Virus record (IMG/VR): IMGVR_UViG_3300006735_000094
Span: 1 to 35,586 of that record
Strand: one strand, 5' to 3'
From: a virus
DNA length: 35,586 nt
Shown here: positions 1 through 35,586 of the stretch, in pieces
Layout of the letters: every line of letters begins with the position of its first letter
Position numbering within the stretch: the first letter of the stretch is position 1
The notes under the pieces: model-generated
Seen by the model: only the letters and a program-made list of their open reading frames with translations
Told to the model about the DNA's origin: nothing
The model's database searches: none
Made by a program: the position numbers and the translations under genes

Positions 1-3000
1 AATTTACCGAAACTGAGTTATGACCGCGCCCTGGAAGGCGAAAAAGCCGGATTAAGTAAGTACCAGATTTACGAGGAAACGGGATTTTGGAAGGGTCCAG
101 AAGGTGATTGGCGTTTTGAGATCGATGACAAGGACATCAAATTTAAGCCGGAAGCTCTAAAATCCTTTGAGGAAATCATGGAGCAAGAGCTGTTGATCGG
201 AGCGCCTGGCGAGGTTGAAAGATTGAAGCGTGTTCGCTATGCACCGATCACTGATGTAGTCGAACATCCAGAGCTGTTTGAAGCCTACCCTGAGCTAAAA
301 GATTATTACATTAAGATTGATCCTGAAGGTGAATGGCGCGGTGGCGGAACCGCAAGAGGATACCAAAGCGGCAGGGGTGAAACCGTACCGTTGCCAGATG
401 GCACAGACGGGACCAGGCCCGTGATTATGCTAATGGCGCCGACCAGAGAATCAGAAATATCACGGCTTGAAACTCTGATAGAAGGCAAAAAAGGGTATCT
501 TTCCAACAAAATGGATGAGCTGGCAATGTTGGAAGGTCGCACAGATAGAAATGTAAAATTTGGTGAGGGAGAAGTAGATAAAAAATTACAGAAACTAATT
601 ATTGATGAAGAAAAAGCCATTGCAGGAATTGAAACCCAGCTGCAAAAGCTACGCGATGGCGGCCAGCCAGACATACCGTTTGCTGTTCGATCCACGTTGA
701 CCCATGAGCTGCAACATGCAGTCCAGGATATTGAAAATTTTCCGCGTGGCGGAAGTCCAGCAGCTGCTGAAATGCAGACTGAAACAGCAATCAAGCAGCT
801 GGCAGAGCAAACAGGAAAAACTTTAACTGAAGTGAAGCAAGCCGTAGCAAGCAGAAACTACACGCTTTCAAAAGTTGCGGCACTCGACAAAATCCTCTAT
901 TTGCAATTTTTGCAGCGTTTTAAAAACAGCGACAATCCAACCAGGTCGGCGCGGCTCATCAATAACAGCAGTTTAAATTATGAAATGACCATGGCAGATG
1001 AGCGATGGTTAGGGCCTCAGCCCAGCCGCCGCAACATCCCAAAATATGGCGATTATCTACGGCGCAAGGCGGAGCTATACCAGGCCAAGGTCATTGACAA
1101 CATTTTGAAACGTGAGGAATCCGGCCAAGGTCATTATAACGCTTTTCAGGATGCACTAAATTCGGTGCTGAAATACGAAGACAAACGCGGAAAAGTCGAT
1201 GTTTCTAATTTAAGCGTTAGAAATTACGATCCTCGGTTTATTGGAAACGCAAAATTTTATGAAGGTCGGCAAATCAGTTTGGAAAACAATGAGCGCCTGG
1301 CAAACCCTGACGAGATCATTCAGCCCAACTGGATGGCAATTCCTGAAAATGTTTTAAAGAACGCAATCAAGCGGCTTAGTAAGGAAGCAGATCAGTACGT
1401 AGGTGAGCAAAAAGTATTAAGCAAAGTCGAGGATGCGACAAAGCGGCTGGAAATACTTAGGCGCGACAACCCGTTTGATTATCAAACTGAGCTGTATTAT
1501 CGGCTGGCGGGTGAAGCGGAAGCCAGGGCGGTGCAAAGTCGTTTTGAAACATCTACAGCTTTGTCAAATTTGACTAAGGAATTTGATATTTACGAAGCTG
1601 ATAATGGGCTTTTTAAAATTAAAAGCGGCACAAATGATTTAACGCCAACAGAATTTAAATCACGCGAAGAGGCACAAAAGTATTTGGAGAAAGAGCTAGG
1701 TTTTGAGGATCGAATTCCTACCGCCATGCAGGATTATGGTGGCGCGTATGACCGCAATCCTGAGCAGCTGGCATTCTATTATCCCCGCGATCAAGTCCCT
1801 ACCGTTCCAGCAGCTGCCGCCGTTAATGTACCAAAATCAGACGTAGGTTTTACCAGCCCCGCGCTGCGCGTGATCATGGAAAGCAACAGGGAGCAGCTGC
1901 CGAAAGAGCAATGGCTGAAATTCCTGAAAGGCAACGGCGTTAAAGATGATGAGCTGGAATTTTCCGGCCTGGGCGAATGGCTGAAGCAGCAGAAAGGCCA
2001 AGTAAGCCGTGCCGATCTGGAAGAGTATATGACCACGCAAAACCAGCTGAAGATTGAGGAAGTTGTTTATGGTGGCATGGATGAGGATGTTTTGGTGCAG
2101 CGTTACATAGAAGATGTAACAAACCGATCCGACACATTAAGAATTGGCGATCTGCCAGAATTTGAGGATGAGATTGCTGGAGAGGTCGATAAATTAGTGG
2201 AGGATTGGAAAGGCGGGTATAGCTTAGTTTCTGGACTGCACAATAATGTCATTTTAGATGCAGACATGAATAGGCCCAGGTTAAACACAGAAGATGAAGC
2301 AAGGGCGTTTTTTGAAAATCACACAAAAAATATTCATGTAGTTGTAGATGAAAATGGTGAATTTATGCGGCTCAGGGACGGTGATATAAGTTTTTTTCAA
2401 AGCCAAAGCAGGGCCGACCAGGAAATTGAATTTGCTGCGGAAAGTGACGCCCGCACAATGACACAAGAAGATTTAAGACAAGCATTGAATATTGAAGGTG
2501 ATGAAAAAGCATTTGGCCCTGTTAAATATCCACAAGCCGACCTAAGCCTACCAGGTCAGCGGGACGAATACCGCGAGCTGGTGCTTTATTGGGATAAGCC
2601 AGGCCAGCCATCGATGCCTAAAGGGTTTAGTGTTAAAGAGGTTCCAACAGGATCCGGCAAATTTACCATTGTAGATGAGGATGGTTCTATTGTTGACAGA
2701 ACCTCATACGATACAGAAGCAGAGGCAATCGAAGCATTTAATAAATTTTTTGAAATAGAAAAAGGTACTGAATCCCTTTGGATGGGATCCCATCAATACA
2801 CGGACAAACCTAATCCCTTGCTGCATATCCGATTCAGTGAGCGCAGAGATTCAGCTGGCGAGCGCATCCTGGTGATCGAAGAAATCCAGAGTGATATTGC
2901 AAAACGTGGCCAGAAAAAAGGTTTCCGGCCTAAAGGGTTTGAAGCAACAAACAAAAAAATTAAACAGCTGGAAGCAGAAAAAGAGGCAAACACAGAAAAG

Positions 3001-4074
3001 TTTTTGGAGTTTCAAGGTATGTCAGCCAATGAAAGAGAACAGGCTGGCATGACTCAAGACGCTTATGATGCTTTAATAGCAAGGGATTCTAAAATTGATG
3101 AGCTGATAGAGGCGGAACAGCTGGCAATGATAGAGCTGCCGCCTGGTACTAAAAAAAGCCGCGAAAAAAGGCCAGGGGCGCCAGAAATGTTTTTGGTTCA
3201 GACTCCCCAAAAATACGAAAACCGTGATCTGTTTTACGGAATGACTGCACAAGAAGCTGAAAATAACGCTAAATATTTTATTAAATCAGTGCAGGAAAAG
3301 GGCTTGGACCGCGGCCCGTTCATTATGGATACCAAAGATTACATGGAGCTGGGCCTCAAGCGCATGATCCTCTGGGCGTCAGAAAACGGGTTTGAGAAGA
3401 TTGCCTGGACCACGGGCGAGCAGCAGATGAAGCGTTACAATCAGCTGGTCGAGGGTATTCAAGAGCTTACCGTGGCAAAGAAAAAAGATGGTTCAGAACA
3501 GTATCGAATAATGGGCCAGGGCGTAGGTGAAGAAAATATGGATTCAGGTGATATTTCGCGCAGCCAATTAGATGAATATGTAGGCGAGCAACTTGCGGCA
3601 AAAATAGAAGATGATTTTAACACGCGCACTGATCCAGAGGTGGATCTGGCGCCTAGCGGTGACGCCTATGACATGATTGAGGTTCCCGTTGACGATTTAA
3701 AACTGCCAAAGGATCCGCGACATTTTTTGATGATTGCTTACGACAAAGTGCTGAAAAACGCGGCGCAGAAACTAGGCAAGAAATATGACGCTAAGGTAGG
3801 GGTTGGGGATTTGACAGTAGAGGAAGCGCCGATGGTGAAACTGCCAGGCCAGGAAAACGTGCCAGATGCTCAAGTCAAATATGGAATGGGTAAGCCTATA
3901 CAAGAAAAAGTTTGGACCCTGAACCTTTCCGAAAAACTAAAATCAGCAGCAGAAAAAGGATTGCCGTACATGGCCGTAGTGCCGCCCGCTGCCATGATGA
4001 TGAACCAGGAACAGGACCGCACCCCAATAAACCGAGCAGCTGCTCGCCCTATTATGGAAAATTATGCTAACTAA
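1..4074 (+). CDS. Large polyvalent protein (LPD23-like, HELQH zincin motif), 5'-truncated
   Basis: The frame is open from base 1, so this is the C-terminal 1357 residues of a longer protein; the ATG at 178 is internal. The segment YEETGFWKGPEGDWRFEI (from about residue 22), the HPELFEAYPEL stretch and a HELQH motif (encoded by 703-717, about residue 235) followed by RGGSP match what I know of the large polyvalent protein-associated domain 23. A second conserved block lies further on: IEEIQSD near residue 960, a block near 1105-1140 with AWTTGEQQ and RY, and YDKVLKNAAQKLGKKY near 1247, all typical of phage polyvalent proteins. Such proteins are thought to be packaged and injected with the DNA to act on host defences or metabolism; that role is family-level inference. 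HExxH suggests a zinc peptidase-type fold, but activity is unproven. It lies directly before the portal gene. Domain assignment is fairly sure, function is not. Confidence 0.8.
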   Translation, partial: NLPKLSYDRALEGEKAGLSKYQIYEETGFWKGPEGDWRFEIDDKDIKFKPEALKSFEEIMEQELLIGAPGEVERLKRVRYAPITDVVEHPELFEAYPELKDYYIKIDPEGEWRGGGTARGYQSGRGETVPLPDGTDGTRPVIMLMAPTRESEISRLETLIEGKKGYLSNKMDELAMLEGRTDRNVKFGEGEVDKKLQKLIIDEEKAIAGIETQLQKLRDGGQPDIPFAVRSTLTHELQHAVQDIENFPRGGSPAAAEMQTETAIKQLAEQTGKTLTEVKQAVASRNYTLSKVAALDKILYLQFLQRFKNSDNPTRSARLINNSSLNYEMTMADERWLGPQPSRRNIPKYGDYLRRKAELYQAKVIDNILKREESGQGHYNAFQDALNSVLKYEDKRGKVDVSNLSVRNYDPRFIGNAKFYEGRQISLENNERLANPDEIIQPNWMAIPENVLKNAIKRLSKEADQYVGEQKVLSKVEDATKRLEILRRDNPFDYQTELYYRLAGEAEARAVQSRFETSTALSNLTKEFDIYEADNGLFKIKSGTNDLTPTEFKSREEAQKYLEKELGFEDRIPTAMQDYGGAYDRNPEQLAFYYPRDQVPTVPAAAAVNVPKSDVGFTSPALRVIMESNREQLPKEQWLKFLKGNGVKDDELEFSGLGEWLKQQKGQVSRADLEEYMTTQNQLKIEEVVYGGMDEDVLVQRYIEDVTNRSDTLRIGDLPEFEDEIAGEVDKLVEDWKGGYSLVSGLHNNVILDADMNRPRLNTEDEARAFFENHTKNIHVVVDENGEFMRLRDGDISFFQSQSRADQEIEFAAESDARTMTQEDLRQALNIEGDEKAFGPVKYPQADLSLPGQRDEYRELVLYWDKPGQPSMPKGFSVKEVPTGSGKFTIVDEDGSIVDRTSYDTEAEAIEAFNKFFEIEKGTESLWMGSHQYTDKPNPLLHIRFSERRDSAGERILVIEEIQSDIAKRGQKKGFRPKGFEATNKKIKQLEAEKEANTEKFLEFQGMSANEREQAGMTQDAYDALIARDSKIDELIEAEQLAMIELPPGTKKSREKRPGAPEMFLVQTPQKYENRDLFYGMTAQEAENNAKYFIKSVQEKGLDRGPFIMDTKDYMELGLKRMILWASENGFEKIAWTTGEQQMKRYNQLVEGIQELTVAKKKDGSEQYRIMGQGVGEENMDSGDISRSQLDEYVGEQLAAKIEDDFNTRTDPEVDLAPSGDAYDMIEVPVDDLKLPKDPRHFLMIAYDKVLKNAAQKLGKKYDAKVGVGDLTVEEAPMVKLPGQENVPDAQVKYGMGKPIQEKVWTLNLSEKLKSAAEKGLPYMAVVPPAAMMMNQEQDRTPINRAAARPIMENYAN

Positions 4075-4252
4075 AAAAATTGAAGATGTTAAGGAGCTGG
4101 TAAGGTTCCTTGGTGACAACCGCGTGGCCCGTTTTAAAGGCATGGGTATCGAGGTGGATCTGCATCCAGATGTATCAGCAATGATGGAGCAGCCGCCACA
4201 ATTAAACGATCAGCAGCTGCAAGATGAATACTTGAACAGGAGGGCGATATGA
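4064..4252 (+). CDS. Small protein between polyvalent protein and portal
   Basis: A 62-residue protein that I do not recognise. It overlaps the end of the polyvalent gene by 11 bases and ends in an ATGA overlap with the portal start at 4249, so it is almost certainly translated as part of the head operon. The N-terminal half is mixed (KKIEDVKELVRFLGDNRVARF) and the C-terminal half is Gln- and Asp-rich. There is no signal peptide or membrane segment. The last codons contain the perfect AGGAGG ribosome-binding site used by the portal gene. It could be a small head or connector accessory protein, but only its position suggests that. Confidence 0.75.
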   Translation: MLTKKIEDVKELVRFLGDNRVARFKGMGIEVDLHPDVSAMMEQPPQLNDQQLQDEYLNRRAI

Positions 4253-6117
4253 GTTTCTGGTGGCAAAAAGATGAAAACGAACTTGGCAGCGCGGTTGCCG
4301 ATATTATTTACAAGCTGAAGGAAGATCATTATGGCCGATTTACCATGAATCTCGACATGCTCCGCATGTATACGCAACGGGATTATGAAGCCCTGGATCG
4401 TTTTAATCCAGAGGCCCGCGCCATGAATCTCAGAGCTGAAGATTTTAGGATGCGGTTGAATGTGATTGGCAACATGGTGGACACGCTCACCTCGCGGATC
4501 GGCAAGTCGAAGCCGCGCCCGATGTACCTTACCAAGCGCGGTGATTATAAGTTGCGCCAAAAGGCCAGGCTGCTAGGCGATATGATGGAAGGTGTATTTC
4601 ATCAGACCAATCTTTTTCGGTTAATGCCAAATGTATTTATGGACAGCTGCATTTTTGACATTGCGGCCTTGAAAGTAGGGCGTGATGGCCAGGATCTTTT
4701 TACGGAGCGCGTTTTTCCTAATGAACTGGTTTGGGATATTGACAGCGCCATGTATTCAGGAATGCCGCCAGCACTGCATCAGATCAAATCGATGCCGATG
4801 GAAACGCTTATTATGATGTATCCTGAAGCAGAGGCCGACATCCGTTTTATGGCAGAACAGATTAGTAATTATGACGGTGAAGAGGGGCGTGAAGCGGACA
4901 TGCTGGAAGTTATTGAATCCTGGCATTTGCCCTCAGTCATGGGCGGCGATGACGGGCTGCACTGCATCACCATGAAGGATCTAGTTTTAAGCTCAGAGCA
5001 ATATGATTATGACCGTTACCCGTTTGTTTTCTTAAAATGGGGTGAGGCTGGAATCGGATTTGCTGGAATATCCCTGGCCGAGCAGCTGAAGAATGTTCAG
5101 TTTGAGATTAATAAACTTTGCTTACGGATCCAGCAAGCCATGCACCTTCTCAGCGTGCCGTGGGTTTTTGTCCAGGCTGGCAGCCGCGTAGTCGATTCGC
5201 ACCTTAGAAATGTACCTGGTTCAATTATTTCCTACGTAGGTCAGCCGCCCGTCACCTACACGCCCCAGGCGATGCACCCTGAAGTCTACGCGCACCTGGA
5301 TCGATTGTTTCAACGGGCTTATGAAATTGCTGGCGTATCCGAACTATCTGCAACAGGGAAAAAGCCCGCGGGCCTGGAAAGCGGCGCCGCATTGCGAGCA
5401 TATCATGACATTGAAACCGAGCGTTTCATTTCCGTAGCGCAGCGTTATGAAAATGCTTTTATGGATGCAGCTCAATGGTTCATGGATCTGGCTCAGGAAA
5501 TCGTAGCAGAAAGCGGATCTTTTCCTGTTAATGGGATTGCTCACCGCACCATGCGGACCATCGATTTCAAAGATATTAAGATGGCAGAAAAAGATTATAT
5601 CCTGCAACCGTACCCCGTCAGTCTGTTGCCATCCACCCCAGCCGGAAGGCTTCAGGCGGTTTCCGAGCTGGTCAATAATCAGATTATTACAGATCCAGGC
5701 CAGATTGTGCGGCTCTTGGATTTTCCAGATTTACAATCCGTTACAAGCCTGGTCGAAACCCAGGAAAATGATGTCGATTGGCGCATTCAGGAAATTGAAG
5801 ATAATGGAATTTACCATGGGCCTGAGCCTGTCATGAATCTTCAATATGCCAGCCAGCGCATGATCCAGGCATACCTGGAAGGTCAACAGGATGGAATGGA
5901 ACTGGATAAATTAAATTTGATGCTGCTTTTTATCGATGAATGTCAGCAGCTGATGCAACAATCTGCAAATGTTGCCCAGGCTCCGGCGGCCCCAGGCGAG
6001 CAGCCCGCCCAGCTGCCGGAGTCACCCCAGGCTGAAGGGGGCCAAACCCCGCCGAGTATGGCGGACATAATGGGCGGCGCACCAGCCACGCCACCCGCTG
6101 AATCCTTACCCGCATAA
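4249..6117 (+). CDS. Portal protein
   Basis: This 622-residue protein is of portal size. It has the usual pattern: an N-terminal helical part with many Met and Arg residues, a central region with FLKWGEAGIGFAGISLAEQLKN and a series of amphipathic helices, then the stretch GVSELSATGKKPAGLESGAA, which I recognise from podovirus-type portals. The last 45 or so residues are low-complexity Pro/Ala/Gln. As the dodecameric ring at one capsid vertex, a portal would be the DNA entry channel and the TerL docking site. A perfect AGGAGG lies 5-6 bases ahead of the ATG. The order polyvalent protein, portal, scaffold, capsid supports the call. There are no transmembrane segments. The call is confident by pattern and context, though no search was run. 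Confidence 0.85.
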   Translation: MSFWWQKDENELGSAVADIIYKLKEDHYGRFTMNLDMLRMYTQRDYEALDRFNPEARAMNLRAEDFRMRLNVIGNMVDTLTSRIGKSKPRPMYLTKRGDYKLRQKARLLGDMMEGVFHQTNLFRLMPNVFMDSCIFDIAALKVGRDGQDLFTERVFPNELVWDIDSAMYSGMPPALHQIKSMPMETLIMMYPEAEADIRFMAEQISNYDGEEGREADMLEVIESWHLPSVMGGDDGLHCITMKDLVLSSEQYDYDRYPFVFLKWGEAGIGFAGISLAEQLKNVQFEINKLCLRIQQAMHLLSVPWVFVQAGSRVVDSHLRNVPGSIISYVGQPPVTYTPQAMHPEVYAHLDRLFQRAYEIAGVSELSATGKKPAGLESGAALRAYHDIETERFISVAQRYENAFMDAAQWFMDLAQEIVAESGSFPVNGIAHRTMRTIDFKDIKMAEKDYILQPYPVSLLPSTPAGRLQAVSELVNNQIITDPGQIVRLLDFPDLQSVTSLVETQENDVDWRIQEIEDNGIYHGPEPVMNLQYASQRMIQAYLEGQQDGMELDKLNLMLLFIDECQQLMQQSANVAQAPAAPGEQPAQLPESPQAEGGQTPPSMADIMGGAPATPPAESLPA

Positions 6118-6119
6118 TT

Positions 6120-7046
6120 ATGGAAGATTTACAAGGACAGGAAACCGTAGAGGCGCCGATCCAGGAAGATATAGACGCGGCGCAGATTAATGAATGGATA
6201 GAGGACCATATACCCTCTGAAGAGGCCGAGGTCGAAGTAGATCAGCAGGAATTTGATGCAGATCCTGAAGTGCCTCTGGAAGTAGTGCCGCCGCCGGAAG
6301 ACGAGCCGGAAGCGGAAGCAGCTGCACCAGAAAAAGAAACATCGACCAGCAAAGCATTTTTAAAACAAGCAAAAAAAGAGCGCGAGCTGCAAGCCCAGCG
6401 TGAAGAGCTGAAAAAAATGCAGGATGAGCTGAAGCCTTTCATGGATGCAAAAAAAGCCGCGGAATCCGGCGATATGCTTGGCGCCATGAATCAAGTCGGC
6501 TGGAACTATGAACAGGCTACCAACCAGGTGCTGAATGATGGGAAGCCTCAGCAGCAAAACCAGGCATTAAATCCTGAACTAGAAAAACGATTATCAGCAT
6601 TTGAGGAATCACAGAAAAAACAGCAAATTGATAACTATCTGGCAAACCTAAAAAACATTGTAGATTCCGATGATAATTATCAACTGATACGATCAAAATG
6701 GGATGATACAGTCCCGATGATTCTTCAGCTGCAAGAAATTGAGGCAAAAGAAAGCGGAAAATTACGCGATCATAATAATTTGCTTGACGATATTGAGAAA
6801 TATTATGAGGATATTGTCATAAGTCTTGCTGGATCAGCAAAACTTTCAGACAAAATCGGGCTGAAGGATGCAGCCCAGAGTACCCCCCAGGAAACGCCAT
6901 CCGATAATTCTCCAAGGAAAAGACCGAGAACGCTCAGAAACAGTGTTTCGCGGCCCTCTCCGCCAGCTACGCGGGAGCCGAAAACACGCCGAGAGCGTAT
7001 CGAAGCAGCTCTTGCCGTGTTCGACTCACAAGGGAGGTCCGCATGA
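6120..7046 (+). CDS. Capsid scaffolding protein (putative)
   Basis: A 308-residue protein lying between portal and major capsid protein, which is the standard place for a scaffold. Residues 15-75 are very acidic (Glu/Asp/Pro). A strongly predicted coiled coil follows at about 80-115, rich in Lys, Gln and Glu. The C-terminal 45 residues are basic (PRKRPRTLRN and later TRRERIEAAL), resembling the basic helix-turn-helix that scaffolds use to bind the inner capsid surface. The gene starts only two bases after the portal stop. No protease domain is visible, so it appears to be a pure scaffold without a fused maturation protease. Assignment rests on position, charge pattern and size, because scaffolds share little sequence. 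Confidence 0.75.
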   Translation: MEDLQGQETVEAPIQEDIDAAQINEWIEDHIPSEEAEVEVDQQEFDADPEVPLEVVPPPEDEPEAEAAAPEKETSTSKAFLKQAKKERELQAQREELKKMQDELKPFMDAKKAAESGDMLGAMNQVGWNYEQATNQVLNDGKPQQQNQALNPELEKRLSAFEESQKKQQIDNYLANLKNIVDSDDNYQLIRSKWDDTVPMILQLQEIEAKESGKLRDHNNLLDDIEKYYEDIVISLAGSAKLSDKIGLKDAAQSTPQETPSDNSPRKRPRTLRNSVSRPSPPATREPKTRRERIEAALAVFDSQGRSA

Positions 7047-7068
7047 TGTCTAAACAACGGAGATTTAT

Positions 7069-8298
7069 ATGGCATCTGCAACCACGCTTTCCAATTGGGA
7101 TGCGGCATTAAAACAATATTATAGAAATAAGGCGGTTGATGATCTTGTTTACAAGAGTCATCCGCTGATGGAATTACTTCCAAAAGACACAAAATTTCGC
7201 GGGCGCAACATGCCTATTCCAATTATTTATGGAAGAGGGCAAGGGGTTTCTAGCACGTTTTCAACCGCCCAAACCAACGCATCAGCATCAAAAATTGATG
7301 ATTTTCTGCTTACCCGTGTATCAAAATACGGTGTAGCAACAATTTCGGGTGAAGCTGTCGCTGCTTCAGAGGGTGATCGATATGCTTTTTTATCGGCCAG
7401 CACCACAGAAATTGACAACATCATCAAGTCTGTTGGCGATTCAATTGCCAAAGGATTGTATGGCGATGGATCCGGCGCAATTGGTCAGATTGCCTCGACC
7501 ACAACCATAGGATCAACCTCATGCGATTTAGAAGATCCAAGTACGGTTTTCAATTTTGAGGTTGGAATGAAGCTCGATCTTTCTGGAACCAAAAGTGGTG
7601 GATCCGTAAGATCAAACCAAACAACCATCACCGCGGTTGACCGTTCCAAGTTTAAGCCTGGCGATACCGACCAGCTTACGGCCTCGGCCAATTGGAATGC
7701 TAACTCAGGAGCGACAGGGGATTACCTTTATCAAGAAGGTGATTATGATGCAGTCATAACGGGTCTTGATGCCTGGGTTCCTTCCAGCTCGCCATCCAGC
7801 GCGTCCTTTTTCGGCGTAGATCGTTCAGTCGATCCAACCCGTTTAGGCGGACAGCGTTATGATGGATCCTCGGATACCATCATCGAGGCGTTAATCGAAG
7901 GAATGGCAATCACGGCCAGGGAAGGCGGACACCCAGATCACATTTTCCTTTCATTTGCAGAATTTGTGAAACTGGAAAAAGCACTTGGCGCACAAGTTAA
8001 GCGTGAGGTGAAACGTAGTGATTCACTTTCCGGCTATGACAGTCTTGACTTAATCGGCCCATCTGGAACGGCAAAAGTTATTCCAGATAAAGATTGTGCT
8101 GATGGAGTTGCTTACATTCTGGAAATTGGAACCTGGACATTAGCCTCAATCGGTGAAGTCGTTCAGCTCACGCAACTCGATGGAAATCGCGTTTTGCGCC
8201 AGGCAAGTGATGACGGTATTGAAGTGAGAGTGCATTCATACGCGCAGCTCGGATGTTCAGCACCAGGTTGGAATTGCCGCGTGACGCTCCCATCTTAA
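7069..8298 (+). CDS. Major capsid protein (HK97-fold type)
   Basis: A 409-residue protein following the scaffold, with an ACGGAG ribosome-binding site. The N-terminus (WDAALKQYYRNKAVDDLVY, then PLMELLPKD) and the later IIEALIEGMAITAREGGHPD segment are typical of a group of HK97-like phage major capsid proteins. Residues around 150-235 form a Thr/Ser/Gly-rich beta region (EVGMKLDLSG, then AVDRSKFKPGDTDQ) that looks like an inserted domain in the capsid fold. There is no N-terminal prohead-protease delta domain, which fits a separate scaffold. It is followed by a decoration-type protein with a good AGGAG site. The capsid role is confident; the exact family is not. Confidence 0.85.
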   Translation: MASATTLSNWDAALKQYYRNKAVDDLVYKSHPLMELLPKDTKFRGRNMPIPIIYGRGQGVSSTFSTAQTNASASKIDDFLLTRVSKYGVATISGEAVAASEGDRYAFLSASTTEIDNIIKSVGDSIAKGLYGDGSGAIGQIASTTTIGSTSCDLEDPSTVFNFEVGMKLDLSGTKSGGSVRSNQTTITAVDRSKFKPGDTDQLTASANWNANSGATGDYLYQEGDYDAVITGLDAWVPSSSPSSASFFGVDRSVDPTRLGGQRYDGSSDTIIEALIEGMAITAREGGHPDHIFLSFAEFVKLEKALGAQVKREVKRSDSLSGYDSLDLIGPSGTAKVIPDKDCADGVAYILEIGTWTLASIGEVVQLTQLDGNRVLRQASDDGIEVRVHSYAQLGCSAPGWNCRVTLPS

Positions 8299-8310
8299 TA
8301 GGAGAAAACG

Positions 8311-8691
8311 ATGGCCAATAAAACCTTTTATGATGTTCAGGCGGTTAATCCCCACGTTAAGATTTTAGCCGGATCCTTTACCACGAATAACACTTCTAAT
8401 CCAGTCCCCGCGAATAACACGGGGGCAGGATGGTCGGTTGCTCGAACAGGTACGGGTGAGCTAACGGTAACGCTTGAGGATTCTTATCCTGGATTGATTT
8501 CGGCACAAGTATCGCTGGCTTTAAACGCAGCTGGCGATTCAAAATGTCAATTTGGCGCCATCGATGTCACAACAGCTAAAACCGTGGTGATTAGAACCAT
8601 CACGGGAACAGCTGCCGCGGACATTGCAGCCAATGCAAACAATCGCGTCCATTTTTGTTTGATTCTTAGAAATACCTCTTTAACTCAATAA
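8311..8691 (+). CDS. Small virion protein, likely capsid decoration or head accessory
   Basis: A 126-residue protein that is almost entirely beta-type sequence: Thr/Val/Ser/Asn rich, with alternating pattern and few charged residues. The layout, an N-terminal KILAGSFTTN segment, a Gly-rich GAGWSVARTGTGELTVTLED stretch and a final VHFCLILRN, resembles small capsid-decoration or accessory proteins encoded directly after the capsid gene in marine-type phages. It has a strong AGGAG site at 8300 and lies 12 bases after the capsid gene. There is no signal peptide or membrane segment. Function is inferred from position and composition only; it could equally be a small tail component. Confidence 0.65.
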   Translation: MANKTFYDVQAVNPHVKILAGSFTTNNTSNPVPANNTGAGWSVARTGTGELTVTLEDSYPGLISAQVSLALNAAGDSKCQFGAIDVTTAKTVVIRTITGTAAADIAANANNRVHFCLILRNTSLTQ

Positions 8692-8701
8692 GGGGGATTT
8701 C

Positions 8702-8941
8702 ATGAAGCGCGGAATGGACACAGGAACCGCGATCATGATCGGCATGTCACCGAAACGGGGCGGCGAAGATGAAGCCGCCTCGGTAGGTTACGATGGCGAA
8801 ATGATCGAGGAAGAGGAAATGGAATATGAATATTCTGATGACCAGCTGGCAATGGCTGATGAGTTGATGAGCGCGATGAAAGCGGGAGACTCTGAGGCGG
8901 TACTGGATGCGTTTCACGGAATATACATGTCATATTCTTAA
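8702..8941 (+). CDS. Small acidic protein of the head operon
   Basis: A 79-residue protein that I do not recognise. It has a GGGGG ribosome-binding site 5 bases ahead of the ATG. Residues 21-45 are strongly acidic, with a run of Glu around EEEEMEYEYSDDQ, and the C-terminal half is predicted helical (LAMADELMSAMKAGDSEAVLDAFHGIYMSY). Its location between decoration and connector genes suggests a virion or assembly role, for example a chaperone or plug binding basic surfaces. That is inference from charge and context. Confidence 0.7.
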   Translation: MKRGMDTGTAIMIGMSPKRGGEDEAASVGYDGEMIEEEEMEYEYSDDQLAMADELMSAMKAGDSEAVLDAFHGIYMSYS

Positions 8942-8950
8942 AACCTAGCC

Positions 8951-9835
8951 ATGACTGATTTTGTCAGTTTAACGGTCCTCAGACAGCTAGTGCGTCAGAG
9001 GGCCGACATGGAGAATTCCCAATTTGTAACGGACACGGAGCTGCGCCGTTATATTAACCGCGGTTACGCGGAGCTGTATGATTTAATCATTACGGAAGCA
9101 AATTCCGATGATTATTTCCTAAATTCCTACTCTTTTAATCTGACATCCGGCACAAAGGCATACGACCTTCCATCTGATTTTTACAAGATGAGGGGCCTGG
9201 ATCTGACCGTAGGCTCAGATGTCATGCCGATTAGACGATATAATTTCAGCCAGCGAAATGTCGGCAGCCGCTACCAAGTCGCAAGAAATCTCAGGTATCA
9301 CCTTCAGGGAAATCAGATATATCTAAATCCGAAGCCTAGCAGCTCGGATTCTATGACCCTTTGGTATATTCCAACGCCTAAAAAATTCCTGGAAAAAACC
9401 GTTACAGCAATCACGCGTGGCAGCTCTACCATGTGGACCGTAGGCGCAAATCATGGTTTTGTAGTTGGGGATTTGATTACGGGGGTGAATTTTATAAATG
9501 CTGCAAATTATAACGTGGATCAAACCATCAGCGCCGTAGGTGCGGCCACCGTCACAACGGATCTGGACAGCAGCGGCCTCGCGGATCCGACCAGTTTTGG
9601 AAACATTGAAACCCGTTTGGATTTTTATTCAGGCTGGGATGAATTTGTCATTTGTGCTGCTGCAATCGATGCGCTGGTTAAAGAAGAGGCCGATGTTCAG
9701 CCGATGATGATGATGAAGGAAGAAACCAAAAATCGCATCATAGCCGTGTCAAATATGCGCGACCTGGGCGAGCCTGTTTCAGTAACAGATATTTCAGGAT
9801 ATTACACCGATTTCGCTAACATGAACTGGTATTAA
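8951..9835 (+). CDS. Head-tail connector / adaptor protein (putative)
   Basis: A 294-residue protein with the signature of podovirus adaptor (gp11/gp6-like) proteins: an N-terminal helical segment LRQLVRQRADMENSQFVTDTELRRYINRGYAELYDLI, then a beta domain with YDLPSDFYKMRGLDL and LYHL-type strands ending in LWYIPTPK, and a C-terminal helix (WDEFVICAAAIDALVKEEAD). Adaptors sit under the portal ring and connect it to the tail. Residues about 148-215 (from ITRGSSTMWTVGANHGF to GLADPTSFG) interrupt this pattern with a Gly/Thr/Val-rich beta insertion of the kind found in beta-sandwich surface domains. The first and last parts fit the family well; the insertion makes it longer than usual. Confidence 0.75.
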   Translation: MTDFVSLTVLRQLVRQRADMENSQFVTDTELRRYINRGYAELYDLIITEANSDDYFLNSYSFNLTSGTKAYDLPSDFYKMRGLDLTVGSDVMPIRRYNFSQRNVGSRYQVARNLRYHLQGNQIYLNPKPSSSDSMTLWYIPTPKKFLEKTVTAITRGSSTMWTVGANHGFVVGDLITGVNFINAANYNVDQTISAVGAATVTTDLDSSGLADPTSFGNIETRLDFYSGWDEFVICAAAIDALVKEEADVQPMMMMKEETKNRIIAVSNMRDLGEPVSVTDISGYYTDFANMNWY

Positions 9836-9836
9836 C

Positions 9837-10172
9837 ATGAACGAATACATAAACAATCAAACATATATTTCAAGCGGCGATATGTCCGCCGATGTTACTG
9901 GCGGATCCATAGATGCAGCCCGAATGTCAAAAGTTTCAGCAACGTGCGTTAATACATCTGGATCCTCGCCCGATGGCACTATTTACATCCAAACATCAAA
10001 TGATGGCATTACATGGGTGAATAGTGGAATTGGAACAGGATCTGCCGCAATCAACGCCGCTGAAACTAATGTTCTTTATCAAGATTTATATGAAAGATAT
10101 GTTCGCATTTTTTTTGATCGCACCAGCGGATCCGCATCACTTAATGTGGCCATTACTTTAAAAACAGCATGA
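9837..10172 (+). CDS. Small beta-rich virion protein
   Basis: A 111-residue protein starting two bases after the connector gene and overlapping the next gene by ATGA at 10169. It is rich in Ser, Thr, Asn and Gly, with segments such as DGTIYIQTSNDGITWVNSG and YERYVRIFFDRTSGSASLNV. I recognise this as a frequent type of small structural protein in environmental phages, possibly a jelly-roll or beta-sandwich domain. No catalytic motif or membrane segment is seen. It is most likely a head-tail or fibre accessory protein, but the role is not established. Confidence 0.65.
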   Translation: MNEYINNQTYISSGDMSADVTGGSIDAARMSKVSATCVNTSGSSPDGTIYIQTSNDGITWVNSGIGTGSAAINAAETNVLYQDLYERYVRIFFDRTSGSASLNVAITLKTA

Positions 10173-10483
10173 GCCGCGGGAACTTTACGCAACTTTACAC
10201 GGGCGATGCAGCTGCTGACCAGGTGCAGGGTTATATAGCAACCGCATTGCAGCCGCTGCTCGATCTTCCTTTTGCAGCTGGCAATCGAGTGCAGGATGTT
10301 GAGCTGTCCACCTCTGACACGTTTGTAAATCACGGATTAAATCAAAAGCCAGAAGGGTTTATTATTACCAAATCAAACGCGGCACAAACAGTTTATGAAT
10401 CGGCATCAGACAACGATTTTCCTGACCGCATCATAATTTTAAAAGCTGGCGGATCTGTAACTGTTGATATTTTCTTTTTTTGA
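10169..10483 (+). CDS. Small virion protein, fibre-associated type
   Basis: A 104-residue protein, translationally coupled to the preceding gene by an ATGA overlap. The pattern VNHGLNQKPEGFIITKSNAAQTVYES followed by a hydrophobic end in IFFF is one I know from small proteins encoded next to tail fibre genes in many phages. These are presumably beta-structured and incorporated into the tail or fibre. The first 35 residues are helical with the motif LYTGDAAADQVQGYIATALQPLL. The family has no firm biochemical function. Confidence 0.65.
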   Translation: MSRGNFTQLYTGDAAADQVQGYIATALQPLLDLPFAAGNRVQDVELSTSDTFVNHGLNQKPEGFIITKSNAAQTVYESASDNDFPDRIIILKAGGSVTVDIFFF

Positions 10484-10489
10484 GGTCAC

Positions 10490-12199
10490 ATGGCAATAAC
10501 AAACGGAACTAATATCACAGCATTAGAAAAGCCCGCGGTTGGCGTTGATACGGGGCCAGGATGGGCAACTGCGTTAAACAATAGTATCGATGCGGTGGAT
10601 GGGCATGATCATACCACAAATAAAGGAAGCAGAATCACGCCAGCAGCAATTAATATAAATGCCGACCTGGAATTTAATGAGTATCAAGCAAAGGAACTAA
10701 AGGGATTAATTTTATCTCAATCCAATGCGTCAACAGATAACGCAGCCATTTATTCAACTTCAGGAAATCTATATTGGAGAAATAGCAGCGGGACCGCGGT
10801 GCAAATCACTAGCGGATCAAGCGTTTCAGGAGCTGGGGGAACAATTACGGGCATGGGATCTGATGCAGGTAACCAGGCTGGCGCATCTTACACTCACGGT
10901 TCCCGTGCGTTTAATTTTTTTACAGATAAAGATAACTCTGATTTTGCAAAAATAAATTTTTCTGATGTCAATTTATATAAGTTTTCAGATGATAATTCAG
11001 CAGATTCTGCATATATAACAATTGCCGCAGATTCAGGCATTTCAGGCGCAGCCGGAACCATTACAGTCCCAGGTGAAACAGGAACCATGTTGACTTCAAA
11101 CTCAACGGTGACTGACATTAATATCACTTCCACAACGGACCTGAAGCCTATTCTTACTCTTAAAAATACAAATTCAGGCACAACAGGGCCGACCTTTAAA
11201 TTTGTAAATGACAAAGGCGCAGCGGGTGCAGCAAATGATATTTGTGGCATCATTAGTTTTTATGGTGATGATGCAGCCCAAACAAATATGGAATTTGCAA
11301 AGGTGGAGGGAATTGTTGCAGTCCATACCGATGGTCAAGAAGGCGGACAGCTAAAATTCTCAGTCGCATCTCACGATGGCGAAATGCAACCAGGTTTGAT
11401 CATCACAGATGGATCGGCTGAGGATGAGATTGATGTAACCATTGGAAACGGCACGGCATCCGTTACAACCATATCTGGAACTTTAGATTTAGGTGATCGA
11501 GCAATCCTAAATGTTGGAGACATCGATTGTGATTCTATATCGATGGCAGATGCTGCGAATGGATTAGAAGTTAATTTTAATGGAAATACTGGAACTAATA
11601 AAATAAGCCTGACAGATAATTTAGCCAGCGCCTTAGACATTACCCAGGAATCAAATTCCTATATAAAATTTGTCACAACAAATTCTAGTGAACAGATTGT
11701 TTTTGGCAAAAACTCCACATTTGCAAGTACCACAATTGCGGACCTTGGAACTGTCACCACGGCAGATATTAATGGGGGAACCATTGATGGAGTTGCTATC
11801 AATAATTGTGTTATTGGTGCATCAACGGCAGTAGCCGGATCTTTTACATCTGGCTCTTTTACATCTTTAGATGTTGCTAATGGGAATATTGCCAACGTGG
11901 GTGACATTGATTGCGACAGTATTTCCATCGCAGATGCAGCTGTCGGGCTAGATTTAATTTTTGGTGGAAATACTACAACAAACAAAATTAGTTTAACTGA
12001 CAATCTTGCAGATGCACTTAATGTAACAGAATCAAGTAACTCCTATATGAAATTTGTTACAACTAATAACTCATCTAATTCATACACAGAAAGAATTATT
12101 ATTTCTAAAGATTTGGAAACATCTGAAAATTCTAAAGTAAAACAATTAGGTGCGTGTCTCCAAAGCTCAACTCATCAATCTATTATAATGGGATATTAA
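10490..12199 (+). CDS. Tail fibre-like protein with internal repeats
   Basis: A 569-residue protein with a GAGG ribosome-binding site. The first 60 residues contain a conserved anchor-like part (WATALNNSIDAVDGHDHT, then GSRITPAAININADLEF) typical of phage fibre or baseplate-attached proteins. The remainder is a long series of beta-helix-like repeats rich in Asn, Asp, Thr, Ser and Gly, with units such as ADINGGTIDGVAINNCVIG and GSFTSGSFTSLDVANG. Two copies of a roughly 62-residue unit starting NVGDIDCDSIS are encoded at 11510-11695 and 11894-12078. No S74 or other C-terminal chaperone domain is present here. It probably forms a trimeric fibre shaft. Later codons become visibly more AT-rich than those of the head genes. 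Confidence 0.75.
   Translation: MAITNGTNITALEKPAVGVDTGPGWATALNNSIDAVDGHDHTTNKGSRITPAAININADLEFNEYQAKELKGLILSQSNASTDNAAIYSTSGNLYWRNSSGTAVQITSGSSVSGAGGTITGMGSDAGNQAGASYTHGSRAFNFFTDKDNSDFAKINFSDVNLYKFSDDNSADSAYITIAADSGISGAAGTITVPGETGTMLTSNSTVTDINITSTTDLKPILTLKNTNSGTTGPTFKFVNDKGAAGAANDICGIISFYGDDAAQTNMEFAKVEGIVAVHTDGQEGGQLKFSVASHDGEMQPGLIITDGSAEDEIDVTIGNGTASVTTISGTLDLGDRAILNVGDIDCDSISMADAANGLEVNFNGNTGTNKISLTDNLASALDITQESNSYIKFVTTNSSEQIVFGKNSTFASTTIADLGTVTTADINGGTIDGVAINNCVIGASTAVAGSFTSGSFTSLDVANGNIANVGDIDCDSISIADAAVGLDLIFGGNTTTNKISLTDNLADALNVTESSNSYMKFVTTNNSSNSYTERIIISKDLETSENSKVKQLGACLQSSTHQSIIMGY
11510..12078 (+). repeat. Intragenic protein-level repeat in fibre gene
   Basis: Two copies, at 11510-11695 and 11894-12078 (384 bases apart), encode nearly the same about 62 residues, each beginning NVGDIDCDSIS and containing NKISLTDNLA and FVTTN. 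The DNA of the two copies differs at many third positions, so the duplication is old and the protein sequence has been kept. Confidence 0.8.
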
Positions 12200-12200
12200 T

Positions 12201-12587
12201 ATGTCTGGAATACCTAGTGGAAATGGATCAGAGGTTTTAAAAAGAACAACCATTCACGCACAATCTAATACTGCAACGTCTTTTAGGTGGGATGGTACTA
12301 TGGCTACAACTGGCACTTCCACTTATGCTGTTACTGCAAATCATATAATTACAGTAATAAATATCATATTTAATGAACAAGCAAATGCTGGGGAAGACAT
12401 TAACCTTTATATGAATGACGGATCTAATAATATTCAATTGATTCAATCACAAAGTTTACCTGCTTACGGCACTTTCGTCTGGAATGACAGATTGGTTTTA
12501 ACGGGTGGTGATAAATTAATTATTAATGCAGGTTCTTCGGCAAATATAGATGCTATTTGCAATTATATAGACCAAGATTGGAGCTGA
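12201..12587 (+). CDS. Fibre or receptor-binding accessory protein (putative)
   Basis: A 128-residue beta-rich protein in the AT-rich part of the tail cluster. The pattern of an YAVTANHIITVINIIFNEQA segment, then INLYMNDG, then a DRLVLTGGDKLIINAG segment is one that recurs in small tail-tip or fibre-associated proteins of environmental phages. No catalytic residues or membrane segments are visible. It follows the fibre gene by one base and precedes a similar-sized protein, which suggests a set of exchangeable tip proteins. The function is inferred from context. Confidence 0.6.
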   Translation: MSGIPSGNGSEVLKRTTIHAQSNTATSFRWDGTMATTGTSTYAVTANHIITVINIIFNEQANAGEDINLYMNDGSNNIQLIQSQSLPAYGTFVWNDRLVLTGGDKLIINAGSSANIDAICNYIDQDWS

Positions 12588-12588
12588 T

Positions 12589-12969
12589 ATGAGTGGATTA
12601 ATTACACCATTTGGTAGAAGTGGTATAATAGTAGATAAAAGAAAGTTAACTATTAGAGCGTATGCGCGAATAACTTCAGCCAATCCATCGAGTTCAGCGT
12701 TTGATTTTTCTTATAATGTTTCATCAATTAGCACATCGTCTTCAGAAGTCACATTAAATTTTATAGAGAAGATTTTCAACCCCCAAAGCATCATTTCTAT
12801 TTGGGGATTTTCAACTGAGAATCATTATTATTTTTCTTTTAATACTCAATCATCGGGATTGGTTTCAAGTCATGCAACCAGTTATCGTAAAAACACAGAG
12901 GGGGCCACGGATCATACTGATGCAGGTGCACTTGACGGAGCGACGATAGTCGTATATGGAGGCGCATGA
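12589..12969 (+). CDS. Fibre or receptor-binding accessory protein (putative)
   Basis: A 126-residue protein, Ser/Thr/Phe/Tyr rich, with a conserved-looking start (GLITPFGRSGIIVD) and a beta-type body containing IISIWGFSTENHYYFSFN. It ends DGATIVVYGGA, an ending common in small fibre-tip proteins. It starts two bases after the previous gene and is overlapped by ATGA with the next gene. Base composition is strongly AT-rich compared with the head genes. A receptor-contact role is plausible but not shown. Confidence 0.6.
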   Translation: MSGLITPFGRSGIIVDKRKLTIRAYARITSANPSSSAFDFSYNVSSISTSSSEVTLNFIEKIFNPQSIISIWGFSTENHYYFSFNTQSSGLVSSHATSYRKNTEGATDHTDAGALDGATIVVYGGA

Positions 12970-13370
12970 AATATATAGGATTTAAAAAAGATAATGAGTT
13001 TTGTTTATTTCATTCAACTGATGATGATTCGCTAGAACCTAATTTTAAAAAATATCATCCAGATATAGCTGACTATGTTGTATGCAATGATCTAAAACAA
13101 TATGATGATTTTGCATTATGTCATGACATAGAAAATGGGAAAAAAATTTTCAAAATGGATCTTGCAAAAGGGCAAACAAAACAGAGATTAAGAGGTGAAA
13201 GAAAATCCTTACTTCAAGAACAGGATATTAAATTTATGCAAGCTCAAGAAAGTGGTGCAGATACAACTGCAATCGTAGCAGAAAAGCAAAGATTAAGGGA
13301 TATTACTAAGGAAGTTGATTCTTGTAAAACTACTGATGAATTAAAAGCCCTTAAATGTGAGGCATCATGA
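12966..13370 (+). CDS. Tail fibre assembly-like protein (putative)
   Basis: A 134-residue protein that starts by an ATGA overlap. The first 70 residues are acidic and hydrophilic and contain ADYVVCNDLKQYDDFALCHD. The C-terminal half is helical, with LLQEQDIKFMQAQESGADTT followed by a KQRLRDITKEVD segment, a pattern shared with small tail fibre assembly or chaperone proteins encoded behind fibre genes. It would help fold or attach the fibre-tip proteins encoded just before it. The C-terminal motif is recognisable; the exact partner is inference. Confidence 0.6.
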   Translation: MKYIGFKKDNEFCLFHSTDDDSLEPNFKKYHPDIADYVVCNDLKQYDDFALCHDIENGKKIFKMDLAKGQTKQRLRGERKSLLQEQDIKFMQAQESGADTTAIVAEKQRLRDITKEVDSCKTTDELKALKCEAS

Positions 13371-13531
13371 CACTAGAAGATGTCCAAAAAGAAATAGTTT
13401 TTATTAAAAACGAATTAGCAAAAGTACCCGCATTAGAAGCACGGCTGCATCGTTTATTAGGTATGGAAGAAATTCTTTTATTACAAGAAAATGATGAAAA
13501 AAAGCCAGAATTAAAAGTTGCTAACAAATAA
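13367..13531 (+). CDS. Small coiled-coil protein (54 residues)
   Basis: A short gene beginning in an ATGA overlap with the preceding stop and ending two bases before the next start, so it fills the gap exactly. It encodes 54 residues, MTLEDVQKEIVFIKNEL and so on, with heptad-like Leu/Ile spacing up to LLLQENDEKK, which is an almost continuous predicted coiled coil. I do not recognise a family. It lies in the AT-rich tail-tip module and may be a small chaperone or trimerisation partner. Confidence 0.65.
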   Translation: MTLEDVQKEIVFIKNELAKVPALEARLHRLLGMEEILLLQENDEKKPELKVANK

Positions 13532-13533
13532 AA

Positions 13534-16500
13534 ATGGCACTTCAAAAAGCTTTGGTCCCTGTTGATATTGTTGCAGGATTAGACACAAAAACAGACGCTA
13601 AACTGACTGCAAAATTAACAGATTTGCAAAATGGGAGATACACTGTTGGAAGTCAGATTTCTAAAAGATTAGGGTACACCTCAATGTCTCAAGATATTGC
13701 AGGGTCTGCGTCAAAACTAACAACGGGTGACGGGCTGGCGGCCTTCCAAGATGAGCTTTTAGAATTTAGTGGTTCTAAATTATACTCTTACTCTGATGGA
13801 ATTACAAAATGGGTGGATCGTGGCAGTTATTTATCTTTAAAAGTAAACGCTACGGATGTTGTTAGAAACACCTCAGAAGTCAGAAACCAAGATAGTTGTA
13901 TTGCGTCAGGATTAATCCTTTACGCCTGGGAGCAATACGATTCAACGGGAAGCCTGGAAGGGGTGTATGCTTCCGTAGTGGATCAGACCAGCGGGGCGGT
14001 GCTGCAATCAGAAACATTAATTGACTCAACAGCAGTAAATCCTCGGTGCGTAGGGATCGGTCCAAATCCAACGCTTGTATATGTCGATACCAGCAGCAGC
14101 CCTAATGTCGCAAAAGCGATTCAGGTTGATATTGACAGTCCAACCCAATTTAAAAGTGCTAACACGTTAGTTTCAGATGTAAAAGCAGCAGCTCCGTTTA
14201 TTGATGTTGCTCAGTATTCAACCGATCCCACAACAGGCAGCGCCGTGTTTGCCTACAATAATAATGCAAGCACCTCGATAGGGATTGGATTTATTACAAA
14301 CGATGGAATTGTAGGCGGCCCAGGCAACGGATTTACGGGCGTTACGGTTGTATCATCGAGTGACGCCACAAACGGGATTGCAGTACATGCAGATAACGTA
14401 AATACATCTGACGCACTAACTGACAGAGTTTATGTAGGTTATTACTCAACAGGTTCCTCTCAGGGCTTGGTACTAAAAAGATTTAATCCTGTTTTATCTG
14501 TTGAAGATACAGAAGTTATACAAGCCACCAGCACCCAAATTGATGGATGTAGTTTCTTAATGCGCCAGGATGGTGATCTTCAGATAACATACACGCTCAA
14601 TGCAACAAATACATACGATCATAAAATTAGAACAGCAGTATATGACCCTGCAAGCAATGCAGTAACATCAGCAGCCGCTGACCTAAAACTGAGCGTAGGG
14701 TTAGCCAGCAAAATGTTTGAGTATTCATCTAAAATTTACATGATCGCGGTCCATGAAACAGACTTGCAGCCGACTTATTTTGTGATGGATACCACGGGGT
14801 TGATTATTGCCAAAATGCTACCTGGAACAGCTGGCGGATTGCCTAATAAAACTTTGATGCCTTCCGTAGTTAGTGGATCGTCAGGATTGTTTGAATTTGG
14901 TGGGTTAGTTAGAACCAGGTTGGTATCAAAAAATAATGATTTGTTTTCTCTGGCTGGCATCAGTCGGATGGAATTAGATTTTACCAGCGTTGAGCGTTTT
15001 GAAGCTGCTGAACTTGGTGAGAATCTTCATGTTGGCGGCGGGTTCGTTTCTATTTACGACAGTCAGGAAATCGTAGAAATGAATTTCCATTTGTACCCTG
15101 AAAACATAAGCGCGGCAGTAAATAACAGCGCCGGAAGTATTGCAGCCGGAGCCTATCAATATAAAGTGATTTGGTTTTGGACTGACGCCCGCGGACAAAT
15201 ACACAGAAGCACGCCTTCAGTAGCTGTATCAGCAACCACAACAGGCGGCAGCAGCACCGTGACGCTGACCATTCCAACGCTTAGGCTGACACAAAAAACT
15301 GGCGTCATTGCTGAAGTATATAGAACAACGGACACGGGAACGCTTTTCTATAAAGTCGGAAGCGTGGCAAACAGCACAAGTGCGATTTCAGTTAGCTTTG
15401 CAGATGCTGGCGCCATATCTGACACAAACCTGGTAGCCAAGGAATCTTTATATACTGATGGCGGCATCCTAGACAACAGCGCACCGCCCGCCAGCCTTGT
15501 AATCGCACCTTATAAAAACAGGCTTATATGCGTAAGCTCGGAAAATCCTAAAAAACTTTTATTTAGCAAGGCGCGGCTTCCAAAAAGCCCCGTGGAATTT
15601 ACGGATACTTTTAGCATCACCCTGAACAAAGCGCAGCGCGTCACGGCTATGGCAGAGTTTGATCAGAAGCTGATTATTTTTGAACCGAATCAGATTTTTT
15701 ACATTACTGGAAACGGACCGACCAGCACGGGCGCACAAAATGATTTCAGTCAGCCTAATTTGGTGACGGGTGATGTCGGATGTCAAAACACAAACAGCCT
15801 GGTGCTGATGCCGCTGGGCCTAATGTTTCAAAGTAAAAAAGGCATCTATCTGCTCAATCGATCCCTAGAAACCATTTATATCGGCGCAGATGTCGAAGCC
15901 TACAATGATTTGACAATCACCTCGGCGGAATTGATCGAGGATGAAAATCAAATCCGATACCTCACCAGCGATGGCCGCGCACTGATATACGATTATTTTT
16001 ACGGTAAATGGTCAACCTGGACAAATCACCAGGGTAATGGCGCCACTATCTGGAACGCAACGGGTGACTATGTTTATTTGCGAACTGATGGCCGTATATT
16101 TCAGCAATCTTCAACCAGCTACAAGGACGGTGATGATCCTATTGAAATGTCAATTACAACCAGCTGGATGAAAACAAACCAGGTTCAGGGCTTCCAGCGG
16201 ATCCGAGCCGCTTATGTGCTAGGCGATTTCAGATCAGACCATACCCTTAAAATGGAAGTCGGCCACAACTACACCGATTATTTCAACGAACAGCATACTT
16301 TTGACTATATATCTGATTTAGGCATTCAGGAATATGGTGATAGCAGCCCATACGGATCCGAAGATTTTTATGGAACCAGCAACGGCGTAGCCGATGGCGT
16401 TTACCAATTTCGCGCTCACATGGCTAAACAGAAATGCCAGGCGATACGCTTCCGAATATCTGACATCGAAGAGGTGGACCCTGGACAGGCATACAGTATC

Positions 16501-16569
16501 AGCAGCCTCATGCTTGAGGTCGGAATTAGAAAAAACGGCATGAAATTGCCTCAGCAAAAACTGGTCTAA
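13534..16569 (+). CDS. Tail nozzle / tail hub-like protein (T7 gp12 or P22 gp10 type, putative)
   Basis: A 1011-residue protein. The start (VPVDIVAGLDTKTDAKLT, then LQNGRYTVGSQISKRLGY) resembles the N-terminus of podovirus nozzle proteins, which typically begin with a conserved 'nominal contributions, GxxxRxGY' element. The middle contains a fibronectin-like segment (YQYKVIWFWTDARGQIHRST) and then propeller-like repeats such as PYKNRLICVSS, FDQKLIIFEPNQIFYITG and LIYDYFYGKWSTW. This arrangement is what I expect for the hexameric nozzle that closes the DNA channel of a short tail. At 1011 residues it is longer than T7 gp12. It lies between connector/fibre genes and internal virion proteins. 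The assignment is by pattern, so a related stabilisation protein is possible. Confidence 0.65.
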   Translation: MALQKALVPVDIVAGLDTKTDAKLTAKLTDLQNGRYTVGSQISKRLGYTSMSQDIAGSASKLTTGDGLAAFQDELLEFSGSKLYSYSDGITKWVDRGSYLSLKVNATDVVRNTSEVRNQDSCIASGLILYAWEQYDSTGSLEGVYASVVDQTSGAVLQSETLIDSTAVNPRCVGIGPNPTLVYVDTSSSPNVAKAIQVDIDSPTQFKSANTLVSDVKAAAPFIDVAQYSTDPTTGSAVFAYNNNASTSIGIGFITNDGIVGGPGNGFTGVTVVSSSDATNGIAVHADNVNTSDALTDRVYVGYYSTGSSQGLVLKRFNPVLSVEDTEVIQATSTQIDGCSFLMRQDGDLQITYTLNATNTYDHKIRTAVYDPASNAVTSAAADLKLSVGLASKMFEYSSKIYMIAVHETDLQPTYFVMDTTGLIIAKMLPGTAGGLPNKTLMPSVVSGSSGLFEFGGLVRTRLVSKNNDLFSLAGISRMELDFTSVERFEAAELGENLHVGGGFVSIYDSQEIVEMNFHLYPENISAAVNNSAGSIAAGAYQYKVIWFWTDARGQIHRSTPSVAVSATTTGGSSTVTLTIPTLRLTQKTGVIAEVYRTTDTGTLFYKVGSVANSTSAISVSFADAGAISDTNLVAKESLYTDGGILDNSAPPASLVIAPYKNRLICVSSENPKKLLFSKARLPKSPVEFTDTFSITLNKAQRVTAMAEFDQKLIIFEPNQIFYITGNGPTSTGAQNDFSQPNLVTGDVGCQNTNSLVLMPLGLMFQSKKGIYLLNRSLETIYIGADVEAYNDLTITSAELIEDENQIRYLTSDGRALIYDYFYGKWSTWTNHQGNGATIWNATGDYVYLRTDGRIFQQSSTSYKDGDDPIEMSITTSWMKTNQVQGFQRIRAAYVLGDFRSDHTLKMEVGHNYTDYFNEQHTFDYISDLGIQEYGDSSPYGSEDFYGTSNGVADGVYQFRAHMAKQKCQAIRFRISDIEEVDPGQAYSISSLMLEVGIRKNGMKLPQQKLV

Positions 16570-18717
16570 ATGAATATGATACCCAGCATGTCAGAGGCGG
16601 ATCTGCAACGCCTCGCGCAAATATTACAAGAACGTGGTGAGGGCCTGGCGGCCATTAACAGCGGTGAGGCGCAGCTGCTCAAAGCATTCGGCGGAGCTGG
16701 CGAAGCATTGCCAGGTACATCAGGCATGGGACCAGGGGGCGGGCCGATTCGGAGTTATCAGCAAGACGAAGCGGAAACATATTCAGGCGAATATACTGGT
16801 AGCAATGAACCTGAAGAAAAACCAGATCAAGGAGATTTTGAAACTAGGCCAGAGGTTATAGTAAACCGAAAATCTAGCCCAGATGACAACGACAACGACA
16901 CGCCGCCACCGCCACCCCCCAAATACTACGACACGCTAGGAAACGAATACAGCACGCCGGAAGCCAGGGACGCGGCAAACGTTGAAATCAAAGTCGAGCA
17001 GGACACGCTTGCAGGGTCATTTACTGGCCTTATGACTGATTCTAATTTTGAGGTCATGAAGTCAAAAGGTGAACTGCCGACATTCAAATATTTGTCTGAG
17101 GATGATGTCAAAGCGCAGTTTGACCAGCAACTAGGTGTAGCAGCCGAGGAAGGCCGCACCGAGGTTCCAAGACTTGCGGAGCTGTTGAACACATACCTGA
17201 ACACTACTGACGAAACAACAGGCGAATATATTAATTTTGATAAAGCCTACCAGGATTATATTGATCAGATCACAGTAGAAAACGGCGGGACATTACCTTT
17301 TAATAGGCTTTCTGAGCCTACGATGCGTGCAATGTGGGAAACCGCGATGTCGAAGGCCCGCCGAACGGAAGCATTTGAACTGACTCCGCAAGAGGTTGCA
17401 GCATTTGAAAGGGATGCTCCGCAAATCGGCGTGGTTGACGATGCAGCTACCACAACCATGGACCAGGTTAAAGGTACGGAAGCGGCAACGGTTGGAACTG
17501 TTGATGACCCTGGCGTTGTCACGGTTGACACCATCACGGCACTGAACCAGGAAGAAATTAATACAATCGGCCAGCTGGATGATTTAGCACAAGAGCTGCT
17601 GGATCGACTCCGAGGTGCTGCCACAAGTCCCGCGCAGCTTCAGCTGAAACGCTCAACAGAACAAAATTTAAAACAGCTGCTTGGACTTCAAGCCGGAGCA
17701 GCTGCTGATCCTGCACGGATAAAGCAGCTGCGCGATTTGTGGATGTCAACCCAACAGGAAGCCACGGGCCAGGCTGCCGAGCTACGCGCCCAGGAAACCA
17801 TCGATGCTGAGAAACAGCTCATTGAGGTGTACCGCGTCAAGGGTACGATGGAGCTGCAAGTTGAGCTGGCAAATTTGGAAACCCAGCGGCAAACCGCGTT
17901 AAAGAATGCCGAGTTTGCCCAGGCCCGTGAACTGGCTATCCAGCAAACCGCACTGACCAGGGTTATTACTCAGGCAAACCTGGAAACGAATGTAAACCTG
18001 AAAAACCTGGAAACCAGGCGGATCATGGCCGTGGAGCAAGGCAAGCTGGACCTGGCCACCAAGCTCGCAAATCTTCAGAAAGATTTATCGATTGCTCAGG
18101 TCAACGCGAATCTAAGCCTACAAAGCCGCGCCATGGATGACGCCTTGGCCATTGCCGCCTACAAAGGTGACATGGCCGCGCAGCAGCTCGAAACAACCAT
18201 CGATCTTGCGGGCATGGAAGCGGATCTTAAAATGATGGGTTTTGACCTTCAGCGGGATCTTGCGGACCTGGATGCAGCAACTCAAAAATATATTGCAGAA
18301 TTAGGCGCACAGTGGCGGCGTGAATCTGCAAAGCAGCAGCGTGATGATCAAATGCTTTCAAGCCTGGTAAGCCTTGCCGGAACTGCACTTGGAACATGGG
18401 CAAGTCTAAGCTCTGACATCCGCATGAAAAAAGATGTAAGCCAAGGCGATGCCGAGGTCGAAGGATTCCTGGATGCGCTGAATGCTTATCAATATAAGTA
18501 TAGAAACCCAAACACTCCCAATGCTGATGCTGGGGTATTTATTGGAATCAGCGCCCAGGATATGGAACGGAGTAAGATGGGTCGGAATTTTGTGAATGAT
18601 ACGCCAAACGGAAAACAGATTGATATGAACCAGGGCCTTGCGGCGATTCTGGCAGGACAAGCCAATCTAAACCAAAGAATAAGGGAGCTGGAAAATGGCC
18701 GTAGCAGCCGCGGATAA
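16570..18717 (+). CDS. Internal virion-type protein with C-terminal S74 intramolecular chaperone domain
   Basis: A 715-residue protein. Residues 1-110 are low complexity with a poly-Pro run (DTPPPPPPKYY near 112-122). The middle, about 330-600, is a long Ala/Gln/Leu helical coiled-coil region. The last 101 residues start SDIRMKKDV (S615, codon at 18412) and continue with FLDALNAYQYKYRN, GVFIGISAQDMERS and a final NLNQRIRELE coiled coil, which is the peptidase S74 chaperone layout. S74 domains cleave themselves just before the Ser of an SDxRxK motif, so a roughly 614-residue mature product is predicted. S74 is usually found on fibres; here the body looks like an internal or ejection protein. 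It overlaps the next gene by 23 bases. Confidence 0.7.
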   Translation: MNMIPSMSEADLQRLAQILQERGEGLAAINSGEAQLLKAFGGAGEALPGTSGMGPGGGPIRSYQQDEAETYSGEYTGSNEPEEKPDQGDFETRPEVIVNRKSSPDDNDNDTPPPPPPKYYDTLGNEYSTPEARDAANVEIKVEQDTLAGSFTGLMTDSNFEVMKSKGELPTFKYLSEDDVKAQFDQQLGVAAEEGRTEVPRLAELLNTYLNTTDETTGEYINFDKAYQDYIDQITVENGGTLPFNRLSEPTMRAMWETAMSKARRTEAFELTPQEVAAFERDAPQIGVVDDAATTTMDQVKGTEAATVGTVDDPGVVTVDTITALNQEEINTIGQLDDLAQELLDRLRGAATSPAQLQLKRSTEQNLKQLLGLQAGAAADPARIKQLRDLWMSTQQEATGQAAELRAQETIDAEKQLIEVYRVKGTMELQVELANLETQRQTALKNAEFAQARELAIQQTALTRVITQANLETNVNLKNLETRRIMAVEQGKLDLATKLANLQKDLSIAQVNANLSLQSRAMDDALAIAAYKGDMAAQQLETTIDLAGMEADLKMMGFDLQRDLADLDAATQKYIAELGAQWRRESAKQQRDDQMLSSLVSLAGTALGTWASLSSDIRMKKDVSQGDAEVEGFLDALNAYQYKYRNPNTPNADAGVFIGISAQDMERSKMGRNFVNDTPNGKQIDMNQGLAAILAGQANLNQRIRELENGRSSRG

Positions 18718-20458
18718 TCCGAATAAGTATTTAGACCCTGCCGCATTTGCGGCCATGGTTCAGCGAATGGGTGGCGATGAAGCTGCTACCAGGCGAAGCC
18801 TAACCGCATTAGGTTTCAATCTGCCAGGGGCCGAGCCATCCGCTGAAGGCGGCAAGGATCCGCTGGTGCAGGATTTTTTAAATATGATAGCGCGTGGAAA
18901 CGTGCAGCCCCCTTCTGAAGAAATTACAGCCTTAGAAGAATCCAGGCCACCGTGGGATGTTGACCCGCTAAAAGCTGGTTTAATTGAACCCTTAGACGCC
19001 GAACCAACAGCTGATGCCGCTGTTACCACAGCCATGCAAGATCAGTCTGAAGTAGCAAAAAGGACATCACTACAAAGGCCAGAAGGTGATAAGCCTTCAC
19101 CCCTCGGCGGTTCATTCATTCAGGACATGTTTCAAAGTGAACCTGAGCCATTAAAAGAAACTGCGCAGCTGCTGGAAGAAAAGCAGGAAGTCAAAGAGGA
19201 ACCCGTTGATGAAATTGTTGAGGTGGAAGTCGATGAGGAACCTGGTTTTACTGGCTATCCAGTCGATTTTAGTACGACATTTAAGCAATCTGTTGATACC
19301 AACATTCTCAATCAACAGGCAAAAGACAGCGCATTAAAAGCCATTGAGTTTGCACAAGCTCAATACGAATTTATGGATAAAAATTTCGACATTAAAATAG
19401 ATGTCGATGCGCTTACCAAAAATATTGATCAGTCTATTTCAGACTATACAACCAAAATCGATGAGATTGCCCAGGAAGAGATAAGCCCGCCCTTTGAAGG
19501 CGATACCATGCGGAAAGTTTTGGCCGTGATCGGTGCAGCACTCGGAGCAGCTGCCTCGACATTTGGCGGTACGCCTAACTATGCACTTCAAATTATTGAC
19601 AAGGCGATTGATCGGGATCAGCAGAAAAAGCTGAAATCTAAAGAAATGAGGATGTTGTCAGCCAGAGAGCAGCGGCGTATTCTACAAGAGCAGCGCGGCC
19701 AAATGCTTCAGTTTGCACTGAACAAAACAAACCAGGCGATTCAAGCTGCACAGATGAAAGGCCAAGCAGCTCAATCACTATCGACATTGCAGATGTTAAA
19801 GGCGCAGCTGGAACAGGGCGCACAGCAGAATATTGACACGATCACAGCAAGCGCGATCAAAAACTATTTTGCAATGATGACGCAAGTGATGGCGAAAGAG
19901 CGCGGCAAAGGAAGGAATTACATTCCTGGCCTGGGCGTCATTACTGGCAGCCCGTCAAAAGAGGAAATGGCAAACATTAGAAAAGAGGGACAAACCTTTT
20001 CAGCGGGTTATTACGAAATTATTAAAAACCGCAACATTGCCATTGAAATGATGGATAAGCTAGACCAAGAGGGAGCTATCAATACCACGGTTCAATCTGG
20101 TTTAGGAATCCGTGGACTGAAAGGAAAGCAGTATAAGAATCTTGAGCAAGCCGCGACACTCATTTTCCTGAAATACAAAAATGACATTGCGAAAGTAGGT
20201 CAGGCGATGAGTGCAGCAGAGCAACAGCTGGTGGAAAGAGTCTTGCCGCAAACTACGCTGGCAACCATTACGCTGGGCGAGCTGAGGATTGCATTGGATG
20301 AACTGGATCGATTCCTGGAAAGCCGAGCTTACGGTTTACAGATGGGCATGGGCATCATGCCGACACAAAGGGATCTAAATTTCCAAGATTTTGCTGGCAT
20401 GTACGGACAGCAGCAGCCCACAAAAGAAGTGCCAGGCGTGAAAAAGGTTACTGACTGA
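18695..20458 (+). CDS. Internal virion / ejection protein (putative)
   Basis: A 587-residue protein of unknown family. Residues 1-60 contain a helical motif (YLDPAAFAAMVQRMGGDEAATRRSL). Residues 150-185 are very acidic, and about 210-265 are coiled coil. A short hydrophobic Ala/Gly segment lies at 274-290 (VLAVIGAALGAAASTFGG). After it comes a long Gln/Ala/Lys-rich helical region (about 300-390). A short membrane-active segment within a long helical protein, encoded between the nozzle and the last structural gene, is the usual look of podovirus ejection proteins that help DNA cross the envelope. The start overlaps the previous gene by 23 bases and the stop overlaps the next ATG (ATGA-type coupling at 20456-20460). 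Confidence 0.6.
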   Translation: MAVAAADNPNKYLDPAAFAAMVQRMGGDEAATRRSLTALGFNLPGAEPSAEGGKDPLVQDFLNMIARGNVQPPSEEITALEESRPPWDVDPLKAGLIEPLDAEPTADAAVTTAMQDQSEVAKRTSLQRPEGDKPSPLGGSFIQDMFQSEPEPLKETAQLLEEKQEVKEEPVDEIVEVEVDEEPGFTGYPVDFSTTFKQSVDTNILNQQAKDSALKAIEFAQAQYEFMDKNFDIKIDVDALTKNIDQSISDYTTKIDEIAQEEISPPFEGDTMRKVLAVIGAALGAAASTFGGTPNYALQIIDKAIDRDQQKKLKSKEMRMLSAREQRRILQEQRGQMLQFALNKTNQAIQAAQMKGQAAQSLSTLQMLKAQLEQGAQQNIDTITASAIKNYFAMMTQVMAKERGKGRNYIPGLGVITGSPSKEEMANIRKEGQTFSAGYYEIIKNRNIAIEMMDKLDQEGAINTTVQSGLGIRGLKGKQYKNLEQAATLIFLKYKNDIAKVGQAMSAAEQQLVERVLPQTTLATITLGELRIALDELDRFLESRAYGLQMGMGIMPTQRDLNFQDFAGMYGQQQPTKEVPGVKKVTD

Positions 20459-22887
20459 TGGCCCGACTTTATTCCTACCGAGATCAAACTGGCGTCACCG
20501 TAGCGGATGAGCGCGTTGCGGATCTAATCGGATCCGGCGATTACTCTTTTATAAAAGGCCAGGAAATCTTTCTGCTTGGACCTGACCAGGCACTCTATAC
20601 CGTGCCAGCCGAGAATGCACGGATGGCCCTGGAAGCGGGATATACTTATGCGCCCGAATCGGAAAAAGAAAAAAAGCTGCTTCAGCAAGAAATCAAAGAT
20701 GATCCATTAAGTGAAGTAAAATCCGGCGCTATGGGTTTTGCCCGTGGGCTGACATTCGGATTATCGGATGCCGCGCTGAAAGGCATGGGTATGAGCGCGG
20801 ATGAGGTTCGCATGTACCGCGAAGAAAATCCTATCAGCTCCACCACGGGGGAAATCGCTTCATTCTTTGTTCCCTTTCTTGGAACGGGTGCAGCTGCCAG
20901 AGCAGCGGGCCGAGGGGTCCAGGCGTTGATGAAAACCAAGGGCGCAGCTGGTGCAGCACGTACTCCGCTGGTTGGCGGCATAGCAGAAAAGGCTTTTAAA
21001 TCCCGCCCTGTTTTGGGGGCCGCTGGGGGGGCTGCCGAGGGCGCCGTAGTCGGATCGATGTATGCAGCAAGTGATTTTATTCTGGATGAAGAAATTAACA
21101 TTCCTCTAGCTGCCGAGCATGTCATGGCGGGCGCTGGTTGGGGTGCAGCTGCTGGGGGCCTGTTGGGGGGCATAAGCAGTGTACTTGCTAAAGGCCAAAG
21201 CAAACTGACCGATGCAGCAAATTTTCGATATTGGAAAAGTTTAGATCCACGTAACCCTGAGCTGATGCTGGCCACCCAAAAGCTAGGCTATCCTGAACGG
21301 GTTGAGGAACTAGGTAAATTTATTAGATCCCTAGACAAGCAGGGCGTGATTCAGAATCTCGGCAAACATGAAGAAATGTGGCGTGAGATTTCTGATGATC
21401 TGCTGCCAGCTGCTGGGCGTGATATTGGAACCATCATCAAATCCATCACTGACAAGCAGAAAAGCCTCAAAGGTCAGATCGAGGATCTGATGTTTGATCC
21501 CGTTTCAGTGGCCGATGAAATGCGCGAGCAGATCCTGGGGAGGATGTTACAGAAAGGTGTAACTAATGATCCAACAATGCTTAAAAAAATTAAGCGTGCA
21601 GAAAAAGCCATCAACGCTTTTGAGGATCTTGCTTATAAAAACATGCACCCCGTACTTAAAAAAATACGTGCGGGCAAAACACTGACCTTTGAAGAATCCG
21701 AAGCACAAAAGAAAATCTTCCAGAAATTCCTGGCGAATTTTAACAAGAATCCGAGGGATGCTGATTTTTATAATGTCATGGCTGGCATTATTCGTGAGCG
21801 TTCAGAGGATTCTCTGGAAGCGATTTCGCAACGCCTTGGACAAACTAAAGGCATCCCGCTGGACCTGGTGCAAAAGTTTAAGGAAACAAAAAAACTTTAC
21901 GGAAATCTAGCCACGGTTCAGAAGATTCTTGAGGGCGCCATTGCCAGGGAAAAGCGAAACAATATGTTTGGCCTAACTGATTACATCATGGGATCGGCAC
22001 TCGGCGGATCCACGGGCGTAATGGTCGGCGCGGAGTCTCTGCTTTCTGGTGGATTGGCAGCAGCTGGGATGACAGCAGCCGGAATGATAGGGCGAAAGTA
22101 TTTACGAGAATCTGGGGATCTGCTGGCAGCCCGTATGCTTGGCCGCATGGATGACTATGGCGGAATGCTTAATTTTGCCACCAAGTCCGAGGAAAAGATC
22201 ATGAAGGGAATCAATGCCATTTCCCGCGGAACAGCTGCCACCATGTCGGATCCAACACCGCCCACGCCGGAAAAGACTGTTTCCCAATTTAAGACCATCC
22301 GTGATGATTTGAATAATATGATGGGAAACCCTCAAGCCTTGCAGCCTCGGCTCGCCGCAATGGTTCCAGAATCCAATGGTGATCAGACCATGAACCAGGA
22401 ACTGATTCAGACCATGGCCAACGGGATCGGATACCTACACCAAAATATGCCAGGCAATCCACTGAATGACAACATGGCAGTTTTCCAGAACGATGAGCCG
22501 ATCCTGCCGCCGTTTCCTGACATCATCCGTTTCATGCGCCGCGTGGAAATCATGAATGACCCGAATCGGATTCTCATGCACGTAGCAGCTGGCACGCTGA
22601 TGCCGGAACATTTAAATACCATACAGCAAGTTTATCCTCGGCTTTACCAAGATCAGATGAGGCGGTTGATGGAATCGTTTATGAACCGCACGCCGAAACT
22701 TTCACCTCAGATCCGAAACAATCTGAGTAGATTTTTTGAATTCAATATGGATCCTACGCTTAACTTTGTGCCTCAGCTGCAAGAGCAATATCAGCAGCAG
22801 CCGCCAGAGCAGCAGCAGCGCAGAGGCAAGATCGAAGCGGGTCCGTTCATGACCATGGCGGAGGACGCCCAGGTGATTGGAGGATGA
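20458..22887 (+). CDS. Large internal virion / ejection protein with glycine-zipper segments
   Basis: An 809-residue protein. Its N-terminus (YSYRDQTGVTVADERVADLI) looks like a small folded domain, followed by a conserved FARGLTFGLSDAALKG segment at about 94-108. Several Ala/Gly-rich hydrophobic stretches follow at about 131-155, 185-205, 222-245 and 508-545, with GxxxG spacing typical of glycine zippers that insert into membranes. A helical, Lys/Glu-rich region lies between them, and the C-terminus is Gln/Pro rich. I recognise this pattern from large phage proteins encoded at the end of the structural operon and interpret it as a DNA-ejection protein. The overlap with the following small membrane-protein gene suggests one late transcript. 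Confidence 0.6.
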   Translation: MARLYSYRDQTGVTVADERVADLIGSGDYSFIKGQEIFLLGPDQALYTVPAENARMALEAGYTYAPESEKEKKLLQQEIKDDPLSEVKSGAMGFARGLTFGLSDAALKGMGMSADEVRMYREENPISSTTGEIASFFVPFLGTGAAARAAGRGVQALMKTKGAAGAARTPLVGGIAEKAFKSRPVLGAAGGAAEGAVVGSMYAASDFILDEEINIPLAAEHVMAGAGWGAAAGGLLGGISSVLAKGQSKLTDAANFRYWKSLDPRNPELMLATQKLGYPERVEELGKFIRSLDKQGVIQNLGKHEEMWREISDDLLPAAGRDIGTIIKSITDKQKSLKGQIEDLMFDPVSVADEMREQILGRMLQKGVTNDPTMLKKIKRAEKAINAFEDLAYKNMHPVLKKIRAGKTLTFEESEAQKKIFQKFLANFNKNPRDADFYNVMAGIIRERSEDSLEAISQRLGQTKGIPLDLVQKFKETKKLYGNLATVQKILEGAIAREKRNNMFGLTDYIMGSALGGSTGVMVGAESLLSGGLAAAGMTAAGMIGRKYLRESGDLLAARMLGRMDDYGGMLNFATKSEEKIMKGINAISRGTAATMSDPTPPTPEKTVSQFKTIRDDLNNMMGNPQALQPRLAAMVPESNGDQTMNQELIQTMANGIGYLHQNMPGNPLNDNMAVFQNDEPILPPFPDIIRFMRRVEIMNDPNRILMHVAAGTLMPEHLNTIQQVYPRLYQDQMRRLMESFMNRTPKLSPQIRNNLSRFFEFNMDPTLNFVPQLQEQYQQQPPEQQQRRGKIEAGPFMTMAEDAQVIGG

Positions 22888-23342
22888 TGAAATATTTTCT
22901 TATCATATTTTTATTATTAGCAGGAACCGCATTTGGAACAGGGCATCATGCCAAACAACATCCAATGGATGCACAGCTGGCTCAGTCGCAAGTACCGCCG
23001 GAGCCACAATTCCAATCATTTCATGCAATGCAGCCGCAAGCTTCTGGGATTAATGAATTGCCTAATCAGATCATTGATATGTTTATGGGCCAGGGCATAG
23101 TGGGGGCTATGCTGATCATACTCGGCTTTTGGTTTTACAGAACAGAAACCCAGGCGCGTCAGGATCGGATTAAATTAACAGATAAATTTGAGCAGCTGGT
23201 GCGGGACAGTCTTGATAAAACGGATTGGATTGAGGTGAAAACTGGAATCGGACAACTGGACACGCGGATGCAGAATGTTGAGCGTGAAGTTGAATCCCTT
23301 AAAGAGTTTGTCATTGCCGGAAGATTAGGAGGGAGAAGTTAA
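22884..23342 (+). CDS. Membrane protein, holin candidate 1
   Basis: A 152-residue protein. Residues 1-18 (MMKYFLIIFLLLAGTAFG) form a signal peptide or first membrane helix. Residues 19-65 are Gln/Pro/His rich and probably periplasmic. Residues 68-85 (MGQGIVGAMLIILGFWFY) form a clear membrane helix. The remaining 65 residues are charged, with a coiled coil around 115-145. Two membrane segments, location immediately ahead of an endolysin gene and a coiled-coil tail fit a holin or holin-like pore, although an inner-membrane spanin component is also possible. There is an AGG-type site, and the start overlaps the previous stop. Membrane topology is well supported; the holin role is inference. Confidence 0.6.
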   Translation: MMKYFLIIFLLLAGTAFGTGHHAKQHPMDAQLAQSQVPPEPQFQSFHAMQPQASGINELPNQIIDMFMGQGIVGAMLIILGFWFYRTETQARQDRIKLTDKFEQLVRDSLDKTDWIEVKTGIGQLDTRMQNVEREVESLKEFVIAGRLGGRS

Positions 23343-23367
23343 ATTAACTCATGGATGAAAGGATAAA

Positions 23368-23550
23368 ATGGTAGTTCCATTATTAGCTGGTGCAGCTAAA
23401 ACCATGGTGATCTCGATGCTATCTGAAAAGGTCGTTTTGCGGGTCATGTTGATGCTTGCTGAATGGGCAGCGGCGCGATCCACAAATAGCCTGGATGATA
23501 AGATTGTTACCGAAATCCGCGGCAAGCTTGAAGCGGATGGGAAACTATAA
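23368..23550 (+). CDS. Small lysis-cassette protein, possible holin or holin partner
   Basis: A 60-residue protein with an AAGGAT ribosome-binding site. The first 34 residues are hydrophobic (LLAGAAKTMVISMLSEKVVLRVMLMLAEWAAA), and the end is LDDKIVTEIRGKLEADGKL. The combination LAEW...LDDKIV occurs in small proteins next to endolysins in several phages. The hydrophobic part contains charged residues, so it may be an amphipathic helix and not a true membrane span. Between a membrane protein and the M15 endolysin, a role in lysis is likely but not proven. Confidence 0.55.
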   Translation: MVVPLLAGAAKTMVISMLSEKVVLRVMLMLAEWAAARSTNSLDDKIVTEIRGKLEADGKL

Positions 23551-23601
23551 TGAGAATCGCATATTTTACGGCGGACTTTCATTATTGCATTGGGGGGCTT
23601 T

Positions 23602-23973
23602 ATGGCTGAAATGATTACACCAAATTTCAGCAGGGCCGAAATGCGATGTAAATGCGGCACTTGTAAACGTGACGAAATGAATCCTGAATTCATGAAAATG
23701 CTTCAGGAACTTAGAAACATTTGCGGCCCGTTAAAAGTGACTAGCGGATACCGCTGCGAGCAGCACAATAAAGATTCTGGGGGTTATCCGAAATCAGCTC
23801 ATGTTCAGGGCTGCGCGGCTGACATCCAGATATATGGACCGAGGGCATTAAAGCTCATGGAAGAATCCCGCAAGGTCGGATTCCGTGGGATTGGATTTTC
23901 TCAGAAGGGTCCGCACCATCAACGCTTCATCCATCTTGACACGTTAGAGCGTGAAGCTGTTTGGAGCTACTAA
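23602..23973 (+). CDS. Endolysin, peptidase M15 family (Peptidase_M15_3 type)
   Basis: A 123-residue zinc peptidase. The motif SAHVQGCAADI supplies H67 and D74, and FIHLD supplies H111; together these are the three zinc ligands of the M15 (D-Ala-D-Ala carboxypeptidase / VanY-like) fold. Further conserved points are the Cys pair near 16-21, the MNPEFMKMLQELR segment and TSGYRCEQHN. It would cut the peptide cross-bridges of peptidoglycan at the end of infection. I chose the ATG at 23602, with a GGGGGG stretch ahead of it, over an in-frame TTG at 23590. There is no signal peptide, so it needs a holin. Its stop overlaps the next small gene (TAATG). Confidence 0.88.
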   Translation: MAEMITPNFSRAEMRCKCGTCKRDEMNPEFMKMLQELRNICGPLKVTSGYRCEQHNKDSGGYPKSAHVQGCAADIQIYGPRALKLMEESRKVGFRGIGFSQKGPHHQRFIHLDTLEREAVWSY

Positions 23974-24077
23974 TGTTATTACCAGATGAAAGGAACCAAA
24001 TGCCAGGAATACACTACGGAAAGAAGTCAATGATGAATAAGCCGAAGCGCAAAAAGCGCATGAAAAAAGGGAAATAG
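23973..24077 (+). CDS. Basic micro-protein (34 residues)
   Basis: A short gene that starts in a TAATG overlap with the endolysin stop, the kind of coupling seen throughout this operon. It encodes 34 residues, and the last 15 are mostly Lys and Arg (KPKRKKRMKKGK). Such short, very basic tails are common at the ends of structural or lysis operons in environmental phages and may bind DNA or pack inside the capsid. I do not know a named family. It is the last rightward gene before attP. Confidence 0.5.
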   Translation: MLLPDERNQMPGIHYGKKSMMNKPKRKKRMKKGK

Positions 24078-24127
24078 GTTTATACATTGTTTCGACATTT
24101 AGGGATGGTTTAGACATGTTTAAACAT
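24078..24127 (+). repeat. P-arm direct repeats (four copies, GTTTAGACATT-like)
   Basis: Four copies of a related motif occur in the same orientation: GTTTATACATT (24078-24088), GTTTCGACATT (24089-24099), GTTTAGACAT (24108-24117) and GTTTAAACAT (24118-24127). The first pair and the second pair are each head to tail. They lie upstream of the tRNA core and are the likely arm-type integrase binding sites. Confidence 0.7.
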
Positions 24128-24143
24128 CCAAATCATCCCTAAA
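24098..24143. repeat. Inverted repeat in the attP left arm
   Basis: TTTAGGGATG (24098-24107) and CATCCCTAAA (24134-24143) form a perfect 10-base inverted repeat around a 26-base centre that contains two of the arm repeats. It may be a bidirectional terminator between convergent operons or a binding site for a bending or excision factor. The T tract after it is poor (ATTGATTTT), so I do not call it a terminator. Confidence 0.55.
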
Positions 24144-24168
24144 GTATTGATTTTACTAATGGCCGTCA

Positions 24169-24215
24169 GGCTCATAACCCGAAGGTCAGAGGTTCGAATC
24201 CTCTCCCCGCTACCA
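24169..24215 (+). other. attP core: 3' portion of a CAT-anticodon tRNA, probably initiator tRNA
   Basis: The sequence GGCTCATAACCCGAAGG, a perfect T-stem AGAGG/CCTCT around the loop TTCGAAT, and an encoded CCA end reproduce the anticodon loop to 3' end of a tRNA. The GG-CTCATAA-CCCGA anticodon arm resembles bacterial initiator tRNA-fMet. Upstream of about 24165 there is no D-arm or acceptor strand, and the anticodon stem has an A where G would be expected (24168), so this is a fragment and not a working tRNA. Integration here would rebuild the 3' end of the host tRNA gene. Confidence 0.85.
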
Positions 24216-24271
24216 GTTTTTTCAACGGTTTACAAGCATTTGTGCCTTCCATGGCTCAGTAAAAAACGTCC

Positions 24272-24294
24272 GTTTAGACATTCGTTTAGACATT
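24272..24294 (+). repeat. P'-arm direct repeats (two copies, GTTTAGACATT)
   Basis: Two exact copies of GTTTAGACATT at 24272-24282 and 24284-24294 lie 12 bases apart, downstream of the core and in the same orientation as the four copies on the other side. The last base touches the stop codon of the leftward gene ending at 24294. They are likely P' arm integrase sites. Confidence 0.72.
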
Positions 24295-24659
24295 CAGGCG
24301 GGAACTTTAAAACTTTTAAGAATTCTCTTAACATGATGAAGCTTTAATTCTGCTTCAGTTTCCGGTTTGGTGCTGATAATCATTGCAGGTTGAATCCCTT
24401 CCTTAACGATAGTAAAATCTGAAATAGGTTTTACTGATACACCATGTTGGGTCAGATATTTTAATGCTCGGCATATATCCCATTGATCACTATCAAAACG
24501 TGCTTTGATACGCACTGAATCATTGATGATCGTCCGTTCCAATATTGTCATGCCATCTTCTTCTGTTATCCGATCCAGTTCAAATAAAAATTTCTCATCC
24601 TGGTATTTTTCCATGTTACAAATGGCATAGGTGCGTTCCACTATTGTTCCCTGTTTCAT
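24294..24659 (-). CDS. Unknown protein, end of the leftward operon
   Basis: A 121-residue protein of no family I recognise. The ATG at 24659 is preceded by GGAGG six bases away; an in-frame TTG at 24665 is unlikely to be the start. The sequence is mixed alpha/beta with no membrane segment: YAICNMEKYQDEKFLFELD, then ILERTIINDSVRIKARFDSD, then a Lys- and His-containing C-terminus (LHHVKRILKSFKV). It is the last gene of the operon that carries the integrase and repressor, and its stop codon abuts the P' arm repeats. A role in lysogeny, superinfection exclusion or excision is possible from its position, but nothing in the sequence proves it. Confidence 0.65.
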   Translation of the reverse strand: MKQGTIVERTYAICNMEKYQDEKFLFELDRITEEDGMTILERTIINDSVRIKARFDSDQWDICRALKYLTQHGVSVKPISDFTIVKEGIQPAMIISTKPETEAELKLHHVKRILKSFKVPA

Positions 24660-24661
24660 TT

Positions 24662-24781
24662 TCAACCTCCGGATTTTGCTTTACCCAAAAGACCGGGAAC
24701 CCAACCCAAGGCTTTTTTAGAATGCCATACTATTTTTTTAAAGTGGGTGTCTGGCAGTGTTCCACTAGTTTCATTTTTCAT
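24662..24781 (-). CDS. Small protein (39 residues) of the lysogeny operon
   Basis: A 39-residue gene with a strong AAGGAG site seven bases before the ATG at 24781, ending just ahead of the next gene; the GGAGG site of that gene lies inside its last codons. The sequence MKNETSGTLPDTHFKKIVWH and onward is small, basic and Gly-rich at the end (KKALGWVPGLLGKAKSGG), with a short amphipathic or hydrophobic segment. I do not recognise it. The excellent ribosome-binding site and tight packing make translation likely. Confidence 0.6.
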   Translation of the reverse strand: MKNETSGTLPDTHFKKIVWHSKKALGWVPGLLGKAKSGG

Positions 24782-24832
24782 AATATTCTCCTTAATAGTT
24801 TTGCGCCCCAGTATTCTAAGGCTCTTTCTGAT

Positions 24833-25180
24833 TCATTTGACACCCGCAGCATCTTTCAAAAGCTGAATAATCTCTCGTGTTTCTGCCAGCGATTGCTCTG
24901 ACTTTGCTAAATCAGACTCTAATTTTTGAACATCTACATTATCAACGGGACTAGATTCAACCCCGTTAATAAGCCAATTCGCATCAACTTTGTAAACGCT
25001 CCACAATGCCCCCAAAATATCCAGCGGAGGCTGCTGTTTGCCGGATTCAATCCGACTTAAAGAGTGACGATTTACGCCAATTTTTTCGGCAAATTCATCT
25101 TGTTTTAAACCGTGCGAATTACGAACTTGCCGGATCCGTTTACCAATTTCATTTATATCCATGCGTAGATTCATAATCAT
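24833..25180 (-). CDS. XRE-family (Cro/CI-type) transcriptional repressor
   Basis: A helix-turn-helix protein of about 110-115 residues. The DNA-binding domain starts at MDINEIGKRIRQVRNSHGLK and contains DEFAEKIGVNRHSLSRIESGK, a textbook HTH_3 recognition region, then LDILGALWSVYKVDANWLING, the common 'LxxIAxxxxVxxxWLxxG' closing segment. The remaining 45 residues form a coiled coil that probably dimerises. There is no LexA-like peptidase domain, so SOS autocleavage is not expected. Starts at 25180, 25174 and 25162 are possible: 25180 directly follows the upstream stop and is favoured for coupling, while 25162 fits family length best. It is probably the lysogeny repressor, acting on the 27227-27344 region. 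The DNA-binding call is secure; the regulatory target is inferred. Confidence 0.85.
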   Translation of the reverse strand: MIMNLRMDINEIGKRIRQVRNSHGLKQDEFAEKIGVNRHSLSRIESGKQQPPLDILGALWSVYKVDANWLINGVESSPVDNVDVQKLESDLAKSEQSLAETREIIQLLKDAAGVK

Positions 25181-25181
25181 T

Positions 25182-25391
25182 TTATGGATAATTTGCAATT
25201 ATAAAATCACGAGCATCAGAAATTGAGTTGCCAGCTGGCAGCCAGTTTGATGGATCATCAACGTGAGCAAATTCAAAATATTCACCTACCTTTCTAATCC
25301 ATCCCTCAAGCTCGCCGCGGCTTATGACGGTATAGCCCCCTTGACCGTCAGGGACTATCAGCATCATGTTGTTAGGGTCATGCAGCTGCAT
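25182..25391 (-). CDS. Small protein upstream of the repressor
   Basis: A 69-residue protein with an AGGAG site seven bases before the ATG at 25391. The sequence (LIVPDGQGGYTVISRGELEGWIRKVGEYFEFAHVDD) is acidic and mixed alpha/beta. I do not recognise a family. Its stop lies one base before the first possible repressor start, so the two are very likely co-translated. It might modulate the repressor, but that is only suggested by the coupling. Confidence 0.65.
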   Translation of the reverse strand: MQLHDPNNMMLIVPDGQGGYTVISRGELEGWIRKVGEYFEFAHVDDPSNWLPAGNSISDARDFIIANYP

Positions 25392-25421
25392 CTTTATTCT
25401 CCTATTTTTTTTAAAGGGTTG

Positions 25422-26018
25422 TCATGCTGATTTTTTAGCCCTAATCATTTCTTTTAATTCTTGCCGTTGCCTTTCCAGTTTTTCTTTTCTTAGTTTTTTC
25501 CTCTTCTTGGCCCCGTATTTATCTTTAGCCCCAACCTTTTCCCAGGCGTTTTTTTCATTGTAGTTATCCTTTTCATTATCGTTTCTGTATGCCATCCCTG
25601 GTTTGGTATGGGCAACATAAGCAGAAACCTTCTGTGATGAATCAATCATTGGCTGGGCCATTTGCTGAACAATGGGCTTCAACTTGGTTTCCAATGTTCT
25701 TGTGGTCCATTCCAAGGTTCCTTTACCAAAGTCTCGGAAGCCCAGGTGAATACATTCATGTAGAATAATGTTTGCCATTGCTTCCGCTTTTTGGTTTTTG
25801 GAAAGCTGAATGGTATTGGTTGCCCAATTTGCAGTACCACCAACGCCCTTGCCATTGACTTTATTAACCCAATCAGACATATCAAGAATCTTGATGGTCA
25901 GGGTTTCAATGTCTATCGGATAAGGGCAATTATGATAATGGAGTAAACAAATTGAAGCATGAAGCCAAGCTCTAATAAATCTCCGGTCCACATAAGTTGC
26001 TGTTCCTGAAATTTTCAT
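25422..26018 (-). CDS. HExxH metallopeptidase-like protein in the lysogeny operon
   Basis: A 198-residue protein. Residues around 80-90 read AMANIILHECIHLGFRD, a classical zinc-protease helix with HECIH as HExxH, followed by an acidic helix (LEWTTRTLETKLK) that could carry the third ligand. Before this is a beta part (LTIKILDMSDWVN, then NTIQLSK), as in SprT- or M78-like phage peptidases. The C-terminal 45 residues are extremely Lys/Arg/Glu rich. Lying between integrase and repressor, it might act on the repressor as ImmA acts on ImmR in ICEBs1; this is inference from arrangement, and the sequence does not show close ImmA similarity. Other substrates are equally possible. Confidence 0.7.
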   Translation of the reverse strand: MKISGTATYVDRRFIRAWLHASICLLHYHNCPYPIDIETLTIKILDMSDWVNKVNGKGVGGTANWATNTIQLSKNQKAEAMANIILHECIHLGFRDFGKGTLEWTTRTLETKLKPIVQQMAQPMIDSSQKVSAYVAHTKPGMAYRNDNEKDNYNEKNAWEKVGAKDKYGAKKRKKLRKEKLERQRQELKEMIRAKKSA

Positions 26019-26026
26019 AATGTTCC

Positions 26027-27226
26027 TTAGTTAATCCCCTTAATTTTGTTAGAAATCATGCTGCTGGTTTTTTTGGTTGTGGTCGTATCTAGGTGACCAT
26101 ATCGCAGCGTGGACTGATATGATTTATGTCCAGCGTGTTTTTGTGCTTCCGCCAACGTAGCGCCTGACATTAGGGCATAACTTACTGAAGTATGTCTGAG
26201 GTCATGCCATCTAAAATCTTTAACCCCTGCACGTTTACATGCACGTTTAAATGCCTTCCTGACTTCAGGCTTTGGGAAAACCATGGCACTGGTGGCATTT
26301 TTAAAACGATTACGAAGCAATTCAAAAAGGTCAGGATCTTCGATGCTAAAGTGGTGATCATCATCATTTTTACGTTCTACAAAGGTCAGTTTATTATCCT
26401 CAAAACTGACATGCTCCCAGCGCAATCTTTTACACTCTGAAAACCTAGCAGCTGTTAAAATTGAAAACATAAACATGTCATATAAACATTCGGATCCAAG
26501 TGATGCGCCAAGCTCCGATAAGTCTGAAGATTTTTTGCACTCCAATCGAAGGGCTTCAAACTCTTCCTCATCGAGCTTTCTAACTCGCTCATTTTTAGGT
26601 TCACTCTTAATAACCTTTTCAATTGGGTTTTCATCACAAACACCGACATCATCCCTTTTACCAAAAGCAAAGATACTGCCGAGGGTAGCCATGTAGTTGT
26701 TGGCTGTTTTAACGGCGCGGGTTTTTTCAATTGTATTGGCAACCTCGCGGATCTTGCGGGGCCAGTATGATTTGCCTTTAGCGTCAGTCCAGCTGATCAG
26801 CTCCTTGCCAAGCTGCTCACGCCAGAAATCTATATGGTGCAGCATATTAACCTGGTCCTTGCAGTTTTTCAGGTGGCCGTGATCTGGATCCACATACTTG
26901 TCAATCAGATCATTCAGCGTGGTCTTATCAAGATCGATGGCGGCAGCGGGAGTGCCAAGCTCGGCATCCTTAGATTTCCAAAGCTCTAACATTTCAATGT
27001 CATAAGTATCAATAGAAAGCTCTGACACTTTACACAATGTAATCGGGCGCTTTCTTGCGCCAGGTTTTGCTGGCGGGAATATACCGACAAGGTTGACTTC
27101 ATCCGCGTCTAGTTTTGTAACATCCTCGACCTGGCGGCCACCGCGACCATAGCCAAAAGGCAGCAGCTTGAACTTGCCGCCGTATTGGTTTTGCTTCCAT
27201 TTCCTCAGTAGTGGGTGCTTTTTCAT
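26027..27226 (-). CDS. int: Tyrosine recombinase integrase
   Basis: A 399-residue phage integrase. The catalytic domain has R261 (TAARFSECKRLRW), a probable Lys near 286, H341-x-x-R344 (WHDLRHTSVS), H367 (AGHKSYQST) and the nucleophile Y376 (LRYGHL). The N-terminal 100 residues are basic and probably bind arm sites; residues 100-190 form the core-binding SAM-like domain. It would catalyse site-specific recombination between attP (24078-24294) and a host tRNA gene. GAGG stands five bases before the ATG. It is the first gene of the leftward operon that also encodes the repressor, so integrase and repressor are probably made from one promoter. Confidence 0.95.
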   Translation of the reverse strand: MKKHPLLRKWKQNQYGGKFKLLPFGYGRGGRQVEDVTKLDADEVNLVGIFPPAKPGARKRPITLCKVSELSIDTYDIEMLELWKSKDAELGTPAAAIDLDKTTLNDLIDKYVDPDHGHLKNCKDQVNMLHHIDFWREQLGKELISWTDAKGKSYWPRKIREVANTIEKTRAVKTANNYMATLGSIFAFGKRDDVGVCDENPIEKVIKSEPKNERVRKLDEEEFEALRLECKKSSDLSELGASLGSECLYDMFMFSILTAARFSECKRLRWEHVSFEDNKLTFVERKNDDDHHFSIEDPDLFELLRNRFKNATSAMVFPKPEVRKAFKRACKRAGVKDFRWHDLRHTSVSYALMSGATLAEAQKHAGHKSYQSTLRYGHLDTTTTKKTSSMISNKIKGIN

Positions 27227-27344
27227 TTATACCTCAAAAAAAATTATTGACATTCATGCAGCCTTTTGATCAGCTGATCTCACTATCATCAACTGCATGA
27301 TCATATCGTTACATATATGATCATTATGTACAACATAAAAAAGC
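27227..27344. promoter_or_regulatory. Divergent control region (int/repressor operon versus early operon)
   Basis: A 118-base non-coding stretch between the leftward integrase start and the rightward early gene. It holds GATCAGCTGATC, a perfect 12-base palindrome at 27268-27279, and a perfect 10-base inverted repeat, ATGATCATAT (27297-27306) with ATATGATCAT (27315-27324). A TTGACA box lies at 27247-27252 on the plus strand, but no well-spaced -10 box follows, so I do not place exact promoters. It is the natural site for both operon promoters and for repressor operators. Confidence 0.7.
27297..27324. promoter_or_regulatory. Candidate repressor operator (ATGATCATAT inverted repeat)
   Basis: The two arms are perfect inverted copies of ten bases with an eight-base spacer, and each contains the palindrome ATGATCAT; the centres are 20 bases apart, about two helical turns. 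TGCATGATCAT (27294-27304) recurs at 32486-32496. This is the expected form for a pair of sites for a dimeric XRE repressor. Binding is inferred. Confidence 0.55.
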
Positions 27345-27539
27345 ATGGATGCTAAAAAAAATTCTGATCTAGCAAAAGCCATAGATCAGAACACCAAATC
27401 CAATCAGAAACTTGCTGAAACGATAGATTTATTTATCCAGGTGATCACGCCAGAGCTTAAAAAAACCGACACGGTGCGAAGAGTTCAAGAAGAAAGGGAC
27501 GAAATTTTAAAAAGTGCCAGAAGGTTATTCGGCGAATGA
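27345..27539 (+). CDS. Small early protein
   Basis: A 64-residue, mostly helical, charged protein (NSDLAKAIDQNTKSNQKLAETIDLFIQVI and a C-terminal RRVQEERDEILKSARRLF). It is the first gene of the rightward early operon and starts without a strong Shine-Dalgarno. The next gene starts in its final codons (overlap at 27536). I do not recognise a family. There is no obvious helix-turn-helix, so it does not look like a classical Cro, but a coiled-coil anti-repressor or exclusion factor would fit the position. Confidence 0.6.
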   Translation: MDAKKNSDLAKAIDQNTKSNQKLAETIDLFIQVITPELKKTDTVRRVQEERDEILKSARRLFGE

Positions 27540-27904
27540 TGTTCCCTGAAAGCGAGGCAAAGATTCAAAAGGCGATCCTGGAATGGGGCACATACCAGGA
27601 AGGTATACAATTATTCAGGATGAATGTGATCGGCATCCCCATTCCAGGAAAACCTGGCAAGTATCGCCCTTCAAGAAATGCTGGCATGGCCGATATCTTC
27701 TGCCAGCTCATGGTGGCCGGAATCCCCGTTTCCTGTTGGCTTGAAGTCAAAACCAAAACAGGCCGCCAAACCAAAATCCAAAAACTGTTTGAGGGAGCAG
27801 TTTCTAATTATTACATCGTGCGCTCCATTGATGATGCCGAGGCTGCGCTTTCTGATGTACGCAAAAAAACAATGGAGAAAATACGTGAGTATCTACCCTT
27901 TTGA
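27536..27904 (+). CDS. VRR-NUC domain nuclease
   Basis: A 122-residue protein with the complete VRR-NUC core: GMADIFC (D53), CWLEVKT (E70 and K72 as the ExK pair) and Q82 in TKIQKLFEG. VRR-NUC is a PD-(D/E)xK-type nuclease fold known from Fan1 and from stand-alone phage enzymes, which are thought to cut branched or Holliday-junction DNA. In this phage it would resolve recombination intermediates alongside the exonuclease and annealing protein encoded next. It is coupled to the preceding gene at the start and overlaps the next by 20 bases. Confidence 0.85.
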   Translation: MMFPESEAKIQKAILEWGTYQEGIQLFRMNVIGIPIPGKPGKYRPSRNAGMADIFCQLMVAGIPVSCWLEVKTKTGRQTKIQKLFEGAVSNYYIVRSIDDAEAALSDVRKKTMEKIREYLPF

Positions 27905-28751
27905 TCGATCCGCGATCCAGGAAGGAATCGCGATTGAAGATTACCACAACCGCGAAATCAACCCTGGCCTGAGCAGCACCATATTCAGGCATATCTCAAC
28001 CAGCCCAGAATACGCTTACCACAAGCGGATGCACCCTGGAAAGCCAACCAAGGATATGCAAGACGGTTCGATGCTGCACTCGGTTATCACTGAGCCGGAA
28101 ACCTTTGAAGAAAACTATATGCTGACGCCGAAAATTAATCGGCAATCAAAAGCAGGTAAAGAGGCTTATGCCAAATATATGGAAGAGGCAAAAGGCAAGC
28201 AGCTGGTGAATCAAGACCAGTGGGAAATGGCGCTGCAAGTTAGGGATTCAGTACGGTCAAACCGTGAAGCAAATCTGCTGATCAGCGGAACCGAGCCGCA
28301 CCATACTAGGGTCGAAGTTTCAGGATTTCTTTACAACAAAGATAAACAGACGGTTAAGGCTCGGCCCGATGTCATTTCAAAATATCCCATCATGTCGCTG
28401 GCAGATATTAAAAGCCGCCAGGGTGGAGCAGCTGCACGCGATATTTTCCTGAAAGATTTAATCAATCATAAAATTTACCTTCAGGCCGCCCTTCAGGTTT
28501 ACGTTTGGGAAAGCGCCGGAATTACAATTGAAAATTATTATTACATTCTTGTGGAGAAAGCCCCGCCTTTCCAGGCCGTGGTCTATCCGCTGGACCGTCA
28601 GTTTATTGATCTAGGGATCATTGAACTGAATGACCTATCCATCCGCTGGGAACGCTGGATGGAAGATCCAACCCCAGGATATGGCTATTACCAGCAGCGC
28701 CTGGAACCGCCCGCCTGGTTCATCAAAAAATATGGAGATTCTGATGAGTGA
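27885..28751 (+). CDS. RecE-like PD-(D/E)xK exonuclease
   Basis: A 288-residue protein starting at a GTG (27885) with GGAG eight bases ahead; the longer frame upstream is only the shadow of the VRR-NUC gene. Motifs are NPGLSSTIFRHI, GSMLHSVITEPETF (the G-x-x-x-H and EP motif of RecE-type nucleases), then RPDVISK and LADIKSR, which give the PD...DxK catalytic pair, and a following QAALQVYVW helix. It would digest one strand of linear double-stranded DNA to make 3' tails. It is encoded directly before, and overlaps by eight bases, the annealing protein RecT, the usual pairing. Confidence 0.88.
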   Translation: MSIYPFDRSAIQEGIAIEDYHNREINPGLSSTIFRHISTSPEYAYHKRMHPGKPTKDMQDGSMLHSVITEPETFEENYMLTPKINRQSKAGKEAYAKYMEEAKGKQLVNQDQWEMALQVRDSVRSNREANLLISGTEPHHTRVEVSGFLYNKDKQTVKARPDVISKYPIMSLADIKSRQGGAAARDIFLKDLINHKIYLQAALQVYVWESAGITIENYYYILVEKAPPFQAVVYPLDRQFIDLGIIELNDLSIRWERWMEDPTPGYGYYQQRLEPPAWFIKKYGDSDE

Positions 28752-29670
28752 TGCAGCTGTAGCAGTTATAGAAAAACCAAAATCTTTGACTGAAATCATG
28801 GCCGCCGAGGTCAACCTGGACCGTGAGGTTTATGTCAAAACCATAAAAAAAACCGTGATGCCTAACGGCGTAACGGATGAAGATGTTGCTGCCTTTCTGG
28901 TGCTGGCGCGTGACCTGGGCCTCAACCCGCTATCTGATGAAACACACGCCTTTCCATCGAAGGGCGGTGTGAAGCTGATGGTCGGGGTTGATGGATGGGT
29001 AAGCCTGGCGCAGCGAAACAGGAATTTCGATGGATGGGAGCATGAAGATAATTTTGATGAAAAGGGAAACCTGGTTAGCGTGACCGCGGTTATCCGGCGC
29101 CGCGATCATAGTGCGCCGACAAAGATCACCGAATACATGGATGAATGTAAACGGAACACCGATCCCTGGAAACAATTTCCAAAGCGGATGCTTCGGCATA
29201 AAGCATTCAGCCAGGGCGTCAGAATGGCTTTTGGAATTAGTAATGCGCTGGACCAGGACGAGGCTATGGACATGGGTTACGATTCCGAAAACCGTGAAAT
29301 GGTTGTGATCAATCCAAAGGGCGAGCAAGCGGATCCGTTGCAGCTCGCAGCTGCTCAAGTTAATGACCAGGTTCAGATTGGCGATCCCTCTTTTGAAAAG
29401 GAAATGGAAAAGGCAAAAGTTGAAACCGTGTCGAAGGTTGTGGAAACCAAGAAAGGCCCTGTTGCCGTTGAGATTGATGGCGAAACACCGATGGACCTGG
29501 TGATTAAAAAGATCAAAAAATTTAAAGCACCAGGCCCGCTTCAGTCATACCTGGCGCTGAAAAGAGAGCTGGAATGGCCGAAACAATTCAGCAGCGATCA
29601 GATTGCGGATCTTGAGGAACTTGCCAATGGAAAGCTGGATGAACTACGAACTGAAGAGGTGGCGGAATGA
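28744..29670 (+). CDS. recT: RecT/Red-beta family single-strand annealing protein
   Basis: A 308-residue protein that starts at the ATG at 28744, with a GGAG site inside the end of the exonuclease gene. The conserved core runs from VTDEDVAAFLVLARDLGLNPLSDETHAF through GGVKLMVGVDGWVSLAQ and later WKQFPKRMLRHKAFSQGVRMAFG. These match the RecT/Bet superfamily segments that form oligomeric rings and anneal complementary strands. The C-terminal third is Glu/Lys rich and variable. Together with the exonuclease it forms a two-gene homologous recombination system that can circularise or repair incoming DNA. Family is certain; whether it is closer to RecT or Bet is not decided. Confidence 0.9.
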   Translation: MSDAAVAVIEKPKSLTEIMAAEVNLDREVYVKTIKKTVMPNGVTDEDVAAFLVLARDLGLNPLSDETHAFPSKGGVKLMVGVDGWVSLAQRNRNFDGWEHEDNFDEKGNLVSVTAVIRRRDHSAPTKITEYMDECKRNTDPWKQFPKRMLRHKAFSQGVRMAFGISNALDQDEAMDMGYDSENREMVVINPKGEQADPLQLAAAQVNDQVQIGDPSFEKEMEKAKVETVSKVVETKKGPVAVEIDGETPMDLVIKKIKKFKAPGPLQSYLALKRELEWPKQFSSDQIADLEELANGKLDELRTEEVAE

Positions 29671-30068
29671 TCACCTATCAGCAAGTTGCTCATCTAATTA
29701 CTTTTGAGCCGGAAATCCTTGATGAAGTCAAATACCGATACCGAAAAGATTTCATTGCATGGTTCCCGCTGAACATGCACGTAATCGAAGCCTTTGAGCG
29801 TTACGCCATTGAGCTGAAGAGAAACGGAAACCGTGAGTATTACAGCATCAAAGCAATCTTGGAGCGACTGCGCTGGGATTCAATGCTGGAAGATTCAGCC
29901 CTGGATTACAAACTCAATAACAATCATGCGGCGTGCATTTCCAGGATCCTCATGCGGCTGAACCCTGAGCTGGATGGAATGTTTCAGCTTCGAAGTCAGG
30001 TGAAGCCAAGACATGAAGTTGAGGATGCACGGGATGACGAAGAGGAATATGCAGTCGCAGCAATTTAG
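29667..30068 (+). CDS. Conserved phage protein of unknown function
   Basis: A 133-residue protein, ATGA-coupled to the annealing gene. The pattern WFPLNMHVIEAFERYAIELK, then YYSIKAILERLRWDSMLE, then KLNNNHAACISRILMRLNPEL and a final FQLRSQ is one that I know from many phage and prophage early regions, where it is annotated as hypothetical. It is an all-helical, soluble protein with a charged C-terminal tail. Its regular presence near recombination and replication genes suggests a DNA-metabolism accessory role, but the biochemical function is unknown to me. Confidence 0.7.
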   Translation: MITYQQVAHLITFEPEILDEVKYRYRKDFIAWFPLNMHVIEAFERYAIELKRNGNREYYSIKAILERLRWDSMLEDSALDYKLNNNHAACISRILMRLNPELDGMFQLRSQVKPRHEVEDARDDEEEYAVAAI

Positions 30069-30183
30069 AGCGAGGCCAAACCAGGTGGCGGGCGCCTCCT
30101 TGCTGGCCCTCAGTCCAGCGAACAATGCTCGCCGAGTTATCTTGCACTTTCATGCCTGGGGAATCGATAAAGCAACGCGCTGA
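30034..30183 (+). CDS. Possible small ORF (49 residues), in frame with the next gene
   Basis: This ORF overlaps the end of the previous gene and has GAGG nine bases before its ATG. It ends at a TGA at 30181 and is in the same frame as the gene starting at 30199, with no further stop between. The sequence ends ARRVILHFHAWGIDKATR; a change of frame near the end would read on as MSRSYA, so it may be a damaged helix-turn-helix protein. It may also be just spacer. It is listed because it fills a 130-base gap. Confidence 0.35.
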   Translation: MTKRNMQSQQFRARPNQVAGASLLALSPANNARRVILHFHAWGIDKATR

Positions 30184-30198
30184 AGATGTCTCGCTCTT

Positions 30199-30627
30199 AT
30201 GCCTAAAGTAAAAAACAAAGTCAGAATCGGCGTTGAAGCTCCAGAAACTTGGTTGACGCCGATCCGATTTCTTGAGCTGGTACAAAAACCCTATTCATGT
30301 AGCTGGTATTTATTCCGATGCCGATGCGGAAATGAAAAAAGGATTAGATATAACACCGTTTACAACTCTAAAGGCAAACACAAAACCAGGTCATGCGGAT
30401 GTATGTTGATGAAACACATTTTGAAGATTGGTTTTAAAAAGGGAAACAAACCGCATCATGCTGGTAAAAAAAATGGCGAAGGCTGGACAGGAAGAAACGG
30501 CGGCGGCTGGAATAAAGGAAAAATACGAATAGATCATCCAGATGGAACATGGAGCTGGATCAACATCAAAGCTGAATTGCCGCCGGATACGGGTGGCCAA
30601 ACATTACCAGGTGAAAAACAAAGGTGA
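30199..30627 (+). CDS. Zinc-finger DNA-binding protein of HNH/AP2-associated type
   Basis: A 142-residue, basic protein. The segment FRCRCGNEKRIRYNTVYN...TRSCGC has the CxCG...CGC zinc-ribbon pattern that commonly precedes HNH or AP2 domains in phage homing endonucleases. After it are Gly/Lys/Trp-rich motifs (GWTGRNGGGWNKGKIR) but no HNH catalytic core that I can see. It therefore looks like a DNA-binding regulator or a homing-endonuclease remnant without a nuclease. There is no strong ribosome-binding site; an in-frame TGA separates it from the small ORF just upstream. Confidence 0.55.
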   Translation: MPKVKNKVRIGVEAPETWLTPIRFLELVQKPYSCSWYLFRCRCGNEKRIRYNTVYNSKGKHKTRSCGCMLMKHILKIGFKKGNKPHHAGKKNGEGWTGRNGGGWNKGKIRIDHPDGTWSWINIKAELPPDTGGQTLPGEKQR

Positions 30628-30630
30628 AAC

Positions 30631-31050
30631 ATGTCTGAAAAACTTTACACGCTGCCAGAAATTGAGCAGATGACGGGGATCCATGTCGGCACGCTCCGCC
30701 GTGCTGCAAACCATGGGAAGCTGCCAGCGCAGCGCACGGGCAAGGATCAACGCGCCCTTACGCCGTTTCTGGTGCGGCAAAAGGATCTTGATGCCTACTT
30801 AGAAAAGCGCCGCGCCAAAGAATTTAAATTTAATATTTTTAATGGCGGTAAAAAAGGAAGGAAGAAAAAGAAATCTGAACCAAGCAGAGCGCAGATCAAT
30901 GACGCCGTGAAGCGTTATCTGAAGCAGGGTAATAAGATCGAGCGCCGCCAGCCAGAGGTCGAGCCGACCACGTTTAATCCGGCATTCTTGGATGACAGTG
31001 AACCTACCATTCTGGATGAGATCCATGGTGATCTGGCAGATCAATCCTGA
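30631..31050 (+). CDS. Helix-turn-helix (excisionase/MerR-type) DNA-binding protein
   Basis: A 139-residue protein whose first 60 residues are a winged helix-turn-helix of the HTH_17 (excisionase/MerR) kind: LYTLPEIEQMTGIHVGTLRR, then AANHGKLPAQ, then a wing and FLVRQKDLDAYL. A very basic linker follows (GGKKGRKKKK) and then an acidic C-terminal tail. It could be a transcription regulator of the early or late genes, or an excisionase, although it lies far from attP and inside the replication block. The DNA-binding domain is confident; the target is not known. Confidence 0.75.
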   Translation: MSEKLYTLPEIEQMTGIHVGTLRRAANHGKLPAQRTGKDQRALTPFLVRQKDLDAYLEKRRAKEFKFNIFNGGKKGRKKKKSEPSRAQINDAVKRYLKQGNKIERRQPEVEPTTFNPAFLDDSEPTILDEIHGDLADQS

Positions 31051-31168
31051 AGAGGAAAACCCTAAGCCTTTCAAGGCTGAATTTCTTCACCGTGGATGTA
31101 TTCCATACGAACCTAAAAAACTATTAAGAAAGCTTTTGAAAGAAGCGGCAAGGAAGAATAAGAAATGA
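31025..31168 (+). CDS. Small basic protein (47 residues)
   Basis: A short gene overlapping the end of the preceding one by 26 bases and ending in an ATGA overlap with the next start at 31165. The peptide begins MVIWQINPEEENPKPFKAEF and ends with a Lys-rich helix (KKLLRKLLKEAARKNKK). The double overlap fits the coupling used by its neighbours, so I think that it is real despite its size. It has no family that I recognise; the basic helix suggests nucleic-acid or protein binding. Confidence 0.55.
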   Translation: MVIWQINPEEENPKPFKAEFLHRGCIPYEPKKLLRKLLKEAARKNKK

Positions 31169-31392
31169 CTGATGAACAATACGAAAATCTGATGCGGGAA
31201 CTGGCCGAGCTGAAAGAAATGGCATGGTCTAAAGAAACCCAGGAACAGCTGCTAGAAACCATGAAAGAAATGTCAGAGGTGATGGCCAAGCAAGCCCTGG
31301 TTTATGAACAACAGGCCCAGGTATTTGACCGCTTGGAAAAGTATCTGAACGATGAAGATGTCGAACCAGAAAAGAAAGTTTTACTGAGCTAA
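31165..31392 (+). CDS. Small coiled-coil protein
   Basis: A 75-residue protein coupled by ATGA to the gene before it. The sequence is almost entirely helical with heptad repeats (EQYENLMRELAELKEMAW, then LLETMKEMSEVMAKQALVYE), then an acidic tail. It is followed ten bases later by the replication initiator. It may act as a chaperone or partner for the replication proteins, but only the location and coiled coil suggest this. I do not recognise a family. Confidence 0.6.
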   Translation: MTDEQYENLMRELAELKEMAWSKETQEQLLETMKEMSEVMAKQALVYEQQAQVFDRLEKYLNDEDVEPEKKVLLS

Positions 31393-31402
31393 AGACAACG
31401 CC

Positions 31403-32314
31403 ATGGATGGCTTCATTCTATATCACAGATCCTCGATCAAGCACCCGCTGAGATCAAAACCAGCTGTATGGTCATATTGGATTCATTGCCTGGAATCCGC
31501 CGCATGGGTTGATCATAAAGTATGGTGGAATAACCAGGAATATTTACTGGAACGCGGCAGCTTCATCAGCAGCTCCGCCAGGGACCAGATTCAGCTGGGC
31601 CTTTCACGGCAAGAATTACGGACTGCACAAAAGCATCTTGAACGGTGCGAAATGATAACCATCGAGCCAACCAACAGCGGAACGCTGATCAGAGTCTGCA
31701 ATTACTCCGTTTACCAGAATCCGAATGGTAAGGCTAACCAACAGGCCAACCCTCAATCAACCAACAATCAACCAACAGCTAACCAACAGCTAACCAACAA
31801 TCAACCACAACATAAAGAAGGGAATAAAATAAAAGAAAGAAAAAAAGGAAAAAAGATAACTACTGCCGAGCCAAAATATTCCGAGGCTTTTGAAGCATTC
31901 TGGAAAGCATATCCAAAGAAGGAAAACAAAGCTGAAGCATGGGAGCTGTATGACGATATTGGACCAGAGCAAGAACAGCAGCTGCTTGAATTTGCTCAAC
32001 GCTACGCAAAGGAATACAAAGGCAACCGAAAACAATACGCACAGAAAGCTAAATATATTCTCAGGAACATGGAATGGCTGAACTGGATGAACGACAACCA
32101 GCCTGAACCAACAGCATCACCAGAGCAACCACGCCAGGAAGATCAATCATCTAAGCAACGCGGCTGCTCATCATTCCAATTCTATCGCACCATCATTCGG
32201 CAATCCCTGCCGGATCTTAACCTGGAACAGATTCAACAGCACTGGAATCAATTCCATCACTTTAAAACAGTAATCGAAAATGCAGCAAATCATCAACGTG
32301 CAGCAACTCGCTGA
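31403..32314 (+). CDS. Replication initiator / replisome organiser (lambda O-like layout)
   Basis: A 303-residue protein. Residues 1-115 contain a winged helix-turn-helix typical of phage replisome organisers: GSFISSSARDQIQLGLSRQE, then LRTAQKHLERCEMI, then NSGTLIRVCNYSVYQ. Residues 115-150 are an Asn/Gln/Thr-rich linker whose DNA holds an 11-base-period iteron array. The C-terminal domain (YSEAFEAFWKAYPKKENKAE and on) is the usual helicase-loader or primosome contact domain. It probably binds iterons inside its own gene to open the origin and recruit the host DnaB. No phage helicase or polymerase is visible in the window, so host replication machinery is expected to do the rest. Confidence 0.8.
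   Translation: MDGFILYHRSSIKHPLRSKPAVWSYWIHCLESAAWVDHKVWWNNQEYLLERGSFISSSARDQIQLGLSRQELRTAQKHLERCEMITIEPTNSGTLIRVCNYSVYQNPNGKANQQANPQSTNNQPTANQQLTNNQPQHKEGNKIKERKKGKKITTAEPKYSEAFEAFWKAYPKKENKAEAWELYDDIGPEQEQQLLEFAQRYAKEYKGNRKQYAQKAKYILRNMEWLNWMNDNQPEPTASPEQPRQEDQSSKQRGCSSFQFYRTIIRQSLPDLNLEQIQQHWNQFHHFKTVIENAANHQRAATR
31736..31810 (+). repeat. Iteron array inside the initiator gene (candidate replication origin)
   Basis: Exact copies of AACCAACA start at 31736, 31759, 31770, 31781 and 31792, and degenerate copies at 31748 (AACCCTCA) and 31803 (AACCACAA). From 31748 on, spacing is exactly 11 bases, about one helical turn and not a multiple of three, so the repeat is kept as DNA and not as protein. 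Next to it is an A-rich stretch (31811-31860). This is the lambda-type origin design. Confidence 0.7.
31811..31860 (+). other. A-rich stretch, candidate origin unwinding element
   Basis: Directly after the iterons, about 50 bases are nearly all A with some G (including GAATAAAATAAAAG and GAAAAAAAGG). In lambda-type origins an A/T-rich strand-asymmetric element beside the iterons melts first. The stretch also codes for a Lys/Glu run of the initiator. Confidence 0.5.
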
Positions 32315-32492
32315 CAAGAAATTCCTAGACTCCGAAGAGGCTTCGCAATACATGCTCGGCATGTTCAACATCAAACTCTCATCCTGCACCATCAGACGCC
32401 TTTGCCGACTGAATAAGATTAAGTCCATCAAGCCAGGAAAGGCTCGCGCCATCAAACCCGAATGGTTGAATGAATACCTCGAAAGTGCATGA
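32280..32492 (+). CDS. Small helix-turn-helix protein (excisionase-like)
   Basis: A 70-residue protein overlapping the end of the initiator gene by 35 bases. It has an excisionase/HTH_17-like form: KKFLDSEEASQYMLGMFNIK, then SSCTIRRLCRLNKIKSIKPG, and a final AIKPEWLNEYLESA, where the last part is the wing and closing helix. It is the last gene before the late control region at 32493-32615, so it could regulate terminase and head genes or be the excisionase. The domain call is good; the role is open. Confidence 0.7.
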   Translation: MQQIINVQQLADKKFLDSEEASQYMLGMFNIKLSSCTIRRLCRLNKIKSIKPGKARAIKPEWLNEYLESA

Positions 32493-32533
32493 TCATCAAA
32501 AAAGTTGACAATCCCTCAAATAACTTGATAGCG
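32486..32533 (+). promoter_or_regulatory. Candidate late promoter and operator
   Basis: TGCATGATCAT (32486-32496) is an exact match of 11 bases to the operator-like site at 27294-27304. Nine bases after it is a consensus TTGACA box (32505-32510). The -10 region is weak: candidates in CTTGATAGCG are 14 to 18 bases away and match poorly, so an activator may be needed. It stands in front of the terminase and head operon. Confidence 0.45.
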
Positions 32534-32559
32534 TGAAAATACTCATTCTTTTTCTCCAC

Positions 32560-32595
32560 GCGGCTGGCGGTCCCTCTAATACCCGCGTCAGCCGC
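32560..32595 (+). promoter_or_regulatory. Stem-loop ahead of the terminase genes (pac/cos or leader candidate)
   Basis: GCGGCTG (32560-32566) pairs with CAGCCGC (32589-32595), extended by GCGG with CCGC over a two-base bulge, around a 12-base loop. No T tract follows, so it is not a normal terminator. A GC hairpin just before terS may be part of the packaging recognition site or of an mRNA leader structure. Sequence alone does not decide. Confidence 0.4.
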
Positions 32596-32615
32596 ATCCA
32601 CAAGGCAAGGAAGCC

Positions 32616-33038
32616 ATGGCGAAGAAATGGATACCTGACGCAAAAACCTACCAAGACATCGAGCGCATGGCTGCGCTTGGCCTCAATGAGCAGGATATCG
32701 CTCATAACCTGGATTTAGATCCTGCCACGTTTTCACGGAAGAAAGACGAATTCGATCAACTTGATCAGCATATAATACGCGGGCGTGCGAAAGGGATGCA
32801 GAAGGTGACAGGGCATCTGATGGAGCAGATCGAGGGCGGCAATCATCAAGCCACCGCGTTCTACCTCAAGAATCGAAGGCCCTCAGATTGGAATGACATT
32901 CAGAGCGTGGCTGCGATCCAGGTGAACCTGGGCAAGCTCAGTGACACTCAGCTGCTGGATGAGCTGCGCGGCGATGAAACGATTGCTCATGCAGTGGCAA
33001 ACGAACTGCCAGAGCTGGAACGTTTAAACGATGTATAA
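32616..33038 (+). CDS. terS: Terminase small subunit
   Basis: A 140-residue protein. Its N-terminal part (YQDIERMAALGLNEQDIAHN, then LDLDPATFSRKKDEF) is a helix-turn-helix of the terminase small subunit type, which recognises the packaging start site. The following HIIRGRAKGMQKVTGHLMEQIEGGNH and ATAFYLKNRRPSDW segments are very characteristic of small terminases or phage DNA-binding proteins of this class. The C-terminal helix would contact the large subunit. It has an AAGGAAG site, and the next gene overlaps its end by eight bases. The order TerS, two small genes, TerL supports the call. Confidence 0.82.
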   Translation: MAKKWIPDAKTYQDIERMAALGLNEQDIAHNLDLDPATFSRKKDEFDQLDQHIIRGRAKGMQKVTGHLMEQIEGGNHQATAFYLKNRRPSDWNDIQSVAAIQVNLGKLSDTQLLDELRGDETIAHAVANELPELERLNDV

Positions 33039-33600
33039 ACAAGCCACCGCCTTGGAACAAAACCCAGCAATATCAATGGGTTATGACTTAGGCAATCGGG
33101 TTGTGAACCCGCGTAGTGATGTCGAAGTGCTGCTGCGCCCTCTGGATCCTGACGGGACAGCTGGCGAGATGGAGCTGGGCCTGGTCATGGATTCCTGGAC
33201 CCGCGGGGTGGCAGATGACTCGCCTTGGAACCCCCAGGTCGGCAGAGGCCGCGGCGGGGTGGCCCGTACCCCCGTACCCCCCCATATCACCCTTTACTAC
33301 CACGACACTATCCTCAAAAAAAATCTCCCGAATATGAGCATTATGGTCGCATGTGATCCTTTAGCGCCCTCTTCCGTTTGGGGTTGGTGCGCGTATTCGC
33401 CGGAGGTGTTGCATTACGTGTACGTGAAGAGTGCATTTCGCCGGATGGGGATAGGCGGGTCAATGATACGGGATTTATTGGATAACGGGATATTTTCGGA
33501 TTCAGGACAAATTTGTTGCAGCCATAGGACCGCGGGATTGTTTAGGGCGTGGCCGGAGGTTAGATGGTTGTGGAACCCTTACAAAATTTTAGGCTTATGA
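33031..33600 (+). CDS. GNAT-family N-acetyltransferase-like protein
   Basis: A 189-residue protein. The C-terminal half contains WGWCAYSPEVLHYVYVKSAF followed by R137-R-M-G140-I-G142, the acetyl-CoA pyrophosphate-binding motif A (R/Q-x-x-G-x-G/A) of GNAT enzymes, then SMIRDLLDNG. The N-terminal half (MELGLVMDSWTRGV) looks like the substrate part seen in a small group of phage GNAT proteins encoded near the terminase. Its substrate is unknown: it could modify a host protein, a virion protein or a small molecule. A GC-rich, repeat-like stretch codes for PQVGRGRGGVARTPVPP. It overlaps its upstream neighbour by eight and its downstream neighbour by four bases. Confidence 0.65.
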   Translation: MYKQATALEQNPAISMGYDLGNRVVNPRSDVEVLLRPLDPDGTAGEMELGLVMDSWTRGVADDSPWNPQVGRGRGGVARTPVPPHITLYYHDTILKKNLPNMSIMVACDPLAPSSVWGWCAYSPEVLHYVYVKSAFRRMGIGGSMIRDLLDNGIFSDSGQICCSHRTAGLFRAWPEVRWLWNPYKILGL

Positions 33601-33974
33601 AAGAGTTATCAAAGGTTCAATTTTCGAAGTTTTTACAAGTACCGAGTGCTGGCGGGGGCGAGACATTGCGTGCCTCGAAAGCAGTTTCCATCGATTTTGA
33701 TGACACGGATCGGATGGTTTATGTGACCGCAACAAATCCGTCAGATGGCGTGGTGAGTAGGCGCATGGTTCCATTGGAGAATATTTTGATGATGGAGTTG
33801 ATGGAAGATTTTAAAACAGCAGAGGAACAGAGGAAGAGTATTGGCAGGAAGTCCGAAAAAGCGAGCGCGAAGGGAAGCGAGGGCGGATCTTCAGTGGAAT
33901 CCGCGGCAAAGGGCGCTGGCGGAGGAAGCAGTAAGAAGGGTCCGAGCAAAAAAGGCGGTTCAGGAAAAGCTTGA
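33597..33974 (+). CDS. Small protein with basic Gly/Ser/Lys tail, overlapping terL
   Basis: A 125-residue protein starting in an ATGA overlap (33597); an earlier ATG at 33564 is less likely. The N-terminal 75 residues (FSKFLQVPSAGGG, then VSIDFDDTDRMVYVTATNP) appear folded and beta-rich. The last 45 residues are low complexity Gly/Ser/Lys. Its final 134 bases overlap the start of the large terminase gene in another frame, if TerL begins at its TTG. I do not recognise a family. A packaging accessory role is suggested by the position. Confidence 0.6.
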   Translation: MKELSKVQFSKFLQVPSAGGGETLRASKAVSIDFDDTDRMVYVTATNPSDGVVSRRMVPLENILMMELMEDFKTAEEQRKSIGRKSEKASAKGSEGGSSVESAAKGAGGGSSKKGPSKKGGSGKA

Positions 33975-35355
33975 GGCGGTACGTGCTGCAATGGTGCGTA
34001 GTCTCCATGAGCAGCAGCTCGGTTTTTTTGATGACACAGCAAAGAAGAGATTAGCGAGGTGTTCAAGGCGTGCAGGGAAAACGCATTTGGCAGCAATTGG
34101 GTTGGTGGATGCAGCAGTAAGATTTCCTGGAACATTGGTTCCCTACATCACGCTGAGTATTAAAAATGCGAGAAGGATTTTATGGACCACGCTGAGGCAG
34201 CTGGAAGGGCGTTATGCGATGGGCATGGAGTTTTTGGAAAATGCGCTGACGGTAAGGTTTCCAAATGGGAGCCAGATCATTTTAGGCGGTTGTCAGGACA
34301 GGGAGGAAGTTGACAAGTTTCGAGGCCCCGCGTATGGCCGGATTATTGTGGATGAGGCGCAATCGATCAAAACCTCGATTTTGGAGAATCTGATAGATGA
34401 TGTTTTGGAAGCAGCAACCATCGACCTTAATGGAGAAATGTGGCTCTTTGGAACGCCGTCTGCGAGTGCAAGCGGTTATTTCCATGACGCAGACCAGCTC
34501 AAGCGTAGTCCCTGGAAAAGTTTCTCATGGACGTTATTGGAGAATCCGCACCTTACTGGGGCGCGTGAATGGTTGGATCGAAGGAAAGAAGAAAACGGAT
34601 GGGAGGAAGATGATCCCACATTCCGGCGGGAATACTTAGGTCAATGGGTCAGGGATGAAAACTCTCTGGTTTACAGTTTCTCGAAAAAGCGCAACCTGGT
34701 GGAAGAGCTGCCGGAAGTTGATTGGAAATATGGTTTGGGCATTGATTTGGGTTTCTCCGATGCAACGGCGCTGGTGGTTGTGGCATGGTCTGATGAAGTG
34801 CCGGAAACTTATGTGGTCGATGTCGAAAAGCATCACGGGTTTGCTGTTGATGATATTGCTCGGCGTGTTAGATGGCTGGAAGCAGAGTATGGATTCGATA
34901 GGGTCGTGGCAGATACCGGGGGATTGGGGGTTATGATCATTGAGGAACTGAACCGTAGGCATTCGCTGAGTATTGAGGCGGCCAAAAAACGGCAGAAGCA
35001 TGATCATATTGAGCTGATGAATGCAGATTTGAAAAAAGGAAAGCTGCTGGTTTTGGAAACTGAGGCAACCAAGGCCCTGGTGGATGAGATTGAGCTGCTG
35101 GAATGGGATCACATAGAGAGATCAAAGGGGAAATGGGTGGAAGCAGCATCATGTGAAAACCATGCTTGTGACGCATTGCTTTACATCTGGCGCGAATCGC
35201 TCGGATTTTTACATACCCCAGAGGATCCGATTCATGTTGTAGGGTCCGATGGATGGTTTCAGCAGGAAGAAAGGCGTATGGAAGAGGCAGCCCTGGCGCA
35301 GATTGATGATGAACCTAGTGAATGGTGGGAATTTGAACCTCAGATGGTGAATTAA
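33841..35355 (+). CDS. terL: Terminase large subunit
   Basis: A 504-residue protein. The ATPase has Walker A at 74-82 (CSRRAGKTH), Walker B with catalytic Glu at 167-174 (RIIVDEAQ) and a GTPSA coupling motif at 205-209. The RNase H-like nuclease domain starts at GLGIDLGFSDATALVV (D302), with VADTGGLG and ENHACDALLY carrying later acidic residues. It translocates DNA into the procapsid and cuts it. The chosen start is a TTG (33841) with AGAGGAAG just ahead; the alternative ATG at 33991 (residue 51) would leave only about 23 residues before Walker A and has a poor ribosome-binding site. It is the most certain virion-module gene in the window. Confidence 0.93.
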   Translation: MAGSPKKRARREARADLQWNPRQRALAEEAVRRVRAKKAVQEKLEAVRAAMVRSLHEQQLGFFDDTAKKRLARCSRRAGKTHLAAIGLVDAAVRFPGTLVPYITLSIKNARRILWTTLRQLEGRYAMGMEFLENALTVRFPNGSQIILGGCQDREEVDKFRGPAYGRIIVDEAQSIKTSILENLIDDVLEAATIDLNGEMWLFGTPSASASGYFHDADQLKRSPWKSFSWTLLENPHLTGAREWLDRRKEENGWEEDDPTFRREYLGQWVRDENSLVYSFSKKRNLVEELPEVDWKYGLGIDLGFSDATALVVVAWSDEVPETYVVDVEKHHGFAVDDIARRVRWLEAEYGFDRVVADTGGLGVMIIEELNRRHSLSIEAAKKRQKHDHIELMNADLKKGKLLVLETEATKALVDEIELLEWDHIERSKGKWVEAASCENHACDALLYIWRESLGFLHTPEDPIHVVGSDGWFQQEERRMEEAALAQIDDEPSEWWEFEPQMVN

Positions 35356-35586
35356 TGGCGAAAAAACCCAATCAAGCAGCTGCATCCTCTGGATATTGGG
35401 AAAATCTACGCCGCCAGAGGCTTAGAGAGCAAGAACAAAGGGGCCAAATTACTCAAGAGGGCCTGAAAAACATTGCTCTGGGTCGAGTTGCGGGTGCTGC
35501 GGGTTTAAAAATGGACATTGCCGAGCTAATAACGCCGCCACTGGTCACGCCACCGTCATCGCTTAAAGCTAAATCGATGCGCCCGT
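35355..35586 (+). CDS. Gene following terL, 3'-truncated by the window edge
   Basis: This frame starts in a TAATG overlap with the terL stop and stays open to the last base, giving 77 residues: a basic, Gln/Arg-rich N-terminus (MAKKPNQAAASSGYWENLRR and on), then an Ala/Gly-rich segment (NIALGRVAGAAG) and a Pro-rich end. I do not recognise it on its own. Its place after terL, and the polyvalent gene before the portal at the left edge, suggest that it is the start of that same giant gene or of a gene just ahead of it. If the window edges were joined directly, the next codon would be TAA. Confidence 0.6.
   Translation, partial: MAKKPNQAAASSGYWENLRRQRLREQEQRGQITQEGLKNIALGRVAGAAGLKMDIAELITPPLVTPPSSLKAKSMRP

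Follow-up and report, generated by a model that had tools for sequence, protein, structure and literature searches.

The 35,586-nt stretch of DNA analysed here (hereafter the window) is an IMG/VR virus record (IMGVR_UViG_3300006735_000094) that encodes a terminase, a portal-like protein, an endolysin, RecT, an XRE repressor and a tyrosine integrase; its ends have no repeat in common and no long reading frame joins them. The rightward late genes finish with the endolysin gene, which ends at 23973, and a leftward gene cluster extends from the integrase gene (int) at 27226 to a reading frame that ends at 24294. Between these converging gene sets lies the segment described below (24078–24294). An earlier note on this DNA, made from the sequence without database searches, had placed the segment beside an integrase operon: it does adjoin the 3′ end of the leftward cluster of int, but int itself is 1.7 kb away. 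The integrase (399 amino acids; 26027–27226, minus strand) matches PF00589 (E = 4 × 10−16) and phrog_1 (integrase), and an XRE-type repressor (24833–25198, minus strand; HTH_3, E = 7 × 10−13) is encoded between int and the segment. Two plus-strand genes, for an HTH_17 protein (30631–31050; PF12728, E = 1 × 10−8) and a small HTH_17-like protein (32280–32492; PF12728, E = 8 × 10−4, below the cut-off), may each encode the excisionase, for which they are weak candidates. A SprT-like reading frame (25422–26018; below the Pfam cut-off) between int and the repressor gene appears to be an inserted extra gene; it is not there in the two sister phage types introduced below. The portal-like protein (4249–6117) gave only weak PHROG and Pfam matches and no tblastn match in 50,697 phage records, and the phage group is thus distant from characterised isolates; from the IMG dataset numbers, we take it to be probably marine.

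The segment contains six 11-mers on the plus strand, which flank a tRNA-derived core (24169–24215). Four lie on the left, namely P1 (GTTTATACATT, 24078–24088), P2 (GTTTCGACATT, 24089–24099), P3 (GTTTAGACATG, 24108–24118) and P4 (GTTTAAACATC, 24118–24128), at offsets of −91, −80, −61 and −51 from the start of the core, and two on the right, P′1 and P′2 (both GTTTAGACATT, 24272–24282 and 24284–24294). All six, reported earlier in this 4 + 2, same-orientation arrangement, were re-found at exactly these positions; of the 11-base arm motif then proposed, the repeats are real, but the true unit is about 10 bp. By chance, the two strands of the window together should yield about 0.6 matches to GTTTAGACATT with at most one mismatch. 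Five such matches fall within 217 bp, where the sixth arm copy has two mismatches, and a single further one lies at 7045 on the minus strand. Dinucleotide shuffles of the region never gave six copies (0 of 300; the largest same-strand family had four), and same-strand families of at least five copies were found in 5 of about 296 draws from other phage stretches. The repeat family is unusual by itself; it is conservation that decides the case.

Seven relatives of the integrase (74–100% identical) were found in IMG/VR. Five of their contigs span the segment and, together with the window, provide three distinct sequences of it, the only three in the data: type W (the window and one contig identical to it around the segment), type B (IMGVR_UViG_3300030329_002903) and type C (three identical contigs). 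The integrases of the three types are 74–78% identical (77% and 74% for the two sister types), and the left arms outside the repeats 58–73%. The repeats, whose absence from relatives with the same integrase the earlier note had named as telling against its reading, are present as 4 + 2 in all three types: the left ones lie at the same four offsets, and the first right one at +103, +105 or +104, with the second always 12 bp further. A search for the layout of the four left repeats, made without reference to core or integrase, returned 5 of 2.9 million viral contigs, and all five encode this integrase family; they are exactly its contigs that span the segment. The arm sites, left and right of the core, are conserved together with the integrase.

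The motif itself differs between the types, being GTTTAGACAT in W, CTTGATACAT in B and GTTGATACAT in C. A comparison of W with B shows that all six copies differ at positions 1 and 4 and five copies at position 6, with one change altogether at the other seven motif positions. None of 200,000 random placements of 18 changes was equally concentrated. The six repeat copies have changed together between sister phages.

The core (24169–24215, plus strand) corresponds to the 3′-terminal 47 nt of an initiator tRNA-Met gene and extends from the anticodon stem through the CCA end; the window has no complete tRNA gene. A search of genomes found these 47 bases, identical, at the tRNA-Met 3′ end in at least 50 genome stretches, nearly all from Desulfobacterota. 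Among the matches listed, 47 copies have an intact 5′ half, and in all of these the anticodon stem reads TCGGG/CCCGA and positions 1 and 72 are mismatched (T:T or C:T). As both features are marks of initiator tRNAs, the predicted target is an initiator tRNA gene; the earlier suggestions of a phage-borne tRNA 3′ fragment running through CCA and of a probable initiator target are thereby supported. The exact matches point to a host in the Desulfobacterota or in a lineage sharing that initiator tRNA. The T stem of sister C differs on both strands (GAAGG/CCTTC versus AGAGG/CCTCT), a paired change of the kind that a real tRNA would show and that would be expected if each phage tracks the tRNA of its own host. 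Since the core of sister C occurs in none of 297 Desulfobacterota genomes, its host would lie elsewhere or be rare.

To the left of the core, identity to the tRNA gene is lost at once. A24168, directly adjacent, is not tRNA-derived (hosts have G), and the bases before the core are GTCG in hosts versus (G/T)TCA in all three phage types. The predicted left core-type half-site, designated C (GGCCGTCAGG, 24161–24170), is kept as GGCC(G/T)TCAGG in the three phage types, where hosts have GTCGGG; positions 24161–24168 are not tRNA-derived, and the half-site is phage-specific. It shows partial symmetry to the right-hand CCCGAAGG. Because tRNA identity begins within the anticodon stem (the GG before CTCATAA) and the half-sites are partly symmetric, strand exchange would take place at the anticodon loop, with CTCATAA (24171–24177) as the predicted 7-bp overlap, or crossover, region. 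An anticodon-loop ‘A’ class of tRNA integration sites has been described (PMC4383910); as in that class, a 3′ tRNA fragment is carried by the phage, and we infer the crossover point itself.

Putative sites for a DNA-bending protein occupy the interval between core and arms on both sides. The predicted integration host factor (IHF) site of the P arm (AATCAATACTTTA, 24140–24152, minus strand) has an exact WATCAANNNNTTR, which recurs at offset −29 on the same strand in W, B and C, with a changed spacer in C; there are three exact WATCAANNNNTTR matches in the 35.6-kb window. That of the P′ arm (TTTCAACGGTTTA, 24220–24232, plus strand) is perfect in C and has one mismatch in W and B. IHF may bind between core and arms on either side. 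An inverted repeat, TTTAGGGATG...CATCCCTAAA (24098–24143), encloses P3 and P4 in a predicted hairpin (fold z-scores of −5.3 and −6.1), the stem of which is maintained in sister B by compensatory changes (AGGCCCG/CGGGCCT) and has one mismatch in sister C. It lacks a T run, and because a scan of 23900–24500 found no intrinsic terminator, we rejected it as a standard terminator. The earlier note had described neither the IHF-like sites nor the hairpin conserved around the inner left repeats, nor that the motif changes in concert between sisters. Separately, positions 24000–24077 encode a very basic peptide of 25 residues (MPGIHYGKKSMMNKPKRKKRMKKGK), the stop codon of which abuts P1; its C-terminal part is kept in sister B and absent in C.

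Residues R261, K286, H341, R344, H367 and Y376 of the integrase are invariant in the seven relatives, leaving the catalytic RKHRH-Y set intact, and residues 1–95 are among the most variable parts of the protein. These residues are predicted to form the N-terminal domain that binds the arm repeats. A model of this domain (pLDDT 75) has a β-β-β-α fold; the full-length model was too poor for use (pLDDT 39). The three best structural matches of the domain model, weak in absolute terms (Z = 4.2–4.6; 9–10% identity only), are the arm-binding domains of the P4-like HPI and HAI7 integrases (PDB 3jtz, 3rmp and 3ju0). No Foldseek match at E < 0.1 and no Pfam arm-binding family was found for it. The likeness to arm-binding domains is therefore suggestive. 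Among solved structures, the best sequence match is to the catalytic domain of the HP1 integrase (PDB 1aih; E = 9 × 10−6), whose target tRNA and arm motifs differ from those of this phage.

With a tyrosine integrase bearing its catalytic residues encoded nearby, a 47-bp core identical to a chromosomal site and conserved arm sites on both sides, the segment 24078–24294 is almost certainly a complete λ-type attP of a temperate phage, served by the integrase at 26027–27226 and directed at the initiator tRNA-Met gene. That it is the complete attP of a tyrosine recombinase, as first proposed from the letters, is now supported by the repeats, their fixed spacing, the identity of the core and the integrase family. 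In the mechanism that we propose, the N-terminal domain of the integrase would grip the six GTTTAGACAT repeats, and its core-binding and catalytic domains would grip the half-sites around CTCATAA. A bending protein of the host, of the IHF/HU kind, would sit in the core–arm interval on each side and fold the DNA such that a single integrase could contact arm and core at once. The phage would then be inserted by strand exchange with the initiator tRNA-Met gene of the host; its own tRNA 3′ half would rebuild that gene at one end, and the displaced 3′ half would be left at the other.

Three other explanations were weighed. The segment might be the relic of an ancestral integration, an attachment site that has decayed or lost its activity, a reading to which the failure to find a lysogen (see below) and the deviation of P1, P2 and P4 from the consensus lend some colour. 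Yet the three types retain the spacing, the IHF-like sites and the core, their motif changes in concert, and the active-site residues of the intact integrase are invariant; because of these three conserved sites and the intact integrase, a dead site is very unlikely. Even less probable is that the repeats are operators of the XRE repressor or of another regulator, next to an unrelated tRNA relic. The XRE gene is 540 bp away, and operators can take the form of repeats close to lysogeny genes, but the DNA-binding region of the repressor is identical in W and B (KQDEFAEKIGVNRHSLSRIESGK), whereas repeat positions 1 and 4 differ between them in all six copies, so this repressor cannot explain the repeats; moreover, no motif cluster occurs at the divergent int/early-gene region, and on either side the repeats keep a fixed spacing from the tRNA core. 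Another tRNA with a CAT anticodon (elongator Met or Ile2) could be imagined as the target, as the phage segment starts at the anticodon arm and does not carry the 5′ half, but the initiator hallmarks in 47 of 47 intact genomic matches among those listed leave it hardly any probability.

Against the preferred reading, a functional attP, stands that about 1,200 sampled genomes yielded no lysogen, attL or attR of this integrase family; the small number of distinct attP sequences, the mismatch in the right IHF site of two of the three types and the weak structural match of the N-terminal domain also count against it. The search used an integrase profile on genomes of the Margulisbacteria phylum (74), the Desulfobacterota (395), the phylum of the Oligoflexales (188), one Desulfobacterota order (193) and the Gammaproteobacteria (369), and gave just distant catalytic-domain matches in the Desulfobacterota set (best E = 4 × 10−29); the left-arm layout occurred in 0 of the 395 Desulfobacterota genomes. 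As no lysogen of the family was found, we infer integration itself. Use of the same initiator-tRNA sublocation in Desulfobacterota has independent support from Desulforhabdus sp. TSK (NZ_BQXM01000006.1), where about 40.6 kb separates an intact initiator tRNA-Met gene from an orphan 47-bp core on that strand (core-related stretches L011 7737–7783 and L037 363–409). A tyrosine-recombinase reading frame, not a close relative of the phage integrase, lies about 0.9 kb inside the orphan end, and an element of a different kind has probably integrated there, at the same site. In Desulfobacteraceae MAGs, more initiator-tRNA 3′ halves occur as orphans (L013 5805–5851 and L034 7219–7265) and are likely to be remnants of other elements. 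About 110 viral contigs (L083–L193) carry the initiator tRNA 3′ half or the whole gene, with varied T stems, several of them with non-tRNA sequence 5′ of the core (for example, L084, L087, L096, L108 and L145); other phages are thus likely to use the same target.

The architecture resembles that of λ attP, in which IHF-type sites H1, H2 and H′ lie between core and arms (PMC4880445): arm and core sites for what would be a heterobivalent integrase, with predicted IHF-type sites interposed. It differs in its 4 + 2 rather than 2 + 3 arm sites and in having a tRNA gene fragment as its core, and the repeat motif and the N-terminal domain of the integrase are unrelated to those of λ. Cluster K mycobacteriophages (CrimD, Anaya and Adephagia) also have 11-bp arm sites around a core, which in K1 lies in the tmRNA gene, and in Cluster K1 a concerted base change in the arm sites is matched to residues of the N-terminal domain (PMC3203893). 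K1 phages have 2 + 2 sites with the right pair inverted, whereas the 4 + 2 sites here are all direct; the present case further differs in its larger divergence, its IHF-like sites and its initiator tRNA target. Prophages of Sinorhizobium meliloti (phiLM21-like and 16-3-like) are inserted at tRNA-fMet(CAT) genes (PMC11476347), the same type of target in different phages and hosts. Concerted arm-site change (PMC3203893) and tRNA-fMet insertion (PMC11476347) are therefore already known, and what is new is an unusually clear further case.

Two groups of integrase residues vary in parallel with the motif. Residues 62–63 are IT in W and SV in B and C, as positions 4 and 6 of the motif vary, and residues 22, 24 and 28 are L, F and R in W and C and R, V and F in B, as position 1 varies. 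It is possible, if rather doubtful, that a modular, readable code links the N-terminal domain to its six arm sites, with these residues setting the motif positions. On this hypothesis, residues 62–63 (IT/SV, in predicted strand 3) would correspond to positions 4 and 6 (T,G or G,T), and residues 22–28 (LPFGYGR/RPVGYGF, at the end of strand 1) to position 1 (G or C), a pairing that rests on three data points. If the code were true, the repeats would read GTTGATACAT in the relative L064 and CTTTAGACAT in L066, a natural mix; both contigs end before attP.

The analysis yields a fully mapped attP/integrase pair, with a predicted target, for an uncultivated, probably marine group of temperate phages. 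How tyrosine integrases recognise their arm sites is hard to predict, and the sister set leaves few positions as candidates for the specificity residues. The three sisters, in which core, spacing and IHF-like sites were kept and the six repeats switched together, constitute a natural experiment on recognition. They make testable an evolutionary question: how six sites and one domain can change in step without loss of function.

Follow-up and report, generated by a model that had tools for sequence, protein, structure and literature searches.

The virus record analysed here (IMG/VR virus record IMGVR_UViG_3300006735_000094, taken over all its 35,586 bases and referred to below as the window) carries an array of seven 11-bp direct repeats inside an initiator gene. 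We assign a probability of roughly 0.87 to the reading that this array is the phage replication origin, nested in its own initiator gene, bound by the winged helix of the initiator and followed by an A-rich tract that is melted, with recruitment of the host helicase. The array, its period, selection at the DNA level, the linkage to the winged helix, the covariation between residues and bases and the unstable flank were all computed directly. The window locus is an example of an already known kind, represented by the in-gene O-type origins and by the 11-bp array of phage L; what is new is that residues of the recognition helix covary with bases of the iteron.

The initiator gene and its surroundings

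The gene (31403..32314, plus strand) translates into a protein of 303 aa that matches the PHROG families 2514 ("DnaD-like helicase loader"; E = 4.8e-24, residues 1-175), 270 ("replication initiation protein"; E = 3e-18) and 345 ("replication initiation O-like"; E = 2.1e-5). No family of Pfam (at E 0.1) or NCBIfam was matched; Pfam Phage_rep_O, found in 1 of 60 relatives, does not match the window protein, where the O-like signal is that of PHROG 345. The gene belongs to the DnaD-like/O-like phage initiators: a winged helix comes first, then a disordered linker whose codons contain the array, and last a helical C terminus.

The winged-helix DNA-binding domain (residues 1-105; 31403..31717, plus strand), which an earlier note on this DNA had placed before the array from the letters alone, is borne out by a profile match and by an AlphaFold2 model of residues about 9-105, computed with 60 relatives as input (mean pLDDT 91.3, pTM 0.83). 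Fold searches of the PDB returned generic winged-helix matches only, all with E > 0.005, and therefore no structural family is claimed. The domain profile matches the FadR-family winged helix 8pqm at E = 0.002, and the recognition-helix region aligns without gaps with the FadR-family segment LAESFQVSRSAVREAL of that structure, which puts residues 69 and 70 where the recognition helix begins. In FadR, the corresponding helix-start region makes base contacts. The recognition helix is predicted at residues 69-81 (31607..31645, plus strand), with Arg69-Gln70 at its start, on the basis of DSSP of the model and the covariation described below. Linker residues 109-157 are predicted to be disordered and are rich in Asn and Gln, and the residues encoded by the array (about 112-136) fall inside this segment. 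The C-terminal region (31875..32311, plus strand) is helical, with predicted helices at residues 161-231 and 257-302 of modest or low model confidence; PHROG replication families span residues 108-267, and the region would contact the host replicative helicase. The "helicase-loader-contact-type domain" previously claimed after the array found no support, as Pfam recognised no DnaD/DnaB_2 C-terminal domain at E 0.1, the matches there are to PHROG replication families only and the model is of low confidence.

The right half of the window also contains an integrase gene (26027-27226, minus strand) and ORFs for a RecE-like exonuclease (27678-28751) and a RecT-like annealing protein (28630-29670), the latter two lying upstream of the initiator (27678-29670) and overlapping by approximately 120 nt. 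Downstream, a 70-aa HTH-like ORF (32280-32492; HTH_17, E = 8e-4, under the curated cut-off) overlaps the end of the initiator gene and is followed by the terminase small subunit, terminase subunits also being found in the right half. A search of the record for DnaB_C and IstB, standing for DnaB-type helicases and DnaC/IstB-type loaders, gave no match to either, and the 35,586-base record may be a fragment. Elsewhere in the window, a 1298-aa ORF (178-4074) located beside portal and head genes matches one PHROG marginally (function unknown) and otherwise shows almost no similarity.

The repeat array and selection on its DNA

The array (31736..31810, plus strand; unit YAACCAACA(A/G)(T/C), with a core kept in relatives) had been described as five exact and two degenerate copies with an 11-base period from 31748 to 31803, and repeat scans confirmed this. 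Exact copies of AACCAACA start at 31736, 31759, 31770, 31781 and 31792, the degenerate copies AACCCTCA and AACCACAA at 31748 and 31803, and the first spacing of 12 is followed by 11 five times. The whole window holds 8 exact copies, compared with 1.38 +/- 1.07 in dinucleotide shuffles (maximum of 4 in 100 shuffles); those outside the array lie at 31669 and 32106 in the same gene and at 19002 elsewhere, and a weight-matrix scan of the window found no further iteron cluster. By motif scan, two extra motif-like copies fall in the wing-coding region (31657..31676, plus strand; AACCATCG at 31657 and AACCAACA at 31669) and are probably incidental. As further origin parts, the copy at 31669 was rejected because it is missing in L003 and L004, and that at 32106 because, besides the window, just the identical copies L001 and L002 have it.

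The seven copies occupy codon phases 0, 0, 2, 1, 0, 2 and 1, so that all three phases are used, and when codons were shuffled synonymously with the protein kept, none of 20,000 shuffles reached the lag-11 score of the gene (30; shuffle maximum 28.5). A nucleotide search of phage records with the window gave no match and an initial protein search of genome contigs gave no relative; the close-relative alignment consists of seven sequences, namely, the window and six relatives with 86-100% protein identity. Within it, the AACCA core is variable in 1 of 35 columns versus 13 of 37 among the remaining array columns (p = 6e-4; seven sequences), a contrast that holds when stratified by codon position. 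In three of the relatives (L005-L007) the linker peptide is altered (NN to SD, QL to RP) with iteron spacing unchanged, which is what the earlier note had predicted from such an alignment. Its claim of a shifting codon phase and of selection at the DNA level is thus upheld by the phases, by the shuffles and by a core that stays frozen where the peptide is altered.

Straight after the array, as had also been claimed, comes an A-rich, asymmetric and easily melted stretch (31808..31867, plus strand), which its composition and stability suggest as the unwinding element. These 60 nt are 73% A+T and 63% A, belong to the least stable 1% of the record and are nearly constant in the six relatives. Across the wider set of relatives, the median rank of the 60 nt after the array falls within the least stable 4% of the locus, the exceptions at the exact post-array place being the short lambdoid arrays and L014. 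GC skew, which had been proposed as a check, leaves the site unmarked: there is no window-wide switch at the array, only a local change, and skew was rejected as origin evidence.

The array and the recognition helix across the family

Diverse relatives were gathered by protein similarity, 36 with the window included, covering Listeria, Staphylococcus, Lactobacillus, Bacillus, Vibrio, Shewanella, Pseudoalteromonas, Pseudomonas, Cellulophaga, enterobacteria and uncultivated viruses. With an array called at a lag-11 score of at least 13, 30 of the 36 have one just after the winged helix, compared with 0 of 68 other ORFs of the same loci (p = 1.7e-20). The letters of the array vary among relatives (TAACCAACAAG, TAACAAACAGC, ATCAACAACAA, GGCAAGCCAAA, TGACAATCAAG and GTCCAACGGTT), and one iteron per locus yields the skeleton RRC[AC]ANC[RA]ARY, in which two near-invariant C's stand 4 bp apart (position 3 in 31/31, position 7 in 29/31); its information amounts to 7.4 bits, compared with at most 5.2 in 60 nulls. 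A strong 11-bp array is missing in 6 of the 36, and some of these are spaced differently: 12 bp in L016 (Mammaliicoccus phi31; array at 2835-2894), in L132 and, by eye, in L123 (A118; about 1840-1930), 22 bp in L126 (Anoxybacillus A403) and 23 bp in L130 (Vibrio 1.189), the array of L129 being short. The relatives with 12-, 22- and 23-bp spacing, which is near one or two helical turns, are possibly distinct sub-families.

Genes with a similar C terminus and another N terminus (L084-L088 and L097-L102) show no 11-bp array; in this natural domain swap, the Listeria phage genes share 59-66% C-terminal identity in the matched segment and have none. Since the array is missing when the N terminus differs, it travels with the winged helix. 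Two genes with yet another N terminus (L103 and L104) contain a GA-rich period-11 microsatellite that encodes an ERERER linker and may be either another in-gene array or simple slippage. Some database labels look wrong (records L014 and L017 and hit H115, MZ361825.1): Dulem virus 31 (35.8 kb, carrying RusA/exonuclease genes) is listed under Microviridae, vB_LmoS_C996 under Hydrogenophilus, and the initiator of vB_LmoS_P9 bears the annotation "tail tape-measure protein".

A rule connecting residue 70 with bases 1 and 2 of the iteron was noticed and written down, and 2.9 million viral contigs were then scanned by DNA patterns alone. The winged-helix profile gave 256 loci, 236 of them with an 11-bp array, 144 non-redundant and 123 with the canonical Arg73; in these 123 non-redundant loci, which form the covariation set, the array starts at a median of 19 nt 3' of the winged-helix codons, with a length of 4.7 units. 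With the register of the array set without bases 1, 2 and 4, Arg70 pairs with GA at bases 1-2 in 44 of 47 loci, Lys70 with GG in 15 of 16 and Gln70 with AA in 27 of 38; the other 11 Gln70 arrays have an ambiguous register that could be set otherwise, and by eye their cyclic unit contains AAC. Over the 123 loci, the strongest couplings link residue 70 with base 1 (mutual information 0.77, z = 20), residue 70 with bases 2 and 11 (z = 11 for both) and residue 69 with base 4 (z = 9.5), Glu69 going with C. Preferences of Arg for guanine and of Gln for adenine are classical side-chain preferences.

The rules stated beforehand fared as follows: (i) arrays selected by GGC have Lys in 13 of 14 canonical helices; (ii) arrays selected by GAC have Arg in 34 of 42; (iii) AACC arrays in a separate collection of bacterial genomes have Gln in 9 of 9 readable winged helices, in Bacillota, Bacteroidota and Pseudomonadota; (iv) a weak rule from AGC to Ser, predicted from one case, failed on AGC-selected arrays. 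Residue 69 predicts base 4 loosely, with Glu in 5 of the 9 AACC arrays. In loci not picked on bases 1-2, the Arg/Gln difference alone is seen (p = 1.2e-8). One contig (IMGVR_UViG_2891296228_000001; L235 and L364) displays eleven separate AGC.A.C.A matches with an 11-bp period over several kb, and was not identified as belonging to the winged-helix family.

The contribution of relatedness was assessed on a 101-domain tree from which the helix columns were left out; on it, residue 70 changes at least 41 times, compared with 43 with shuffled labels, which argues for little contribution from shared ancestry. Tree-independent pairs, counted on the full best tree, agree in direction for Arg versus Gln and a G at base 1 (23.5 concordant against 0 discordant; p = 1e-7), for Lys versus Arg and a G at base 2 (13 against 0; p = 2e-4) and for Glu69 and a C at base 4 (11.9 against 0.1; p = 5e-4). 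Control columns are mostly near even, one of them (Arg/Gln with base 2) reaching p = 0.03 in the opposite direction, and the starred, well-supported branches alone provide too few pairs for significance. Close pairs fit on both sides in 35 of 42 cases, as in L020, where LTQQNVRT accompanies AACCAACAAGT, versus L327, where LSERKVRT accompanies GACCAACAAGT, or in L105 with AACAATCAAAT versus L108 with GACAATCAAAC. With Arg69-Gln70 and the iteron AACC, the window itself conforms to the Gln rule and to the tendency of Arg69 to go with C (5/6).

Judged from sequence, the initiator protein very probably reads the array. We further consider it likely that a two-residue code operates, in which residue 70 sets bases 1-2 (GA for Arg, GG for Lys, AA for Gln) and residue 69 biases base 4 (C for Glu), that among the phages of Bacillota, Pseudomonadota and Bacteroidota initiator and origin evolve as a single, self-contained unit of specificity, and that both the position and the specificity of the origin can be predicted from sequence.

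Proposed mechanism, alternatives and significance

Under the mechanism that we propose, the N-terminal winged helix would bind the 11-bp iterons, one per helical turn, which would place neighbouring initiators next to each other on a single face of the DNA. The recognition helix would read the start of the iteron, Gln70 specifying the two adenines and residue 69 influencing base 4; the resulting nucleoprotein complex would open the A-rich tract directly downstream, and the C-terminal region would bring the host replicative helicase. The host enzyme is the likely recruit, because no gene for a DnaB-type helicase or a DnaC/IstB-type loader was found in the record. We infer binding, melting, helicase recruitment and origin activity at the array from the computed features given above.

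Nested origins in O genes are classical, as in lambda and the Stx phages (PMC7466680), and the lambda iterons are four imperfect inverted repeats of approximately 19-20 bp (PMC7466680, PMC8022706). The likeness to lambda O/ori that the earlier note had claimed stands as regards iterons inside the initiator coding sequence and an adjoining AT-rich tract, but not as regards the repeats, which are seven 11-bp direct units in the window and four inverted ones of about 20 bp in lambda; lambda also has an adjacent P gene, whereas the window is without a recognisable loader gene. Closer is gene 18 of Salmonella phage L, a gpO-like gene whose six imprecise direct repeats of 11 bp (TGTCCAACGGA) have been called the likely origin (PMC8022706); it shares with the window a direct-repeat array of this pitch inside a gpO-like gene and differs in its iteron letters and in having its own DnaB-type helicase gene (gene 12), of which none was found in the window record. 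The PHROG 2514 initiators of Listeria, Staphylococcus, Lactobacillus, Vibrio and Pseudoalteromonas phages possess the same winged helix, mostly an 11-bp array and an A-rich flank, with iteron letters that shift in step with the recognition-helix residues and, in some, 12- or 22/23-bp spacing. The O-like genes of HK620 and Sf6 are homologous in the N-terminal domain (tblastn from the HS2 relative, E about 1e-10) and have a rep_origin annotated at the array, with 11-bp spacing and at the same place in the homologous genes; they differ in belonging to another recognition-helix subfamily (LKPDRVQ in HK620), in a shorter array and in a neighbouring DnaB-like helicase. RepA_N plasmid and PLE initiators likewise combine a winged helix with iterons, but these are semi-palindromic around poly-A tracts, in PLE within a noncoding region (PMC7145576), whereas the units of the window are direct, non-palindromic and 11 bp long.

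The same protein might bind the array for another purpose, repressing its own early operon or acting in plasmid-style partition, with replication starting elsewhere. The covariation shows reading by the winged helix and not what the reading is for, and the fold is common to transcription regulators, among them FadR, MecI and CodY. We nevertheless regard this explanation as improbable, since the array lies within the gene, about 330 bp past its start rather than at a promoter, an unstable A-rich tract follows it in most relatives, the homologues HK620 and Sf6 carry annotated origins at the same place, and the family carries replication-initiator or helicase-loader annotations.

Two further explanations appear highly unlikely. 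That the array is a by-product of the linker, or of slippage, and has no function as DNA would accord with the Asn/Gln-rich, low-complexity and predicted disordered nature of that segment and with the origin of tandem repeats by slippage, but the out-of-frame period of 11 was never reproduced by synonymous shuffles, the core is frozen while the peptide varies, unrelated ORFs are without such an array (0/68), and the iteron letters follow the residues of the recognition helix. Equally hard to credit is binding by some other protein, either a host factor or the 70-aa HTH protein (32280-32492), for which the overlap of this small ORF with the end of the initiator gene and its HTH_17 match would speak; the array follows the winged helix of the initiator in relatives with different neighbours, and its bases covary with the recognition helix of the initiator.

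In the open-licence literature, we found no report of a residue-to-base rule or of an 11-bp pitch kept across the family. To our knowledge, experimental origin maps exist for few phages. The conserved position, the conserved 11-bp pitch and the residue-to-base rule together would make origins and specificity groups predictable in a large number of phages and prophages. The joint change of initiator and origin would be explained as well: as both reside in one gene, a new specificity would be inherited, and also exchanged, in one piece. The long-standing question of what determines O/ori type specificity would become testable.
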